Part shown: positions 1 through 64,000 of the stretch, piece after piece
Layout: each line of letters starts with the position of its first letter
Position numbering within the stretch: the first letter of the stretch is position 1
The notes under the pieces: generated by a model
Database searches by the model: none
What the model saw: the letters and a program-made list of their open reading frames with translations, nothing else
Told to the model about the DNA's origin: nothing
Program-made: the position numbers and the translations under genes
Origin: Rhodovulum sp.
GTDB taxonomy: Bacteria > Pseudomonadota > Alphaproteobacteria > Rhodobacterales > Rhodobacteraceae
Assembly (NCBI GenBank): GCA_002706605.1
Contig: PALT01000005.1
Span: 1 to 64,000 of the forward strand
Direction: 5' to 3'
DNA length: 64,000 bases

Positions 1-1180
1 GGTGGATGCGACGGGCACGGACGGCTGGGACGAACTGGCCGAAAAGATGCGCGATGGCGTGGTGCGGGCGTTCTATTTCTCGGTCGGGCCATCGTTGTTT
101 GGCGCGATTGCCGAGCGCCTGCACGCCTATCACATCGCCGATGAGGACAGCCGCATCGTGGTCGAAAAACCGTTCGGTCATGACCTTGCGACCGCGCGGG
201 CGTTGAACCAGACGCTGGCCGAGCATTTCGACGAAACCCAGATTTACCGCATCGACCACTATCTGGGCAAAGAGACGGTGCAGAACCTGATGGCCGTGCG
301 CTTTGCCAATATGCTGTTTGAACCGCTGTGGAACGCGCGCAACATCGACCATATCCAGATCACCGTGGCCGAAACCGTGGGGGTCGGCGGGCGCGGGGGG
401 TACTACGACAAATCCGGCGCGATGCGCGATATGGTGCAAAACCACCTGATGCAGCTGCTCTGCCTCATCGCGATGGAGCCGCCCTATGCGTTCGAACCGG
501 ACGCGGTGCGCGACGAAAAGCTGAAAGTGATCCGTGCCTTGGATCCGGTTGAGCCCGACGACATCGTGCGCGGCCAATACGGCGCGGGCGAGGGCGGGGC
601 AAGCTATCTCGACGATGTGGAAAACCGCGACAGCCGCACCGAGAGCTATATCGCGATGAAGCTGCATGTGTCGAACTGGCGCTGGAAGGGGACCCCGTTC
701 TATCTGCGCACCGGTAAGCGTCTGCGCGCGCGCACGTCTGAAATCGCCATCGTGTTCAAGGATCCGCCGCATTCGATTTTCGGTGATCAGGAAACCCATA
801 AATCGAACGTTCTGGTCATCCGCCTGCAACCCAATGAGGGCATGAACCTTAAGGTCACGATCAAGGAACCGGGCCCCGGCGGGATGCGTCTGGTCGAGGT
901 GCCGCTGGATATGTCGTTCAAAGAGGCGCTTGGCCCCGATGCCGAGGATATTCCCGACGCCTATGAACGTCTGATCATGGATGTGATCCGTGGCAATCAG
1001 ACCCTGTTCATGCGCGGCGATGAGATTGAGGCGTCCTGGGCCTGGACCGATCCGATCATCGAGGGCTGGGAGGCGCGCGGTGATCGTCCCGTGTCCTATG
1101 ATCCGGGCAGTTCGGGTCCCGAGGATGCGCTGATGCTTATGCACAAGGACGGGCGTCGTTGGCGTGAGGTCAAGGTATGA
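1..1180 (+). CDS. zwf: Glucose-6-phosphate 1-dehydrogenase, 5'-truncated by window edge
   Basis: Oxidises glucose-6-phosphate to 6-phosphogluconolactone with NAD(P)+, the entry step of the Entner-Doudoroff and oxidative pentose phosphate routes, in the cytoplasm. The visible 392 residues contain EKPFGHD (about 55-61) and the family active-site signature RIDHYLGKE (83-91), followed by the typical C-terminal substrate domain. Family members are about 480-490 residues, so the NADP-binding N-terminus lies upstream of the window; the GTG at position 2 is only the first in-frame start codon. The stop overlaps the pgl start (ATGA), so the two are translationally coupled. Confidence 0.95.
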   Translation, partial: VDATGTDGWDELAEKMRDGVVRAFYFSVGPSLFGAIAERLHAYHIADEDSRIVVEKPFGHDLATARALNQTLAEHFDETQIYRIDHYLGKETVQNLMAVRFANMLFEPLWNARNIDHIQITVAETVGVGGRGGYYDKSGAMRDMVQNHLMQLLCLIAMEPPYAFEPDAVRDEKLKVIRALDPVEPDDIVRGQYGAGEGGASYLDDVENRDSRTESYIAMKLHVSNWRWKGTPFYLRTGKRLRARTSEIAIVFKDPPHSIFGDQETHKSNVLVIRLQPNEGMNLKVTIKEPGPGGMRLVEVPLDMSFKEALGPDAEDIPDAYERLIMDVIRGNQTLFMRGDEIEASWAWTDPIIEGWEARGDRPVSYDPGSSGPEDALMLMHKDGRRWREVKV

Positions 1181-1851
1181 GCTTTGCCACCTATCCCGAC
1201 CGCGCGGCCCTGATGGCGGGTCTTGCCGCGCAGATTGCCGGTGAACTGGCCGAGGTTCTCAAGGTGCAGGAGCGCGCGACACTGGCCGTGCCCGGTGGCA
1301 CAACGCCCGGCCCGATTTTCGATCAGCTCTGTCTGGCAGACCTTCCGTGGGACCGCATCAACGTGATGTTGACCGATGAACGCTGGGTCGAGGAAAGCTC
1401 GGACCGGTCGAACACGGCGTTGCTGAAACAGCGTCTGTTGCGCGAAAATGCGGCGGCGGCGACCCTGATTCCGCTCTATGCCTCGGCCGATGCGCCCGAG
1501 GATCGGTTGGACGAGTTGACCGCAGGCGTGAACGCCGTTCTACCCCTGTCCGTCGTCGTTTTGGGCATGGGGGCGGATATGCATACCGCGTCCCTGTTCC
1601 CCGGTGCGGATCAGCTAGAGGCCGCTTTGGCCGATGACGCCGCGCCCCTCTACGCCATGCGGGCCCCCGGCGCGCCCGAGCCGCGCATGACCCTGTCCGC
1701 GCCCGCCCTTGCCAACGCGCCGCATATCCATATCCTGATCACGGGCGACGAAAAACGCGCCGCCTATGACACCGCCAAATCCTTGAATGACCCCCATGCC
1801 GCGCCGGTTTGCGCGGTTCTGGGCCAAGCAACCGTGCATTGGGCAGAGTAA
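1177..1851 (+). CDS. pgl: 6-phosphogluconolactonase
   Basis: Hydrolyses 6-phosphogluconolactone to 6-phosphogluconate, the step after Zwf, in the cytoplasm. The 224-residue product has the family features PGGTTP (39-44), the TDERW block (66-70) with nearby SSDRSN, and [14 protein letters not shown] (130-143), equivalent to the [14 protein letters not shown] signature. Length is normal for the bacterial DevB/Pgl family. It overlaps the zwf stop by four bases and pgi begins two bases after its stop, so zwf-pgl-pgi read as one operon. Confidence 0.94.
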
Positions 1852-1853
1852 AC

Positions 1854-3485
1854 ATGACCATTTGGAACAGCTTGCGCGCCGTGGCCGATACCGTTTCCGC
1901 GCGCCGTATCACCGACCTGTTTGACACGCCGGACCGCGCCGCGCGCTTTTCTGCGCGGTTTGAGGACATGCTGTTCGATTTCTCGAAAACCAATATCGAT
2001 CAGGACATTCTGGACCAACTGCTGGACATCGCCGCACAGGCCGATGTCGCGGGGCGGCGCGATGCGATGTTCGCAGGCGCCAAGATCAACGACACCGAGG
2101 GGCGCGCGGTTCTGCACACCGCCCTGCGGGCAAGCTCTGGCCCCGTGATGGTCGACGGTCAGGACGTGATCCCGGGCGTGCATGCGGTTCTGGATCAGAT
2201 GGCGGCGTTCTGCGCGGATGTGCGCAATGGCACGTTCAAAGGGCAGGGCGGCACGATCACCGACGTGGTGAACATCGGGATCGGTGGGTCCGACCTTGGG
2301 CCTGCGATGGCCTATATCGCGCTGCAATCTTATGCGGACGGACCGCGTTGTCACTTCGTGTCCAACGTTGATGGTGCGCAGATCGCCGAGGTGATGGGCG
2401 GTCTGGATTTGACCCGCACCTTGGTCATCGTGGCCTCGAAAACCTTTACCACCATTGAAACCATGACCAACGCCGAAACCGCGCGCCGCATGATGGCCGA
2501 GGTGGTGGATGATCCGGCGGCGCAATTCGCGGCCGTCTCAACCGCATTGGACAAGACCGCCGCCTTTGGCATTCCGGGTGAGCGCGTGTTCGGGTTCGAG
2601 GACTGGGTCGGCGGGCGCTATTCCATGTGGGGGCCGATTGGCCTGTCGCTGATGCTGGCCGTGGGCGAGACGCATTTTCGCGAGTTCCTGCGCGGCGGCG
2701 AAGAGATGGACACCCATTTCCGAACCGCGCCCTTTGCCGAGAACCTGCCCGTTTTGTTGGCCATGGTCGGCATGTGGCACCATCAGGCCTGCGGGTTCGG
2801 GACGCGGGCGGTTTTGCCCTATGATCAACAGCTTGCGCGCCTTCCTGCATACCTCCAACAGCTGGAGATGGAGAGCAACGGCAAGGGCGTTGCGATGGAC
2901 GGTAGCACGGTGGACGTGCCGTCGGGGCCGGTGGTCTGGGGCGAACCCGGCACCAATGGTCAGCACGCGTTTTATCAGCTGATCCACCAAGGCACCGCCG
3001 TAATCCCCTGCGAATTCCTTGTCGCGGCGGAGGGCAACGAGATGGGCCGCTCGCGCCATCATCGCCTATTGGTGGCGAACTGTTTGGCGCAAAGTCAGGC
3101 CCTGATGCAGGGGCGCGATCTGGACACCGCGCGAGAGATGATGCGCGCCGCAGGGTTTGAGGGCGACGAGTTAGAGCGCCAAGCGCGCCACCGTGTCTTT
3201 ACCGGCAATCGTCCGTCCACGACCCTGATCTATCCGCGCCTGACCCCGCGCATGTTGGGCCGGATCATCGCCCTTTATGAGCACCGCGTGTTCGTCGAAG
3301 GCGTGGTTCTGGGCATCAACAGTTTTGACCAATGGGGCGTTGAACTGGGCAAAGAGCTGGCCAAATCGCTGGAGCCGGTTCTGGCGGGCACCTCGGACGC
3401 AGCCGTCGATCCGTCCTCGCGCCAGTTGATTGATTTCGTCCAAGGTCATTTTGGCGCGGACCTCGGCCAATTCGGCGAAGGCTGA
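1854..3485 (+). CDS. pgi: Glucose-6-phosphate isomerase
   Basis: Interconverts glucose-6-phosphate and fructose-6-phosphate, feeding triose-derived hexose back to Zwf in Entner-Doudoroff organisms. The 543-residue product carries [17 protein letters not shown], the catalytic region [18 protein letters not shown] and the C-terminal signature [11 protein letters not shown]. The ATG at 1854, giving MTIWNS, was preferred because it follows the pgl stop directly; an in-frame start 45 bases upstream would lie inside pgl. A GC-rich stem-loop follows ten bases after the stop, which is consistent with the end of the zwf-pgl-pgi operon. Confidence 0.95.
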
Positions 3486-3494
3486 GCCCCACAA

Positions 3495-3518
3495 CGGCCC
3501 CGTCACCACGCGGGGCCG
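3495..3518 (+). terminator. GC-rich stem-loop after pgi
   Basis: A perfect 8-bp stem (CGGCCCCG with CGGGGCCG) around an 8-nt loop lies ten bases after the pgi stop. There is no T-run, so it may be a 3'-end stabilising hairpin or a weak terminator and not a classical intrinsic one. Confidence 0.45.
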
Positions 3519-3569
3519 GACAGGCGCACCGGTACATCGGCGCGCAACAATCTGAAATCTAAGGGATTT

Positions 3570-3643
3570 TGGAGCGGGTGAAGGGAATCGAACCCTCGTA
3601 TGCAGCTTGGGAAGCTGCCGTTCTACCATTGAACTACACCCGC
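3570..3643 (-). tRNA. tRNA-Gly (anticodon CCC)
   Basis: The minus strand folds as a complete cloverleaf: acceptor GCGGGTG pairs with CACCCGC, the anticodon stem GCAGC/GCTGC encloses loop TTCCCAA with anticodon CCC, and the T-arm contains GGTTCGATTCC. The 3' CCA is encoded in the DNA (read as TGG at 3570-3572). It lies in the gap between pgi and the fasciclin gene and reads GGG glycine codons. Confidence 0.96.
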
Positions 3644-3692
3644 AGTGCGTTTTGAGATAGATAATGCAGCCCCCAAGGTCAAGCGGGGAAAA

Positions 3693-3722
3693 CGGGCCGG
3701 TCGGGATTTCTCGACCGGCCCG
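3693..3722 (-). terminator. Rho-independent terminator of the fasciclin gene
   Basis: Two 11-base arms, CGGGCCGGTCG and CGACCGGCCCG, form a perfect hairpin nine bases after the fasciclin stop. On the minus strand it is followed by TTTTCCCC, a short U-tract, as expected of an intrinsic terminator. Confidence 0.75.
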
Positions 3723-3731
3723 CAATGCACC

Positions 3732-4256
3732 TTATTTCGGCAGCAGAACGCCGTTGATCACATGGACCACACCGTTGGCCTGATCGACATTGGCGGTGGT
3801 GACCATGGCGGCGTTGCCGCTCTCGTCATAGATGTAGACGTTGCCGCCCTTGACCTGTGCCGACAGGGCATCGCCCGACACGGCGTTAAAGTGGTAGAAG
3901 CCATCGCTGCTGTGCTTGGTGCGGGCGATGATGGTTTCCGCCGACAGATCCTCGGCCACCACATGCGAGGTCAGGATCTTGGTCAGCATATCCTTGTTCT
4001 CGGGCTGCAGCAGGGTGTCAACCGTGCCCTCGGGCAGGGCGGCAAAGGCGTCGTTCACGGGCGCGAAGACGGTGAACGGACCCTCGGACGCCAGAACGTC
4101 GACAAGGCCCGCGGCCTGAACGGCGGCGACCAAGGTCGACAGGTTTTCATTGGCGACGGCGTTTTCGACGATGGTGTTGGTGGGGACGTTGGCAACGGCG
4201 GGCGCGGCAACGCCCAGCATCAGGATTGCGGCGGCACGGGTCAGGGTCGTTTTCAT
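3732..4256 (-). CDS. Secreted fasciclin (FAS1) domain protein
   Basis: A single-domain FAS1 protein of 174 residues. Residues 1-22 form a signal peptide ending in an Ala-Xaa-Ala-type site (PAVA), so it is exported to the periplasm or beyond. The mature part has the fasciclin hallmarks TVFAPVNDAFAALP (H1 region) and a closing VHVINGVLLP (H2 region). FAS1 proteins are generally adhesion or carbohydrate-associated modules; the ligand cannot be inferred here. A GGAG ribosome site precedes the ATG and an intrinsic terminator follows, so it appears monocistronic. Confidence 0.88.
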   Translation of the reverse strand: MKTTLTRAAAILMLGVAAPAVANVPTNTIVENAVANENLSTLVAAVQAAGLVDVLASEGPFTVFAPVNDAFAALPEGTVDTLLQPENKDMLTKILTSHVVAEDLSAETIIARTKHSSDGFYHFNAVSGDALSAQVKGGNVYIYDESGNAAMVTTANVDQANGVVHVINGVLLPK

Positions 4257-4391
4257 GGCTTTTCTCCTCTGTGTCTCGGACCGTTTTCAGGTCCGATTGT
4301 AGAGGAGTACGGGGCGGCCACGGGATTGGTTCACAAACCCGTGGTCACATTGAATTGAGCCATATTACACTGGCCTTTTGGCCCGATCACG

Positions 4392-6446
4392 CTATCGCGC
4401 GCGACGGCGGCGACGTCCCCCGCGGCCCTCATCATCGCCGCCATGGGCGTTGAAGGACGGATTGGGCAAGGTCACCACCTTGGCCAATTCGGGGAAGGGA
4501 TCGACCGCATGGGGCAGGGCGTTCGCGTTCACGAAATGCTCTTGGAAACGCGGTTCAATCGCCGTTTCGATCTTGTGGATCTGGCGCACGACGGTCTCGA
4601 TCTCGCGCCGCGCGTCGATGTTGCAAAGGGCGACGCGCGCGCCCGTTCCGGCGGCGTTGCCCGCGCTGAGCACCTTGTCCAAGGGGACGTCGGGGATCAT
4701 GCCCAGAACCATGGCGTGTTTCGCACTGATATGCGCGCCAAAGGCACCGGCCAGAACCACGCGGTCCACCCGATCCACGTTCATTTCGTCCATCAATAGG
4801 CGCGCCCCGGCATAGAGCGCCGATTTCGCCAGTTGGATTGCGCGAATGTCGCCTTGGGTCACGGTGATCAGGGGGCCGCCCTCGGCCCGCCCGTCGTGCA
4901 GGACATAGGCATGGGTGCGCCCCTCGGGGATACAGCGCGGCGTGCCGGTTTGCTCCGCCCCGCCGATCAGGCCAGAGGCATCCAACAGGCCCGCCATACG
5001 CATTTCCGCCACGGCCTCGATAATGCCCGACCCGCAGATGCCGGTGATGCCCGTCGTCGCGACGGCCTGATCAAATTCCGGATCATCGGACCACAGGTCA
5101 CTGCCGATCACGCGGAATCGCGGTTCCTTGGTCACGGGGTCGATTTCCACGCGTTCAATCGCGCCCGGCGCGGCGCGTTGGCCCGAACTGATCTGGGCGC
5201 CCTCGAACGCGGGACCGGTGGGCGATGAACAGGCCAGCACGCGCTCTTGATCGCCCAGCAGAATTTCGGCGTTGGTGCCCACATCTACGATCAGGACAAG
5301 GTCCTCGGATTTCTGCGGCTCTTCGGACAGGGCAACTGCGGCGGCATCCGCCCCCACATGCCCCGCGATACAGGGCAGGATATAGGCCTGTGCGCCCGCA
5401 TTTATGGCGCTGAGGTTCAGGTCGGTTGCGCCCATGTTGACGGCGTCCGAGACGGCAAGGGCAAAGGGTGCTTGGCCCAGCTCAACCGGATCGATCCCCA
5501 GCAGCAGGTGGTGCATCACGGGGTTACAGACCACGGTGAGTTCGACAACCGATTGCGGGTCAATGCTGGCGTCGGTGCAGAGGGATTTCGCCAGTTCGTT
5601 CAGCGCCTCGCGCACGGCGGCGGTCATTTCACGGTCCCCACCGGGATGCATCATGGCATAGGACACACGGCTCATCAGGTCCTCACCGAAGCGGATTTGC
5701 GGGTTCATGATGCCCGCGCTTTCAACTACCTCGCCGGTGCTCAGGTCGCACAGATGCGCGGCGATAGTGGTTGAGCCAAGGTCGACGGCAAGGCCAAAGA
5801 GGCCGCCCTCATAAAACCCGGGCCAGAGGTCGATCAATTGCGGTGCGGTGCCTGTGTGGTCGTGGTGGACCGCAAGGGTCACCTGCCATTTCCCCTTGCG
5901 CAAGATCGGCTGCAATCGGGGCAGGATGTGGTTCGGCACAGACAGGTCGGTAACATCCCATTGGGCGGCTAGCGCGGTGCGCAGACGTTCCAGATCGCCG
6001 GTGGGGCTGTGCATATCCGGCTCGGCCACGTCGACCAGATAGAGGCGCGTCGCGGGGGCCATGGTGATGGCGCGGGCCGTGGCGGCCTTGCGGACGACTT
6101 GGCGGTGGACTTGGCTTTCGGGGGGAACATCAAGGACGATATCGCCCAGAATCTGCGCCTGACAGCCCAAACGCCGTCCGGGTTTCAACCCACGGATGCG
6201 ATCATAGCGATCTTCCACCGCGTTTTGCGGGGACAGGGCGTTTTCGTCGACGGTGACCCCGTGTTTGGAAAACGTGCCATAGGACGGGGCGATCTGGCAT
6301 TTGGAACAGATACCGCGTCCGCCACAGACACTGTCCAGATCGACGCCCAGAGAACGGGCCGCGGACAGGACCGTGGTGCCAACGGGCACCGTGCCGCGTT
6401 TGCCGGAGGGGGTGAAAATGACTTTGGCTTGGGTGTCTGATGTCAT
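4392..6446 (-). CDS. RamA/RACo-like corrinoid-protein reactivation ATPase with 2Fe-2S ferredoxin domain
   Basis: A 684-residue protein. An N-terminal 2Fe-2S ferredoxin domain has Cys41, Cys47, Cys50 (CGGRGICSKC) and Cys95. It is followed by an ASKHA ATPase-like region with VDLGSTT, VDVGTN and GAFGAH motifs. Proteins of this plan (RACo, RamA; DUF4445) reduce inactive cob(II)alamin so that a corrinoid methyl carrier can work again. It is the last gene of a minus-strand operon with a methyl-THF:corrinoid methyltransferase and MetF, matching the reactivase described for split methionine synthase in Rhodobacteraceae. The C-terminus ends in an unusual GRGGRRRRRAR tail. The start at 6446 was chosen for its GGAA site; an upstream in-frame ATG lies in a palindromic repeat. 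Confidence 0.88.
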   Translation of the reverse strand: MTSDTQAKVIFTPSGKRGTVPVGTTVLSAARSLGVDLDSVCGGRGICSKCQIAPSYGTFSKHGVTVDENALSPQNAVEDRYDRIRGLKPGRRLGCQAQILGDIVLDVPPESQVHRQVVRKAATARAITMAPATRLYLVDVAEPDMHSPTGDLERLRTALAAQWDVTDLSVPNHILPRLQPILRKGKWQVTLAVHHDHTGTAPQLIDLWPGFYEGGLFGLAVDLGSTTIAAHLCDLSTGEVVESAGIMNPQIRFGEDLMSRVSYAMMHPGGDREMTAAVREALNELAKSLCTDASIDPQSVVELTVVCNPVMHHLLLGIDPVELGQAPFALAVSDAVNMGATDLNLSAINAGAQAYILPCIAGHVGADAAAVALSEEPQKSEDLVLIVDVGTNAEILLGDQERVLACSSPTGPAFEGAQISSGQRAAPGAIERVEIDPVTKEPRFRVIGSDLWSDDPEFDQAVATTGITGICGSGIIEAVAEMRMAGLLDASGLIGGAEQTGTPRCIPEGRTHAYVLHDGRAEGGPLITVTQGDIRAIQLAKSALYAGARLLMDEMNVDRVDRVVLAGAFGAHISAKHAMVLGMIPDVPLDKVLSAGNAAGTGARVALCNIDARREIETVVRQIHKIETAIEPRFQEHFVNANALPHAVDPFPELAKVVTLPNPSFNAHGGDDEGRGGRRRRRAR

Positions 6447-6465
6447 CGTCTTGTTCCGTCGGTTG

Positions 6466-6490
6466 CCAGATTTTTCGACGAAAAATCTGG
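6466..6490. repeat. Perfect 25-nt palindrome, TTCG-A-CGAA core
   Basis: CCAGATTTTTCG and CGAAAAATCTGG flank one central base, giving a 12-bp perfect hairpin on either strand. It lies between the small DUF gene and the reactivase gene, immediately next to a second palindrome with the same TTCG-N-CGAA core. In the mRNA it would sit about 20 bases upstream of the reactivase start codon. Confidence 0.9.
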
Positions 6491-6493
6491 GAG

Positions 6494-6520
6494 GCAAAAC
6501 TCTTCGGCGAAGAGTTTTGC
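6494..6520. repeat. Perfect 27-nt palindrome, TTCG-G-CGAA core
   Basis: GCAAAACTCTTCG and CGAAGAGTTTTGC flank one central G, a 13-bp perfect hairpin starting three bases after the previous palindrome. The shared core architecture suggests both belong to one family of dispersed palindromic elements, or to a tandem mRNA-processing or stabilising structure between two cistrons. Confidence 0.9.
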
Positions 6521-6533
6521 ACCACGTTGCAAA

Positions 6534-6764
6534 TTAACAGATGATCCGCAATGGCTCAGACGTACAGAAGATAACAATCTGGTCGCCCGATTGAACCATA
6601 TGATAGCCGCGACGGCGGACTTCGAGTTCCAAGCGACCATACCCGATCTCGCGTTCGACATCCCGCAGACTCCGGCGCACAACGCCCCCGCCGCGCGCAG
6701 ATTTTGAACTAAAAATCTGCGCGACCCACGGGTGGTCTGGGATGTCACGAGCATTCAGGTACAT
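6534..6764 (-). CDS. Small conserved protein of the methyl-transfer operon (often named 'N-(5'-phosphoribosyl)anthranilate isomerase')
   Basis: A 76-residue protein of unknown function. It has no signal peptide or membrane segment, is Arg/Val-rich and ends VIFCTSEPLRIIC. Small proteins like it in Rhodobacteraceae often carry an automatic 'phosphoribosylanthranilate isomerase' label, but 76 residues cannot form the TIM barrel of TrpF, so that name should not be trusted. It lies 34 bases downstream of the methyltransferase gene and 87 bases before the reactivase gene in the same operon, which suggests an accessory role in corrinoid methyl transfer. Codons 14-24 (IFSSKSAR region) are made by an imperfect-loop hairpin repeat. 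Confidence 0.7.
   Translation of the reverse strand: MYLNARDIPDHPWVAQIFSSKSARGGGVVRRSLRDVEREIGYGRLELEVRRRGYHMVQSGDQIVIFCTSEPLRIIC
6694..6723. repeat. 12-bp inverted repeat inside a coding sequence
   Basis: CGCGCAGATTTT and AAAATCTGCGCG are perfect complements around a 6-nt loop. The element lies wholly inside the 76-codon gene, is in frame and adds no stop. Its arm shares CAGATTTT with the palindrome at 6466-6490. Confidence 0.85.
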
Positions 6765-6798
6765 GCCCTTGGATTAACACGCATTGGTTAATGCGACA

Positions 6799-7761
6799 TT
6801 AACCACGGCGGCGACGGCGACCGCCGCGACCACCAGCCCCGGATGCTTGGGCAGCCTTGGCGGCCTCGGGGAAGGTTGCGCCCTCTTTCACCGCATCCAG
6901 AACGCGGCTGAATGCGATCCACTCGCCCCCGTTCGCATCGTGGTTCATCAGCATGTTGGCGGCCTTGATCGCCTCCATCTCAACCTGACGCACGGGGTTC
7001 ATGATCGCGCTGGTCATGCCCGCGCCAATGGCCATCGGCAGGAAGGCCGCGTTCACGCCGTGGCGGTTGGGCAAGCCAAACGAGATGTTGGACGCACCAC
7101 AGGTCGTGTTCACGCCCAGTTCATCGCGCAGGCGACGCACCAGAGTGAACACCTGTTGACCGGCCGAGGCCATCGCGCCAACGGGCATCACCAGCGGGTC
7201 CACCACGATGTCATGGGCGGGGATGCCGAAATCGGCGGCGCGTTCCACGATCTTTTTGGCGACGTCAAAGCGCACATCGGGGTCTTCGGAAATACCGGTG
7301 TCGTCGTTGGAGATCGCCACGACCGGCACGTTGTATTTCTTGACCAGCGGCAGAACCAGTTCCAGACGGTCCTCTTCGCCCGTGACCGAGTTCAGCAACG
7401 GTCGACCTTTGGCCGCTTGCAGACCGGCCTCCAGCGCGCCGGGGACCGAGCTGTCGATGCACAGCGGCACATCGACCAGACCCTGAACCATTTCGATCAT
7501 CTTGGTCATCAGGGGCGGTTCGGTCTCGTTCGGGTTCGGGTTCGAGTTATAGACCACACCCGCGTTCACATCCAAAACCATCGCGCCACAGGCGACCTGT
7601 TCCAGAGCGTCCTTTTCGACCGTGCTGAAATTACCGGCCTCAAGCTCGGCAGCCAGCTTTTTACGGCCCGTGGGGTTGATCCGCTCACCGATCACGCAGA
7701 ACGGTTCGTCGAAACCGATGGTGACGGTCTTGGTTTGGGATTCGATGACGGTACGGGTCAT
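6799..7761 (-). CDS. Methyltetrahydrofolate:corrinoid methyltransferase (pterin-binding, MeTr/AcsE-like)
   Basis: A 320-residue TIM-barrel pterin-binding protein of the dihydropteroate synthase/MeTr family. The pterin motif IGERINPTG occurs near residue 24. Further motifs are LDVNAG, PLCIDSS, NSVTGE, DPLVMPVG and the late GASNISFGLPNRH, all characteristic of methyl-THF-dependent corrinoid methyltransferases. It would transfer the N5-methyl group of methyl-THF to a corrinoid protein, probably as the folate module of a split B12-dependent methionine synthase; the corrinoid and homocysteine modules are not in this window. An AAGGA site precedes the ATG. The C-terminal GGRGGRRRRRG tail closely matches the tail of the reactivase encoded downstream. 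Confidence 0.88.
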   Translation of the reverse strand: MTRTVIESQTKTVTIGFDEPFCVIGERINPTGRKKLAAELEAGNFSTVEKDALEQVACGAMVLDVNAGVVYNSNPNPNETEPPLMTKMIEMVQGLVDVPLCIDSSVPGALEAGLQAAKGRPLLNSVTGEEDRLELVLPLVKKYNVPVVAISNDDTGISEDPDVRFDVAKKIVERAADFGIPAHDIVVDPLVMPVGAMASAGQQVFTLVRRLRDELGVNTTCGASNISFGLPNRHGVNAAFLPMAIGAGMTSAIMNPVRQVEMEAIKAANMLMNHDANGGEWIAFSRVLDAVKEGATFPEAAKAAQASGAGGRGGRRRRRG

Positions 7762-7788
7762 AACAGGGTCCTTGGTTTAGGCGGCGGG

Positions 7789-8709
7789 TTAGGCGGTCTC
7801 GGCCGGAACAGCGGCAGAGCCGCCATTTTCAATGGCCCAGGTCGCGTTGGTCTTGATCCCGCCCAGCGGGAAGAAATGGATCGATTCAACGCCGAAGTTC
7901 GGGTTGGCGGCCTTGTGCGCGGCCAGTTCGTTGATCAGTTCGGTCGGCTCGAACGGCACGACCAGTTTGGTCACGTCCTTGGCGCGGCGTTGCAACACGC
8001 GCAGGGACGGGCCCACGCCACAGGCAATCGCGAATTTCAGCAGGGTCTGCAGTTTCGCAGGACCCGCAACGCCCAGATGGATCGGCAGGTTGATGCCCTC
8101 GGCGGCCAGACGGTCGGCCCATTCGATGATCGGACCGGCCTCGAACGCGAATTGGGTCGCGATGGCCATCTTGGCGTCGGTGCGTTCGGAAAACGCCTGT
8201 TTCCAGCGCAGCGCGGCCATGACCTGTTCGTCACCGCCCTTGGGGTCGATGTCGCGGTTGCCCTCGGGGTGACCGGCGACGTGCAGACGTTCGAACCCGT
8301 CAAACAGGCCGGTTTCCATCAGTTGCAGCGAGTTCTCGAAATCGCCCACCGGATTGGACACACCACCGGCCAGCAACAGCGCCTGTTTCACATCGGCCTC
8401 GCCACGGTATTGGGCGATCCATTCGGCCAGCGTCGCGCGGTCCTTGATGATGCGCGCGGGGAAGTGGGGCATGACGTTGAACCCGTCGCGGGCCAGACGG
8501 CGCGCAGTGTCGATCATCTCTTCGATCGGGGTGCCGTCGATATGGGCGATGTAGACGCGGGTGCCTTGGGGCAGCAGCTCGCGAAAGTTTTCGACCTTGG
8601 CGGCGGTGCGCGGCATCACCTCAATCGAATAGCCTTGCAGCAGGGCTTCTACCTCGGGGGTGACCGGTGCCGCGGCGTCTTCGCGACGTTTGAATTTCAA
8701 CAGTGCCAT
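7789..8709 (-). CDS. metF: Methylenetetrahydrofolate reductase family protein
   Basis: A 306-residue TIM-barrel protein of the MTHFR family, which reduces 5,10-methylene-THF to 5-methyl-THF with a flavin cofactor. Family blocks include EVMPRTAAK near the N-terminus (equivalent to the EFFPPKT region), LLLAGG, AGHPEGN and IATQFAFEAG, the last equivalent to the conserved ITQFFFD segment. It makes the methyl donor used by the methyltransferase encoded 27 bases downstream. A GGGAG site six bases before the ATG fixes this start over an upstream in-frame ATG. It is more divergent than E. coli MetF and may be the alternative MTHFR type paired with MeTr-type enzymes. Confidence 0.85.
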   Translation of the reverse strand: MALLKFKRREDAAAPVTPEVEALLQGYSIEVMPRTAAKVENFRELLPQGTRVYIAHIDGTPIEEMIDTARRLARDGFNVMPHFPARIIKDRATLAEWIAQYRGEADVKQALLLAGGVSNPVGDFENSLQLMETGLFDGFERLHVAGHPEGNRDIDPKGGDEQVMAALRWKQAFSERTDAKMAIATQFAFEAGPIIEWADRLAAEGINLPIHLGVAGPAKLQTLLKFAIACGVGPSLRVLQRRAKDVTKLVVPFEPTELINELAAHKAANPNFGVESIHFFPLGGIKTNATWAIENGGSAAVPAETA

Positions 8710-8738
8710 TGCGCTCTCCCAAAGCCGGGTTGCAGATT

Positions 8739-9038
8739 TCAGGTCCATCCGGAATTGGCGATCAGCGCTTTGAGACGGTCGTCATCGTATTCCGCGTCCA
8801 GACGGGCGGCTTCGGCTGTGGCGATGTCCTCGGGGTTGTTCCCCTCGACCGAATAGGGCGCGGCCTTGCGCCATTCGGCCAGATAGGCGTCGCTGTCGCG
8901 CGCACCCACCTTCATCGCACAGCGGTCAATCGCCTGTTCGAACCGCTCGGCCAGCACGCGTTTGGACCCGCGACGGCCTTTGCCGACGATGATTTGGGCC
9001 GGAATGTCGCGCCAGTATACGATTGTCACGTCGGGCAT
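8739..9038 (-). CDS. 'Virulence factor' domain small protein, first gene of the methyl-transfer operon
   Basis: A 99-residue protein with an N-terminal core (MPDVTIVYWRDIPAQIIVGKGRRG) typical of the small family labelled 'virulence factor' in Pfam. The name is historical and no virulence role is implied. No signal peptide, membrane segment or catalytic motif is visible. It is the promoter-proximal gene of the operon, 29 bases before metF, and a GGGG site precedes its ATG. Position suggests a conserved accessory subunit for methyl-THF or corrinoid chemistry, but its biochemical role is unknown. Confidence 0.75.
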   Translation of the reverse strand: MPDVTIVYWRDIPAQIIVGKGRRGSKRVLAERFEQAIDRCAMKVGARDSDAYLAEWRKAAPYSVEGNNPEDIATAEAARLDAEYDDDRLKALIANSGWT

Positions 9039-9288
9039 CTGATTCCCCTGTTTCCTGTCTTCCACATGTAGGGCGCGCAATGGCGTTCACGGCGTCGGTT
9101 TTCGACATGCCGATGCGAACTTGCGACCTTGGGTGCGCATTTCATACACAAACGCGTTTGACCCAGCCAGCAGGGCCAGCGTGAAAAATTCTCAACAAGG
9201 TTATGAAGCGGTTCGTGATTGCACAGGGTCGGTGCTCATGTGTGCTTGCTTAGGGCGGGTTCTGTGCATAGATTGGAGGCAACTTGAA

Positions 9289-10416
9289 ATGGAGGGCGTG
9301 ACTATGGCGCCCAAGCGTCCCAAAGGTGCGGGCGCGTTTCCCAAAGCGGTCGAAACCCCCGCGCCGAAAAAGCCCGATCCCGCGGACCTCTACGCCGCGC
9401 TGGATTTGGGAACCAATAGTTGCCGCATGTTGATTGCCCAACCTAAGGGCAGTCAGTTTCATGTGGTCGATAGCTTTTCCAAATCGGTGCAACTGGGCGC
9501 CGGTCTGGAGGCGTCTGGCAAATTGTCCCGTGCATCCATTGGGCGCACGGTGCAGGCTTTGCGTATCTGCAAAAGCAAGCTGGACCGGCATAACGTCAAA
9601 CGCATGCGTCTGGTCGCGACCGAGGCCTGTCGCCGTGCGCGCAATTCCGATGATTTCATCCGTATGGTGAAACGCGAAACGGGTCTGCGGCTGGAAATCA
9701 TCCGCCCCGAGGAAGAGGCGCGTCTGGCCGTCGTCTCCTGCGCGCCTTTGGTCAGTACCAAGACCGAACAGTTGCTGGTGGTAGACATCGGCGGAGGCTC
9801 GACCGAACTGGTCTGGATTGACCTCTCGACCGTGCCGCGCCACGAACGGCCACGCGCGATCATGCGTCTGCATGCAGGGTTCAAAACCACCGATAGCCCG
9901 TTCCCCGCCGCCAAGGTGGTCGACTGGATCAGCGTCCCCTTGGGCGTTGCGACGTTGAAGGATCAGTTCAACGATGTCGACGACGACGCGGCGCGGTTTG
10001 CGCTGATGAGCTGGTTTTTTGAGGAAAACCTTGCGGATTTCTCGCCCTATGCCCATGAACAGGCCCGCGAAGGGTTCCAGATCATCGGCACCAGTGGCAC
10101 AGTGACGACCGTTGCGGCCTCATTCCTTGGTCTCAAACGCTATGACCGGAACAAGGTGGACGGGCTGCGCATGACCAGCGACCAGATCGACAAGGTCATC
10201 CGCTGGTATCTGACGCTTGGCCCCGAGGGGCGGCGGCGCGATCCGCGCATCGGGCGGGACCGGCATGCGTTGATCATGTCGGGCGCGGCGATCCTGCAGG
10301 CCTTGTTGCGGATTTGGCCGACGGACCGTCTGTCTGTGGCCGATCGGGGCTTGCGCGAGGGGTTGCTTTACGCGCAGATGAGCGCCGATGGCGTCCTAGA
10401 GGACGGCCCGTTCTAA
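9289..10416 (+). CDS. ppx: Exopolyphosphatase / Ppx-GppA family phosphatase
   Basis: A 375-residue Ppx/GppA protein of the actin-like ATPase fold. [13 protein letters not shown] is the phosphate-1 motif, [10 protein letters not shown] and IRPEEEARL follow, and [13 protein letters not shown] is the phosphate-2 block. [10 protein letters not shown] occurs in the second half. It removes terminal phosphates from polyphosphate or (p)ppGpp. Members with the long C-terminal HD domain are about 500 residues; this short form is the common alphaproteobacterial one. A GGAGG site nine bases upstream supports 9289, but an ATG at 9304 with GGAGGG is also possible. The gene precedes rlmE, an arrangement common in Rhodobacteraceae. 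Confidence 0.9.
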
Positions 10417-10487
10417 ACGGCACCCCAATTGTCCCGTTTGGGACATCACACGGAATAAGAAAGAGGGGCCCACGGGCCCGTAGGACA

Positions 10488-11189
10488 ATGGCAAAAAACA
10501 CCAGCGGGCGCGGTCAGCGCGATTTGAGGGTCAAGGTCAAAACCGCACGCGGTCGCAAGCTCAGCTCGACCCTGTGGCTGGAACGGCAGTTGAACGACCC
10601 CTATGTGCGCCGCGCCAAGGCGGACGGCTATCGCGGTCGCGCGGCCTATAAGATCCTCGAACTGGACGACAAGTTCCGCTTCCTCGTGCCGGGTGCGCGG
10701 GTGGTGGACCTTGGCTGTGCGCCGGGGGGCTGGTGTCAGGTTGCGGTCAAACGCGTCAACGCCTTGGGTGAGAAAAAGGGCAAGGCCGTTGGCACCGTTC
10801 TGGGCGTCGACCTGCGCGAGATCGAACCGGTGGCAGGGGCCCAGACCTATGCGTTGGACTTTATGCAAGATGACGCCGATGCGCAGGTCAAGGAATGGCT
10901 GGGCGGTGGGGCCGATGTGGTGATGTCGGACATGGCGGCGGCCAGTTCGGGCCACAAACAGACCGACCACCTTCGCATTGTCGCCCTGTGTGAGGCGGCG
11001 GCCTATTTTGCCTTCGACGTTCTTTCCGAGGGCGGCACATTCGTGGCCAAGGTTCTGGCCGGTGGCGCCGAGGGTGAGTTGCAAAAGCTGCTCAAACAAC
11101 GCTTTACCAAGGTCGTGAACGTCAAACCCCCCGCCAGCCGATCCGACAGTTCCGAAAAATTCGTGGTCGCCACCGGCTTTCGCGGCTAG
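10488..11189 (+). CDS. rlmE: 23S rRNA (uridine-2552-2'-O)-methyltransferase
   Basis: A 233-residue RrmJ/FtsJ-family SAM-dependent methyltransferase that modifies U2552 in the A-loop of 23S rRNA during late 50S assembly. SAM-binding motif I is [15 protein letters not shown]. The K-D-K-E tetrad is visible as the SRAAYK-type region ([16 protein letters not shown]), DVVMSDMAA and FVAKVLAGG, with a closing Glu in the [11 protein letters not shown] region. An N-terminal basic stretch ([19 protein letters not shown]) is typical of alphaproteobacterial forms. The ATG at 10488 starts at this stretch. The stop falls 25 bases before the convergent chemoreceptor gene. Confidence 0.93.
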
Positions 11190-11213
11190 GGCACAACTGC
11201 TCTAGCGCTTGGC

Positions 11214-12659
11214 CTAGCCTGCGCGCGCCATCGCCCTCAGCAGGGTTTCGGGATTCAGTCTCTGGATCCGGAACTGGCCGATCTGCGTGCCCAGTTGGGT
11301 CGAACGCTCCTTGAGCATGGCGGCCCCTTGGGTGGTGCTTTCGACCATTTCGACGTTCTGCTGGGTCATATTCCCAAGCTCTTGCATCGCACGGTCAATC
11401 GACGCGATACGGTTGGCCTGTGCATCGGCGTTGGATGAAATCTCGCGCACAAGCGCCTCAATTTCCGAAACTTTTTCGGCGGTCTGCTCGAGGCTTTCGT
11501 TGGTTTTTCCCAGCAGGTTCTCGCCGTTTTGCACGTTCTGCGCGCCCGTTTCCAGAACGTCGCGGATCGTTTTGGCCGCCTCGATAGACCGCGAAGCCAG
11601 CGCGCGCACCTCTTGGGCCACCACGCTAAAGCCGCGTCCGGCCTCACCCGCACGGGCGGCCTCGATGCTGGCGTTCAGGGACAACAGGTTCGTTTGCATG
11701 GCGATGTTGTCGATGACCGAAATCGCCTGACTGATGGATTTGAAACTGTCGACGATTTTGCTCATGGCTTCGCGGGCGCTGGACATTTCGGCGGTCGATC
11801 CGGTGACCAGCGTGCGGGCTTCTTCGGCACCGCTGCGGGCCTGACCGGCAAAGTCCGAGTTGCGCTGGACGTTCTTGTTGATGTCCTCCATCGAGCCGGT
11901 GGTTTCCTGCAACGTGCGCGCCTGAACCTCGGTGCGTTCGGCCAGCGCCTTGATCGCGTCGGAAATCTCGCCCGCATCGCCATCAACCGCCGCCGCCGTA
12001 TCCGCCACAGATCCCAAGGCATGGGACAAGGAAACAGTGGCCGCCTTATAGTGCTGTTTGGCCGCCGACACCTTTTCGGGCAGGTCGGGAATGTCGTGGG
12101 TCAGATCGCCTTGGGCCAGTGCCTCTAGGGCGACACTCAGTTCCTTCATCGCGAGGGCGTCAGCCGCACTTTCGGCTTCGCGTTCCCGATCAAATTCGGC
12201 GCGTTGCCGTTCGTTGTCGTCGATCAGTTTCTCGAAAAACTGTTCCATCGCCACGCCTGCATCCACGAATACGCCGCACAGCAGGGCCTGAATTTTGGCT
12301 TCACGGTCTGCGCCGGTGATGCCCTGTTCCTCAGCCGCTTTGACAAGGCTGTTGATCAGACCGCCGGTGTAATAGGCATATCCCCACAGATAGGCGCGAT
12401 AGTCGACGGTTTCCGCGATGTTGCGCGCGATGACGCGTTGATCGCGCAGGTAGTCATCGGAAAAGTCGCCAATCACGATCCGCTTGAACTTGAGCTCTTC
12501 TTGCTCGTAGAGGCCGGGCGGTAGGTCGGTCCAGTCGGTGAACACCGACGAATACGCGCCCAAGAGCGTCTGGTACAGGTTCCCGATGATCAGGTCATGG
12601 ACTTGGCGCCCCTGCGCCACCTGCTCAGGGGAAAATTGCGGAATGTCGTTATCGGTCAT
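11214..12659 (-). CDS. Soluble methyl-accepting chemotaxis protein with globin-coupled (protoglobin-like) sensor
   Basis: A 481-residue cytoplasmic chemoreceptor with no signal peptide or membrane segment. Residues 1-165 resemble the protoglobin fold of globin-coupled sensors, for example FDWTDLPPG-type helices and [19 protein letters not shown]-like linker spans roughly 172-225. The methyl-accepting coiled coil has the conserved hairpin tip [30 protein letters not shown] at 315-344. No CheR-binding pentapeptide is seen at the C-terminus. The only His in the sensor region is His21, and the position where the proximal heme His should lie reads [10 protein letters not shown], so heme binding is doubtful. 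It signals through CheA/CheW encoded elsewhere. Confidence 0.88.
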
Positions 12660-12785
12660 GGGGTACGGCCCTTGCAAACACTTCTACCTATGTCTGCTGA
12701 CGGTCATTGGCCGGAAACTTATAGGGCAATTGCGCCCCGTTTTTGGGCCCGTCACAGGGATCACAGGGTGATGTGGCGTTGGGCA

Positions 12786-12809
12786 GGGGCGCAAGGGTGC
12801 TTGCGCCCC
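12786..12809 (-). terminator. Strong hairpin after the 302-residue secreted protein gene
   Basis: Perfect 10-bp arms GGGGCGCAAG and CTTGCGCCCC enclose a 4-nt loop, nine bases after the stop of the gene on the minus strand. No U-tract follows on that strand, so it is either a weak terminator or a 3'-end stabiliser. Confidence 0.45.
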
Positions 12810-12817
12810 GTTTGAGG

Positions 12818-13726
12818 TTAGTCGCCAAAGCCCGCGATATTGGCCTCTTTGATCCACGCGCTTGAGCATTTGCCGAAATAGGCCATGTCTGCGGGCCAGT
12901 CCTCGGGCGTCAGGGCGCAGGCGGCCAGACGCGCGTCATAGTCCAGATCGGCCAGATAGCCGCCCGCGCCGTCGCCCTTGTCCGGATCGCCCCAGATGAC
13001 GCCGGAAAACCCGTCCCGATAGGCGCATTCAAACGCATGGCCTAAGTCTTCGGGGAAGGCATAACCAAGGATCGCCGCATCGTCATGTGGGGCGGCGTAG
13101 AGGGCGATTTGCCCGTTCTCGGTTCCCTCATTGGCGGGGACGGCGCCGACCTCACGACAGTCATAGCTGCCATAGGGGCTGGCGCCGGTGATCGGCATTT
13201 GCGGTTGGAAATAGGGGGCGCTGTCGCCGCTGGGGCCGGTGCGCAAGCGGTTCATCGACACCCCGCGCAGGTCCAACAGGTTCTGAACCTCGGCCGACAG
13301 TGCAGGGGTCATGCAGGACAGGGTCCGCTCCGGCGCGGTGCCCCTCCCGAACAGGTCCAGCCAGACAGACGCCTCGGCGGTGTCCGTGGACCCGATTGGC
13401 ATCTTCAACGCCAGAACCGCGCGCCCGCCCTCATGCAAAAACGTGTATTCAAACACGTCCCACGGATAGCCGCCCGTGCCCGGTGTCATGCCAAAGGGCG
13501 TCTCGGCGGCCAGTTGCACGATCGGCCCATCCGAAACCTCGGGAGTGACGTAGAGTTCCAGCGCGGGCGCGCCGGTTTCGGGGTGGCTGCTGGCGCAGAG
13601 TTTGATTTCCTCGGCCTCTTCGGTCAGGCACAGAACCTGTGTGGCCAGAATGTCGTCGCAAAATGCCGATGCCACACTGGCCGACCCGATCAGGCCCGCA
13701 GCGGCGGCGATACTAAATAAACGCAT
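12818..13726 (-). CDS. Secreted protein of unknown function, cysteine-rich, SH3-like C-terminus
   Basis: A 302-residue exported protein. MRLFSIAAAAGLIGSASVASA is a signal peptide. The mature N-terminus carries a C-x8-C-x8/9-C pattern (FCDDILATQVLCL...IKLC) resembling those of two neighbouring genes. The second half (ALYAAPHDDAAILG ... CSSAWIKE) resembles a bacterial SH3-like fold. It is the last of four same-strand genes for exported proteins, and a stem-loop separates it from the previous gene. No enzyme motif was recognised. The start at 13726 was chosen because it begins the signal peptide. Function is unknown; ligand binding or envelope attachment are guesses. Confidence 0.75.
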   Translation of the reverse strand: MRLFSIAAAAGLIGSASVASAFCDDILATQVLCLTEEAEEIKLCASSHPETGAPALELYVTPEVSDGPIVQLAAETPFGMTPGTGGYPWDVFEYTFLHEGGRAVLALKMPIGSTDTAEASVWLDLFGRGTAPERTLSCMTPALSAEVQNLLDLRGVSMNRLRTGPSGDSAPYFQPQMPITGASPYGSYDCREVGAVPANEGTENGQIALYAAPHDDAAILGYAFPEDLGHAFECAYRDGFSGVIWGDPDKGDGAGGYLADLDYDARLAACALTPEDWPADMAYFGKCSSAWIKEANIAGFGD

Positions 13727-13743
13727 GTTCAGTTCTCTATGGT

Positions 13744-13764
13744 GGGACCGCAGCGCGCGGTCCC
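13744..13764 (-). terminator. Stem-loop between two secreted-protein genes
   Basis: GGGACCGC and GCGGTCCC form a perfect 8-bp stem with a 5-nt loop, 14 bases after the stop of the 180-residue secreted protein gene on the minus strand. It may partially terminate or punctuate the operon before the next cistron. Confidence 0.5.
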
Positions 13765-13777
13765 GTTTCACGATGGG

Positions 13778-14320
13778 TTAGCCTGCAAAGACCTCACAGT
13801 TTTGATCGGTGACGGCCTCAAGCGGGACCCACCCCATGGCCGTGTCGGTTTCGACAAAAACGTAATCGCCCCAGCCCTCGAACCGGAAAAACACCGTGTC
13901 ACCGGGGGTGATCGTGCCGACGGGATAGCTCATCTGTTGGCCGATGCCGCTTGTCATGGTGACGGGCGCGCCGGTGTAGCCGATGCAGGCGGATTCGAAC
14001 TCGGACAGGGTTGGCAGCAGGTCGATATCCTCAAGCTTGCCAATCAGGGACGAATTCAGGCTGCGCGAACCGGTGTTCACGGCACAGTCATTGCGCGCTT
14101 CGATGTCCTTGTGGGCGTTCACCATGGCCTGGTCCCAGTCGTCCAGAACGGGGCTTTTGGTGGAACATTCGGCGTCAAACACCGATTGGCCCAAGGTCGA
14201 GCCAAAGCAATACCCCGCGCGGTCAAAGGCGAGGTTGCGCAGGTACCACGCGTCTTCGCACAGGGCGCTGGCCGAGGTTGCTATGCAGAGGAAAAGGGAG
14301 GTTGTGAACGCTGTTTTCAT
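13778..14320 (-). CDS. Secreted YARHG/DUF4453-like protein with SH3-like C-terminus
   Basis: A 180-residue exported protein. The signal peptide covers about residues 1-19 (ends SASA). The mature N-terminus, LCEDAWYLRNLAFDRAGYCF..LGQSVFD, matches the YARHG-type module (called DUF4453 in Rhodobacteraceae), a short cysteine-containing extracellular domain. The C-terminal part, GDTVFFRFEGWGDYVFVETDTAMGWVPLE, reads like an SH3b fold closing on GWV. A GGAG site precedes the ATG. It sits between two other secreted-protein genes with related C-terminal folds, which suggests a shared envelope function; the function itself is not known. Confidence 0.75.
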   Translation of the reverse strand: MKTAFTTSLFLCIATSASALCEDAWYLRNLAFDRAGYCFGSTLGQSVFDAECSTKSPVLDDWDQAMVNAHKDIEARNDCAVNTGSRSLNSSLIGKLEDIDLLPTLSEFESACIGYTGAPVTMTSGIGQQMSYPVGTITPGDTVFFRFEGWGDYVFVETDTAMGWVPLEAVTDQNCEVFAG

Positions 14321-14345
14321 TGTCGATCTCCTTATAATTGCGCCG

Positions 14346-15164
14346 TTACTGGATGCGTTTCAGAAACGCGCCATCCACCCATCCTGTGGCGCAGGGGCCG
14401 GTATAGGGGTGGCCAATCTGTTCGGGGCGGATCGTGCAGGTGTCGATCCCGCGCGTCGGAAGGGCGACGGCGATAAACGCCCCCTCGCGGGCAAGCACAT
14501 CGACGTCTTGCATGGGTTGCAACATCCACCACACCGGCGTGTTCGCACGCGGTCGGGCAGAGGCATAGACCGGCAGGCCCTCAGACCCTTTGGGCACATC
14601 GGACACGCGGGCGATGCCGACCGTGTCGATCTGTGGGGTGATGACGTCCTGCGAAAAGAACGCGCCGATCGGGCCGCGATCCACCTGCGCCGACCAGAGC
14701 GGTTCGGGATCGGCATAGACCGTGTCGGCGTCGCACACGGTTTGATCCACCCGTTGCCGCCAATGCGGGGATTGCAGCCACATATCGACCGGCTGCTCCG
14801 CGATCACCTCTTCGGCCAGATCATCCCACGGCAGGCGCAGGTGCAAGGTCACGGGCTCGGCCATATCGGTGTGCCAGAACCCCAGTTCCAGACGCGCCAC
14901 ATCGCCCTCGGACCACTGAAACCACGTGGTATCTGCATCCGCGATCAGGGGGATGTCGTAAAACGGGTCTCCGGTCGCCAGACGGTGGCGGTTCAGGCTG
15001 TAGTGGCCGTCGTTCATGCAGACGGTGATCTGTTCGCGATATTCACGCTCGCCGGTCGCGCATTGGAACAGGATCTCCCCCGTGCAGACGGGGTCGGCCA
15101 TGGCTGTGCCGGTGGCGTCGGCCATCGCGAGTGCGGTGGCCGCTGCGATTGCAAAGCGGGTCAT
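14346..15164 (-). CDS. Secreted protein of unknown function with N-terminal cysteine motif and SH3-like end
   Basis: A 272-residue exported protein. MTRFAIAAATALAMADATGTAMA acts as the signal peptide. The mature N-terminus has CTGEILFQC...ITVCMNDG, the same spacing and chemistry as in the genes on either side. The C-terminal part, GLPVYASARPR ... GWVDGAFLKRIQ, looks SH3-like and ends in the typical GWV segment. It ends 26 bases before the 180-residue gene downstream and starts 11 bases after the stop of the gene upstream, so it is likely cotranscribed. No enzymatic motif is visible. Confidence 0.75.
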   Translation of the reverse strand: MTRFAIAAATALAMADATGTAMADPVCTGEILFQCATGEREYREQITVCMNDGHYSLNRHRLATGDPFYDIPLIADADTTWFQWSEGDVARLELGFWHTDMAEPVTLHLRLPWDDLAEEVIAEQPVDMWLQSPHWRQRVDQTVCDADTVYADPEPLWSAQVDRGPIGAFFSQDVITPQIDTVGIARVSDVPKGSEGLPVYASARPRANTPVWWMLQPMQDVDVLAREGAFIAVALPTRGIDTCTIRPEQIGHPYTGPCATGWVDGAFLKRIQ

Positions 15165-15174
15165 GGTGCGCCTG

Positions 15175-15636
15175 TTACTGAGCGATTTCAATACGTTCGA
15201 CAAGGGTGCTGAGATCGCTGTCGACTGAGCCGCCGTCGCAGTTCAGGGCCGCGATTTGTGCGCCGTTTTCCAGAACAAGAATGCCGCCCTCAACCTCTGA
15301 ATCATTGCTGCGCTCGGCGCCCCACCAGACCTCATAGGCATAGCCGCCACCGGCCTCAAACGTGACGGATTCAGAGATGAAATTGCCAATGCCGTTCCAC
15401 GGGGTTGCCGTCATTTCGGCCACGGGGCGGTTGATTTCCTTTTCGACACCGCCGCCGGTTTTGTAAAAGCCATAGATCGCCTGTGTATCCCCGTCCGCCA
15501 GACAGACCGAAACGGCCTTGGCGCCGCCCTTGAAGGTGCAGGAAAACACCTCGGTCGAGGCCGTGGGGCAAAACCCGCCCGCATGGGCCGCGCCGGTCGC
15601 AAACATCAGGGTCGAGGCAAGAAAAAGGGATTTCAT
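15175..15636 (-). CDS. Small secreted cysteine-motif protein
   Basis: A 153-residue exported protein and the first gene of the four-gene secreted cassette. MKSLFLASTLMFATGAAHA is a clear signal peptide and an AAAGGA site precedes the ATG. The mature N-terminus has FCPTASTEVFSCTFKGGAKAVSVCLADG, the cysteine pattern shared with two downstream products, followed by repeated short beta-like segments (YGFYKT, SVTFEAGGGYAYEVWWG). It lacks the SH3-like end of its neighbours, so it may represent the minimal unit of the family. Function is unknown. Confidence 0.75.
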   Translation of the reverse strand: MKSLFLASTLMFATGAAHAGGFCPTASTEVFSCTFKGGAKAVSVCLADGDTQAIYGFYKTGGGVEKEINRPVAEMTATPWNGIGNFISESVTFEAGGGYAYEVWWGAERSNDSEVEGGILVLENGAQIAALNCDGGSVDSDLSTLVERIEIAQ

Positions 15637-15917
15637 TTGGCTATCCTTTACTAGGGTACTCAATAGGGAAACGGTCACGGGCGCGCGCATTGCAGGGCAG
15701 CGCGGCCATTGGGCCAAAAGGGACGTGTTTTCGGAAAGGGGGGCACGGATTACACCAAGACCTTGTTACTCTGTAAATTTTCCAACCGGTCAAAAACGCC
15801 GGTCGTGGGGCCTATATGCGGGCGAACTCACGGAAAGTTTATGGGAATAGACGCGCGATTTTCCCTCTCTGACGCGGTGGATCAGACAGGCGCAGGAGGA
15901 TCGCAATGGGTGGGGGA

Positions 15918-17147
15918 TTAGGCCCCGTGGCGCGCCGCGAGGTGGGCAATGCTGGTGGCGAGGGCGTGAATGGCGGCGCCCATATCGGCGGCACTCGCGT
16001 ATTCGTCGGGGGTGTGGCTGACCCCACCGCGACAGCGCAGGAACAGCATCCCCATTGGGCACAGATCCGCCATGGCCGAGGCATCATGCGTCGCGCCCGA
16101 AGGCAGGTGCGGCACGGTCTGGCAGGCGTGCCGCGCTCCGGCCTCAAGCGCGGCCATCAGGTCCGGATCACAGGGCACGGCGGGTTGGTGATAGGTGCGC
16201 GTGATCGTAGCTGCGACGCCGGTATCGGCGGCGATTTCGTCAATCATCGCGGCAGCTTGGCCGGCGAAGTTCGCGCGGTCCTGATCGTTAAGTGCGCGGA
16301 TTTCAAGGGTCAGGTCAACCGCGCTTGGGATCGCATTCACCACATTGGGCCGCAGGGTGAGGGCACCCACGGTGGCGCGCAGGTCGGGCGTGGCGCGGGC
16401 GGCGGTGTGGACCGCATCAATCAGACGCGCCGCCGCGACCAAGGCATCGCGCCGCCCCACCATCGGGACGGTGCCCGCATGGCCGGTTTCCCCGCGAAAG
16501 GTGACGGTGTTGCGTTCAATCCCACAGATGCCGGTCACGACGCCAAGGGGGACGCCCATGTCCTCTAGCACGGGACCCTGTTCGATATGCACCTCAAGAT
16601 AGCCAAGGATCGTCGCCGGATCGCGGGCCAAACCCTCAACCGCATCGGGCGCGCCGCCGAAATCGCGCAGGGCACTTGCCAAGGTCACACCGTCGCCATC
16701 CACCATGTCCAGAACCGCCGGATCAAACGTCCCCGCAAGGGCGCGCGGCCCCATCAGCGCGGTGGGAAAGCGCACGCCCTCTTCGTCGGCAAAGGCCAGA
16801 ACCTCTACCGCAAAGGGTAGGGCGGTGCCCTCGGCCCTGAGGCGCTGCACGGCCAGACAGCCAAGGGCGATGCCCATGATCCCGTCATAGCGCCCGCCAT
16901 TGCGCACCGAATCCTGATGCGACCCGATCAATAGCGTGGGCGCGCCTGCGGGGCCGTCCGCGCGCCCGATCAGGGTGCCCGCCGCATCCATGTGGACGTC
17001 CATGCCTGCATCCTGCATCCAATCGCGGATCACGGGCAGGGCGGCGGCGTGCTCGGCCGTAAAGGGAAACCGCGTGACGCCGTTTTGATCAACGCTGTGG
17101 CCTGCGATCTCGCGCAGGCGGTCCTGTGCCAGTTGACCCCAATCCAT
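15918..17147 (-). CDS. M20-family Zn-dependent amidase (N-carbamoyl-amino-acid hydrolase / allantoate amidohydrolase type)
   Basis: A 409-residue M20 metallohydrolase of the hydantoinase/carbamoylase group, which removes carbamoyl or similar groups from amino-acid-like substrates. Zinc ligands appear in LIGSHQDSV and GGRYDG, then EEGVRF (catalytic Glu and metal Glu), LEVHIEQGPVLE and GETGHAGTVPM. The C-terminal metal His is in GVSHTPDEY. It reads divergently from the GntR gene across a promoter region with two copies of a 14-bp palindrome, so it is probably in that regulon. An AGGGGG site precedes the ATG. The exact substrate is not predictable; neighbours suggest a ureido-amino acid. Confidence 0.85.
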   Translation of the reverse strand: MDWGQLAQDRLREIAGHSVDQNGVTRFPFTAEHAAALPVIRDWMQDAGMDVHMDAAGTLIGRADGPAGAPTLLIGSHQDSVRNGGRYDGIMGIALGCLAVQRLRAEGTALPFAVEVLAFADEEGVRFPTALMGPRALAGTFDPAVLDMVDGDGVTLASALRDFGGAPDAVEGLARDPATILGYLEVHIEQGPVLEDMGVPLGVVTGICGIERNTVTFRGETGHAGTVPMVGRRDALVAAARLIDAVHTAARATPDLRATVGALTLRPNVVNAIPSAVDLTLEIRALNDQDRANFAGQAAAMIDEIAADTGVAATITRTYHQPAVPCDPDLMAALEAGARHACQTVPHLPSGATHDASAMADLCPMGMLFLRCRGGVSHTPDEYASAADMGAAIHALATSIAHLAARHGA

Positions 17148-17160
17148 AGGTGCCCCCTAA

Positions 17161-17174
17161 TTTATCATTATAAT
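17161..17174. promoter_or_regulatory. Candidate GntR/FCD operator, site 1
   Basis: TTTATCATTATAAT, two mismatches from the palindrome TTTATCATGATAAA. It lies 14 bases upstream of the hydrolase start codon (minus strand), close enough to overlap its promoter or ribosome site. Three further copies occur near the genes of this locus. Confidence 0.65.
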
Positions 17175-17211
17175 TTTTTCACTACACAGCGGCCTAGGAC
17201 ATGTCTATGTT

Positions 17212-17225
17212 TTTATGATGATAAA
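17212..17225. promoter_or_regulatory. Candidate GntR/FCD operator, site 2
   Basis: TTTATGATGATAAA, one mismatch from the 14-bp palindrome. It ends 14 bases before the GntR start codon, suggesting autoregulation. It lies 51 bases from site 1 (start to start), close to five helical turns, which would allow cooperative binding or looping. Confidence 0.7.
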
Positions 17226-17239
17226 ATTCGAGGTGCAGA

Positions 17240-18001
17240 ATGGACGGCAGCACGACACCCCCGGCCAAGCCCAAACGGTCCCGTCCGGTCCAAGTGGCCG
17301 ACCAGATCAAACAATGGGTGGTCGAGCGTGACCTGAAAAAGGGCGACAAACTGCCGAATGAAAGCGCGATGATCGAGCTGTTTTCCGTGTCCAAGGGCAC
17401 GGTGCGCGAGGCGCTGCGCATCCTTGAGGCACAGGGGTTGATCGTCACCAAAACCGGCCCCGGTGGAGGCAGTATCGTGGGCGAGGTCTCGGCGAACCGC
17501 GCGCGGTCCTTGTTGGCGAACTATTTCTATTTTCAGGACCTGTCGGTGGCCGACATCTATCAGATGCGCCGCGCGTTGGAACCGGAACTGGCGGCCAGTC
17601 TGGCGGGCACCCTGACCGAGGATCAGATCGCCGAATTGCAAGAACTGGCCGAACGCTATCCCGAACCGGCGAAATCCGCAGAGGAGGAAAAGGAACAGCA
17701 CATTGCCTCGCTGGTCTTTCACGCGCGCCTGTCGGAATTTGCCGAGAACAAGCTGTTGGGCTTTGTGATCGGGTTCATGGCCAACATCCTGACCGACATG
17801 ACGGTTTATCGGCAACTTTATGATCCGCCCAACGTGGTTCTGTGGTCCAAGGGGCGGGAGCACCAATTGGCATTGGTCGAGGCGTTACGCGCGGGGCAGG
17901 CGGAGGAGGCACGCCGCATTATGGCGTCGCACATGCAAGTCGCCGAGGAACTGATGAAGGTCCAAGAGGCGCATCTGCTGCGCCGGTTCATGGGCGATTA
18001 G
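17240..18001 (+). CDS. GntR-family regulator with FCD ligand domain
   Basis: A 253-residue regulator. The N-terminal winged helix (about 18-85) contains GDKLPNESAMIELFSVSKGTVREALRILEAQGLI, the GntR signature. The C-terminal all-helical FCD domain (about 105-240) follows, with the metal/ligand-binding pattern including LVFHARLSE and EHQLALVEALRAG and a closing SHM. FCD regulators usually repress uptake and catabolic genes until an organic acid or amino-acid-like effector binds. Its gene lies between two divergently read targets, each preceded by copies of a 14-bp palindrome. The ATG has a GAGG site. Its 3' end overlaps the convergent DUF1028 gene by 14 bases. Confidence 0.9.
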   Translation: MDGSTTPPAKPKRSRPVQVADQIKQWVVERDLKKGDKLPNESAMIELFSVSKGTVREALRILEAQGLIVTKTGPGGGSIVGEVSANRARSLLANYFYFQDLSVADIYQMRRALEPELAASLAGTLTEDQIAELQELAERYPEPAKSAEEEKEQHIASLVFHARLSEFAENKLLGFVIGFMANILTDMTVYRQLYDPPNVVLWSKGREHQLALVEALRAGQAEEARRIMASHMQVAEELMKVQEAHLLRRFMGD

Positions 18002-18656
18002 GCGCGCGGGATTTATCAACGACCACCGGCACCTCATGCAGCCAGTCATTATAGGGTGACGACTGGGTGCGCTGATATAGACGCTCTAGCGCGGTAATCG
18101 GGGCGGGGTCGTAATCCACCCGAATGTCGAGGGGCGGCGCATTCGGCGTTAGGATCAGCATCGCCGCGGATTGCAAACCGCGACTGTCCCCACCGGCATG
18201 AAGGGCAGCGTTCAGCACGGCAAACATCCGTTCGGCGGGATCGGCGGGACCATCGCGGGCCACACGACGCATGGCGTCCAGAACCTCTGGCCCGGTTAGC
18301 ATATTGCCCGCGATCACCAGATCCTGTTCGACCAGATGCCCCGCATAGGGGACGCTGTCCTGTCCGGTGAACGCCTGCGCCGCGCCATAGCGGTCCAGCG
18401 CCGACAATTGCCGATGCCCGCGCCCCGCGTCCGCACCCGTCACACGATCCACTGCCGTGACCGCCGATTGGCCGTCATACATCGCCCGCAACACGTCATC
18501 GCGCCAGAACGAACTGGGCGCGGTGCCCTGTGACGCGACAAGGCCCGATTCTATGTCGCCGCGCAAAACCCAGCCGCCGACGCACAGGCTCCCCGTTGCG
18601 GCGGCCCCCGCGAAAACGCCTGTTTTAGTGTCAAAACTGAGAATCGAAAACGTCAT
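17988..18656 (-). CDS. DUF1028 family protein (Ntn-hydrolase fold)
   Basis: A 222-residue DUF1028 protein, a family with a predicted Ntn-hydrolase fold often linked to amino-acid or peptide catabolic operons. MTFSILSFDTKTGVFAGAAATGS is the family N-terminus, and LVASQGTAP and VIAGNML are also typical. The reaction is not established. It reads away from the ABC transporter operon, with two operator-like palindromes in the shared promoter region. Its stop overlaps the convergent gntR stop by 14 bases. The start at 18656 was taken because the conserved domain begins there; an in-frame ATG 36 bases upstream seems too early. Confidence 0.85.
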   Translation of the reverse strand: MTFSILSFDTKTGVFAGAAATGSLCVGGWVLRGDIESGLVASQGTAPSSFWRDDVLRAMYDGQSAVTAVDRVTGADAGRGHRQLSALDRYGAAQAFTGQDSVPYAGHLVEQDLVIAGNMLTGPEVLDAMRRVARDGPADPAERMFAVLNAALHAGGDSRGLQSAAMLILTPNAPPLDIRVDYDPAPITALERLYQRTQSSPYNDWLHEVPVVVDKSRAPNRP

Positions 18657-18684
18657 GGCGGGGCCTCGTGATATTCTTCTTGTA

Positions 18685-18698
18685 TTTATCATGACAAT
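18685..18698. promoter_or_regulatory. Candidate GntR/FCD operator, site 3
   Basis: TTTATCATGACAAT, two mismatches from the palindrome TTTATCATGATAAA, in the divergent promoter region between the DUF1028 gene and the ABC importer operon. Confidence 0.65.
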
Positions 18699-18712
18699 TT
18701 GCCTGAATGCAA

Positions 18713-18726
18713 TTCATCATGATAAA
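18713..18726. promoter_or_regulatory. Candidate GntR/FCD operator, site 4
   Basis: TTCATCATGATAAA, one mismatch from the same palindrome, ending 20 bases before the substrate-binding protein start codon and 28 bases from site 3 (start to start). Its position would let a repressor block the importer promoter. Confidence 0.7.
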
Positions 18727-18746
18727 TAAGACAGGGAAGACCGCTC

Positions 18747-20321
18747 ATGACACTGTTCAAACTGACACGCCGTGCGATGCTGGCGGCAGGGGCCGCGACG
18801 GCTATGGCCCTTTCCCCGATTATGGCCACGGCCCAAACCCCGCCGGGCGTTTTGATCGTCGGCCAGATTGCCGAGCCCAAGGCGCTTGATCCTGCTGCTG
18901 TGACGGCGGTGAACGATTTCCGCATCCTGATGAACGTCTATGACGGTCTGGTCCGGTATAAGGACGGCACGCTTGAGGTTGAGCCGTCGCTGGCCACCGC
19001 ATGGGAGATCAGCGAGGACGGCACCGTCTATACCTTTACCCTGCGCGAGGGGGTGACCTTCCACGATGGCAGTGCCTTTGATGCCGAGGCGGTCAAGTTC
19101 AACTTTGACCGGATGCTGGACGAGAGCCACCCCTATCACAACACGGGTCCGTTCCCGTTGGCCTTCTTCTTTTCGGCTGTGGAGAGCGTCGACGTCATCG
19201 ACCCGCTGACCGTGCAATTCACGCTGAACGCGCCCTACGCGCCGTTTCTGTCGAACCTTGCCTATCCCACGGGCCTGATCGTGTCGCCCGCCGCTGTGGC
19301 CGAACATGGCGCGGATTTCGGGCGCAACCCGTCGGGCACGGGGCCGTTCAAATTCGCCGAGTGGCGCTCGAAAGAGGCGGTCGTCGTGGAAAAGAACGTC
19401 GGTTATTGGGATGGGGACGCGAAACTGGACGCGGTTGTGTTCCGCCCGATCACCGATGCCAACACCCGCACCGCCGAGATGCTGGCCGGTGGGATCGACC
19501 TGATGGTCGAAGTGCCCCCTGTCGCCCTAAGCGAATTCCAAGACGACACCTATACCGTTCATGAACAGGCGGGCCCGCATGTCTGGTTCCTGATCCTGAA
19601 CGCCAAAGAGGGCCCGTTCGCCGACAAACGCATCCGTCAGGCGGCGAACTATGCGATCAACAAATCGGCCATCGTGAATGACGTTCTGGAAGGCACGGCC
19701 GCCGTGGCCGCCGGTCCGACCCCGCCCGCGTTCGCATGGGCCTATAACGAGACGCTGGAGCCCTATCCCTATGACCCCGCCAAGGCCAAGGAACTGATCG
19801 CCGAGGCCGGTGCCGAGGGCGCGGAACTGACGTTCTATGTGACCGAGGGCGGCTCGGGCATGCTGGATCCGGTCGCTATGGGCACGGCCATTCAGGCCGA
19901 CCTAGAGGCCGTCGGGTTCGACGTGAAAATCGAGACCTATGAATGGAACACCTTCCTTGGTGAGGTGAACCCCGGTCTTGAGGGCAAGGCGGACATGGCC
20001 GAAATGGCGTGGATGACCAACGACCCCGATACGCTGCCGTTCCTTGCGCTGCGCACCGAGGCATGGCCGGACAAGGGCGGGTTCAACTCGGGCTATTATT
20101 CGAACCCCAAAGTGGATGAACTGCTTGAGGCCGCGCGTGTCGCGACCGATCAGGATGAGCGCGCCGCGCTTTATCAGGAAATGCAGACCATCGTTCAGGA
20201 AGACGCCCCGTGGGTCTTTGTCGCGAACTGGAAACAGAACGCGGTGACCTCGGATCGGGTCAGCGATTTCGCGCTGCAGCCGTCGTTCTTCCTGTTGTTG
20301 GATGACGTCGCCAAAAACTAA
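18747..20321 (+). CDS. ABC importer substrate-binding protein, peptide/opine family (SBP_bac_5)
   Basis: A 524-residue periplasmic binding protein. The N-terminus (KLTRRAMLAAGAATAMALS) looks like a Tat or Sec signal with a twin arginine, ending near ATAQ. The mature part follows the DppA/OppA pattern: LDPAAVTAVND, YDGLVRY, TAWEISEDGTVYTFTLREGVTFHDG and GTGPFKFAEW. It would bring a peptide or amino-acid-like ligand to the permeases encoded next. An AGGGAAG site precedes the ATG. It heads the importer operon and follows operator-like sites 3 and 4. A stem-loop separates it from the permease gene. Confidence 0.92.
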   Translation: MTLFKLTRRAMLAAGAATAMALSPIMATAQTPPGVLIVGQIAEPKALDPAAVTAVNDFRILMNVYDGLVRYKDGTLEVEPSLATAWEISEDGTVYTFTLREGVTFHDGSAFDAEAVKFNFDRMLDESHPYHNTGPFPLAFFFSAVESVDVIDPLTVQFTLNAPYAPFLSNLAYPTGLIVSPAAVAEHGADFGRNPSGTGPFKFAEWRSKEAVVVEKNVGYWDGDAKLDAVVFRPITDANTRTAEMLAGGIDLMVEVPPVALSEFQDDTYTVHEQAGPHVWFLILNAKEGPFADKRIRQAANYAINKSAIVNDVLEGTAAVAAGPTPPAFAWAYNETLEPYPYDPAKAKELIAEAGAEGAELTFYVTEGGSGMLDPVAMGTAIQADLEAVGFDVKIETYEWNTFLGEVNPGLEGKADMAEMAWMTNDPDTLPFLALRTEAWPDKGGFNSGYYSNPKVDELLEAARVATDQDERAALYQEMQTIVQEDAPWVFVANWKQNAVTSDRVSDFALQPSFFLLLDDVAKN

Positions 20322-20332
20322 GGTGATCTTGG

Positions 20333-20361
20333 TGCAGCCGCAGCTCACTCGGGCGGCTGCA
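20333..20361 (+). other. Intercistronic stem-loop after the binding-protein gene
   Basis: TGCAGCCG and CGGCTGCA form a perfect 8-bp stem with a 13-nt loop, 12 bases after the binding-protein stop and before the permease ribosome site. Such hairpins commonly raise the level of binding-protein mRNA relative to the membrane components. Confidence 0.6.
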
Positions 20362-20392
20362 TCCGTTTTTCCGCCACTGTCAGGGACGCTTT

Positions 20393-21340
20393 ATGGCTGG
20401 CTATATTCTGAAACGCCTCTTGTCGGCGATCCCCGTCTTGTTCGGGATTTCGGTCATCGTGTTCGTGATCATGGCGATGATCCCCGGCGATCCGGCGACG
20501 GCCATTCTGGGGTCCTATGCGACACCCGAAAACGTCGAGAAGCTCAACCGCGATCTGGGTTTGGATAAACCGATGGTTCAGCGGTATTTCATCTGGCTGG
20601 GCAATATGGTGCAGGGCGATTTCGGGCGCAGCTTTAGCCTGAACCGTGATGTTCTGGATGAGGTTCTGGACCGGTTCGGGGCGACCTTGATCCTTGCAGG
20701 GACGTCGTTTGTGCTGTGCTCGATCCTTGGGGTGGCGGCCGGTGTCGTGTCGGCGGCGCGCCAATATGGTCTGGCGGATAAGGCGATTACATTCGCCGTG
20801 CTGCTGGGCATTTCGATCCCGTCGTTTTTCCTAGGGATGATGATGATCCTGATTTTTGCCGTCAAACTGCGCTGGTTTCCGGTCTCGGGCATGTGGCCGA
20901 TCTATGGGGCGCGGGATGTGCCCGCGTTGATCAGCCACCTGACCCTGCCGGCGTTGGCGCTTGCCGTGGTGGCCACGGGTGTGATCGCGCGCCTGTCGCG
21001 TTCGGCCATGCTTGAGGTTCTGCGCCAGGATTTCATCCGTACCGCGCGGGCCAAGGGCGTGCCCGAGCGCGCCGTGATCTGGCGCCATGCCCTGCGCGCC
21101 GCCATGGTCAGCATCATTCCCGTTCTGGGGGTACAGGCGGGGTTTGTTCTGTCGGGTGCGGTCTATATCGAGATGGTGTTCCAATGGCCCGGTGTCGGTC
21201 GGATGCTGGTCGATGCGATCCTACAGCGCGACATCCTGTTGGTGCAGGGCGGCGTCGTGTTCGTGGCGGCCTGCTATGTGTTGTTCAACATCGCGGTTGA
21301 TGTCGCACAAAGCCTGCTGGACCCGAGGATCAAGACATGA
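20393..21340 (+). CDS. ABC importer permease, DppB type
   Basis: A 315-residue inner-membrane permease. It starts MAGYILKRLLSAIPVLFGISVIVF, the typical DppB first membrane helix, and has GLDKPMVQRYFIWLGNMVQGDFGRSF followed by the binding-protein-dependent transport signature near RTARAKGVPERAVIWRHALRAAM. It pairs with the permease half of the fused protein encoded downstream. Its stop overlaps the next start by four bases (ATGA), indicating translational coupling. Confidence 0.92.
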   Translation: MAGYILKRLLSAIPVLFGISVIVFVIMAMIPGDPATAILGSYATPENVEKLNRDLGLDKPMVQRYFIWLGNMVQGDFGRSFSLNRDVLDEVLDRFGATLILAGTSFVLCSILGVAAGVVSAARQYGLADKAITFAVLLGISIPSFFLGMMMILIFAVKLRWFPVSGMWPIYGARDVPALISHLTLPALALAVVATGVIARLSRSAMLEVLRQDFIRTARAKGVPERAVIWRHALRAAMVSIIPVLGVQAGFVLSGAVYIEMVFQWPGVGRMLVDAILQRDILLVQGGVVFVAACYVLFNIAVDVAQSLLDPRIKT

Positions 21341-23232
21341 TGGATTTCCTGCGTCTGCTGGCCCGCAACCGTCTGGCGTTCGCCGGGTTGATCGTGATGG
21401 GGGTGGTTGTGGCTCTGGCCATTTTGACGCCGATCCTGCCACTCGCCCCGCCGGATGTGACCAACACCGCCAACCGCTTTCAACCTGTGTTGAGCGAGGG
21501 CGCATGGCTTGGCACCGATCACCTTGGGCGTGATCTGCTCAGTCGTCTGATGTGGGGCACGCGCCTGTCCGTGGCCGTGGGGTTTGCCGCCGCCCTGATC
21601 GCCGCGACCCTTGGGGCGGGGATCGGCATCGTCGCGGGATTTTACGGCGGGCGCACGGACAACATCATCATGCGCGGCATCGATATGTTGATGGCCTTTC
21701 CCTATATCCTGCTCGCGCTGGCGATTGTGGCCGCGCTGGGGCCGGGGTTGATGAACGCGCTGATCGCGGTGGCGGCTGTCAACATCCCGTTCTTTGCCCG
21801 CAACATTCGCGGCATCACCGTCGGCATCGCGCACAAAGAATTCGTGGACGCCGCGCGCCTGTCGGGGATGAAGGACGCGCGCATCATCCTGTCCGAGGTT
21901 CTGCCCAACGTGATCCCCGTGATCGTGATTGCCATGTCGACGACTGTGGGCTGGATGATCCTCGAGACCGCGGGGCTTAGCTTTCTGGGGCTCGGGTCAC
22001 AGCCGCCGCAGGCCGATCTGGGCTCAATGCTGGGCGAGGCGCGCTCGGCCTTAATCACCAATCCACATACATCCGTTGTGCCCGGTGCGATGATTTTGGT
22101 CATCGTGATGGCGATCAACCTTCTGGGGGACGGGGTGCGCGATGCGCTGGACCCGCGGTTAAAATCCGGTGCCCTGTCGCGTCCGATGCCCGCAACCAAG
22201 GTGGACCGCAAAACCATTCCGTACCAAGGGGACAACACGGACGACAGCCTGTTGAACATCCGCGCGCTAGAGACCCAGTTCCACGTCAAAAACCGCGTCT
22301 ATCGCGCCGTTGGTGGTGTCGATCTGCGGGTGGCGCCGGGGCAATGCCTTGGCCTGATTGGCGAGAGCGGGTCTGGCAAATCCGTCACCGCCCTGTCGGT
22401 CATGGGCCTTGTCGCCTCACCCCCGGGGGTGATCACGGGCGGCGCGGCCTATTACAAGGGGGAGGACCTGATCGGTGCGCCGTATAAGACCCTGCGCGCG
22501 CTGCGCGGCGACCGGATTTCCTATATCTTTCAGGACCCTCTGGCGACCTTGCACCCGCTTTATACCATTGGCGATCAGTTGGCCGAGGCGATCCGTGTGC
22601 ACCACCCGGTGTCACGCGGCGAGGCGCGGGCGCGTGCGGTTGACCTGCTGAAATCCGTGCGTATCCCGAACGCCGAAAGCCGCGCCAACAGCTATCCGCA
22701 TGAACTGTCGGGGGGGATGCGCCAACGGGTCGGGATTGCGATGGCCCTTGCCAATGATCCCGACGTGATCATCGCGGATGAGCCGACCACCGCGTTGGAC
22801 GTCACGGTGCAGGCGCAAATCCTGTCGCTGCTCAATGATCTGCGGCGCGAGCGCGGCTTGGCGATCATCTTTATCACTCATGACTTCGGCGTCGTGGCGC
22901 AACTGTGCGATCATGTGGCGGTGATGTATGCGGGCCGCATTGTTGAGCACGGCCCGACGAATGACATTTTGCGCGCTCCGGCCCATCCCTATACCGCGCG
23001 CCTGATGGCCTGCGTGCCGGAACTGGGGCAGGGACGGCGCGAACTGGCCGCCATTCCGGGCCTGCCGCCGATGGTGGATCAACTGCCTGCGGGATGCGCC
23101 TTTGCGCCGCGCTGTGACATGGCAAGCGCGGCCTGCAAAACGGGCGACATCGCCTTGGGGACCACGCAAACGGGACGCGCTGTGCGCTGTTTGACGCCGC
23201 ACACCACCGCGCCGGTGGAGGTAGAGGTATGA
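21337..23232 (+). CDS. Fused ABC permease-ATPase (DppC-DppD fusion)
   Basis: A 631-residue protein joining two normally separate importer parts. Residues 1 to about 285 form a DppC-type permease: the GTDHLGRDLLSRLMWGTRLS block, then DAARLSGMKDARIILSEVLPN as the EAA loop. From about 300 onward there is a DppD-type ATPase with Walker A GESGSGKS, signature LSGGMRQRVGIAMAL, Walker B VIIADEPT and the oligopeptide-specific C-terminal Cys-rich segment (CAFAPRCDMASAAC). No stop or frameshift separates the halves, and a linker of roughly 20 residues joins them. Fusions of this kind exist in other proteobacteria. It overlaps the next ATPase gene by four bases. Confidence 0.92.
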   Translation: MMDFLRLLARNRLAFAGLIVMGVVVALAILTPILPLAPPDVTNTANRFQPVLSEGAWLGTDHLGRDLLSRLMWGTRLSVAVGFAAALIAATLGAGIGIVAGFYGGRTDNIIMRGIDMLMAFPYILLALAIVAALGPGLMNALIAVAAVNIPFFARNIRGITVGIAHKEFVDAARLSGMKDARIILSEVLPNVIPVIVIAMSTTVGWMILETAGLSFLGLGSQPPQADLGSMLGEARSALITNPHTSVVPGAMILVIVMAINLLGDGVRDALDPRLKSGALSRPMPATKVDRKTIPYQGDNTDDSLLNIRALETQFHVKNRVYRAVGGVDLRVAPGQCLGLIGESGSGKSVTALSVMGLVASPPGVITGGAAYYKGEDLIGAPYKTLRALRGDRISYIFQDPLATLHPLYTIGDQLAEAIRVHHPVSRGEARARAVDLLKSVRIPNAESRANSYPHELSGGMRQRVGIAMALANDPDVIIADEPTTALDVTVQAQILSLLNDLRRERGLAIIFITHDFGVVAQLCDHVAVMYAGRIVEHGPTNDILRAPAHPYTARLMACVPELGQGRRELAAIPGLPPMVDQLPAGCAFAPRCDMASAACKTGDIALGTTQTGRAVRCLTPHTTAPVEVEV

Positions 23233-24182
23233 GCACCGCCCTAAAACTAACCGACCTCAGCAAGGTCTTTCCCGTCGGCAAGCGCCTGTTTGGCCCGCCC
23301 AAGGCCCAAGTGCGCGCGGTTCAGCCCGTGACCCTGTCGGTTGAGGCGGGCGAAACCCTTGGGATCGTTGGGGAATCGGGCTGTGGCAAATCCACCTTGG
23401 CGCGGATGCTGGTGGGCCTGTTGCCGCCCAGCACGGGCACGATCGAAATCGACGGTCAGCCCTTGGATAACGCCGATCCCGCCCTGTTCGGGCGCAAAAT
23501 CCAATACGTGTTCCAAGACCCGATCAGCAGTCTGAACCCCCGCAAAACCATCCGCCAGATCATGGAGGCCCCCCTGCGTCATTTGCACGGGATGGGGCCG
23601 TCCGAACGGGCCGCGCGCATCGCCGAGATTTTCGCCGCCGTGAACCTGCGCCCCGAGTTTCTGGACCGCTATCCGCACGAATTTTCCGGCGGTCAGGCGC
23701 AACGGATTGGCATTGCCCGCGCGCTGGCCGCGGATGCGCGCATCCTGATCCTGGACGAACCCGTGTCCGCCCTTGATGTGTCGGTGCAGGCGCAGGTTCT
23801 GAACCTGTTGGCCGATCTGAAGCAGAAATTCGGCCTGACCTATCTGTTCATCAGTCACGATCTGGCCGTGGTCGAGGCCGTAAGTGACCGCGTGGCCGTC
23901 CTTTATTTCGGGTCGGTGGTTGAGGTTGGTCCGGCCGATCAGGTCTTTGCCAAACCGCGCCATCCCTACACGAAACTCTTGTCCGAAAGCGCGCCGGTGG
24001 TGGGCCGCCCGTTGACCGCGCCCGAGGGACGGGAAACCGAACTGCCCGATCCGTTGAACCCGCCCAAGGGCTGTGCCTTCTGTGCGCGCTGCCCGAATGC
24101 GGGGCCCGAGTGTCGGGATCAGGTGCCGCCGTTGACGCAACAGGATGACGGTGTCTGGACTGCCTGTTTCCATCCGTTGTGA
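23229..24182 (+). CDS. ABC importer ATPase, DppF type
   Basis: A 317-residue ATPase and the second nucleotide-binding subunit of the importer. It has Walker A GESGCGKS, Q-loop YVFQDPISSLNPR, signature FSGGQAQRIGIARAL, Walker B ILILDEPVSALD and H-loop FISHDL. The C-terminal oligopeptide/dipeptide domain has the CAFCARCPNAGPECRD cysteine motif, which may bind an Fe-S cluster in this family. It pairs with the ATPase half of the fused protein. It completes the importer set before the catabolic enzyme genes. Confidence 0.93.
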   Translation: MSTALKLTDLSKVFPVGKRLFGPPKAQVRAVQPVTLSVEAGETLGIVGESGCGKSTLARMLVGLLPPSTGTIEIDGQPLDNADPALFGRKIQYVFQDPISSLNPRKTIRQIMEAPLRHLHGMGPSERAARIAEIFAAVNLRPEFLDRYPHEFSGGQAQRIGIARALAADARILILDEPVSALDVSVQAQVLNLLADLKQKFGLTYLFISHDLAVVEAVSDRVAVLYFGSVVEVGPADQVFAKPRHPYTKLLSESAPVVGRPLTAPEGRETELPDPLNPPKGCAFCARCPNAGPECRDQVPPLTQQDDGVWTACFHPL

Positions 24183-24326
24183 GTGGGGTGCGGCGTCCCC
24201 CGTCCTTTGGCGGTAGGCCCTGCGGTTATGCTCTGATCGGACATGCCTTCGCGATGACGTGTGCCCCTTGCGCGGGGACGGGTTTGCGTGCCTACTCGGC
24301 GGGACGAAAACGGCAAGGGGGCTGAT

Positions 24327-25376
24327 GTGACACGCATGATTGAAAACCCGTGGCGCGGAACGGGCCTTGATCCCGATGGGATGATGCCGATTGCCGATGC
24401 ATCGGGCGTGGCCGACCTGTTGGCCCTGTGTCCGATGCACGCCGAAACGCCCCTGTGTGATGCGCCCGAACTGGCCCGCCTTGCCGGTGTGGCGTCCGTG
24501 TCGATCAAGGATGAGCGCACCCGTATGGGATTGGGCAGTTTCAAGGCCCTTGGCGCGGTCCACGCGATTGCCCGCGCGGCGGTGGCGCGCGGCGGACATG
24601 ATCCCGCGGCCCTGTTCAGCGCGCTGAACGGCCAAACCTATGTCGCGGCCAGTGCGGGGAACCACGGCCTATCCGTTGCGGCGGGCGCGCGGATCTTCGG
24701 GGCGCGGGCGGTGATTTACCTGTCGGCCACGGTGCCAGACCCCTTTGCCCAGCGTCTGGCGGGCTATGGCGCCGAGGTCGTGCGCGCCGGTGCCGATTAT
24801 GAGGCCAGCATGGACGCCGCGATGCAGGCGGCAGAGGACAATGGCTGGACCCTGCTGTCAGATAGCTCATGGCCCGGCTACACCGAACTGCCCCTGCGCG
24901 TGATGGAGGGGTACACCCAAATGGCCGCCGAGGCCGTCGCGCAGATGGAGATGCCGACCCATATCCTGTTGCAGGCGGGGGTTGGTGGATTGGCGGCGGC
25001 GGTCGCGGCGCATGCGCGTCTGGCGTGGGGCGATGCGCCCGACATCATCGTGGTTGAACCCGAGGCCGCACCGGCCCTGATCGACAGCATTGAGGCAGGG
25101 GCGTTGGTCACATCCGAGGGGCCGGTGTCCTGTATGGGGCGGCTGGATTGCAAAACGCCGTCGATGATCGCGCTGGCCGGATTGTCGCGCGATGCGGATC
25201 GGTTTGTCACGATTTCCGAAGAGGACGTGCGCGCGGGCGTCGACACCTTGGCGCGGCACGGGTTTGACACCACCCCGTCGGGGGGCGCGGGATTGGCCGC
25301 GCTGTTTACGGGGCTGAACCTGCCCTCCGACGCGCGCGTCTTGGCGTTTCTCAGCGAAGGGCCCGAGGATGGCTGA
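24327..25376 (+). CDS. PLP-dependent ammonia-lyase, diaminopropionate ammonia-lyase type
   Basis: A 349-residue fold-type II PLP enzyme resembling 2,3-diaminopropionate ammonia-lyase (DpaL/YgeX), which converts 2,3-diaminopropionate to pyruvate and two ammonia. The PLP lysine is Lys73 in GLGSFKALGA. SAGNHG (substrate loop), the glycine-rich GVGGLAAAVAAHA phosphate site and PSGGAGLAAL near the C-terminus fit the family. It is about 50 residues shorter than E. coli DpaL, so related threonine dehydratase-like activity is possible. A GTG start with AAGGGG six bases upstream was chosen over an ATG three codons later. Its stop overlaps the next gene by eight bases. Confidence 0.8.
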   Translation: MTRMIENPWRGTGLDPDGMMPIADASGVADLLALCPMHAETPLCDAPELARLAGVASVSIKDERTRMGLGSFKALGAVHAIARAAVARGGHDPAALFSALNGQTYVAASAGNHGLSVAAGARIFGARAVIYLSATVPDPFAQRLAGYGAEVVRAGADYEASMDAAMQAAEDNGWTLLSDSSWPGYTELPLRVMEGYTQMAAEAVAQMEMPTHILLQAGVGGLAAAVAAHARLAWGDAPDIIVVEPEAAPALIDSIEAGALVTSEGPVSCMGRLDCKTPSMIALAGLSRDADRFVTISEEDVRAGVDTLARHGFDTTPSGGAGLAALFTGLNLPSDARVLAFLSEGPEDG

Positions 25377-26532
25377 GCGATCCCTGATCTTTCCGGCGGC
25401 AGAGTATCGTGACCGTGTTGCGCGCCTGCAGGATCAGATGGGCGAACAGGGGCTGGATGCGCTGTTCCTGACGGCGGCGGCGGATGTCTTCTATGTCACG
25501 GGGTTTTTGACGCGGTTCTGGGAAAGCCCCGCGCGTCCGTGGTTCGTGATTGTTCCGGCGGCAGGCGATCCGGTGGCCGTGATCCCGACGATCGGGGTCG
25601 AGTTGATGGGGCGCACATGGATCGCCGACATCCGCACGTGGGACGCGCCCGATCCGGCGGATGACGGGGTCAGTTTGCTGATCGACACGATCTGTGGCTT
25701 GGTGCCGGACACCGCGCAGATCGGGGTGCCGATGGGCCTTGAGACTCATCTGCGCATGCCCTTGGCCGATTATGATCGCGTATCGGCGGGCATCGCGCCG
25801 CGCCGGTTTGTCGATGGCACGAACGCCGTTCAACGCACCCGCGAAATCAAGAGCACCGCCGAAATCACCGCGATCCGCACGGCCTGTGACATTGCCGGAC
25901 GGGCTTTCGCGCGGGTGCCGGAGTTTGCGGGCGTGGGTCGGCCTCTGGATCAGGTGTTTCGCGATTTTCAGGCGGCCTTGCTGCACGAGGGGGCCGATTG
26001 GGTCAGCTATGTCGCCGGGGCCTCGGGGCAGGGCGGGTATGGCGATGTGATCTCTCCCGCGTCCGCCGATCCGCTGCAATCCGGCGATGTGTTGATGTTG
26101 GACACGGGCGCGGTGCGCGGCGGGTATTTCTGCGATTTCGACCGGAATTACGCGGTGGGCGAAGTGTCGGATGCCGTGCGCCGCACCCATGCCGCCCTGT
26201 GGGAGGCGACCGAGGATGCGTTGTCCGCCCTGCGTCCGGGGATGCTGGCCTGCGATGTGCACCGGATGTTGTGCGAAGGGTTAACGCGGCGCGGGGCCAC
26301 GCCGGGTGGTGGGCGATTGGGCCATGGGTTGGGCGTCACCCTGACCGAATGGCCGTCGTTCACGCCGCGCGACACAACACCCCTGCGCGCGGGAATGGTG
26401 TTGACGCTAGAACCCGGCGCGATGGTGGGGGACGGCCGCATGATCGTGCATGAGGAAAACATCGTGCTGCGGGCGGAGGGGGCCGAATTGCTGTCCCCGC
26501 GCGCGCCTTATGACATGGTGGAGCTGCGGTGA
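25369..26532 (+). CDS. M24-family metallohydrolase (Xaa-Pro peptidase / ectoine hydrolase-like)
   Basis: A 387-residue M24 'pita-bread' enzyme. An N-terminal creatinase-like domain (FYVTGF, RPWFVIVP) precedes the catalytic domain. Metal-binding positions are seen in LMLDTGAVRGGYFCDFDRNYAVG (two Asp), GRLGHGLGV (His), LTLEPGAMV (Glu) and HEENIV (Glu). Relatives cleave Xaa-Pro dipeptides, creatine or ectoine. Its setting between a PLP ammonia-lyase and an Asp/Glu-racemase-like gene recalls ectoine utilisation (EutD-EutA), but the other ectoine genes are absent, so the substrate is left open. It overlaps both neighbours (8 and 4 bases). Confidence 0.85.
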   Translation: MAERSLIFPAAEYRDRVARLQDQMGEQGLDALFLTAAADVFYVTGFLTRFWESPARPWFVIVPAAGDPVAVIPTIGVELMGRTWIADIRTWDAPDPADDGVSLLIDTICGLVPDTAQIGVPMGLETHLRMPLADYDRVSAGIAPRRFVDGTNAVQRTREIKSTAEITAIRTACDIAGRAFARVPEFAGVGRPLDQVFRDFQAALLHEGADWVSYVAGASGQGGYGDVISPASADPLQSGDVLMLDTGAVRGGYFCDFDRNYAVGEVSDAVRRTHAALWEATEDALSALRPGMLACDVHRMLCEGLTRRGATPGGGRLGHGLGVTLTEWPSFTPRDTTPLRAGMVLTLEPGAMVGDGRMIVHEENIVLRAEGAELLSPRAPYDMVELR

Positions 26533-27236
26533 TGGGCGATTTTCCCTATGACCTGACGCCTAGCACATTGCCCGCGATGGGTTTGATTGTGCTGCGCGTG
26601 GATGAGACAATTGAACAGGATTTCCGCCGCGCGATTGCGCCCGATGCGGCGCGTCTGCACATCACGCGGGTTCAGTCGGGCGATGACCTGACGCCCGACA
26701 GTATTGCCGCGATGGAGGCGCAACTGACCACCGCCGCGTCCCTGTTGCCGCCTGCGGGGTTTGACGTGGTGGGCTATGCCTGTACGTCGGGCACGGCGCA
26801 GATTGAGGCGGATCGCGTGGGTGATCTGGTCCGCGCGGGGGTGCAAACGCGGCACGTGACCAATCCGTTGAGCGCCGCGCTGGCCGCCTTTGCGGATCGG
26901 GGCGTGGCGCGGGTTGGGATCGTGTCGCCCTATGTGGCGTCCGTGGCCGCGCCCTTGCGAACGGCGTTCATGGACGCGGGGATCGAGGTGCCTGATACCG
27001 TGTCCTTTGGCGAAGAGATCGAGGCGCGCGTCGCCCGTATCGCCCCCAAATCCATCGCCAACGCAGCCCGTGCCTTGGTCGCGCGCAGCGCGATGGACGC
27101 GGTGTTCCTGTCCTGCACGAACCTGCGGACCTTTGACATTCTTCCCATGCTAGAGGCCGAATTGGGCATGCCCGTGTTCAGTTCAAATCAGGTTCTGGCG
27201 TGGCATATGGCGCGCCTTGCGGGGCAAGGCGTCTGA
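26529..27236 (+). CDS. Asp/Glu racemase superfamily enzyme (maleate isomerase / EutA-like)
   Basis: A 235-residue enzyme of the aspartate/glutamate racemase superfamily. The two catalytic cysteines of this fold are visible in GYACTSGTAQIE and FLSCTNLRTFD, as in maleate cis-trans isomerase, arylmalonate decarboxylase and the ectoine-utilisation protein EutA. The reaction may be racemisation, isomerisation or decarboxylation of a small acid. It is the last gene of the catabolic operon and overlaps the M24 gene by four bases, so it very likely acts on the same pathway intermediate. Confidence 0.82.
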   Translation: MMGDFPYDLTPSTLPAMGLIVLRVDETIEQDFRRAIAPDAARLHITRVQSGDDLTPDSIAAMEAQLTTAASLLPPAGFDVVGYACTSGTAQIEADRVGDLVRAGVQTRHVTNPLSAALAAFADRGVARVGIVSPYVASVAAPLRTAFMDAGIEVPDTVSFGEEIEARVARIAPKSIANAARALVARSAMDAVFLSCTNLRTFDILPMLEAELGMPVFSSNQVLAWHMARLAGQGV

Positions 27237-27241
27237 ACGAC

Positions 27242-27477
27242 CTATCGCACCGGCCCGTTTAACCAATTCAGACAGATTTCAACCACCCGATCATCGATCC
27301 AATGGCCCAAATCGGGTAGGGCGCGAAAGGTTGCGTTGGGCATGCGGGCGGCCAAACGGCGGGCGGCGTCGGGCGTGATACAGGGGTCATTGCCCCCATG
27401 CACGAACAGTGCAGGAACCGCCGCATCATGACAAACGCCCGCCGCCGGCAAAATCCCCAAGACCCGCTGTAACGCGC
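27242..27477 (-). pseudogene. 3' remnant of an alpha/beta-hydrolase gene
   Basis: The last 78 or so codons of an alpha/beta hydrolase remain. The catalytic Asp loop reads ALFVHGGNDPCITPD and the catalytic His region reads LPDLGHWIDD, ending in a normal C-terminus and stop. The nucleophile elbow and the whole N-terminal two thirds are missing. No ATG or ribosome site lies at the start, and the upstream frame runs into the PAS-LuxR gene, whose stop overlaps the junction. It probably marks a deletion or recombination breakpoint. Confidence 0.7.
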
Positions 27478-28080
27478 CTAGCCGCCGCTGCGCGACACGA
27501 CGTGGTCGCTGTTGATGCCGCCAAGGGACTGGAACAGACCGCTTGAATTGCTGACCCCGAATTTTTTCAGCAGCTTCGCGCGATAGACCTCGACCGTGCG
27601 ATAGGACAGGTCCAACTGGTTCGCGATTTCCTTGCTGGTCAGCCCGTCCGAGAGATAGGAAATGATCTCCCGCTCGCGCCGTGTCAGGGGGACATAGGGG
27701 CGGGTTTCGGACAGATCGGCAAAGCTCCAGACCGCGCGCGACAGGGGTTCGTCCGGCGTGAACGAATGGCCGCGCACACGGCACCAGAACAGGGTGCCGT
27801 CCTTTTTCGCCATGATGCGTTCGTCCCAATAGGTGTTGGTTTCACGCAACTGGCGCACACCGCGATCACGGATGTTTTTGAACTCTTCATCGCTGGGGTA
27901 GAGGATCGCAAAGACCTGATTGCGCAGCTCATCGCGGGTATAGTCGAACATCTCGGCAAAGGCGTCATTGCAATCGCGGATCACACGGTTTTCCGTGATC
28001 ACCAGACCGACCGGCGCAAACGCATAGGCCAGCGTGGCGAAATCGCCGGTCTCATAGGCCTCGTCTATACGTATTTCCAC
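27478..28080 (-). CDS. PAS-LuxR transcriptional regulator
   Basis: A 200-residue regulator. An N-terminal PAS domain (about 15-130; APVGLVITENRVIRDCNDAFAEMF and the PAC-like DGTLFWCRVRGH) precedes a LuxR-type helix-turn-helix (about 132-185; LTRREREIISYLSDGLTSKEIANQLDLSYRTVEVYR). It has no receiver domain, so activity is likely controlled by a ligand or redox signal bound to PAS. It reads divergently from the ABC importer gene starting at 28179 and probably controls it. The start is GTG with GAGG nine bases upstream. Its 3' end abuts the hydrolase remnant. Confidence 0.87.
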   Translation of the reverse strand: MEIRIDEAYETGDFATLAYAFAPVGLVITENRVIRDCNDAFAEMFDYTRDELRNQVFAILYPSDEEFKNIRDRGVRQLRETNTYWDERIMAKKDGTLFWCRVRGHSFTPDEPLSRAVWSFADLSETRPYVPLTRREREIISYLSDGLTSKEIANQLDLSYRTVEVYRAKLLKKFGVSNSSGLFQSLGGINSDHVVSRSGG

Positions 28081-28178
28081 AATATTGCCTCAGGGTCCTA
28101 GTCGCGCGAACATGTCTTTAGGGTAGGGGCGCGATGCTTTTGATGCAACGCATGCACCTGCCAACATGGGAGGAAAGC

Positions 28179-29378
28179 ATGGCACTATTCAAGCGACTCG
28201 TCGCATCCGCCGTGATGGGTATGACCCTGAGCACGGCAGCACTCGCAGAAAACGATCCGATCAAGATCGCCCTTCTCCACGGCCTCAGCGGGTCGAGTTT
28301 TGAGGCGTTTTCGAAACAGGCACAGACCGGTTTCGAGATGGGCATCGAATACGGCACCGGCGGGACCGGCGAAATCAATGGCCGCCCGATTGAGCTGATC
28401 ATCAAGGACACGCAATTCAAACCCGACATCGCGCGCGCTGTTTTGGCCGAGGCCTACGGCGATGATGAGGTATTGCTGGCCGTCGGGGCGACCTCGTCCG
28501 GCGTGACCACGGGGATGCTGCCCATCGCCGAGGAATACGAGAAAATCCTGATCGTCGAACCCGCCGTCGCCGATAGCCTGACCGGCCCCGACAGCAACCG
28601 CTATGTGTTCAAGACCTCGCGCAACTCGTCGATGGATATGCAGGCACAGGCGCTTGCGCTGAACCCTGATGAGACGCTCTATGTGGCGACCTTGGCCGAG
28701 GATTACGCCTTTGGCCGCGACGGGATTTCTGCGTTCAAAACCGCATTGGACGGGTCGGGGGCCACGGTCGTGACCGAGGAATATGTCCCCCAAGGCACCA
28801 CCGATTTCACCGCGACCGCCGAACGCATGTTCAACGCGCTGAAGGACAAAGAGGGCCGCAAGGTCATCCTGATCTACATCGCCGGTGGTGGCGATGCGCC
28901 CGGTAAGATTCAGGCGATGGACCCCTCACGGTTCGGGATCGAGATTTCGATGGGTGGGCATATCCTGCCGGTTCTGCCGACGTACAAACGCTTTCCCGGT
29001 ATGGAGGGCGCCGTGTATTATTACTATGAGGCGTTCGATAACGAGATCAACGAGTGGCTGGTGACCGAGCACACCGCGCGGTTCGACGGTCCGCCCGATT
29101 TCTTTACCGCCGGTGGGATGTCTGCCGCGCTGGCCGTGGTCAAGGCCCTGACCGAGGCACCGGATTACGAAACCGAGACCCTGATCGAAACGATGGAAGG
29201 CATGTCTTGGGAAACGCCCAAGGGCACGATGACCTTCCGCCCCGAGGATCATCAGGCGCTGCAAGATATGCTGCATTTCAAAATCCGCGTCGATGATGCC
29301 GTTGATTGGGCGATCCCGGAAAAGGTCCGCATCATTCCCGCCGATGAGATGGATATCCCAATCGGTCGCGAGAACTAA
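28179..29378 (+). CDS. ABC importer substrate-binding protein, LivK/AmiC type
   Basis: A 399-residue periplasmic type I binding protein. The signal peptide is MALFKRLVASAVMGMTLSTAALA. The mature domain follows the branched-chain amino acid/amide pattern: IKIALLHGLSGSSFEAFSKQAQTGFEMGIEYG, RPIELIIKDTQ, VGATSSGVTTGMLPIAEEY and TLAEDYAFGRDG. Ligand identity cannot be deduced; the fold binds amino acids, urea, amides or aromatic acids. A GGGAGGAA site lies seven bases before the ATG. It heads a five- or six-gene operon and is divergent from the PAS-LuxR gene. Confidence 0.9.
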   Translation: MALFKRLVASAVMGMTLSTAALAENDPIKIALLHGLSGSSFEAFSKQAQTGFEMGIEYGTGGTGEINGRPIELIIKDTQFKPDIARAVLAEAYGDDEVLLAVGATSSGVTTGMLPIAEEYEKILIVEPAVADSLTGPDSNRYVFKTSRNSSMDMQAQALALNPDETLYVATLAEDYAFGRDGISAFKTALDGSGATVVTEEYVPQGTTDFTATAERMFNALKDKEGRKVILIYIAGGGDAPGKIQAMDPSRFGIEISMGGHILPVLPTYKRFPGMEGAVYYYYEAFDNEINEWLVTEHTARFDGPPDFFTAGGMSAALAVVKALTEAPDYETETLIETMEGMSWETPKGTMTFRPEDHQALQDMLHFKIRVDDAVDWAIPEKVRIIPADEMDIPIGREN

Positions 29379-29394
29379 GGCCCACGCGGTCAAT

Positions 29395-29442
29395 CCCCGT
29401 CCCATTTTCGGGGCGGGGCCCCACGACGGGCCACCCCGTCGT
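29395..29442 (+). other. Tandem hairpins between binding-protein and ATPase genes
   Basis: Two stem-loops occur in the 90-base gap: CCCCG/CGGGG (29395-29413) and ACGACGGG/CCCGTCGT (29423-29442). Neither is followed by a T-run. They probably stabilise the binding-protein mRNA or attenuate transcription into the membrane and ATPase genes. Confidence 0.55.
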
Positions 29443-29468
29443 CCCAATTTCCCTATCGGAATGATCTG

Positions 29469-30236
29469 ATGACGTCCCCATCCCTTGAAACGCGCGACCT
29501 GACGATCCGGTTTGGTGGTCACGTCGCGGTCAATAGCGTCTCTTGCGCCTTTCATCCGGGCGAATTGACGGTGATCGTCGGCCCCAATGGCGCAGGCAAA
29601 ACCACCTATTTCAACCTGATCTCGGGGCAATTGCCCGCGACATCGGGCAGTGTGATCAAGGACGGCGTGGACATCACCGGCCTGTCCCCGTCCGCGCGCG
29701 CCCATCACGGGGTGGGGCGGGCGTTTCAGCTGACCAATCTGTTTCCGCAGCTGACCGTTCTGGAAAACATCCGTCTGGCGGTTCAGGCGCGCTCGCGCGC
29801 GGGGTGGAGCATGTTTCGCCCCGTCGCCCATTTCCGCGACCTGACCCAAAAGGCCGAACATTACCTTGAGGCCACGCGCCTGTCCAAACTGGCCCATCAG
29901 ACCGCCGCGACCTTGCCCCACGGGGATCAGCGCAAGCTGGAGGTCGCGCTTCTGATGGCGATGGAACCGGACGTCTATATGTTCGACGAACCGACAGCGG
30001 GGATGAGCCTTGATCACGCCCCCGACGTGTTGGACCTGATCGCGCAGATCAAGGCGGACAGGTCCAAAACGGTCCTCTTGGTCGAACACAAAATGGACGT
30101 GGTGCGCGCGCTGGCCGACCGGATTATCGTGCTGCACAACGGCGAATTGCTGGCCGATGGTGATCCGGCCGAGGTCATGTCCAGCCGCATCGTGCGCGAC
30201 GTCTACCTTGGCACCGCGACGGAGGAAACCGCATGA
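29469..30236 (+). CDS. ABC importer ATPase, LivG type
   Basis: A 255-residue ATPase. It has Walker A GPNGAGKTT, Q-loop GVGRAFQLTNLFPQLTVLENIRLAVQ (a LivG hallmark) and Walker B VYMFDEPTAGMS. The signature region is degenerate, LPHGDQRKLEVALLMA instead of LSYGxQR, and the H-loop is LVEHKMD. It couples ATP hydrolysis to solute uptake through the permeases encoded downstream. It overlaps the next ATPase gene by four bases. Confidence 0.92.
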   Translation: MTSPSLETRDLTIRFGGHVAVNSVSCAFHPGELTVIVGPNGAGKTTYFNLISGQLPATSGSVIKDGVDITGLSPSARAHHGVGRAFQLTNLFPQLTVLENIRLAVQARSRAGWSMFRPVAHFRDLTQKAEHYLEATRLSKLAHQTAATLPHGDQRKLEVALLMAMEPDVYMFDEPTAGMSLDHAPDVLDLIAQIKADRSKTVLLVEHKMDVVRALADRIIVLHNGELLADGDPAEVMSSRIVRDVYLGTATEETA

Positions 30237-30937
30237 GCCTCTTGTCGATCCGCAATATGAAGACCAGCATCGGCCAATATGCCGTTCTCCACGATGTCAC
30301 CTTTGACGTGCCCGAGGGCGGGGTGTTTGTCCTCTTGGGTCGCAATGGCGCAGGCAAGACGACGACCCTGCGTTCGATCATGGGGCTGTGGTCGCCGTCG
30401 CCCGGATCGGTCACGTTCCGTGGTCAGGACATCACAGGCATGCACACCGCCGATATCGCGCGGCTGGGGATCGCCTATGTGCCCGAAAACATGGGTATCT
30501 TTGGCACGCTGACGGTGGATGAGAACCTGATCCTTGCCACGGCGAACGGCAAGTTCGACAAGGCGCGTCTGGCCCGCATCCACGAATTGTTCCCTGCGTT
30601 GGAACGGTTCCGCGACAAACAAGCGTGGAGCCTGTCCGGCGGGCAGAAACAGATGCTGTCGGTGGCGCGCGCGATCATTGAACCGCGTTCATTGATCCTG
30701 ATCGATGAACCGACCAAGGGCCTTGCGCCGTCGATCGTGGCCGCCATGGCCGAGGCATTTCGCGAAATTTCGCGCACCACCACGATCCTATTGGTCGAAC
30801 AGAATTTCAACTTTGCCAAGAGCCTTGGGCGCGACATGGCGGTGATTGATGACGGGCGCGTGGCGCACGCGGGCACCATGGCCGATTTCGCCGCCGACCT
30901 TGATCTGCAGGACCGCCTGCTCAGCCTTTCTGTGTGA
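30233..30937 (+). CDS. ABC importer ATPase, LivF type
   Basis: A 234-residue ATPase. Walker A is GRNGAGKTT, the Q-loop region reads YVPENMGIFGTLTVDENL, the signature is LSGGQKQMLSVARAI, Walker B is LILIDEPTKGLAP and the H-loop is LVEQNFNFA. The length and the short C-terminus are those of LivF. It pairs with the LivG-type subunit and precedes the permease genes. Confidence 0.92.
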   Translation: MSLLSIRNMKTSIGQYAVLHDVTFDVPEGGVFVLLGRNGAGKTTTLRSIMGLWSPSPGSVTFRGQDITGMHTADIARLGIAYVPENMGIFGTLTVDENLILATANGKFDKARLARIHELFPALERFRDKQAWSLSGGQKQMLSVARAIIEPRSLILIDEPTKGLAPSIVAAMAEAFREISRTTTILLVEQNFNFAKSLGRDMAVIDDGRVAHAGTMADFAADLDLQDRLLSLSV

Positions 30938-30947
30938 GGACCCTGAT

Positions 30948-31940
30948 ATGACTGCACTCACTCAAACTTTGGGACGGGCGGGGGGCGTGAACCTGTTGCC
31001 GGTCTTTATCGCGGTGATCGCCTTTGTCCTGATCGGCGCGCCGTCGTCGTGGATCACCTTGACCGTGGCGGGATTGGCCATGGGGATGATGTTGTTCCTG
31101 ATGGCCTCGGGGCTTAGCCTTGTGTTCGGCCTGATGGACGTTTTGAATTTCGGCCATTCCGCCTTTGTCAGCTTTGGCGCCTTTATCTCGGCCACGGTTC
31201 TGGCGGGGTTGGGCGGGTGGTTGACCGCGGACAGTTGGGCGCTCAACTCCATGGCCCTGATTGCGGCCTATCTGGCGGCGATTACATTCGGCCTGATCGC
31301 CGGTTGGTTTTTTGAAACCGTCATTATTAAACCCGTTTACCGCGACCACCTGCGTCAGATCCTGATCACCATCGGGGCGATGATCGTGGCCGAGCAGACC
31401 ATCCTTGCCTTTTGGGGCGGCACGCCGTTTTCCGTGGCGCGGCCCGCGTTTTTGGAAGGCTCGTGGATCATCGGCGATGTGTCGATCGAGATCTACCGCG
31501 CCTTTGCCTTTGCCCTTGGGGCGGCGGTGTTTGTGATGCTGTACCTCGTTTTGAACCGCACGCGGATCGGCCTGTTGATCCGCGCGGGCGTTGAGGACCG
31601 CGAGATGGTTGAGGCGCTTGGGTTCCGTGTGGACCGTTTGTTCATCGGGGTGTTCATGCTGGGCTCGGCCCTTGCTGCACTCGGGGGCGCGATGTGGGCG
31701 GGGTATGAGACTTTGATCACCCCGCATATGGGCGCGGACCTGATGATCGTGGTGTTTATCGTTGTGATTATTGGCGGTCTCGGCTCAATCGAGGGGACGT
31801 TGCTGGGTGCCGTCCTTGTCGGGTTGATGTCGAATTATGTGGGCTTTCTGGCACCGAAACTGGCGCTGGCGTCCAACATGATCCTGATGGTGGCAATCTT
31901 GCTGTGGCGGCCCAACGGCTTGCGCCCGGCGGTCAAATGA
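30948..31940 (+). CDS. ABC importer permease, LivH type
   Basis: A 330-residue membrane permease with about eight hydrophobic helices. Family features are GLSLVFGLMDVLNFGHSAFVSFGAF near residues 50-75 and the cytoplasmic coupling loop with GVEDREMVEALGFRVDRLFIGVF. The ATG at 30948 follows a GAGGA site, ten bases after the LivF-type stop; a much earlier in-frame start would sit inside that gene. Confidence 0.9.
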   Translation: MTALTQTLGRAGGVNLLPVFIAVIAFVLIGAPSSWITLTVAGLAMGMMLFLMASGLSLVFGLMDVLNFGHSAFVSFGAFISATVLAGLGGWLTADSWALNSMALIAAYLAAITFGLIAGWFFETVIIKPVYRDHLRQILITIGAMIVAEQTILAFWGGTPFSVARPAFLEGSWIIGDVSIEIYRAFAFALGAAVFVMLYLVLNRTRIGLLIRAGVEDREMVEALGFRVDRLFIGVFMLGSALAALGGAMWAGYETLITPHMGADLMIVVFIVVIIGGLGSIEGTLLGAVLVGLMSNYVGFLAPKLALASNMILMVAILLWRPNGLRPAVK

Positions 31941-31951
31941 GGGTCACAGAG

Positions 31952-33052
31952 ATGAGCAATCCCATGACCCAGACCCCCGCAAACACCGGCACCATGATGG
32001 TCAAAGGCGTGGTCGCCCTGATCGCCGCGCTGTTACTCTTCGCGCCGTTCCTGTTTCAGGACACCCGGTCCCTAGAGGTCGCCGCGCGCATCTGCATCTT
32101 TATCGTTCTGGTGGCCAGCTTTGATCTCTTGATCGGCTATACCGGCATCGTCAGCTTTGCCCATACGATGTTTTTCGGGTTCGGGGCCTATGGGGCGGCG
32201 ATCCTGTTGAAACAGATGGGGCCGGGGTGGACGCCCGTGATCCTTGGGGCGCTGGCCGGTGTCGGCGTGTCCTTGGTGTTTGCGGTGGTGATCGGATTGC
32301 TGTCCCTGCGGGTCAAGGCGATCTTTTTCGCGATGATTACCTTGGCCGCCGCATCTGTGGTTTTGGTGCTTGCATCCCAACTGTCGCACATCACGGGGGG
32401 TGAGGACGGGATCATCTACAAATCCCCCGATCTGTTCAAAACCGCGACCAAGCTGGCCGTGGATGAGGACGGCAAGGTCCTGCGCCTATGGGGCGTGCGG
32501 TTGAACGGCAAACTGGCCGCGTATTATTTCGTCTTCGCGACCTCACTGATCCTGTTTTTGGCCATGCTGCGGTTTGTTGGGTCGCCCTTTGGCACGGTTC
32601 TCAAGGCCATCCGCGAGAATGAGGCACGCGCCGAGGCCATCGGATACCGCGTCGTCGCCTATCGCACGGCGGTGTTCTGTTTGTCGGCGGCCATCGCGTC
32701 GCTGGCGGGGACGGTCTATGCGGTTTGGTTGAAATACACGGGGCCGGACACGGCGCTGTCGTTCTCGATCATGATCGACATCCTGTTGATGGTGGTGATC
32801 GGCGGCATGGGCACGATGTGGGGCGCGGTGATCGGCGCGGTTCTGATGATCCTTGCGCAATATTACCTGCGCGATCTGATGGGCGCGGCGGCCGAGGCGA
32901 CGGCAAACATTCCCATTTTGCCACAGCTTTTGGCGCCGGACCGGTGGCTGTTTTGGCTAGGGATCATCTTTATCCTGCTGGTCTATTTCTTTCCCAAGGG
33001 CATCGCGGGCACCGCGATGGAGCGCGGCGCGGCAAAAGGGGGCGGCGCATGA
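31952..33052 (+). CDS. ABC importer permease, LivM type
   Basis: A 366-residue membrane permease. The segments DLLIGYTGIVSFAHTMFFGFGAYGAAIL and IRENEARAEAIGYRVVAYRTAVFCLSAAIASLAG are typical of LivM, and the C-terminus KGIAGTAMERGAAKGGGA is short. An AGGG site eight bases before the ATG at 31952 supports this start; another ATG overlaps the previous stop at 31937. It overlaps the hydrolase gene downstream by four bases. Confidence 0.9.
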   Translation: MSNPMTQTPANTGTMMVKGVVALIAALLLFAPFLFQDTRSLEVAARICIFIVLVASFDLLIGYTGIVSFAHTMFFGFGAYGAAILLKQMGPGWTPVILGALAGVGVSLVFAVVIGLLSLRVKAIFFAMITLAAASVVLVLASQLSHITGGEDGIIYKSPDLFKTATKLAVDEDGKVLRLWGVRLNGKLAAYYFVFATSLILFLAMLRFVGSPFGTVLKAIRENEARAEAIGYRVVAYRTAVFCLSAAIASLAGTVYAVWLKYTGPDTALSFSIMIDILLMVVIGGMGTMWGAVIGAVLMILAQYYLRDLMGAAAEATANIPILPQLLAPDRWLFWLGIIFILLVYFFPKGIAGTAMERGAAKGGGA

Positions 33053-33900
33053 GCATCCCGCGCTTTGCCCTGATCCCCGTGATGGATCACGAGATTCACG
33101 TCACCGAATGGGGCGATCCGTCGGGCAGGCCCTTGGTCATGTGGCATGGTCTGGCGCGCACGGGGCGGGATTTCGACGAACTGGCCGCCGCCCTGTCGGA
33201 CCGGTATTTCGTGATCTGCCCCGACACGATCGGGCGCGGCCTGTCCAGTTGGTCCACGAACCCCGAGGCCGAATATTCCGTGGAATATTACGCGGGCATC
33301 GCGACCGATCTGTTGGACCATTACGGGTTTGCCAGTGCCGATTGGCTGGGCACATCTTTGGGCGGGCTGATCGGGATGCGGATCGCCTCGGGGCCGCAGG
33401 CCGACCGGCTGTCGTCCCTGATCATCAACGACATCGGTCCCGAAATCCCGCAAGCCGCCATTGACCGCATCGTCACCTATGTCAGCGATCCCCCCGAGTT
33501 CGCCACCGTGTCCGCCGCCGAGGCATGGCTGCGCGCGGTCTATCGTCCCTTTGGCCCCGCGCCGGATGGGTATTGGCGGCGCATGGCGCGCACGTCGCTG
33601 CGCCGGTTGGACAGTGGCAAGCTTGCGCTCCACTACGATCCGCGCATCACCGTGCAATTCACCGCATCGCGCGCCGAACTGACGTCATGGGATCGCTATG
33701 CGCGGATCAAAACGCCTTGTCACGTCATTCGCGGGCGGACGTCCGATTTGTTGACGACGGATATTCTGGACCTGATGCGCCAACGCGGCCCGCGCCCCGA
33801 TACGACCGAGATCGACTGTGGGCACGCGCCCAGTCTGGTCACGCCCGAGGGCGCGGATCTGATCCGCAGCATCCTGCACCGCCTTCGATCCGATGGGTGA
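33049..33900 (+). CDS. Alpha/beta hydrolase
   Basis: A 283-residue alpha/beta-hydrolase-fold enzyme with no signal peptide, so it acts in the cytoplasm. The oxyanion region is MWHGLARTGRDFDELAAAL, the nucleophile elbow is LGTSLGG (Ser), the acid is in IRGRTSDLL (Asp) and the base is in DCGHAPSL (His). Such enzymes hydrolyse esters, lactones or amides. It is the last gene of the importer operon, coupled by a four-base overlap to the permease gene, so it probably processes the imported compound. Confidence 0.87.
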   Translation: MSIPRFALIPVMDHEIHVTEWGDPSGRPLVMWHGLARTGRDFDELAAALSDRYFVICPDTIGRGLSSWSTNPEAEYSVEYYAGIATDLLDHYGFASADWLGTSLGGLIGMRIASGPQADRLSSLIINDIGPEIPQAAIDRIVTYVSDPPEFATVSAAEAWLRAVYRPFGPAPDGYWRRMARTSLRRLDSGKLALHYDPRITVQFTASRAELTSWDRYARIKTPCHVIRGRTSDLLTTDILDLMRQRGPRPDTTEIDCGHAPSLVTPEGADLIRSILHRLRSDG

Positions 33901-33911
33901 AAACATAAAAA

Positions 33912-33943
33912 ACGGCCCACCAGTCGCGCGAATGGTGGGCCGT
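33912..33943 (-). terminator. Intrinsic terminator of the CoA-ligase operon
   Basis: ACGGCCCACCA and TGGTGGGCCGT form an 11-bp perfect stem with a 10-nt loop. On the minus strand it is followed by TTTTTTATGTTTT, a good U-tract, about 30 bases after the CoA-ligase stop. It may also help end the convergent importer operon, but that side has no T-run. Confidence 0.82.
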
Positions 33944-33973
33944 CGGCGTTTGACCTGATTTCCCGCAATCGGG

Positions 33974-35626
33974 TCAAACGGTCTCGGGGTGCTGTGCCAT
34001 CTGGCGCGCCTGTTCGCGCAGGGCGAATTTCTGGATTTTGCCGGTCGACGTGCGCGGGATCGTGGTGAACACGAACCGCCCCGGCACCTTATAGGGGGCC
34101 AAACTGTCGCGGCACCATTGGCGCAGCGCGTCGGGATCGGGCGCGTGACCCTCGGCCAGTTCCACAAAGGCACAGGGTGTTTCGCCCCATTTGTCATGCG
34201 GCATGGCCACCACCGCCACAACGGCGACCGAGGGATGACGATAGAGCGCCTCTTCGACCTCGATTGACGAGATGTTTTCGCCCCCTGAAATGATGATGTC
34301 CTTGGACCGATCCTTGAGCTGAATATAGCCGTCGGGATGCATCACCCCCAGATCGCCGGAATGGAACCACCCGCCTGCAAAGGCCTCTTGCGTGGCTTTG
34401 GGATTGCGGAAGTAGCCCTTCATCACAACATTGCCGCGAAACATGACCTCACCCATGGTTTGGCCGTCGCGGGGGACGGGGGTCATGGTTTCGGGGTCCA
34501 TCACCGCCAGCTGTTCCAGCGGCAGATACCGCACGCCTTGGCGCGCTTTCAGACGGGCCTGTTCGTCGGCGGGCAGGTCGGACCAATCCCTGTGCCAGTC
34601 ATTGACCACCGCAGGCCCATAGGTTTCCGTCAGACCATAAAGGTGCGTCACCTCAAATCCGGCGGTCTTCATATCGGCCAGAAGCCGTTCGGGCGGCGGG
34701 GCGGCGGCGGTAAAGAACTGAACGCTGTGATCTAATGCGCGCTTTTCGTCCTCGGGCGCCCCGATCAGCAGGGACATCACAATCGGCGCGCCGCACAGAT
34801 GCGTGACGCCCTCATCCGCCAAGGCAGACCAGATCGGCGCGGCGCGCACCTGACGCAGGCAGACATGCGTGCCCACAATCGCCGACAAGGTCCACGGAAA
34901 GCACCAGCCGTTGCAGTGAAACATGGGCAGGGTCCACAGATAGACCGCGTGCTTGCCCATCGACGTGGTCAGGGCATTGCCCTGTGCCAACAGATAGGCC
35001 CCGCGATGGTGGGACACGACGCCCTTGGGATCACCGGTGGTGCCCGAGGTATAGTTGATCGAAATCGCGTCCCATTCGTCCTCGGGCATCAGCCACGCAT
35101 AGTCGGGATCGCCCCCGTCCAGAACCGTTTCGTAATCGGTGGCGTGGGGCAGGGCGGGTGTGTCGCCCTGAAACTCGGGGTCGTCGCAAAGGATGATGTC
35201 GGGTGTCACGGCGCACAGGCGCAGGGCCTCTTGCAGCAGGGCGGTGAACTCCCGATCCACAATCACCACCTTGGACATCGCATGATCCAGTTGGAACGCG
35301 ATGATCGCCGCGTCGAGGCGGGTGTTGATCGAATGCAGGACCGCGCCGCACATCGGCACGCCGTAATGGCATTCCAGCATGGCAGGCACGTTCGGCAAGA
35401 GGCACGAGACCGTGTCCCCGCGCCCGATCCCGCGCTGCGCAAGGGCAGACCCAAGGCGGCGGGCGCGCTCATAGAACGCGCCATAGCTGCGGCGCAGGGA
35501 CCCGTGCACAATCGCGGTATGGTCGGGAAATACGGTGGCCGCCCGTTCCAGAAAGGTCAGCGGCGTCAGGGGCTGATGGTTGGCGGGGGTGCGGTCCAGA
35601 TCGGTGTTATACGGGTTCTGGGTCAT
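33974..35626 (-). CDS. AMP-forming acyl-CoA synthetase (DmdB-like)
   Basis: A 550-residue ANL-superfamily ligase that activates a carboxylic acid to its CoA thioester through an acyl-AMP. The P-loop reads YTSGTTGDPKGVVSHHR, the adenine motif HLYGLTETYG, the hinge/ribose motif FHSGDLGVMHPDGYIQLKDRSKD, and the catalytic lysine region RTSTGKIQKFALRE. It resembles the medium-chain or methylmercaptopropionate CoA ligases (DmdB) of marine bacteria, but motifs alone cannot set the substrate. The start at 35626 has AGGA eight bases upstream; an in-frame ATG overlapping the crotonase gene is less likely. It is last in a four-gene operon. Confidence 0.88.
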   Translation of the reverse strand: MTQNPYNTDLDRTPANHQPLTPLTFLERAATVFPDHTAIVHGSLRRSYGAFYERARRLGSALAQRGIGRGDTVSCLLPNVPAMLECHYGVPMCGAVLHSINTRLDAAIIAFQLDHAMSKVVIVDREFTALLQEALRLCAVTPDIILCDDPEFQGDTPALPHATDYETVLDGGDPDYAWLMPEDEWDAISINYTSGTTGDPKGVVSHHRGAYLLAQGNALTTSMGKHAVYLWTLPMFHCNGWCFPWTLSAIVGTHVCLRQVRAAPIWSALADEGVTHLCGAPIVMSLLIGAPEDEKRALDHSVQFFTAAAPPPERLLADMKTAGFEVTHLYGLTETYGPAVVNDWHRDWSDLPADEQARLKARQGVRYLPLEQLAVMDPETMTPVPRDGQTMGEVMFRGNVVMKGYFRNPKATQEAFAGGWFHSGDLGVMHPDGYIQLKDRSKDIIISGGENISSIEVEEALYRHPSVAVVAVVAMPHDKWGETPCAFVELAEGHAPDPDALRQWCRDSLAPYKVPGRFVFTTIPRTSTGKIQKFALREQARQMAQHPETV

Positions 35627-35628
35627 GG

Positions 35629-36429
35629 TCAGGCGTCCTGCCATTTAGGGGTGCGCTTGTCGATAAAGGCGGCGATGCCTTCTTGGGCGTCGCGGGCCAG
35701 CATGTTGTCGACCATCACCTGAGACGCATAGGCATAGGCATCCGCCAAGGGCATCTCGCGCTGAGCGTAAAAGGCGCGTTTGCCGGTGGCCAATGTCATC
35801 GACGATTTCGCGGCGATCTCGGCGGCGATGGCCATGGTGTGCGCGCGCAACGCGTCCGCGGCCACGGCAAAGTTGACCAACCCCATCTCGGCGGCGCGTG
35901 CGGCGGGCATCATGCGCCCCGTCAACAGCATCTCCATTGCGTGCTTGTTCGACACATTGCGCGACAAGGCCACCATCGGGGTTGAGCAGAACAGCCCGAT
36001 GTGAACCCCCGGTGTGCTAAAGCGGGCGGTGTCTGCGGCGACCGCCAAATCGCAACTGGCCACCAATTGGCACCCCGCAGCGGTGGCAATGCCCTGAACC
36101 TCGGCGATGACGGGTTTGGGGCAGGTAACAATGGCCTGCATCACCGACGAGCACAGCGACATGACCTTGGTGAAATAGGCCCGCCCGCCGTCGGGCGCGT
36201 CACGCCCTGCGGTCATTTCCTTGAGATCGTGACCGGCGGAAAAGGCGGGGCCATTGGCGGCCAGAACGATCACCCGCACCGCAGGGTCACGTCCCGCCGC
36301 CTCAAAGGCGTTTGCCAGCGCGTCCAGCATCGCCTCGGACAGGGGATTGCGGCGCGCGCCATCGTTCAGGGTCAGACGCAGGATGCCGTCGGGATCAAGG
36401 TCGCGCAACAGAAGGTCGCCGGTGCTCAT
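35629..36429 (-). CDS. ECHDC3-like crotonase-fold protein
   Basis: A 266-residue enoyl-CoA hydratase/isomerase family protein. The oxyanion-hole segments (FSAGHDLKEM, GIATAAGCQL) are present. The two glutamates used by true hydratases are replaced: GCQL in place of GCEL and TPGV in place of PEV/PEL. The sequence ATAAGCQLVASCDLA...FSTPGVHIGLFCSTP is very close to the ECHDC3 subfamily, whose reaction is not well defined. It may act as a hydrolase or lyase on a CoA thioester. It sits two bases before the CoA ligase and 19 bases after the OsmC gene. Confidence 0.87.
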   Translation of the reverse strand: MSTGDLLLRDLDPDGILRLTLNDGARRNPLSEAMLDALANAFEAAGRDPAVRVIVLAANGPAFSAGHDLKEMTAGRDAPDGGRAYFTKVMSLCSSVMQAIVTCPKPVIAEVQGIATAAGCQLVASCDLAVAADTARFSTPGVHIGLFCSTPMVALSRNVSNKHAMEMLLTGRMMPAARAAEMGLVNFAVAADALRAHTMAIAAEIAAKSSMTLATGKRAFYAQREMPLADAYAYASQVMVDNMLARDAQEGIAAFIDKRTPKWQDA

Positions 36430-36448
36430 GACGTGGGTCTTTCAGGGG

Positions 36449-36898
36449 TTAGAGAATGTTGATTTCAACGCTGTCGGCCAAGGTATTGGCGATAAAGCAA
36501 TAGCGGTGCGCGCGGTGCTGCATCTCGGCAAGGTCGGCGTCGCTGACCGTGAAGCCGGTGTCAAAGCGCACCACCGGATGCAGGTCGATCCGCGTGACCG
36601 ACATCTGCCCGCGCGGGTTTTTGCCCAGATGCGCCTCGGCATAGTCGTGATAGCTTGCCACCGGCCAGCCCGCCTTGGCGCAGAGCGCAAGGAAGGTCAT
36701 CATGTGACAACTGGACAGGGCCGAGGCCAAGGCCTGTTCGGGGTTCGTATTGTCGGGATCCCCGCCCCAATCTGGGGCGGAGTCCACGGTGACGTCATAG
36801 TGGCTGTTGAACTGGACCCGATGGGCGTTCGAATAGGCGCCGGTGTGCAGGGCCGGACTGGCTCGATGCCAGTGGAGCTGGATCGCGAGGTCGGACAT
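36449..36898 (-). CDS. OsmC-family peroxiredoxin-like protein
   Basis: A 149-residue OsmC/Ohr family protein. These reduce organic or inorganic hydroperoxides through two cysteines, here in LSSCHMMTFLALC and HRYCFIANTL. PDWGGDPDNTNPEQALASA is the typical region before the first cysteine. Its location between a methyltransferase and a crotonase gene suggests protection from, or handling of, a reactive sulfur or peroxide by-product. This is inference; OsmC genes also occur in unrelated operons. Confidence 0.85.
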   Translation of the reverse strand: MSDLAIQLHWHRASPALHTGAYSNAHRVQFNSHYDVTVDSAPDWGGDPDNTNPEQALASALSSCHMMTFLALCAKAGWPVASYHDYAEAHLGKNPRGQMSVTRIDLHPVVRFDTGFTVSDADLAEMQHRAHRYCFIANTLADSVEINIL

Positions 36899-36916
36899 CT
36901 GTTGATACTCGGGCGA

Positions 36917-38059
36917 TCAGGCTGCGGCGATTTTCTTTTTCGGGTCGTAGAACGGGCGCTCGACAATGGTGGCACGCACCGGCCCCGACTTGGTGACCAC
37001 CTCGACCTCGGCACCGATATTGGCGTGCTCGGTCGCGACCATGGCCAGAGCGATGTTGCGCTCAAGACGCGGGGAATAGACGGCCGAGGTCACTTTGCCG
37101 ATGGTTTCGCCATCCATATTGATCGCCCAGAAGGTCGTGTTCGGACCGGTCAACGGTTCACAGTCGATGATCAGGCCGATTTGCTGGCGTGCGGGGCCTT
37201 GGTCCTTGATCCGTTGCAGGGCGGCCTTGCCGATGAAATTGGCCTCGATATCGAGGTTCACCAGACGTCCGAGGCCCAGCTCATACGGGTTGGTGTGGAT
37301 GTCGGCATCCGCGTGATAGGACAGCATCCCGCCCTCGATCCGGCGGATCGACGAGGTGTGACCGGGTTTCAGGCCGAACTCCATGCCCGCCGCCATGATG
37401 CGTTCCCACAGGGCGTCGCCACGGCTGCCATCGCGCAGGTAGATTTCATAGCCAAGCTCGCTTGACCAACCGGTGCGCGACACGATCAGGGGAATGCCGT
37501 CCAGTTCGACCTCGCGCAGCCAGTAGTATTTCAGGTCCATGATCTCTTCGCCAAAGAGTTCCTGCATGATCAGGCCGGATTTCGGGCCCTGTAGCTGCAG
37601 CGGGGAGACATCAGGTTCGCAGATCGACACGTCCAGACCGGAATGCACCGCTACACCCTGTGCCCAGAGCAGGATGTCGCTATCGGCCAGCGAAATCCAG
37701 AAATGGTTTTCCGCAAGGCGCAGCAGGATCGGATCGTTCAGGATGCCGCCCTCGGCATTGGTGATCAGGACGTATTTGCATTGGCCCACCGCCATGTTCG
37801 ACAGATCGCGGGGGGTCAACATCTGGACGAATTTCGCGGCATCGGGGCCGGTGATCTCGACCTGACGTTCGACGGCCACATCGCACAGGATCGCGTCGTT
37901 CACGAGGTTCCAGAAGTTCTGTTCCGGATCACCGAAATCGCGCGGGATGTACATGTGGTTATAGACCGAAAAGCCCTGCGCGCCCCAGCGGACGGTCGCG
38001 TCGAAATAGGGGGACTTGCGGATCTGGGTGCCGAAGCCGAAATCGTCTGCCTTGTTCAT
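36917..38059 (-). CDS. DmdA/GcvT-like folate-dependent methyltransferase
   Basis: A 380-residue aminomethyltransferase-family protein similar to DMSP demethylase DmdA and to the glycine cleavage T-protein. The shared DmdA-like blocks are YNHMYIP, CDVAVERQVEITGPDAAKFVQMLTPRD, GGILNDPILLRL and EPDVSPLQLQGPKS. At the place where DmdA reads SGWSKQGG it has TGWSSELG, and where DmdA has SYGND it has SYHAD. It may therefore transfer a methyl or one-carbon group from a substrate other than DMSP to tetrahydrofolate. It is first in the operon with OsmC, crotonase and CoA ligase, downstream of an Lrp gene. An AAGG site precedes the ATG. Confidence 0.8.
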   Translation of the reverse strand: MNKADDFGFGTQIRKSPYFDATVRWGAQGFSVYNHMYIPRDFGDPEQNFWNLVNDAILCDVAVERQVEITGPDAAKFVQMLTPRDLSNMAVGQCKYVLITNAEGGILNDPILLRLAENHFWISLADSDILLWAQGVAVHSGLDVSICEPDVSPLQLQGPKSGLIMQELFGEEIMDLKYYWLREVELDGIPLIVSRTGWSSELGYEIYLRDGSRGDALWERIMAAGMEFGLKPGHTSSIRRIEGGMLSYHADADIHTNPYELGLGRLVNLDIEANFIGKAALQRIKDQGPARQQIGLIIDCEPLTGPNTTFWAINMDGETIGKVTSAVYSPRLERNIALAMVATEHANIGAEVEVVTKSGPVRATIVERPFYDPKKKIAAA

Positions 38060-38220
38060 CTGTATCGCCTTGTTTCCACGGGACCATTCAGGTCGGTGTC
38101 TCTATCTGTGGCGAAAGATGTAGCGCCGGATTGCGCAGATTTCCGGACCAAAAGAAATGGCTTTGACAGGCCGTTCAGACCGATTTTCGAGGCCCCGAAA
38201 GTCCGTTCAGACGCCCGATG

Positions 38221-38712
38221 TCAGTTCGCGCCCTGTGCGATCAGTTTTGCGACATTGGGCTGAATCGACTTGATTCTGCGTGTGGCGATGTAGGTCATAT
38301 AGCGGTCGATGCCGATCTCGGATTCAAGCAGGGTTTCCATCAGGGTCTGGAACGCGGCAAGGGTCGGGGTAAACACGTGCAGCACGTAATCCATCCCCCC
38401 GCCGGTCGCGATGCACAGGGTCACCTCGTCAAGGGTCTGGATCGTCGCCTCGAACCGGTCGAAATCGGCCTTGCGGTGATGGGTCAGGGATACGGTGACG
38501 ATGACTTGGGTGAAATCGGCAATCTTCTCCAGCGCAAGGGCCGCGTGATAGCCGTTGATATAGCCCGCCGCCTTGAGACGGTCCAACCGCGCCCAGCAGG
38601 GAGTCGGGGACAGGTTCACCAGTTCGGCCAGACGGGTTTTGCTCAGCTGTCCGTGCTGTTGCAGGGCGCTGAGAATGCGAATGTCGGCGGCATCCAATCC
38701 GGTGGATTTCAT
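38221..38712 (-). CDS. Lrp/AsnC-family regulator
   Basis: A 163-residue regulator with an N-terminal helix-turn-helix (LSKTRLAELVNLSPTPCWARLDRL) and a C-terminal AsnC/RAM ligand-binding domain (about 70-145). Lrp-type proteins form octamers and sense amino acids or similar small effectors. It lies 161 bases upstream of the DmdA-like gene in the same direction and probably controls that operon. The LSPTPCW motif is shared with the Lrp protein encoded at the other end of the region. The second ATG was chosen for its spacing to GAGGG; the first is six bases upstream. Confidence 0.88.
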   Translation of the reverse strand: MKSTGLDAADIRILSALQQHGQLSKTRLAELVNLSPTPCWARLDRLKAAGYINGYHAALALEKIADFTQVIVTVSLTHHRKADFDRFEATIQTLDEVTLCIATGGGMDYVLHVFTPTLAAFQTLMETLLESEIGIDRYMTYIATRRIKSIQPNVAKLIAQGAN

Positions 38713-38848
38713 GTTCATATACCCTCACCAAACCAAGGGCGCGCATGTCGCCGTATCCCTCGGAACGCAATATCCTTGCTTCTATGCCGCAAAGACCGTG
38801 CCTCTGAAAGATGTCTTGTGAGGTGTGGGTGATGCAAAAGTCGGGCCG

Positions 38849-38876
38849 CAGGCCGCCACAGACAGGCGGCGGCCTG
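38849..38876 (-). terminator. Terminator-like hairpin after the ten-gene operon
   Basis: CAGGCCGCC and GGCGGCCTG form a 9-bp stem with a 10-nt loop, nine bases after the SMP-30 stop on the minus strand. It is followed nine to thirteen bases later by TTTT. This probably ends the long transport and catabolic operon before the Lrp gene. Confidence 0.6.
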
Positions 38877-38884
38877 TGAGGGGG

Positions 38885-39835
38885 CTAGATCGCGCCGGAA
38901 TACATTGCCGCACCCGAAATCCCCAGATCTTCGGGGAACTCGGCGCGCAGGATGCTGCCGCTGTCGGATTCGGTGATGAACAGCGTTCGCCCATCCGGCC
39001 CGCCAAAGGCACAGTTGGTGGTCCCCAAGCCGCGGGGCGAGCGCACCACCGCGATGGGGCGACCCAAAACGTCATGGACCCAGACCAGACCCATGCCGGT
39101 CTGACAGACCACAACGCCCCCCGAGGACGTCAGCGCAAGGCCATCCGGTCCCGCACGTCCGCCCGAGAACTGGATAAACAGGCCTGCCTTGTTCACCCGA
39201 CCCGAGGGCGACATCGGCAGACGCCAGACCGCATTGGCCCGCGTCACCGCCAAGAACAGAACATGCTCGGCCAGATCAAGGACAAGGCCGTTGGGACTGG
39301 GCACCTTGTCGATCAGACAGGTCAGGGCACCGTTATCAGGTTCCCAGCGATAGACGCGACCCGTGGGATCTTGCAGGCCTGTCTGGCCCTGATCGGTGAA
39401 ATAGAGCGACCCGTCCCGCCCGAAATGCAGGTCGTTGACGCCTTTGAACCCTTCGGTGTCCGCATCGCCCAGAACCTTGTTGACGCTGCCGGTGTCGGGG
39501 TCCAACTGCATGATGCCGTTTTGATAGTCGGCAAGGAAAATGCGACCATCCTGATGGATTTTCAGGCCGTTGGGCTGACCGTTGTATTCCGTGATCTGGG
39601 TGATCTCGCCCGTGGGCGAGGCCCGAAACACGCGGCCAAAGGGGATATCGACGAAATAGAGGTTCCCCGCGCGATCGAACGACGGCCCTTCGAGAAAGCT
39701 ATCGGCGGGCTGACCGCGCCGGTTCTTTTCGGCCCAATAGGACGGCTCCCCCGGACGGCGCAATGCGTCCGGGAGGGCGGTAAAGACCTCGGCGTCGATG
39801 ATGACGGGATCGGGAAACGGGTAGGTAGGTGTCAT
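38885..39835 (-). CDS. SMP-30/gluconolactonase family protein
   Basis: A 316-residue six-bladed beta-propeller of the SMP-30/gluconolactonase/LRE family, which hydrolyses sugar or related lactones with a divalent metal. Propeller motifs include FLEGPSFDRAGNLYFVDI (metal Glu), GQPNGLKIHQDG, KGVNDLHFGRDGSLYFTDQG and SPNGLVL. A second DGLAL blade carries a likely metal Asp. No signal peptide is seen, so it is cytoplasmic. It is the last gene of the ten-gene operon and overlaps the TRAP large-subunit gene by four bases. Confidence 0.87.
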   Translation of the reverse strand: MTPTYPFPDPVIIDAEVFTALPDALRRPGEPSYWAEKNRRGQPADSFLEGPSFDRAGNLYFVDIPFGRVFRASPTGEITQITEYNGQPNGLKIHQDGRIFLADYQNGIMQLDPDTGSVNKVLGDADTEGFKGVNDLHFGRDGSLYFTDQGQTGLQDPTGRVYRWEPDNGALTCLIDKVPSPNGLVLDLAEHVLFLAVTRANAVWRLPMSPSGRVNKAGLFIQFSGGRAGPDGLALTSSGGVVVCQTGMGLVWVHDVLGRPIAVVRSPRGLGTTNCAFGGPDGRTLFITESDSGSILRAEFPEDLGISGAAMYSGAI

Positions 39836-41124
39836 CCGAACGTGAACTCCGGCAGGAACAGCGCGATCTGCGGCGCCGCAATCAGCAACAGCATAAACGC
39901 AACGATGATGATGAAGAACGGCAAGGTGCCCATGATCACATCCTCGACCTTGACCTCGCTGGACGAGCTGGCCACCACGAACAGGATCACCCCAAGGGGC
40001 GGGGTCAACTGGCCCAGTTCCACAAGGATCACCACAAACACACCGAACCAGATCGGATCGACGTCCAGCGCGATAAGGGCCGGAAAGATCACCGGAACGA
40101 TGATCGCGATCATGCCCAGACCTTCCATGAAGCAGCCAAGGATCGCGAAGACGACCATGATGATCAACAGGAACGTCAGGCGCGAGACATTGGCATCCTC
40201 AAGCATCGCCACAAGGTCCTCACCAATCCCCGACAGGGCGGTGGCATAGGCAAAGATCATCGAGGTGAACACGATGAACAGGATGTTGCCGCTCATCGAG
40301 GCGGTCCGCGATAGCGCCTCGCGCAGCAAGGACCAGCTGAGGCGACGATAGATGCCGGAAATCAGAACCGCACCGACGGTGCCCACGGCACCGGCCTCGG
40401 TCGGGGTGGCGAAACCGCCATAGATGCTGCCCAAGACGATCACGATCAGCATCAGGAAGGGCACGATGTCCAACAAGGCGCGACCCAGTTCGGGCAAGGT
40501 GGCGCGGGTGTCGGTTTTCGGGGCCAGCGACGGATTCCAGAGAACGCGTGCGACGATGAACCCCATATAGCACAGCGCCAGCACAATCCCCGGCACCAGA
40601 CCGGCGGCAAACAGGCGCGCGATCGAGGTCTCGGTAAAGGTGGCGTAGATAATCATGGTGATCGAGGGCGGGATCAGAATGCCCAGCGTCCCACCAGCAG
40701 CCAGAGATCCCGCCACCAGACGGCGGTTATAGCCGCGCGCGGACAGTTCGGGCAGGGCAACGGTCGACATGGCCGCCGCCGTCGGGGCCGAGCCGCCCGA
40801 GATCGCGGCGAAAATACCGCTGCCTGCGATGTTGGTGTGCAGCAAGCCACCCGGCAGACGGCGCATGAACAGGGCAACCCCGTTATAAAGCCGCGTCGAC
40901 AGGCCTGACCCCAGCAGGATTTCAGCCATCAGAACAAACAGCGGGATCGCCGCAAGGGTAAAGCTGTTGGCCGCGCCCCAACTGACGATGCCAAGGGCCT
41001 TCCATCCGGCAAAGCCCTTCAGCAGCCAGATATAGGTCAGGCCCGCGCCCGCAACGGCGAATTGCACCCACATCCCCCCAAGGATGAGGCCAATCAACAG
41101 ACCGAATGCCAAAATCGCTTCCAT
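39832..41124 (-). CDS. TRAP transporter large membrane subunit (DctM)
   Basis: A 430-residue membrane protein with about 12 hydrophobic helices, the transport subunit of a TRAP system that imports organic acids by a sodium gradient. Family features include IPLFVLMAEILLGSGL, GGLLHTNIAGSGIFAAISGGSAPTAAAMSTVALPEL and GILIPPSITMIIYA. It overlaps the small-subunit gene by one base and the SMP-30 gene by four, showing tight coupling. Confidence 0.93.
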   Translation of the reverse strand: MEAILAFGLLIGLILGGMWVQFAVAGAGLTYIWLLKGFAGWKALGIVSWGAANSFTLAAIPLFVLMAEILLGSGLSTRLYNGVALFMRRLPGGLLHTNIAGSGIFAAISGGSAPTAAAMSTVALPELSARGYNRRLVAGSLAAGGTLGILIPPSITMIIYATFTETSIARLFAAGLVPGIVLALCYMGFIVARVLWNPSLAPKTDTRATLPELGRALLDIVPFLMLIVIVLGSIYGGFATPTEAGAVGTVGAVLISGIYRRLSWSLLREALSRTASMSGNILFIVFTSMIFAYATALSGIGEDLVAMLEDANVSRLTFLLIIMVVFAILGCFMEGLGMIAIIVPVIFPALIALDVDPIWFGVFVVILVELGQLTPPLGVILFVVASSSSEVKVEDVIMGTLPFFIIIVAFMLLLIAAPQIALFLPEFTFG

Positions 41125-41642
41125 CAGGTATCACTCCGCGTGGTGGAGAAGGTCAGCAAGAACTGCTCGACCAAGAAAAAGCCAAGGACGCTAAAGCCCA
41201 GCGGCGGAACAATCTGCGGAATCCACAAGGGCGTGCGCAGAACGGTGGGCGCGAATTTCCCGCGGCTGAATGAGCTCAGCGTCAGGTCCTTGGTCTTCCA
41301 CGCCAACAAGATGCAGATCGCAATGGCGATCAGGGCGAAAATCCGCACCAGCCATTTGCGCGTACCCTCGGGCCAGTTGTCCAACAGGAAATGCACCTGA
41401 AACATCGCCCGCCCCCGCAGGGCCAACGCCGCCCCGAAGAACGTCAGGAACACCACGCAATAGCCGGTGACCTCTTCGGCAAAGCCAAGGGAATAGTTGA
41501 ACACCCCGCGCAAAAAGGCCTCGGTACAGACCAGCAGGACCAGACCCGACAGAACCGCACCGCACAGGATCGCCGTGACCCGCGCGCCGAAATCGAAAAT
41601 GGGACCAGCCGAAGCCGGTCCCGTCTTGATATCGCCCACCAT
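41124..41642 (-). CDS. TRAP transporter small membrane subunit (DctQ)
   Basis: A 172-residue membrane protein with four predicted helices, the partner of the DctM subunit. SLGFAEEVTGYCVVFLTFFGAALALRGRAMFQVHFLLD matches the DctQ central motif (EE..R..+.W...+GA). It begins one base after the binding-protein stop in the same operon. Confidence 0.9.
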   Translation of the reverse strand: MVGDIKTGPASAGPIFDFGARVTAILCGAVLSGLVLLVCTEAFLRGVFNYSLGFAEEVTGYCVVFLTFFGAALALRGRAMFQVHFLLDNWPEGTRKWLVRIFALIAIAICILLAWKTKDLTLSSFSRGKFAPTVLRTPLWIPQIVPPLGFSVLGFFLVEQFLLTFSTTRSDT

Positions 41643-41643
41643 C

Positions 41644-42612
41644 TTATTTGCCGATTGCAGCGCGCACAGTGTTCAGCGCGTCTACATATTCGGGACCGTT
41701 TTCCGCAGCCCATGCTTCCCAGAAGGGGGCCAGCTTGGCGTTTGCGGCGGCGGCGTCACCTTCGGCGGCGGCGACAAGGGTCATGCCTGCCTCGGACTGG
41801 GCTTTTTTCTGAACCTCTTCGTCCTCAAGGAAGGCGGCGGTGGTTTTCGGGCCTTCTTCGGCAACGATCGCACGCAGGGTATCCTGCGTTTCAGGCGACA
41901 GCGCGGCAAAGCTGTCGGCGTTGGCGATGATCATCGAGTTGCCGTAGTTCACAGCAAAGCGGTAGTTGTAGGGCAGGAATTCATGCCATTTCTTGGCACC
42001 GCCCGCGCTTGCGGTCAGAACGCCCTCAATCACGCCACGCTCCAGAGAGGTCGGCACCTCAGAGCCCGACAGGGTGATGGCCGCGCCGCCGAAATCCTGA
42101 ATGAACTGGCCTTGCTCGGGCGAGGTCACGCGGATCTTGTGACCCTCAAGGTCGGCAAGGCTGTTGATTTCGAATGTGGTGAAAATCGTCTGCTCGGGAT
42201 AGCGGTAGCCGCCCAGCAGGACCACGCCCTGTTCGGCAAAGGCGTCAACCAGAGCCGGTTCAATCGCGGCATAGGCCTTGGCCCATTCGTCGTCGTTCTC
42301 GATCAGCATCGGCAGGTTCAGAACCCGTGCAAGCGGGACGTTGCCCGAGAAGAAGAAATCCGCCGCCATGTCGATCACGCCGTCACCCACGGCTTGGGTG
42401 ATGTCGGCTGACGCGATTTGCAGGGTTTTGCCAAGGTGCAGGTCGATCGACAGATCGCTGTCGGCGGCCACGCGCTCGGTGATGCGGTTCATGCCTTTGA
42501 CAGCCGAGGTCGTCGAAACCGACGAATAGGTGTAGGCGGTCCAGTCGTCAGCCTGCGCAACGGTGGCGGAAACGGCGATCAGGGCAGCGGCCCCAAGGGT
42601 CTTAAGTGTCAT
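41644..42612 (-). CDS. TRAP transporter substrate-binding protein (DctP family)
   Basis: A 322-residue periplasmic binding protein with signal peptide MTLKTLGAAALIAVSATVAQA. DctP features include the conserved region around KIRVTSPEQGQFIQDFGG, whose Arg normally binds a substrate carboxylate, and ASAGGAKKWHEFLPYNY. TRAP systems carry organic acids; the operon's lactonase and hydroxyacid enzymes suggest a sugar acid or hydroxy acid. A GAGGA site precedes the ATG. Confidence 0.9.
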   Translation of the reverse strand: MTLKTLGAAALIAVSATVAQADDWTAYTYSSVSTTSAVKGMNRITERVAADSDLSIDLHLGKTLQIASADITQAVGDGVIDMAADFFFSGNVPLARVLNLPMLIENDDEWAKAYAAIEPALVDAFAEQGVVLLGGYRYPEQTIFTTFEINSLADLEGHKIRVTSPEQGQFIQDFGGAAITLSGSEVPTSLERGVIEGVLTASAGGAKKWHEFLPYNYRFAVNYGNSMIIANADSFAALSPETQDTLRAIVAEEGPKTTAAFLEDEEVQKKAQSEAGMTLVAAAEGDAAAANAKLAPFWEAWAAENGPEYVDALNTVRAAIGK

Positions 42613-42648
42613 CGATTCGTCCTCAAGAGGGTAAGGTAAAAGGGATGC

Positions 42649-42668
42649 GCGGGGCGTCGCCGCCCCGC
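42649..42668 (-). other. Stem-loop between TctC-type and TRAP binding-protein genes
   Basis: GCGGGGCG and CGCCCCGC form a perfect 8-bp stem with a 4-nt loop, eight bases after the TctC-type stop on the minus strand. A CCCTTTTACC stretch follows, so it may partly terminate transcription or stabilise the upstream message. Confidence 0.5.
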
Positions 42669-42675
42669 AACCGGA

Positions 42676-43620
42676 TTATTTCCAAGGGGTCTGGGCCCAG
42701 ATGTCGGCGGCGACTTGGTTTTGTGCGGCAGCGGTTGCTGCAAAATCGTCGCCAACCATGAATGCGATCGGGTTGCCTTGCTCGGCCATGATGGTCTGAA
42801 AGTCGGGATTGGCGTTGACGGCACTCAGGGCGGCGCGCAGTTTCTCTGCGGTCTCCGCGTCCATATCCGCCGGTCCAACGATCCCGCGCAGGGACGACAT
42901 TTTCACGTCATAGCCCAGCTCGGCAGCGGTCGGAACATCGGGACGAAACGCCGAGCGTTCATCGGCCAGCACCGCCAGAACGCGCAACTCGTCAGGGAAG
43001 TTCGTGGTCTGCCCAAGGGTCATTGTCCCCGCCGCCACATGGCCACCCATGATCGCCGTACGGGCGTTTGAGGCCCCTTTGAAAGGCACAATGGTGAATT
43101 CCACACCCGCGGCCGATGCCATCATATTGGCCGCGAAATGGTCGTTGCCGCCCAGCGACGACAGGCCCACGGTAATCGCGCGCGGATCGGCCTTGGCCGC
43201 CGCCAGCAATTCGTCCAGCGTCTGATAGGGCGAGCTTGCCGCGACGGTGATGGTGTTGGGATCTTCGACGAAGTTCGCCAGATAGGTAAAGCTGGTGACG
43301 TCGTAATCCGCCTCACGGTCATGGGTCAGCGCCAGAGCGGCGGGCAGGTTGAACGTGCCAAGCGTATAGCCGTCCGCATCTGCGCCGGCCACTTCGGTGA
43401 AACCGATCTGACCACCCGCGCCGGGCATGTTTTTCACCACGACCGACGCCCCGTCGCCCAGTTCCGGCTCAAGGAACTGCGAAACTGTGCGGGCCATGAC
43501 ATCGGTGCCGCCACCGGCGGAATAGCCGACGATCACCTCGACCGGTTTTTCGGGATAATCGGCCAGCGCGGCAGTGGCGCCAAGCCCCAGCGCGATCACC
43601 GCGCATAGTGTTTTCTTCAT
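42676..43620 (-). CDS. Tripartite tricarboxylate transporter binding protein (TctC family), copy 1
   Basis: A 314-residue periplasmic binding protein with signal peptide MKKTLCAVIALGLGATAALA and mature start DYPEKPVEVIVGYSAGGGTDVMAR. The family ligand-binding loops are recognisable (VKNMPGAGGQIGFTEVAG, DGYTLGTFNLP). It is a clear paralogue of the TctC protein encoded at 46695-47648, yet only one TctAB membrane pair is present. It may therefore be an alternative receptor for the same channel. It overlaps the amidohydrolase gene by four bases and a GGGAGG site lies in that overlap. Confidence 0.9.
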   Translation of the reverse strand: MKKTLCAVIALGLGATAALADYPEKPVEVIVGYSAGGGTDVMARTVSQFLEPELGDGASVVVKNMPGAGGQIGFTEVAGADADGYTLGTFNLPAALALTHDREADYDVTSFTYLANFVEDPNTITVAASSPYQTLDELLAAAKADPRAITVGLSSLGGNDHFAANMMASAAGVEFTIVPFKGASNARTAIMGGHVAAGTMTLGQTTNFPDELRVLAVLADERSAFRPDVPTAAELGYDVKMSSLRGIVGPADMDAETAEKLRAALSAVNANPDFQTIMAEQGNPIAFMVGDDFAATAAAQNQVAADIWAQTPWK

Positions 43621-44654
43621 GATGGTTTCCTCCCATTATCATGTGCGAAAATCTGTTCTGTGATGCCGTAGGTGCGGGCCGCGCTCTGCCAAAAGAGGGC
43701 GTCGCGGCTGTCCTGCGAATGACCGGCGGTCAGACGCTTGAACGCGTTCCACAGCGTGCGATAGGAATATTGACCCTTGTCGACGGGAAAGTTGCTCTCG
43801 AACATGGTGCGGGTCGGGCCGAACAGGTCGATGCAGGTGTTCACCCACAGCGCCCAGTCCCCCGCCAGTTTCAGGGACGAGGGCGGGCGCGGCGCATCGC
43901 CATAGCGCCAGCCCATGACGTTCAACCCGAAACCACCGATCTTGACCCGCGTGTTGGGCAGATCCGCCAGACGGGCCATGGCGTTGCGCCACGCGCTAAA
44001 GGTTTCAGGGGCGAACCGGTCATGCGGGCCAACGCCCAAGGGACCGCCGCAGTGATCAATGACCACGGTCAGATCGGGCAGGGCGGCGGCGAGGGCATAG
44101 ACCTCATCCAGCTGGGTTTGATAGGCCCAGACGTCCAGACACAGACCGTGCTCGGCCACGGCGCCTGCGCCCTCAAGGAACGCCGCGCTGCGCAACAGGC
44201 CGTCGGGCGGCGGGTTGGGATTGCTGCGCACCGCCGGATCGGGATGCCACGCGGTGGTGTTACGGATGCCGCGCAGACGTCCGTCGGCGGCCGCGCTGAG
44301 GGCGTCCAGAACAGGGCGCACCGCGTCGCCCAGTTGCAGATCGGCCATGGCAACAATCGCGGCGGGAAAGGTCGGGTGGCCCGCGGTCCAGTTCAGGATC
44401 GTTTCGACCTCACCCACGGGGCGCAAGTCCTCAGGGCCTTCGGTGCGATAGCCGGTGCGACATTGCACGTAGACACTGGCGCGCAGATCATGCCCCGCGC
44501 AAACATCCCCCATCAATTCCTCTGTGCGATAGCGGCCCTCGGGGCGGTCCCACAGATGGTGGTGGGCATCAAGGATCGGCTGATCCGGCGCAAGAACCTT
44601 TTCTTGCGCCAGAGCGAGCCAATCCTCGCGCACGATGTGATGGGGGCTGTTCAA
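43617..44654 (-). CDS. Amidohydrolase-2/COG3618 family hydrolase (lactonase-like)
   Basis: A 345-residue TIM-barrel metal hydrolase. Metal and catalytic motifs are ILDAHHHLWD (HxH), VIDHCGG (His) and ESNFPVD (Asp). Relatives hydrolyse sugar lactones (L-fuconolactone, L-rhamnonolactone) or 2-pyrone-4,6-dicarboxylate. With the SMP-30 gene it suggests that lactones are intermediates of this operon's pathway. The start is TTG, with AAGG eight bases upstream; the nearest alternative is a GTG seven codons later. It begins two bases after the TctA-type stop. Confidence 0.85.
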   Translation of the reverse strand: MNSPHHIVREDWLALAQEKVLAPDQPILDAHHHLWDRPEGRYRTEELMGDVCAGHDLRASVYVQCRTGYRTEGPEDLRPVGEVETILNWTAGHPTFPAAIVAMADLQLGDAVRPVLDALSAAADGRLRGIRNTTAWHPDPAVRSNPNPPPDGLLRSAAFLEGAGAVAEHGLCLDVWAYQTQLDEVYALAAALPDLTVVIDHCGGPLGVGPHDRFAPETFSAWRNAMARLADLPNTRVKIGGFGLNVMGWRYGDAPRPPSSLKLAGDWALWVNTCIDLFGPTRTMFESNFPVDKGQYSYRTLWNAFKRLTAGHSQDSRDALFWQSAARTYGITEQIFAHDNGRKPS

Positions 44655-44656
44655 GA

Positions 44657-46156
44657 TCAGGCCTTTGCCTTGGCGTCAAACAGGCGCCGTTTCAGGATCG
44701 GACCGATCACAACCGCCACGGTCAGCGCCACAAGGATCAGGCTGGTGGTGTTCTGGAACAGCACGCCCCAGTCACCACGCCCAATCCGCAGGGCAAGGCG
44801 CAGGTTCTCTTCGGCAAAGCTGCCAAGGATCAGGCCCAGAACGACGGGCGGCAGCGGGAACTTGAGCTTGTCCATGATCCAGCCGATCGCGCCAAAGCCC
44901 AGCATCATATAGACGTCGAACATGCGGCCATGGATCGAATAGACCCCGATCAGCATCAGTACGATGATCACCGATCCCAGCAACGGGCGCGGCAGGTTCA
45001 ACAGGCGCGCAAAGCTGTTGGTGGCAAGCGATCCACCCAGAAAGATCAACAGGATCGCGCCGAACAGGAACTGCCACATAAAGCCGAACACCACATCGGG
45101 GTTTTCGCGAAACAGCATCGGACCCGGTTGCAGACCATGCACCAGAAGACCGCCCAACATGACCGCCGCCACAGCCGTCCCCGGAATGCCAAGGGTCAGG
45201 GCAGGGATCAGAGCCGAGGCGGTATCGGCGTTGTTCGCGGTTTCTGCGGCGGCCACGCCTTCGGGTTCGCCATTGCCCCATGTGTCAGGGGTTTTGGAGC
45301 CGCGGCGCGCCTCGTTATAGGACATGAACGCGGCCATGGACCCGCCCGCACCGGGCAGGATGCCGATCCAGATGCCGATGAAGGACCCGCGCAGCCACGT
45401 TTTCCAGAAGCCCTTCATGCGCGGCATGGCCTTCCACATGGATTGGGTGCCCAGTTTCGAGCCGGTCACACCATCGGTCTTGAGCGGGGTTTCGAGCAGG
45501 TCGATCACCGGTGGCAGGGCGTAAAGACCGACCAACAAGATCACGATGTTGATCCCGTCCAGCAGCTCCAGCGCGCCAAAGGTGAACCGGTCGTTGCCGT
45601 AAATCGGGTCGGACCCGACCACGGAAACAAAGACCCCGAAACAGGCGCTGATCAGGCCCTTGATCGGGTTGCCGCCCAGCAAAAAGATGATCGAGGCAAG
45701 GCCGAACACCGCGACCCAGAACACCTCGGAAGGGCCAAACAGCAACGTCACTTTGGACAGGGGCGGCGCGAGCAGCATCAGGGCAAAGGCCGACGCGATC
45801 CCGCCAATGGCCGAGGACACCACCGCGACCTGTAGGGCAAAGCCGCCTTCGCCCTTTTGGGCCATGGGATAGCCGTCAAAGGTGGTCGCCACGGCGGCGG
45901 GCGTGCCCGGAATGCGCAGCAAAACCGCAGGGATCGCGCCACCGTACATGGCCCCGTTGTAGATGCCCGCCATCAGGCCGAGCGCGACAAGCGGCTCAAG
46001 CCCAAAGGTAAAGGGCACCAGAACCGAAATGGCCATCGTGTCCGACAGGCCCGGCATGGCACCCACAACGATGCCCGCGATCACGCCGATGATGACGGCG
46101 GCAAAATTGGCAAAGGCAAAGACGTTGGGCAGTGCGCTGAGAAGATCGGAATACAT
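44657..46156 (-). CDS. tctA: Tripartite tricarboxylate transporter large subunit (TctA family)
   Basis: A 499-residue membrane protein with about 12 helices, the translocation subunit of a TTT importer. Family motifs include IVVGAMPGLSDTMAISVL, the GGAIPAVLLRIPGTPAAVATTFDGYP region, and ILPGAGGSMAAFMSYNEARR in the second half. It couples uptake of carboxylates to an ion gradient. The start at 46156 was taken as the beginning of the conserved N-terminus, seven bases after the TctB-type stop. Confidence 0.92.
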   Translation of the reverse strand: MYSDLLSALPNVFAFANFAAVIIGVIAGIVVGAMPGLSDTMAISVLVPFTFGLEPLVALGLMAGIYNGAMYGGAIPAVLLRIPGTPAAVATTFDGYPMAQKGEGGFALQVAVVSSAIGGIASAFALMLLAPPLSKVTLLFGPSEVFWVAVFGLASIIFLLGGNPIKGLISACFGVFVSVVGSDPIYGNDRFTFGALELLDGINIVILLVGLYALPPVIDLLETPLKTDGVTGSKLGTQSMWKAMPRMKGFWKTWLRGSFIGIWIGILPGAGGSMAAFMSYNEARRGSKTPDTWGNGEPEGVAAAETANNADTASALIPALTLGIPGTAVAAVMLGGLLVHGLQPGPMLFRENPDVVFGFMWQFLFGAILLIFLGGSLATNSFARLLNLPRPLLGSVIIVLMLIGVYSIHGRMFDVYMMLGFGAIGWIMDKLKFPLPPVVLGLILGSFAEENLRLALRIGRGDWGVLFQNTTSLILVALTVAVVIGPILKRRLFDAKAKA

Positions 46157-46163
46157 GGCGTGC

Positions 46164-46625
46164 TTAGTCCTTCCACAAGCGACCGGCGGGGAAATCCTGT
46201 GACATCCCGAAATCAAAGATCAGCCAGATCGTCCCGACGACGATCACCGTGGCCGCCAACAGGCCCAGCGGCGCGCGATAGCCAAAGGCCCAAGCGACAA
46301 GCGGGATGGTGATGGCGGTGCTGATGTAGAAACCGATGAAATCCGCGGCCAAGGCATAGGCCACGATCAAAAGAAACGCCCCGATCACCCGTTTGGGCGA
46401 CTTGGTCATGGGGGCAGGGGCCTCACCCTTGGCGGCGCGGCGTTGGTCCATGGCCAACAGGGCCACCGACAACACGATCAACCCGATCAGCATCGCCGCA
46501 GGCAACAGGGCCGAAATCGGGCGCAGTTCGGCCGTGGGGATCAACAGGGCACCGGCGACCACGACGATGCCGATGGCGGTCAGGGTCTCGGGCCGCATCA
46601 GGCGGGGTTTGGGGGTATCGGACAT
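46164..46625 (-). CDS. tctB: Tripartite tricarboxylate transporter small subunit (TctB family)
   Basis: A 153-residue membrane protein with four helices, two on each side of a polar loop (AMDQRRAAKGEAPAPMTKSPKR). This is the TctB architecture. It partners the TctA subunit encoded seven bases downstream. The sequence of TctB proteins is poorly conserved; identification rests on topology and position. Confidence 0.85.
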   Translation of the reverse strand: MSDTPKPRLMRPETLTAIGIVVVAGALLIPTAELRPISALLPAAMLIGLIVLSVALLAMDQRRAAKGEAPAPMTKSPKRVIGAFLLIVAYALAADFIGFYISTAITIPLVAWAFGYRAPLGLLAATVIVVGTIWLIFDFGMSQDFPAGRLWKD

Positions 46626-46651
46626 GGTGGAGTTCCGTTTCAGAAGATCGG

Positions 46652-46687
46652 GGTGCGCGGGGACATCGGGAGGAGCCCCCGCGCACC
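46652..46687 (-). other. Strong hairpin between TctC and TctB genes
   Basis: GGTGCGCGGGG and CCCCGCGCACC form an 11-bp perfect stem with a 14-nt loop in the 69-base gap after the TctC stop. It has no U-tract. It probably protects the TctC message and reduces expression of the membrane genes relative to the binding protein. Confidence 0.65.
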
Positions 46688-46694
46688 AAAGGCC

Positions 46695-47648
46695 TTAGTT
46701 CCAGGGGGTCGTTTCCCAGGTTTCCTTGGCCAGATCGAAGAGACCGTCGGTCAGCGCGCGGAAGTCCTCGCCGGTGACGACCTCAACAGGGTTCGCCGTG
46801 TCGGTCATGGCCTTGATGAACTCGGGGTCCTGAGCGGCCTTTTCGAACGCGTCACGCAATTTCGCGGCCACATCTTCGGGCAGGCCAGCCGGTGCAACGA
46901 CACCCCGCATCGAGCCGTTGATCAGGTCCAGACCCTGCTCACGGAAGGTCGCAACCTCGGGCGCGAAATCCGAACGCTCTGCTTGGGCGATGCCCAGCAC
47001 GTTCAACTCACCCTGAAACTTGGCGATTTCGGAGACGTTGAAGATGCCGACGGCCACATGGCCACCCATCACCGCCGTCCGCGCAGGAGCCGAGCCCTTG
47101 AACGGCACGATGGTGAAATCGGTCTCGGTCAGTTTTTGCAGCTTGATCAGCAGGAAATGATCGTCGCCACCAAGGCTGGACATGCCGACGGTGATGGCAA
47201 ACGGGTTTTCCTTGGCCGCCGCGATCAGATCTTCCACGGTTTCGATGCCGCTATCCTTGGAGGTCACGATGACGTTGGGGTCATTCACGACATTCGCCAG
47301 ATAGGTAAAGCTGTCGCGGTCATAACCGGCCTCACGGTCCAGCGTCCGCGCCATCATCCCGGGCAGGTTGAACGTCCCAAGCGTATAGCCATCCGCGTCT
47401 GAACCGGCGACCTCGGTGATGCCGATCTGACCCGATGCGCCGGGCATGTTTTTGACAACGATGCTGGTGCCTTCGCCGAGGTATTTCTCGATGAACGGCA
47501 TGGTGGTGCGGGCCATCACGTCGGTGCCGCCACCTGCGGAATAGCCGACGATCACCTCAATCGGTTTCTCGGGATATTCGGCCTGCGCCGCGCCAGCGGC
47601 CAGAACCAGTGCGCCAATTGCGGCAGCGGTTTTTACGAATTTATGCAT
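46695..47648 (-). CDS. Tripartite tricarboxylate transporter binding protein (TctC family), copy 2
   Basis: A 317-residue periplasmic binding protein. MHKFVKTAAAIGALVLAAGAAQA is the signal peptide, followed by EYPEKPIEVIVGYSAGGGTDVMAR. It shares long near-identical blocks with copy 1. It is in the canonical TctC-TctB-TctA order and is presumably the primary receptor of the importer. A GGAGGAG site precedes the ATG. Confidence 0.92.
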   Translation of the reverse strand: MHKFVKTAAAIGALVLAAGAAQAEYPEKPIEVIVGYSAGGGTDVMARTTMPFIEKYLGEGTSIVVKNMPGASGQIGITEVAGSDADGYTLGTFNLPGMMARTLDREAGYDRDSFTYLANVVNDPNVIVTSKDSGIETVEDLIAAAKENPFAITVGMSSLGGDDHFLLIKLQKLTETDFTIVPFKGSAPARTAVMGGHVAVGIFNVSEIAKFQGELNVLGIAQAERSDFAPEVATFREQGLDLINGSMRGVVAPAGLPEDVAAKLRDAFEKAAQDPEFIKAMTDTANPVEVVTGEDFRALTDGLFDLAKETWETTPWN

Positions 47649-47672
47649 GTCTCTCCTCCGTTCATGCAGGTG

Positions 47673-48353
47673 TTAGGCGTCGGGCAGGATGCAGCCGCGC
47701 GCGATCAGGGCGCGGTCGACCCAGCTTCGGTCGTTGGTGCCGGCCTCAATCGCGGCCATCTGTGTGATCTCGGCGGCGGATTTGGCCTCGGTGGCTTTCA
47801 GGATCTCCTCGGCGCCGTCGATCGGAACGCTGAGCACTCCATCGGAATCGCCGATGACGATGTCGCCAGGGTGGATCACCATGCCGTCGATGGCGACGGG
47901 GACGTTGATTTCGCCGGGGCCGTCCTTGTACGGGCCACGGTGGGTGACACCGGCGGCATAGGTCGGCAGGTTGGTTTCACGGAAGTTGTCCAGATCGCGG
48001 ATCGCACCGTTCAGGACAAAGCCGACCACGCCACGCTTGATCGCATAGGCCAGCATCAGTTCCCCCATCAGCGCATTGGCCAGATCGCCACCGGCGTCCA
48101 CAACGATCACGTCGCCCGGAACCGCCATGTCGATCGCCTTGTGCAGCATCAGGTTGTCACCGGGGCGCGCCTTAACGGTCAGGGCCACACCGGCCATGCC
48201 GCCAGAGCTGTGCATCGGGCGCAGGGTCGGACCGGCGGCGGTCATGCGCGACATGCTGTCTGAGACATTGGCGACCGGCAGCTTGGCGAATGCGTCGACC
48301 AGTTCTTTGGACGCGACGCGCTCACGGTTCAGGATGCGAAAGCCGATGGTCAT
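47673..48353 (-). CDS. RraA-like class II aldolase (HMG/CHA aldolase family)
   Basis: A 226-residue protein of the RraA-like family, which includes 4-hydroxy-4-methyl-2-oxoglutarate/4-carboxy-4-hydroxy-2-oxoadipate aldolases and RNase E inhibitors. The metal and catalytic segment GELMLAYAIKRGVVGFVLNGAIRD, with the RD and preceding acidic residues of true aldolases, argues for an enzyme that releases pyruvate or oxaloacetate. VANVSDSM near the N-terminus is also typical. It overlaps the dehydrogenase gene by four bases. The substrate is unknown. Confidence 0.85.
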   Translation of the reverse strand: MTIGFRILNRERVASKELVDAFAKLPVANVSDSMSRMTAAGPTLRPMHSSGGMAGVALTVKARPGDNLMLHKAIDMAVPGDVIVVDAGGDLANALMGELMLAYAIKRGVVGFVLNGAIRDLDNFRETNLPTYAAGVTHRGPYKDGPGEINVPVAIDGMVIHPGDIVIGDSDGVLSVPIDGAEEILKATEAKSAAEITQMAAIEAGTNDRSWVDRALIARGCILPDA

Positions 48354-49366
48354 TGTTTTTCCTTTACTTGGGCTGCGGGCGCCTGTGCTGCGGCCAGCAT
48401 TTTGCGGTTGACGATGCGTTCCTCTGGAACCGGCTGACCGTCGATGATCTGAAAGATGCCGCGCACGGCATCGACGCCGACGCGCACGCCCGCCTGACGG
48501 GTGACGCCGCCGATATGCGGGGTCAGGACGATGCGGGGTTCGGCGAAAAAGGGGTGGTCGGCGGCGGGCGGTTCGACCGCGAATGTGTCCAGACCGGCAC
48601 CGGCCAGATGGCCGCTCTGGATCGCGTCCAGCAGGGCGGCCTCGTCAATCAGACCCCCGCGCGCGGTGTTCACGACATAGGACCCTTCGGGCATGCGCGC
48701 GATGGTGTCTGCGTTCAGGATCTGGCGGGTCTGCTCGGTCAGGGGGCAGTGCAGGCTGAGGATGTTGGACTGTGCGCAAAGATCCTCAACGGTGGCGCAA
48801 CGGGTCACGCCAAGATCCTCAAAGGCGCTGTCGGGCGCAAAGGGGTCATAGCCGACCAAGTTCAGGCCCAACCCCTTGGCCATGCGCCCCGTGGCCTGAG
48901 CGATAGAGCCCATCCCCATCAGGCCCATGGTCTGACCCGCGATCTCGCGACCCGAGAAGCCGGGCTTTTCCCAGCGACCGGCGCGCAAACCGGCGTCCAG
49001 CGGCAGGATGCGTTTGACGCTGGCCAGCAACAGGGCAATCGCGTGTTCGGCCACGGAAACCGCGTTCGCACCGGTGGCGACAAGGACGGGAATGCCGCGA
49101 TCCGCCGCCGCCTGCAGATCGATGTTGTCGACGCCCACACCGTGTTTCGAGATCACCCGCAACTGGGGCCCTGCGTCCATCACCTCGGCGTCGACACGGC
49201 CCATCCGCGACACGATCCCGACCGCGCCGGTCTCTTGCAACAGCTGCGAAATCACCGCGCTGTCGGCATAGGCCGGGGTGTGGACCGTCTGGTACCCGTG
49301 ATCCAGCACCAGCTGTGCCGCTGCCGGATCCAGATCGGGTCCCGTTACGAGGATAGTCTTGCTCAT
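48350..49366 (-). CDS. NAD-dependent D-2-hydroxyacid dehydrogenase (phosphoglycerate dehydrogenase-like)
   Basis: A 338-residue D-isomer-specific 2-hydroxyacid dehydrogenase. The NAD-binding motif is GMGSIAQATGRMAKGLGLNLVGYDPF. Catalytic Arg, Glu and His occur in VNTARGGLID, FAVEPP and LTPHIGG. It interconverts a 2-hydroxy acid and a 2-oxo acid. It is the first gene of the ten-gene operon, divergent from a LysR gene. The start at 49366 has GGAGA eight bases upstream; an ATG 15 bases earlier is possible. Confidence 0.88.
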   Translation of the reverse strand: MSKTILVTGPDLDPAAAQLVLDHGYQTVHTPAYADSAVISQLLQETGAVGIVSRMGRVDAEVMDAGPQLRVISKHGVGVDNIDLQAAADRGIPVLVATGANAVSVAEHAIALLLASVKRILPLDAGLRAGRWEKPGFSGREIAGQTMGLMGMGSIAQATGRMAKGLGLNLVGYDPFAPDSAFEDLGVTRCATVEDLCAQSNILSLHCPLTEQTRQILNADTIARMPEGSYVVNTARGGLIDEAALLDAIQSGHLAGAGLDTFAVEPPAADHPFFAEPRIVLTPHIGGVTRQAGVRVGVDAVRGIFQIIDGQPVPEERIVNRKMLAAAQAPAAQVKEKQ

Positions 49367-49517
49367 CGCGCATGTCTCCATAGCGTCCCGAGACGTCGGG
49401 GCGCGCCATTTCGTTTCCGTAATTTTTCGAAATCCCCGCTACGGCCTCCCAAGCCGATGGCAGGATTTCCTCCTTGGAGCGAGACCCTAAGAAAAAGAAT
49501 GACTTCACAACAGCGCG

Positions 49518-49532
49518 TAATTCTGGTTATTA
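49518..49532. promoter_or_regulatory. Candidate LysR-binding dyad (TAAT-N7-ATTA)
   Basis: TAATTCTGGTTATTA is a perfect interrupted dyad in the AT-rich part of the divergent promoter region between the dehydrogenase operon and the LysR gene. A second perfect palindrome, GGATTAATCC, lies at 49547-49556, immediately before the LysR start. Either could be the operator; no experimental evidence. Confidence 0.4.
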
Positions 49533-49557
49533 AATTAAGAAAAACTGGATTAATCCG

Positions 49558-50445
49558 ATGGATACGCGACAATTGCGCACACTTTTGGCCATTCAGGCGC
49601 ATGGCACCTTTGCGCTGGCTGCAGATGTGGTGAACCTGACGCCCTCGGCGGTTAGCCAACAAATTCAGGCGCTTGAGGATGAGTTGCAGGTGACCGTCTT
49701 TGACCGCAGCACCCGCCCGCCGCGCCTGACACCGGCGGGGTTGCAGGTGACCGAAATGGCCCGCGATATCCTGCGCCGCGAAGAGGATACAAAGGCCAGT
49801 TTGCGCGGAGATCAGATCGCGGGAACGCTGATGCTTGGCTCGGTCCGGTCGAGTGCGCTGAACCTTTTACCACGTGCGATTGTGGAAATGCGCAGCCGCT
49901 ATCCCGACCTCAAGTCCAGCTTGCGGGTTTCTCTGTCCTCGAACCTGATTGCGGATGTGGCGGCGGGGCGTCTGGATGCGGCGATTGTGGCTGAACATGT
50001 CGGCTTTCCCAATGCGCTGCGGTGGAGCCCGTTCTTGCGCGAACCTCTGTGGTTGATCGCGCCAGAAGGAACGGTGGGGGATGATCCGATTTCGATGCTG
50101 AACAGTCTGCCCTATATCCGGTTTCGCAGTGCCGTGCCCTTGGCCAACCTGATTGACGCCGAGATTTCGCGCCTTGGGGTGGTGACGCATGATGTGGCGG
50201 AGATTGATACGATCGGGTCCATCGTGACCTGTGTGCGCCAAGGTCTGGGCGTGTCGATTGTCCCGCATGTGGCCCTGCAAGAGCCCGAGGACATCGACCT
50301 TGTCCGCCTGCCGTTTGGCAAGCCACAGATCAACCGTCAGATCGGCATTGTTGAACGCACCGTGTCGCCGCGGGGCGAAATCATCGCGCGGCTGCATGCC
50401 ATTCTGGCCGAACTTTGTGGTCCGTATGGGGTGGATCGGACCTAG
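49558..50445 (+). CDS. LysR-family regulator of the TTT/TRAP operon
   Basis: A 295-residue LysR-type regulator. The N-terminal winged helix (MDTRQLRTLLAIQAHGTFALAADVVNLTPSAVSQQIQALEDEL) is followed by the periplasmic-binding-like effector domain. It is divergent from the ten-gene operon and most likely activates it in response to a pathway acid. No ribosome-binding site is obvious: the start is preceded by a GGATTAATCC palindrome, so translation may be weak or autoregulated. Confidence 0.9.
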   Translation: MDTRQLRTLLAIQAHGTFALAADVVNLTPSAVSQQIQALEDELQVTVFDRSTRPPRLTPAGLQVTEMARDILRREEDTKASLRGDQIAGTLMLGSVRSSALNLLPRAIVEMRSRYPDLKSSLRVSLSSNLIADVAAGRLDAAIVAEHVGFPNALRWSPFLREPLWLIAPEGTVGDDPISMLNSLPYIRFRSAVPLANLIDAEISRLGVVTHDVAEIDTIGSIVTCVRQGLGVSIVPHVALQEPEDIDLVRLPFGKPQINRQIGIVERTVSPRGEIIARLHAILAELCGPYGVDRT

Positions 50446-50481
50446 GGGCCGCATCCCGACACTGCGGGATGTGGCCTTGGT

Positions 50482-50715
50482 TTAGGGCAGGGCGCGGTCG
50501 ACCAACCGGTCCGACATCCGGCGCAATCCCGTCCCGAACAGCATGTCCAGCGTAAAGGCCACAGGCAGGGCGATCAGGATGCTGCGCCCCCAGACCTCTA
50601 GCCATTGAACGGTCGCGCCGAACTCTAGCAAGGTGAAAAGGCCCGACAAGGACACGGACATAAAGGTCGACATGACCAATGACCCTGTCAGGCGGCGGAT
50701 GCGGTTATGCTGCAT
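50482..50715 (-). CDS. Small two-helix membrane protein, DUF2798 type
   Basis: A 77-residue protein with two hydrophobic helices (about 13-33 and 44-64) and a basic C-terminus, matching the DUF2798 family in size and layout. Function is unknown. The start overlaps the FMN reductase stop by about ten bases, so the two are translationally coupled. Confidence 0.7.
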   Translation of the reverse strand: MQHNRIRRLTGSLVMSTFMSVSLSGLFTLLEFGATVQWLEVWGRSILIALPVAFTLDMLFGTGLRRMSDRLVDRALP

Positions 50716-51256
50716 CTTGCTGAACAGCGTTCGTGGTCAGGGCCTCGGCCGCGGCGGTCAAATCGGCCAGAACCTCATCCGCGGTGATCGTGCCGGTTTC
50801 GGCGTCATAGACGTCATAAAAGCTGCCCACGGATACGGCACCGCGCAGGTCCACGCCGAAAAACGGGGCCGACCCTTTGGCGGCGGCCAGAACGCTTGCG
50901 GCACCTGCGGGACCGGGCGAGGTCGACAGGAACAGGGCCGGTTTGTCCTGATAAACCTTCTGGTCAATGCGGCTGGCCCAGTCGAACAGGTTCTTATAGG
51001 CGGCGGTGTAGGACCCGTTGTGTTCGGCATAGGACACGATCACGGCGTCTGCGGCCCCGATCTTGTCAAAGAAGGTCCGCGCGGCATCGGGCACGCCGGC
51101 TTCGGCCTCGCGGTCGGCGCTATAGAGGGGCAGGTCGTAGTCGTTCAGGTCCAGCAGCTCGACCTCGCCACCCGGCACCAAACCAGCGGTAAAGCGGGCC
51201 AGTTCCTTGTTGATCGAGGTCTTGGAGTTGCTTGCGGCAAAAGCGAGGATTTTCAT
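50705..51256 (-). CDS. NADPH-dependent FMN reductase
   Basis: A 183-residue flavodoxin-like reductase of the NADPH-dependent FMN reductase family. The phosphate-binding loop is FAASNSKTSINKELARF, DLNDYDLPLY follows, and SYAEHNGSYTAAYKNLFDWASR is the family signature. It reduces flavin or a small electrophile in the cytoplasm. A GGAGA site precedes the ATG. It is divergent from the LysR gene at 51400, which is its probable regulator. Confidence 0.88.
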   Translation of the reverse strand: MKILAFAASNSKTSINKELARFTAGLVPGGEVELLDLNDYDLPLYSADREAEAGVPDAARTFFDKIGAADAVIVSYAEHNGSYTAAYKNLFDWASRIDQKVYQDKPALFLSTSPGPAGAASVLAAAKGSAPFFGVDLRGAVSVGSFYDVYDAETGTITADEVLADLTAAAEALTTNAVQQDAA

Positions 51257-51370
51257 GTGTCGTCTCCGTTTGTTCGGGCAGAGGGGCGGGCGATGCGGCC
51301 CCGTGTTGATGTCTGATCCCTAGTTAGGGCGTCACATGAACAATTGATAATATCGAATTTTCACGTTAAT

Positions 51371-51387
51371 GATCTAAAAAATAGATC
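51371..51387. promoter_or_regulatory. Candidate LysR operator (GATCTA-N5-TAGATC)
   Basis: GATCTAAAAAATAGATC is a perfect 6-bp inverted repeat that also fits the T-N11-A rule for LysR sites. It ends just before the GGAG ribosome site of the LysR gene, so binding would block its own transcription or translation. Confidence 0.5.
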
Positions 51388-51399
51388 GGAGTGGCCGCC

Positions 51400-52278
51400 A
51401 TGACATTGGAACAGTTGATCGTTCTGCATGCGATCGTCGAACACGGCACCTTTCGCGCGGCGGCCGAGCATTTGCACAAGGCCCAATCGGCGGTCAGCCA
51501 CATGTTGAAAAAGCTGGAGGACGAGATCGGGTTTGACCTGCTGTCGCGTGAGGCCTATCGCCCCGTGCTGACCGAACGAGGCGAGGTGTTCTATCGCCAC
51601 GCCACCCGCGTGTTGCAGCGGATGCAGGACCTGAAATCGGTCGCGGCGACGCTGGGATCGGACCAAGAGGCCGAGGTCGCGCTGACGGTCACGGCGACCT
51701 ATCCGCTTGCCCCGATCCTGTCGTTGATCAGTGACATGACCGCGCGGTTTCAGGCGACCCATATCAAGATGGGGCGCGATAACATGGGCGGCCCTCTGGA
51801 AAAGCTGATGGCGGGTGAGGTGCAGATCGCGATCTCGACCCTTGATGAGGCGCCCATGGATCGGGTGGAGGCGGTGCCGCTTGGGCCGGTGCGGATGATC
51901 CCCGTCTGTCACCCCGATTTCGCGCCCGCGCGGGGGGACGGTATGACCTCGGACGCCGAAATGCAGACCCATATTCAGGTCGTCGTCTCCGATAGCGCCC
52001 GTGAACGCACCCAAAGCAAGGGCCTGTTGCCGGGCGGCTTGCGCTGGACCGTGTCGGATTTCGGTACCAAGAAAGAGATCCTGCTGGCCAAAATGGGCTG
52101 GGGCGGGATGCCCGATTTCCTGATCAAGGAGGAACTGGAGGCGGGCAGCTTGGTCCCGCTGAGCATTGAAGGCTATCCGCCCGCGCAGGTCCTGCACTAT
52201 GCCCTGCGTCGCCGCGACATGGTGCACGGCACCGTGGCGCAGGCGATTTGGGATCAACTGCGCGGCGGCCCAGAATGA
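51400..52278 (+). CDS. LysR-family regulator divergent from FMN reductase
   Basis: A 292-residue LysR regulator with the N-terminal helix-turn-helix MTLEQLIVLHAIVEHGTFRAAAEHLHKAQSAVSHMLKKLEDEI and a C-terminal effector domain. The ATG at 51400 has GGAG eight bases upstream; a GTG nine bases earlier is in frame but lacks such a site. It likely controls the FMN reductase gene and itself through the dyad just upstream. The next gene starts in its stop (ATGA). Confidence 0.9.
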   Translation: MTLEQLIVLHAIVEHGTFRAAAEHLHKAQSAVSHMLKKLEDEIGFDLLSREAYRPVLTERGEVFYRHATRVLQRMQDLKSVAATLGSDQEAEVALTVTATYPLAPILSLISDMTARFQATHIKMGRDNMGGPLEKLMAGEVQIAISTLDEAPMDRVEAVPLGPVRMIPVCHPDFAPARGDGMTSDAEMQTHIQVVVSDSARERTQSKGLLPGGLRWTVSDFGTKKEILLAKMGWGGMPDFLIKEELEAGSLVPLSIEGYPPAQVLHYALRRRDMVHGTVAQAIWDQLRGGPE

Positions 52279-52709
52279 GTGATTTGACTGTCATTGAGAA
52301 ATTGACGCGAAACGGTTGCGTATTTGAGGTGTTGGATCCCGATACGGCCAAAACGCGTGTGGTCAATGCCGCTGAGGTAATGGTTCCCAAGCTTCACGCG
52401 TGGGCAGAAGTAGACTGGGCAAAGGGGCGTGAGGTCACGGTCGAGGTGTCCGGAACCTACACAGACCTTTTTGATCGTACCGCCGCGCGTCTCAGACAGG
52501 CCTTCGGTGATGTCCTTGCCGAAGAGGAGGTGACGGTCATCCCGTTCAATATGAACGACCCGACAATTGTTTTGTCCACCTGTGCGGCCAGCAATGCAGT
52601 AGAGATTTTGCTTGAGCTAGAGCCGCTGTGGATGGTCGTTTTTTCGAAGGGCTGGGTCTTTGATTGGCGACGGGTTGGGCATACAACATCAGGCTATTTC
52701 GACGGCTAA
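52275..52709 (+). CDS. Hypothetical protein coupled to LysR
   Basis: A 144-residue protein of unknown family. It has no signal peptide or membrane helix. It contains many acidic and hydrophobic segments (VLDPDTAKTRVVNAAEVMVPKLHAWAEVDW; VTVIPFNMNDPTIVLSTCAASN), which suggests a small globular domain. Its ATG overlaps the LysR stop by four bases, which argues for real translation. Codon use looks slightly less GC-biased than that of neighbours, hinting at later acquisition. No function can be assigned. Confidence 0.6.
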   Translation: MSDLTVIEKLTRNGCVFEVLDPDTAKTRVVNAAEVMVPKLHAWAEVDWAKGREVTVEVSGTYTDLFDRTAARLRQAFGDVLAEEEVTVIPFNMNDPTIVLSTCAASNAVEILLELEPLWMVVFSKGWVFDWRRVGHTTSGYFDG

Positions 52710-52780
52710 CAGCAAAGGGTGCGGCGCGCGCCGTCCCAGAACGCTGCGCGGTGTTGTCATGCGCCCTGTGGGGACTTGGA

Positions 52781-53122
52781 TTACCCCGAAATCTTTTTGA
52801 CGAACTCAGATTTCAGGCCCATTTGCCCGATCCCCGGCACCTTGCAGTCGATGTCGTGATCGCCGTCGACCAGACGGATGTTGCGCACCTTGGTGCCCAC
52901 TTTGACCACGGACGAGGACCCCTTGACCTTGAGGTCCTTGATCACCGTCACGTCGTCCCCGTCGTTCAGGACATTGCCCACGCTATCACGCACGACCGGC
53001 GCGTCGTCGGACCCAGCACCTGGGGCCCATTCGTGACCGCATTCGGGGCAGGTCAGTAGCGCGTCCACTTGGTACGTGTAGACAGAGGAGCATTCGGGGC
53101 AGGGGGGCAATGAATCGGTCAT
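52781..53122 (-). CDS. yjdM: Zinc-ribbon protein YjdM (PhnA family)
   Basis: A 113-residue YjdM/PhnA protein. It has a zinc ribbon at the N-terminus ([10 protein letters not shown]...CPECGHEW, two CPEC pairs). The C-terminal domain reads [53 protein letters not shown]. The family was once linked to phosphonate use but its biochemical role is unclear. A partial, decayed copy of its start region lies about 2.4 kb further on. Confidence 0.92.
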
Positions 53123-53233
53123 GGTGCAGCTATAGCGCTATGTCCGCACCCTCACCACTGTTTATGCGCGATCCGTTTGGTCGGGCGGTGGTCCCCCTGC
53201 GCGCGGTGGCGCGCAGACACCGTTGGTCGTGGT

Positions 53234-54712
53234 TTAGCCCCAATCGCGACAGACGTATTTCAGTTCGGTGAATGCCTCCATGCCTTGGCGCGCCCCTTCG
53301 CGTCCGAGCCCCGATTGTTTGGTTCCGCCAAAGGGGATCGGGGCGCCTGTGACCTTGGTGCGGTTCACGGCCACCATGCCGAACTGTAACCGGCGGCTCA
53401 TCCGGTGGATCTGGCGGGGGTCGGTGCTGTGGACATAGGCGACCAGCCCGTATTCGGTGTCGTTGGCGCGTTGGGTCACTTCGGGTTCGCTGTCAAAGGG
53501 CAGGATCGCTGCCACGGGGCCAAAGGTCTCTTCGTGCAGGATCAACGCATCCTCGGGCACATCGGTCAGGACGGTCGGTTGATAAAAGAGCGGCCCCAGC
53601 GCGTGGCGCGCGCCCCCACAGGCCAGCGTGGCCCCCTTGGCAAGAGCGTCGGCGACATGGGCCTCTTGTTTGGCAAGGGCGGTGGCGTTCATTAGCGGGC
53701 CAATATCTGGGTCCTCCATGCCGTGCCCGACCGTCAACCGTTTGGTGGCCGCGATGAATTTCTCGCAAAACGCGTCATAGATCGGGCGTTCTACGAAGAT
53801 CCGGTTCGCACCGAGGCAATCCTGACCCGAGGTGGCGAATTTCGCCTTGAGGGTTTCCTCGACCGCCTTGTCCAGGTCCGCGTTCTTAAACACGATCACC
53901 GGCGCGTGCCCGCCAAGTTCCATCACCAGTGTTTTCATCGTATCCGCCGATTGCCGGTACAATAGCTTGCCCACCTCGGTCGAACCCGTAAACGACAGGG
54001 CCCGCACGCGGGAGTCGGTGGTCCATGGTTCGACAACCGTTGCAGGACGCCCCGTGACCACGTTGAACACACCGGGCGGAAAGCCTGCGCGCTCGGCCAG
54101 TTCGGCAAGGGCCAGCGCGCTGAACGGGGTCTCGCCCGAGGGATGCGCCACAACGGTACAGCCCGCCGCCAGAGCCGCCGCCGCCTTGCGCGTCAGCATG
54201 GCCGAGGGAAAGTTCCACGGCGTGATGAGGGCGACAACGCCCACCGGTTCGCGCCACAGCTCCATCTCGGCGTCTGGCAAGTGGCTGGTGACACCTTCGA
54301 CATTGGGGCGTTTGGCCTCTTCGGCATAGAATTCGACAAAGTCCGCCCCATAGCCGATTTCGCCGCGCGCCTCGGACAGGGGCTTGCCCTGTTCCAGAAC
54401 CATGATCCGCGCGAGGTCCTCTTTGTGCTCCAGTTGCAGTTCATACCACCGGCGCAGGATCGCCGCGCGCTGTTGGGGCAGGATTTCGGACCATGTCTGA
54501 AACGCCTTTTGCGCGGCGTCGACGGCGGCGCGGGATTCATCGGCGGACAGGGCAGCGACCTCGCCCAGATGCGCACCTGTAGCGGGGTTGCTGACCAACA
54601 GCGCCTCCCCCGAGGCGGCCTGATGCCATTTGCCGTTAATGTAGGAAAAAGAGCGGATCAGCCGCTTGTCCTTGATATCGGCCTCGCCCGAAAAGAAAAC
54701 CGCGTCCAACAT
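53234..54712 (-). CDS. NAD(P)-dependent aldehyde dehydrogenase, succinate-semialdehyde type
   Basis: A 492-residue aldehyde dehydrogenase similar to GabD. Catalytic residues are present: Asn in TPWNFP, Glu in VMELGGHAP and Cys in SGQDCLGANR. The usual KPS/KPA cofactor motif is AHPSGETP, so the lysine that contacts the NAD(P) ribose is His here, which may alter cofactor use. Specificity for succinate semialdehyde is the best match but not certain. A GGAGG site precedes the ATG, and the Lrp gene upstream on the same strand is a likely regulator. Confidence 0.87.
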   Translation of the reverse strand: MLDAVFFSGEADIKDKRLIRSFSYINGKWHQAASGEALLVSNPATGAHLGEVAALSADESRAAVDAAQKAFQTWSEILPQQRAAILRRWYELQLEHKEDLARIMVLEQGKPLSEARGEIGYGADFVEFYAEEAKRPNVEGVTSHLPDAEMELWREPVGVVALITPWNFPSAMLTRKAAAALAAGCTVVAHPSGETPFSALALAELAERAGFPPGVFNVVTGRPATVVEPWTTDSRVRALSFTGSTEVGKLLYRQSADTMKTLVMELGGHAPVIVFKNADLDKAVEETLKAKFATSGQDCLGANRIFVERPIYDAFCEKFIAATKRLTVGHGMEDPDIGPLMNATALAKQEAHVADALAKGATLACGGARHALGPLFYQPTVLTDVPEDALILHEETFGPVAAILPFDSEPEVTQRANDTEYGLVAYVHSTDPRQIHRMSRRLQFGMVAVNRTKVTGAPIPFGGTKQSGLGREGARQGMEAFTELKYVCRDWG

Positions 54713-54796
54713 GATGACCCTCCGTCTGTGATCTGACCCAAGGATGGCAGCGCAAACCCGAGGAAATGACCAAAGACAGGCCGCGTGGCAGAGGAT

Positions 54797-55285
54797 TCAT
54801 CTGCCAGAAGCGATGCTCGCCAGAAGGTCTATCGGCAAGGTGCCGGGATCCTTGACGGTTTTGGTGACAACATAGGTGAAATAGCGGCTTAGGCCGAGGC
54901 GGGCCTCCAGCATGTCGTCGATCATCCGCTGATAGGCATCAATGTCGCGCGTCACCACCTGCAACAGATAGTCAAACCCGCCCCCAAGCGCCCAGCACCC
55001 CGTGACCTCGTCATAGCGTTGGATCGTGGTCTCGAATTTCTGGAAACTGGCCGCCGTGTGATCCGACAGTTCGATCACAGCAAAAACCGTGACATGCGGG
55101 CCCAGCTTGCGCAGGTCGATGCGCGCGCCAAAGCTCTGGATCAGGCCCGCGTTTTCCAGTTTGCGCAGACGTTCCCAGCAAGGCGTTGGCGACAGGCCGA
55201 TACGCTCGGCAAGGGCAGCTTTGGAAATCCGGCCCTCGCGGGTGAGGGTCGACAGGATCTGAAGGTCACGGTCGTCAAGTTGCAT
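54797..55285 (-). CDS. Lrp/AsnC-family regulator
   Basis: A 162-residue regulator with an N-terminal helix-turn-helix (ISKAALAERIGLSPTPCWERLRKLENAGLI) and a C-terminal RAM domain. It lies 84 bases upstream of the aldehyde dehydrogenase gene in the same orientation and probably controls it. The LSPTPCW recognition-helix motif matches the Lrp at 38221-38712, so the two are related paralogues. Confidence 0.88.
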   Translation of the reverse strand: MQLDDRDLQILSTLTREGRISKAALAERIGLSPTPCWERLRKLENAGLIQSFGARIDLRKLGPHVTVFAVIELSDHTAASFQKFETTIQRYDEVTGCWALGGGFDYLLQVVTRDIDAYQRMIDDMLEARLGLSRYFTYVVTKTVKDPGTLPIDLLASIASGR

Positions 55286-55890
55286 AAGGGCTTGGTGGCG
55301 GGCCGAGGGCAGGGTGTCAAGCGTTGTGCATACGCGACGGACCGGCAGGGGGCCCCGTCACAGGGTCCGACCGATGACAAGGCCGTCAACGGGCGCATCT
55401 GTGTGTCACGCAGGATCACCGTGCCCACGGACAGGTCAACCCGCCTCACAGGATCGCAAAGGTCATTCCAACCGCCACGATCCCCACACAGGCGTTGTCG
55501 GTCAGCAGGCGTCCTCCTGACAGATGGAGACGGACGAACATTCGGGGCAGAGCGGATCAATCGCTTATGCCGCAGCTATAGCGCCGCGCGCACCCGGGTC
55601 ACTGTTTATGCGTGTTGTGGGGCGCACCTATATGTCGCGGCGCACGCAACATCCGCTATGCGGACAAAGCACCAGTTCGCTGCGGTTGCGCCAGTGGCGG
55701 CTTTCGGATGGCAAAGAAGAAACGATCGTTTAGGCCTGTGACAAAAAACGGATGAGTTCATTCTCATTTGGAAACTTTGTGCGCTTGCAGGTCAAAGCCG
55801 TGCTGTGTCTGGGAAGACAAACCATTCTATGCAGATTATGTTCCGTGCGTGGGCAAGTTTCACGGCCTTGTAGAGTTTGGAGCGAAATTG
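55286..55890. other. Intergenic region without an intact gene
   Basis: About 600 bases between the Lrp gene and the small zinc-protein gene. Short frames on both strands have no domain, start site or codon bias of a gene. The middle holds a degenerate copy of the yjdM start region (55500-55612), and the distal 150 bases become visibly AT-richer. Nothing else is recognised. Confidence 0.7.
55500..55612 (-). pseudogene. Decayed partial duplicate of the yjdM promoter and 5' end
   Basis: Colinear with 53051-53168 of yjdM. Shared blocks are GGTCAG, CATTCGGGGCAG, GCAGCTATAGCGC and CACTGTTTATGCG, with nearly the same spacing. On the minus strand it still encodes PLCPECSSV, but the start codon has become ATA, the second CPEC pair is lost and a stop follows shortly. 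It is therefore a remnant of a segmental duplication. Confidence 0.7.
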
Positions 55891-56199
55891 ATGAAAAAAG
55901 TACTTGCCATTCTCAGCCTCTACGTGCCGCAGTCGTGGCTATCGACTACATACATAGTTGAACGCATCTCGATCTTGGCTGACGATCCACACACATGTGA
56001 GCACGAGTGGGACGTAGTTGCGGGTATTTTGTCTACTATGGAGTTGCAAGTTCAGTGCAGAAAGTGCGCAGCCTACAGTGAGGTTCCCAACCCAAGCAAA
56101 GAAGAATGGGGTTCTTGTGCTGGTGCCATGGAGAACCCGTATCCATGGGAAGATAAATCGCGGATCAGATACTATCAGATAGACGATACAATCCACTGA
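55891..56199 (+). CDS. Small putative zinc-binding protein in AT-richer island
   Basis: A 102-residue protein if started at the ATG with GGAG eight bases upstream (MKKVLAILSL). It has a CEHEW...CRKC pattern that could bind zinc, followed by EEWGSCAGAMENPYPWEDKSRI, a layout seen in small bacterial proteins of unknown function. The opening residues are hydrophobic (VLAILSLYVPQSWLSTTYIV), so the true start may be later, at a membrane or signal segment. Base composition is clearly lower in GC than the flanks. No function is assigned. Confidence 0.5.
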   Translation: MKKVLAILSLYVPQSWLSTTYIVERISILADDPHTCEHEWDVVAGILSTMELQVQCRKCAAYSEVPNPSKEEWGSCAGAMENPYPWEDKSRIRYYQIDDTIH

Positions 56200-56422
56200 A
56201 ACTTGAACTCGCATTTGACAAAAAGCACTTTGCAAAGCTGCATTTGAATTTGTCACGTTTTCGTCCGTGCTCTGAACAGCGGACGTTGGTCAAACGCGCA
56301 GCATCATACACTTTAGGGCTCATAGTGGACGTCCCATGGACATGACGAAGCGTCGTCCGAAAGGGATCGCGCGCCCTAGGTGAGCACTTACCAAAAATGA
56401 TGTTGTGAAATCGGTTGGCAAG

Positions 56423-56512
56423 TGGCGGAGAGACAGGGATTCGAACCCTGGGTGGGCTTGCACCCACAACGGTTTTCGAGACCGCCCCGTTCGACCACTC
56501 CGGCACCTCTCC
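56423..56512 (-). tRNA. tRNA-Ser (anticodon CGA)
   Basis: The minus strand folds as a class II tRNA: acceptor GGAGAGG pairs with TCTCTCC, anticodon stem GCGGT/ACCGT encloses CTCGAAA with anticodon CGA, a long variable arm (GTGGGTGCAAGCCCAC) is present, and CCA is encoded. It reads UCG serine codons. The AT-richer patch begins directly beyond its 3' end, a common integration position. Confidence 0.96.
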
Positions 56513-56656
56513 GCAGCCTGTGGCCTTGTGTGAGGGGCGATGTAATGCCAAGCGCGGACGGGCGCAACCCAGTTTTTTGCTTTTATGTTCGAAAGCTTGG
56601 AAAAATTCTGTGGCGTCCCTAAATTGACAGGGAATTTCATCATCGGGACAACAGGT

Positions 56657-57490
56657 ATGACGCGCATTTTTTCGATCGGGGTGTTGGTGTTATGGGCCCA
56701 AAGCGCGGTGGCCCAGTCCGCGCCGGTCCCCGAGCAGGTGGATGCACTGTTGGAGGCGATCCGGTTGCGCGACACGGTTGAGGTGATGACCGAGGAAAGC
56801 CTGAGCTATGGCCAAGAGATCGGCGACGATATTCTGGCCGGCGGCGGGCAGAGCCCCGTTTGGGTCGCGCAGTTGCAGGACATCTATGATGCCGACCGCC
56901 AATATGCGGTGATGCGCCGTGTGATGGCGCGCGAGTTGGGGGATCGGGATTTGACGCCGATCCTTGAGTTCTACGGCGATGGGGTCGGGGCCGAGGCCAT
57001 TGCGCTTGAGATCGAGGCGCGGCGCGCGTTGCTGGATCAGGCGGCGGAGGACGCCGCGATTGCCCGCCTTGAGGAAATGCGCGACGACAATGACCCGCGT
57101 CTGGACCTTGTGGAGCAGTTTGTTGAGGCCAACGATCTGGTCGAGTTGAACGTCTCGGGCGGGCTCAATGCGGAATTCGCCTTTCTCAGCGGGTTTTACA
57201 CCGGCTCGGGCGCTGTGGCCGAAATCCCCGAGAGCGATATCCTGTCCGAGGTTTGGGGCCGCGAACAAGAGGTGCGCGATAGCACATCTGAATGGCTGGC
57301 CTATTACCTGTTGATGGCCTATCACCCCCTCAGTGACGCGGAGTTGCAGGCCTATATCGACTATTCCGAAACCGAGGCGGGGCGCGCGTTGAACCTTGCG
57401 TTGTTTGCGGCCTTCGATGTTCTGTTCACCCAGACGTCGCGCGAATTGGGCTTTGCCACCGGCCAGATGGTCGTGGGCGAAGATATCTGA
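56657..57490 (+). CDS. Exported DUF2059-like protein
   Basis: A 277-residue exported protein. [20 protein letters not shown] is a signal peptide, and the ATG at 56657 was chosen on that basis over an upstream in-frame one. The mature part is helical and acidic, with [29 protein letters not shown] and [25 protein letters not shown], the last close to the DUF2059 pattern of peptide-length helices. Function is unknown. Confidence 0.7.
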
Positions 57491-57685
57491 CAAAATCTCA
57501 GGAAACACAGGGTGATCCCTGTTGACTTGGGCGGGGAATCTATGGATAAGCCCGCATCCCTGCCCAGAGTCCGTCTTGGCGGGGTGATTATTGTCTGCCC
57601 ACAAGGGCGCGCAGTCTGAGGCGCGGTTCGCCGCCAAACACCGCCACGCGGGGCCACAAGACGCGGAAATGAAAAGGAAAGACAC

Positions 57686-58306
57686 ATGTTTGCGGTTCTG
57701 AAAACCGGCGGCAAGCAGTACAAGGTTCAGTCCGGCGACGTTCTGCGCGTTGAGAAACTGGCGGCTGCAGCGGGCGAAAAAGTCCAATTCAACGAGATTC
57801 TGATGCTGGGTTCGACCATCGGCGCCCCCACCGTAGAAGGTGCGGCGGTTCAAGCTGAGGTCATCGACCAGATCAAAGGCGAAAAGCTGATCCACTACGT
57901 CAAGCGTCGTCGTAAGCACAGCTCGCAGCGTAAAAAAGGCCACCGTCAGCAACTGACCCTGCTGCGCGTGACCGACATCCTGGAATCGGGTGCTGACAAA
58001 TCCGGCGTCAAAGCCGCTGTTGGTGCTGGCTCGGTTTCGGGTGCGGCTGCTCCGGCTGCTGCGCCCGCCAAGAAAGCCGCCCCCAAGAAAGCAGCAGCCG
58101 CTGCTGGTGGCGACGATCTGAAAAAGCTGTCGGGTGTAGGTCCGGCTCTGGAAAAGAAACTGATTGAAGCTGGTGTCACCACCTTCGCGCAAATCGCCGC
58201 TTGGGGCGAAGCCGAGATTGCCGAGTTCGACGAGAAACTGTCGTTCAAAGGCCGCATCGAGCGTGAAGGCTGGGTCGAACAGGCCAAAGAACTGGCCAAC
58301 GGCTAA
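57686..58306 (+). CDS. rplU: Ribosomal protein L21 with C-terminal helix-hairpin-helix extension
   Basis: A 206-residue protein, twice the normal length of L21. Residues 1-103 are a full L21 ([39 protein letters not shown]). An Ala/Lys-rich linker (about 106-142) leads to a helix-hairpin-helix-like domain at 145-206 ([27 protein letters not shown]). The HhH could bind nucleic acid. The extension is in frame with no sign of error. rpmA follows by 19 bases, as in most bacteria. Confidence 0.95.
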
Positions 58307-58325
58307 GGTATAGGAGAACAGCGAT

Positions 58326-58595
58326 ATGGCACATAAAAAAGCAGGCGGTTCATCCCGTAACGGTCGCGACTCTGCTGGTCGCCGCCTTGGTATCAAAAAG
58401 TTCGGCGGCGAAGCTGTCGTTCCCGGCAACATCATCGCACGTCAGCGCGGCACCAAGTGGTGGCCGGGTGACAACGTCGGCATGGGCAAAGACCACACGA
58501 TCTTTGCAACTGCCGAGGGTGCTGTGACCTTCCGCAAAGGCCTGAAAGGCCGCACCTTTATTTCGGTCCTGCCGGTGGCGGAGGCCGCTGAATAA
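58326..58595 (+). CDS. rpmA: Ribosomal protein L27
   Basis: An 89-residue bL27 of the large subunit. It has the family core [28 protein letters not shown] and [22 protein letters not shown]. The N-terminus reaches toward the peptidyl transferase centre. It follows rplU by 19 bases and a strong intrinsic terminator follows. Confidence 0.97.
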
Positions 58596-58622
58596 GCCGA
58601 AACCCAAGGGTTCAAGATTTTA

Positions 58623-58650
58623 GGGGATCGGCACCGCCGGTCCCCTTTTT
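58623..58650 (+). terminator. Intrinsic terminator of rplU-rpmA
   Basis: GGGGATCGGC and GCCGGTCCCC form a 10-bp stem (one G-T pair) with a 3-nt loop, followed directly by TTTTT. This is a classical rho-independent terminator 27 bases after rpmA. Confidence 0.92.
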
Positions 58651-58725
58651 CGTTTTCGAGATGATCACAAAATTAGGATTTTCGCGTTAACGGTTACAAG
58701 TGATATGCTTTCGGAGGAGGAGAGC

Positions 58726-59265
58726 ATGAACGTACTGACATCTGAATTACAGCCGACCATCGCGGCGGATCGGTTCGATTTGCGCCCTGTGCGCCCGTCC
58801 GACGCGGGTCTGTTTCAACTTTACGCCGGGGATGAACGCGTCGCGAGCTTTACGCGCTCGATCCCGCATCCCCTGCCACCGGGGGCCAGCGAGGCGTTTA
58901 TCAAACGCTCGATGGCACCAGAGCGCAGCGAGGACGTCTGGGTTCTGGACGGCTCGCGCTTTGGCCAGTCCGAGGTGCTGGGCGTGATCGGTCTGGACCG
59001 CATCAACGACACCCAGTCCGAGATCGGCTATTGGGTGGTGCCCGCGTCGTGGAACACGGGCCTTGCATCCGAGGCGGTGCGCGCCCTGTTGGCGGCGAAC
59101 CCGCTCAAGAACACATCGGTTGTGGCCGAAGTGTTTCAGGACAACCCGCGTTCGGCCCAAGTGCTGACCAACGCGGGGTTTGAATATATCGGCGATGCCG
59201 AGGCGTTCTGTGTGGCTCGCAATGCAACCGTGCGCACATGGACCTACGTACGAAAGATGGATTAG
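58726..59265 (+). CDS. GNAT-family N-acetyltransferase (RimJ-like)
   Basis: A 179-residue GNAT acetyltransferase of the RimJ/RimL type. FDLRPVRPSDAGLFQLYAGD, EIGYWVVPASWNTGLASEAVRALL (acetyl-CoA loop) and NPRSAQVLTNAGFEYIG are typical. It acetylates an amino group of a protein, peptide or small molecule. The ATG at 58726 has GGAGGAGG five bases upstream; the earlier in-frame ATG is too far. Confidence 0.85.
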   Translation: MNVLTSELQPTIAADRFDLRPVRPSDAGLFQLYAGDERVASFTRSIPHPLPPGASEAFIKRSMAPERSEDVWVLDGSRFGQSEVLGVIGLDRINDTQSEIGYWVVPASWNTGLASEAVRALLAANPLKNTSVVAEVFQDNPRSAQVLTNAGFEYIGDAEAFCVARNATVRTWTYVRKMD

Positions 59266-59268
59266 GCG

Positions 59269-61948
<2,680 letters not shown>

Positions 61949-61977
61949 TAAAACGTTGACATTTTGTTTGCGTTGAC

Positions 61978-62007
61978 CCATCTGCGTTCTGTATAAGGCG
62001 CAGATGG
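61978..62007 (+). promoter_or_regulatory. Inverted repeat with TATAAG between proB and proA
   Basis: CCATCTGCG and CGCAGATGG form a perfect 9-bp inverted repeat around a 12-nt loop that contains TATAAG, a likely -10 element. It could be an operator around the proA promoter or a processing hairpin. proA starts 31 bases downstream. Confidence 0.5.
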
Positions 62008-62038
62008 GGCGCTTGCCCGTGGATCGAAAGGCTAAGAC

Positions 62039-63304
62039 ATGAAAGACGTAGATGATATCGCCGCTGTGATGGTTGATCTGGGACGCCGTGCGCGTGCCGC
62101 TGCGAATGAACTGGCCTTTGCGGATCCAGCGGCGAAACGTCTGGCGATTGAGGCGGCCGCCGATGCGGTGATGGCCCGCGCCGAAGAGATCAAGGCCGCC
62201 AACGCCAAGGACATGGAATTCGCCCGTGAAAAGGGTCTGTCAGGTGCGATGATCGACCGGCTGATGCTGGACGATGCGCGGATCGCGGCGATGGCGGGGG
62301 GGCTACGCACCGTTGCGGCGCAGGACGATCCGGTCGGGCAGGTGATGTCGGAGTGGGATCGGCCCTCGGGTCTGCACATCAAACGCGTGCGCACGCCCCT
62401 TGGCGTGATCGGCGTGATCTATGAAAGCCGTCCCAATGTGACGGCGGATGCCGGTGCTCTGTGCCTCAAGGCCGGGAATGCCGTGATCCTGCGCGGTGGC
62501 TCGGAAAGTTTCCATAGTTCGGGCGTGATCCATTCTTGTTTGCAGGACGGGCTGCGCGCCGCCGGTCTGCCCGAGGACGCGATCCAACGCGTGCCGACCC
62601 GTGATCGCGCGGCGGTGGCGGAACTGCTGCGGATGACGGATTTTGTCGACGTGATCGTGCCCCGTGGCGGCAAGGGCCTTGTCGGTCTGGTTCAGCGTGA
62701 GGCCCGCGTGCCCGTGTTCGCCCACCTAGAGGGCATCGTGCACATCTATCTGGACAAGGACGCCGATCCGCAAAAGGCGATGGATGTGGTGATGAACGCG
62801 AAAACGCGGCGCACGGGCATCTGTGGCGCGGCGGAATGTCTGTTGATCCACAAGGATCTGGTCTACGGTCTGGGCGGGGATATCATCCGCGCGCTGGTCG
62901 AGGCGGGCGTGCGGGTGCATGCCGATCCGACATTGGCCACCATTGAGGGCACCACGCCCGCGACGGACGCCGATTGGGGACGCGAATATCTGGACATGGA
63001 TATCGCGGCCAAGGTTGTCGAGGATGTCGATGGCGCGATTGAGCACATCCGCACCTTTAGCAGCAGCCACACCGATTGCGTGATCACCGAGGATGACGCG
63101 GTGGCCGACCGGTTCTTTACCCGTCTGGACAGTGCGATCCTGATGCGCAACGCCTCGACCCAGTTTGCCGATGGTGGCGAATTCGGGATGGGCGCAGAGA
63201 TCGGCATCGCGACGGGCAAAATGCACGCCCGTGGCCCCGTGGGGGCCGAGCAATTGACCAGCTTCAAATACATCGTGGTCGGTCAGGGCACCGTGCGTCC
63301 CTAA
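62039..63304 (+). CDS. proA: Glutamate-5-semialdehyde dehydrogenase
   Basis: A 421-residue gamma-glutamyl phosphate reductase, the second step of proline synthesis, using NADPH. Motifs are [30 protein letters not shown], the catalytic Cys region [15 protein letters not shown], and the late signature [19 protein letters not shown]. An AAAGG site lies eight bases before the ATG. Confidence 0.96.
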
Positions 63305-63307
63305 GCC

Positions 63308-63910
63308 CTAGAACGTCAGGCGGATCGCCCCATCACTCAGGTCCGTCTGCAACCGCCGTCCCGCCGCGCGCAATGCACCGGGGACCAGCGCGAATTGCAC
63401 CTCGGCCGCCGACAGGCCGGGGGCCGGCGCGGCCTCGGCCATCTGGCCCCAGGCCGCAGGATCGGTGTCGATGCGTTCGCCCGTCGCATGGATGGTCCAA
63501 CCGGTATCAGTACAGGTCAGGGTGATTTCGCCACCACGGGGCAGGGCGGTTTCAACGCACATCACCAACAAGAGGGCCAGTTTCGCCTCAACCCGCCGGA
63601 TCGCCTTGGGCAGGTCACAACGCATCGTCAGGCGCGGGCCGGTGAACATGGCGGTTGCGGCCTCGGACACCTCGGACCCTTTGACCACCGCATCCGTGGA
63701 CGCCGCGCCAAAGGCCAGACGGAACACGCGAATCCGCGTATGGGCGTTCTGGACGCTGTCGCGGATCAGGTCGAATTCAGGCCCCGAACTATTCGACATC
63801 ATCTCAAGCAGTTCCAACCCATTGCCGATTGCGCCCAGAGGGCTGATAAGGTCATGACAGATCCGCGATCCAATCAGGGCGTTTACATCAGGCGAACCGG
63901 TATGGGTCAT
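63308..63910 (-). CDS. chpT: Histidine phosphotransferase ChpT
   Basis: A 200-residue histidine phosphotransferase of the CtrA phosphorelay. The phospho-accepting His is in SRICHDLISPLGAIGNGLELL near residue 19, and a degenerate ATPase-like domain follows. ChpT shuttles phosphate from CckA to CtrA and CpdR in alphaproteobacteria, controlling motility and cell-cycle genes. Its stop faces the convergent proA stop (3-base gap). An AAGGA site precedes the ATG. Confidence 0.92.
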   Translation of the reverse strand: MTHTGSPDVNALIGSRICHDLISPLGAIGNGLELLEMMSNSSGPEFDLIRDSVQNAHTRIRVFRLAFGAASTDAVVKGSEVSEAATAMFTGPRLTMRCDLPKAIRRVEAKLALLLVMCVETALPRGGEITLTCTDTGWTIHATGERIDTDPAAWGQMAEAAPAPGLSAAEVQFALVPGALRAAGRRLQTDLSDGAIRLTF

Positions 63911-63942
63911 GGCAATTCCTTTAACGACAGGCGGCCGAATTC

Positions 63943-64000
63943 ATGAGCGATTTGAACGACTTTCTGGAACCGGGCCAATTCGTGCGTCATCCCGAACGCG
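63943..64000 (+). CDS. DUF3553 protein, 3'-truncated by window edge
   Basis: Only the first 19 codons are visible: MSDLNDFLEPGQFVRHPER. This opening matches the small DUF3553 proteins of Rhodobacteraceae. It is divergent from chpT with 32 bases between the start codons. Function is unknown and the rest of the gene lies beyond the window. Confidence 0.65.
   Translation, partial: MSDLNDFLEPGQFVRHPER

Follow-up and report, generated by a model that had tools for sequence, protein, structure and literature searches.

Proteins that combine a YARHG domain with DUF4453 (PF13308 followed by PF14627) have already been named as an architecture (PMC3355149), and, as far as the accessible passages of the two papers go, YARHG is proposed to bind peptidoglycan or a ligand near peptidoglycan (PMC3355149, PMC3848476) or to act as an extracellular ligand sensor (PMC3848476). 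Gram-negative copies are described as poorly conserved in the motif, and may have another ligand or none at all (PMC3355149, accessible passages). Parts of the locus reported here also resemble the bacterial SH3 domain SH3_3 (PF08239) and, as small exported domains with conserved cysteines, the MliC lysozyme inhibitors (PF09864). A third family, TMEM43 (PF07787), is the upstream neighbour in 7 of 12 related cassettes and is absent from the genome studied. No literature linking TMEM43 to such a prokaryotic operon was found, most subscription journals being outside the coverage of the search, and the accessible parts of two papers on roseobacter plasmids (PMC4886583, PMC5513947) mention neither TMEM43 nor DUF4453. 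In the literature searched, DUF4453 appears in PMC3355149 alone.

Gene organization of the locus

The locus lies in the first 64,000 nucleotides of contig PALT01000005.1 of Rhodovulum sp. (assembly GCA_002706605.1), the whole stretch analysed and hereafter the window. Its four genes are transcribed in the order P1, P2, P3, P4, with intergenic gaps of 10, 25, and 51 bp:

15175–15636, reverse strand: P1, 153 aa; signal peptide and a single four-cysteine N-module, nothing else
14346–15164, reverse strand: P2, 272 aa; signal peptide, four-cysteine N-module, and SH3_3-like C-terminus with C243 and C258
13778–14320, reverse strand: P3, 180 aa; signal peptide, YARHG (PF13308), and DUF4453 (PF14627)
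13727–13777, reverse strand: gap between P3 and P4 with the inverted repeat GGGACCGC...GCGGTCCC, read from the sequence
12818–13726, reverse strand: P4, 302 aa; signal peptide, four-cysteine N-module, and weakly SH3-like C-terminus with C270 and C287
12786–12809, reverse strand: strong RNA hairpin with a 10-bp stem and no T run, directly past the P4 stop

Inspection by eye showed evident signal peptides at the N-termini of all four products and no lipobox. The hairpin past P4 (–23.5 kcal/mol, z –5.4, 0 of 200 shuffles of the 61-nt stretch) is the probable end of the unit. A promoter scan found 0 promoters against 1.1 expected, and its 2 terminator hits were below the 3.4 expected. The P3–P4 interval is the place where a further gene, X, sits in plasmid versions of the cassette. 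From the ORF list, the flanking genes are of other kinds: one neighbour looks like a chemotaxis protein and the other like an amidohydrolase.

The four-cysteine N-module

The earlier note had claimed a mature N-terminal pattern of three cysteines in three of the products. The pattern is real in P1, P2, and P4, where C-x(7–9)-C-x(10–13)-C stands just past the cleavage site and is followed by a fourth cysteine 88–95 residues beyond the third. All four positions are invariant in P1 (C23/C33/C45/C133, 15 sequences), P2 (C27/C35/C49/C144, 11 sequences), and P4 (C23/C33/C44/C138, 10 sequences). Near the N-terminus, the pattern C.{6,11}C.{9,14}C is also specific, occurring in 23 of 455 gene calls (133 flagged as secreted by a crude rule), a count that comes from a home-made caller with some starts truncated and some genes missed, and from loci picked for holding these families. 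Twenty-two of the 23 carriers are members of the P1, P2, P4, or Y families (Y being another cassette gene), and the last is a P1-like gene of genome G039 (HMM E = 3.6e-6) beside a YARHG-DUF4453 gene.

Neither Pfam nor NCBIfam matched the window copies of P1, P2, or P4 at E ≤ 1, and 15 members of the module gave no convincing match to a model of either collection. The lone PHROG match among the three proteins was dismissed as meaningless.

Judged by sequence, P1, X, and Y are paralogues. Profile–profile comparison by hhalign gave E = 8e-9 for P1–X and 3e-8 for P1–Y (0 of 20 shuffles as good), X matches P1 at 7e-6 by plain tblastn, and the P1 profile finds X and Y directly in genome G124 (8.4e-5 and 2.3e-7, respectively); both also carry the four cysteines in register. 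For P2 and P4 a shared N-module is probable: their links to this group are weak (E = 5e-4 to 8e-3), but their four cysteines are in the P1-type register. A pooled P1/X/Y profile matched P2 at E = 0.0019 (24 columns) and P4 at 0.0021 (105 columns), and P2–Y gave 5e-4, each with 0 of 100 shuffles as good; these E-values are pairwise, and the hhalign nulls shuffle columns and hence destroy the cysteine spacing too. P2 against P4 directly was weak (E = 0.029, 1 of 20 shuffles as good), and either of them against X was at noise level.

The proposal that the genes are tandem paralogues thus stands for P1 with X and Y, extends to P2 and P4 only weakly, with kinship to P1 below conventional thresholds, and fails for P3. 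Not all four genes are paralogues, because the N-terminal YARHG of P3 belongs to a different, helical family.

Elsewhere, two loci (L081 and L080, in genomes G374 and G770) carry the module twice in tandem within one ORF, showing that the module can duplicate inside a gene. At L058:228-1508 and on the Tistrella plasmid NC_017959 it stands at the N-terminus of a larger protein; the plasmid match is annotated as a sel1 repeat family protein.

C-terminal segments and P3

Three SH3-like ends had been proposed, two of them closing on GWV. The GWV motif is present in P2 (261–263) and P3 (163–165), its counterpart in P4 being AWI. SH3_3 matches 3 of 10 P2 orthologues (best E = 0.0015), though not the window copy, and SH3 kinship of the P2 tail is likely; the tail differs from SH3_3 in its extra conserved C243/C258 pair and an insert ahead of GWV. 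P3 matches SH3_6 at no better than E = 0.032. The claim did not hold as well for P4, of which 0 of 9 members match an SH3 Pfam model and which resembles, by profile comparison, only the tails of P3 and P2, so that its SH3 kinship is tentative. The P4 tail aligned with that of P3 at E = 6e-4 (0 of 100 shuffles as good in the larger null, 1 of 20 in the smaller), with that of P2 at 0.0028 (1 of 100), and with Y at 0.006 (0 of 100); P2 and P3 tails aligned at 0.009 (1 of 20), and either of these two against Y was at noise level. An earlier comparison of the same pairs on a smaller sample gave weaker values.

The assignment of a YARHG-type module to one product was confirmed. P3 matches YARHG at E = 2.7e-16 (59.8 bits, cut-off 27) and DUF4453 at E = 3.5e-27 (95.1 bits, cut-off 26.1), in that order and behind a signal peptide seen by eye, and therefore has exactly the YARHG-DUF4453 architecture. 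The accessible passages of PMC3355149 describe no operon setting of these proteins with P1, P2, P4, or TMEM43. In G039 (L044:355-1337), the P1-like gene and the YARHG-DUF4453 gene share a 4-bp overlap and belong to no full cassette. Single-query searches found neither P2 nor P4 in this genome, and plain tblastn with P1 of Ruegeria TM1040 did not find its P1-like gene. This pair, standing apart from P2 and P4, suggests a joint action of N-module and YARHG proteins. Two YARHG-DUF4453 genes stand in tandem in another genome (L038:7280-8475, G011).

Distribution and probable mobility of the cassette

The earlier note had proposed looking for similar cassettes in other Rhodobacteraceae, and these were found. 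The P1-P2-P4 core, its gene order kept, is present at 12 loci, the window included, two copies being identical. Seven of them are those of the window, of G124 and G134 (two other genera), of three Celeribacter, and of one Rhodobacteraceae MAG, whose contig ends inside P4. Conjugative plasmids, megaplasmids, and chromosomes are all among the carriers. Five plasmids, three of them conjugative, carry the cassette: the 131-kb plasmid and the megaplasmid of Ruegeria TM1040, pP13_b and pP71_b of Phaeobacter piscinae (the identical pair), and p2 of Tritonibacter mobilis. Gene order is held at nucleotide identity down to about 65%.

By tblastn with the TM1040 proteins, the 12 cassettes hold P3 in 7 (it is missing from the other 5), the further secreted proteins X and Y in 6 each, TMEM43 in 7, a small membrane protein in 6, a LuxR-type gene in 5, and Z in 4. 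The TM1040 TMEM43 protein matches its family at E = 1.7e-71, and the LuxR-type gene has an Autoind_bind match at E = 2.4e-9. TMEM43 was not found in the window genome, G124, or the three Celeribacter genomes, so the core can do without a membrane base. Gene Z closes the plasmid version (L064:16971-17753) and has an apparent signal peptide and no Pfam match.

Single P2 and P4 queries matched only their own genome among 121 relatives. The P2 profile matched 4 of 394 family genomes; three of these matches are real, and the fourth (G200) covers the SH3-like stretch alone. P1-type genes were found in 12 of the 121 relatives and in 14 of 398 genomes across the phylum, the own genome being counted in both. 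A P4 query matched 5 of 72,556 plasmid records, and neither P1 nor P4 matched any of 50,697 phage records. Stand-alone P1-like genes lie near housekeeping genes (nrdR, yjbQ, rpoD, dnaG, as identified by inspection), and no common function was seen in their surroundings.

The patchy distribution, the carriage on plasmids, and the two TM1040 copies at 70.6% identity indicate that the operon may well be horizontally mobile. The cassettes of G124 and G134 share 93.8% identity, which would fit a recent transfer between them. A tRNA gene lies near the cassette in G124 (tRNA-Ser) and in two Celeribacter (tRNA-Arg). In G124, a transposase-like ORF stands just before P1 at the contig start (L035:1-620, G124:C2), and similarity to the G134 cassette begins only inside P1 (base 620), so G124 has apparently lost TMEM43 and the normal start of P1.

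Selection and structure

All 33 comparisons of P1, P2, P3, X, P4, and Y that returned a value gave dN/dS of 0.04–0.30; one further comparison, P3 between the window and TM1040, was saturated and has no value. P1 and P4 were generally lowest (0.04–0.17), and VirB9 and VirB10 gave 0.04 and 0.06. The low ratios point to a constrained function under purifying selection, with no sign of an arms race, for which gene-wide ratios are a weak test. AlphaFold2 models of P4 (4 alignment rows, pLDDT 30.0) and P2 (5 rows, pLDDT 44.1) were too low in confidence for a fold. Foldseek with the low-confidence P2 model returned 0 matches at E ≤ 0.001, and searches of solved structures for relatives yielded nothing convincing.

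Possible roles

We hold the anatomy of the operon and its proteins as described above with high confidence. The reading that we favour, tentatively, is that the operon moves horizontally and encodes exported, modular envelope proteins that are stabilised by disulfides and dock at the periplasmic wall; taken by itself, the wall-docking role is a possibility to which we lean with somewhat greater reserve. It is favoured by the proposals for YARHG, the bacterial SH3 tails, and the P1-like/YARHG pair of G039. P1 to P4 would reside in the periplasm. Docking on or near peptidoglycan may fall to the YARHG part of P3 and to the SH3-like tails in P2, P4, and Y, and the N-modules may bind each other or some partner. 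Where the cassette is complete, the small membrane protein and TMEM43 would form an inner-membrane base, with TMEM43 as an optional partner. The job would likely be envelope reinforcement or remodelling rather than that of a toxin or immunity set. A more elaborate form is rather unlikely: a membrane-to-wall complex with a TMEM43 base and a four-cysteine/SH3/YARHG array, carried by conjugative plasmids of roseobacters as an accessory under quorum control and altering the envelope of the host, towards phages, predators, or rival plasmids for instance.

The cassette could instead be a conjugation accessory of roseobacter type IV secretion plasmids, serving for example in entry exclusion or surface modification, that was later stranded on chromosomes. 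At 3 of the 12 loci (the TM1040 131-kb plasmid, pP13_b, and pP71_b) it sits between relaxase/VirD4-type genes and the virB operon, adjoined by LuxR, and the window genome has two TrbI genes on other contigs. These TrbI/VirB10 genes (G000:C23 and G000:C31) possibly belong to two related conjugative plasmids. However, the identity of the pP13_b and pP71_b cassettes reduces the three cases to two lineages, and neither the TM1040 megaplasmid nor the T. mobilis p2 replicon has a TrbI match. Two Celeribacter genomes and the MAG (G470, G471, G839) likewise carry the cassette without a TrbI match, which contradicts obligate coupling to type IV secretion. We consider a conjugation accessory unlikely.

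The proteins could also be periplasmic inhibitors or immunity proteins, for example against lysozyme-like enzymes from competitors; the inhibitor role was raised in the earlier note. Small exported disulfide-rich domains in tandem would suit such a role, and there is a weak MliC match within TM1040 P2 (E = 0.0055, 14 bits, cut-off 22). Yet when a profile from 30 MliC loci was compared with the pooled N-module, the probability was 0.3% and 23 of 60 shuffles were as good; against Y it was a marginal 4.9% (1 of 60 shuffles), whereas MliC sub-family controls reached 94.8–99.4%. A relation to MliC is thus not supported, the match being below cut-off and the pooled N-module no better than shuffled columns. 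The low dN/dS shows no diversification, and the anti-phage defence models of PADLOC gave 0 families in 9 proteins. Inhibition or immunity is distinctly unlikely, and the suggestion finds no footing in the MliC comparison.

Very doubtful is a periplasmic sensor or binding set for an extracellular ligand, with the neighbouring LuxR providing quorum control and TMEM43 relaying the signal. Its attractions are the LuxR-type gene adjoining the unit in 5 of 12 loci and the sensor role proposed for YARHG, but the window and Celeribacter versions have neither LuxR nor TMEM43, and no kinase or receptor was recognised in the unit. Chance assembly of unrelated secreted genes alike only in cysteine spacing is highly improbable: the links of P2 and P4 to P1 are below conventional significance, but the synteny conserved across the 12 loci at such low nucleotide identity already contradicts it, and the carriers of the cysteine pattern all fall within or close to the P1/P2/P4/Y families.

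In annotated plasmid records, P1, P2, P4, X, and Y of this conserved and probably mobile gene set are labelled "hypothetical protein". The analysis places TMEM43 and YARHG-DUF4453, both domains of unknown function, in a prokaryotic operon, and it suggests that an exported four-cysteine module beyond the convincing reach of Pfam and NCBIfam models is widespread.
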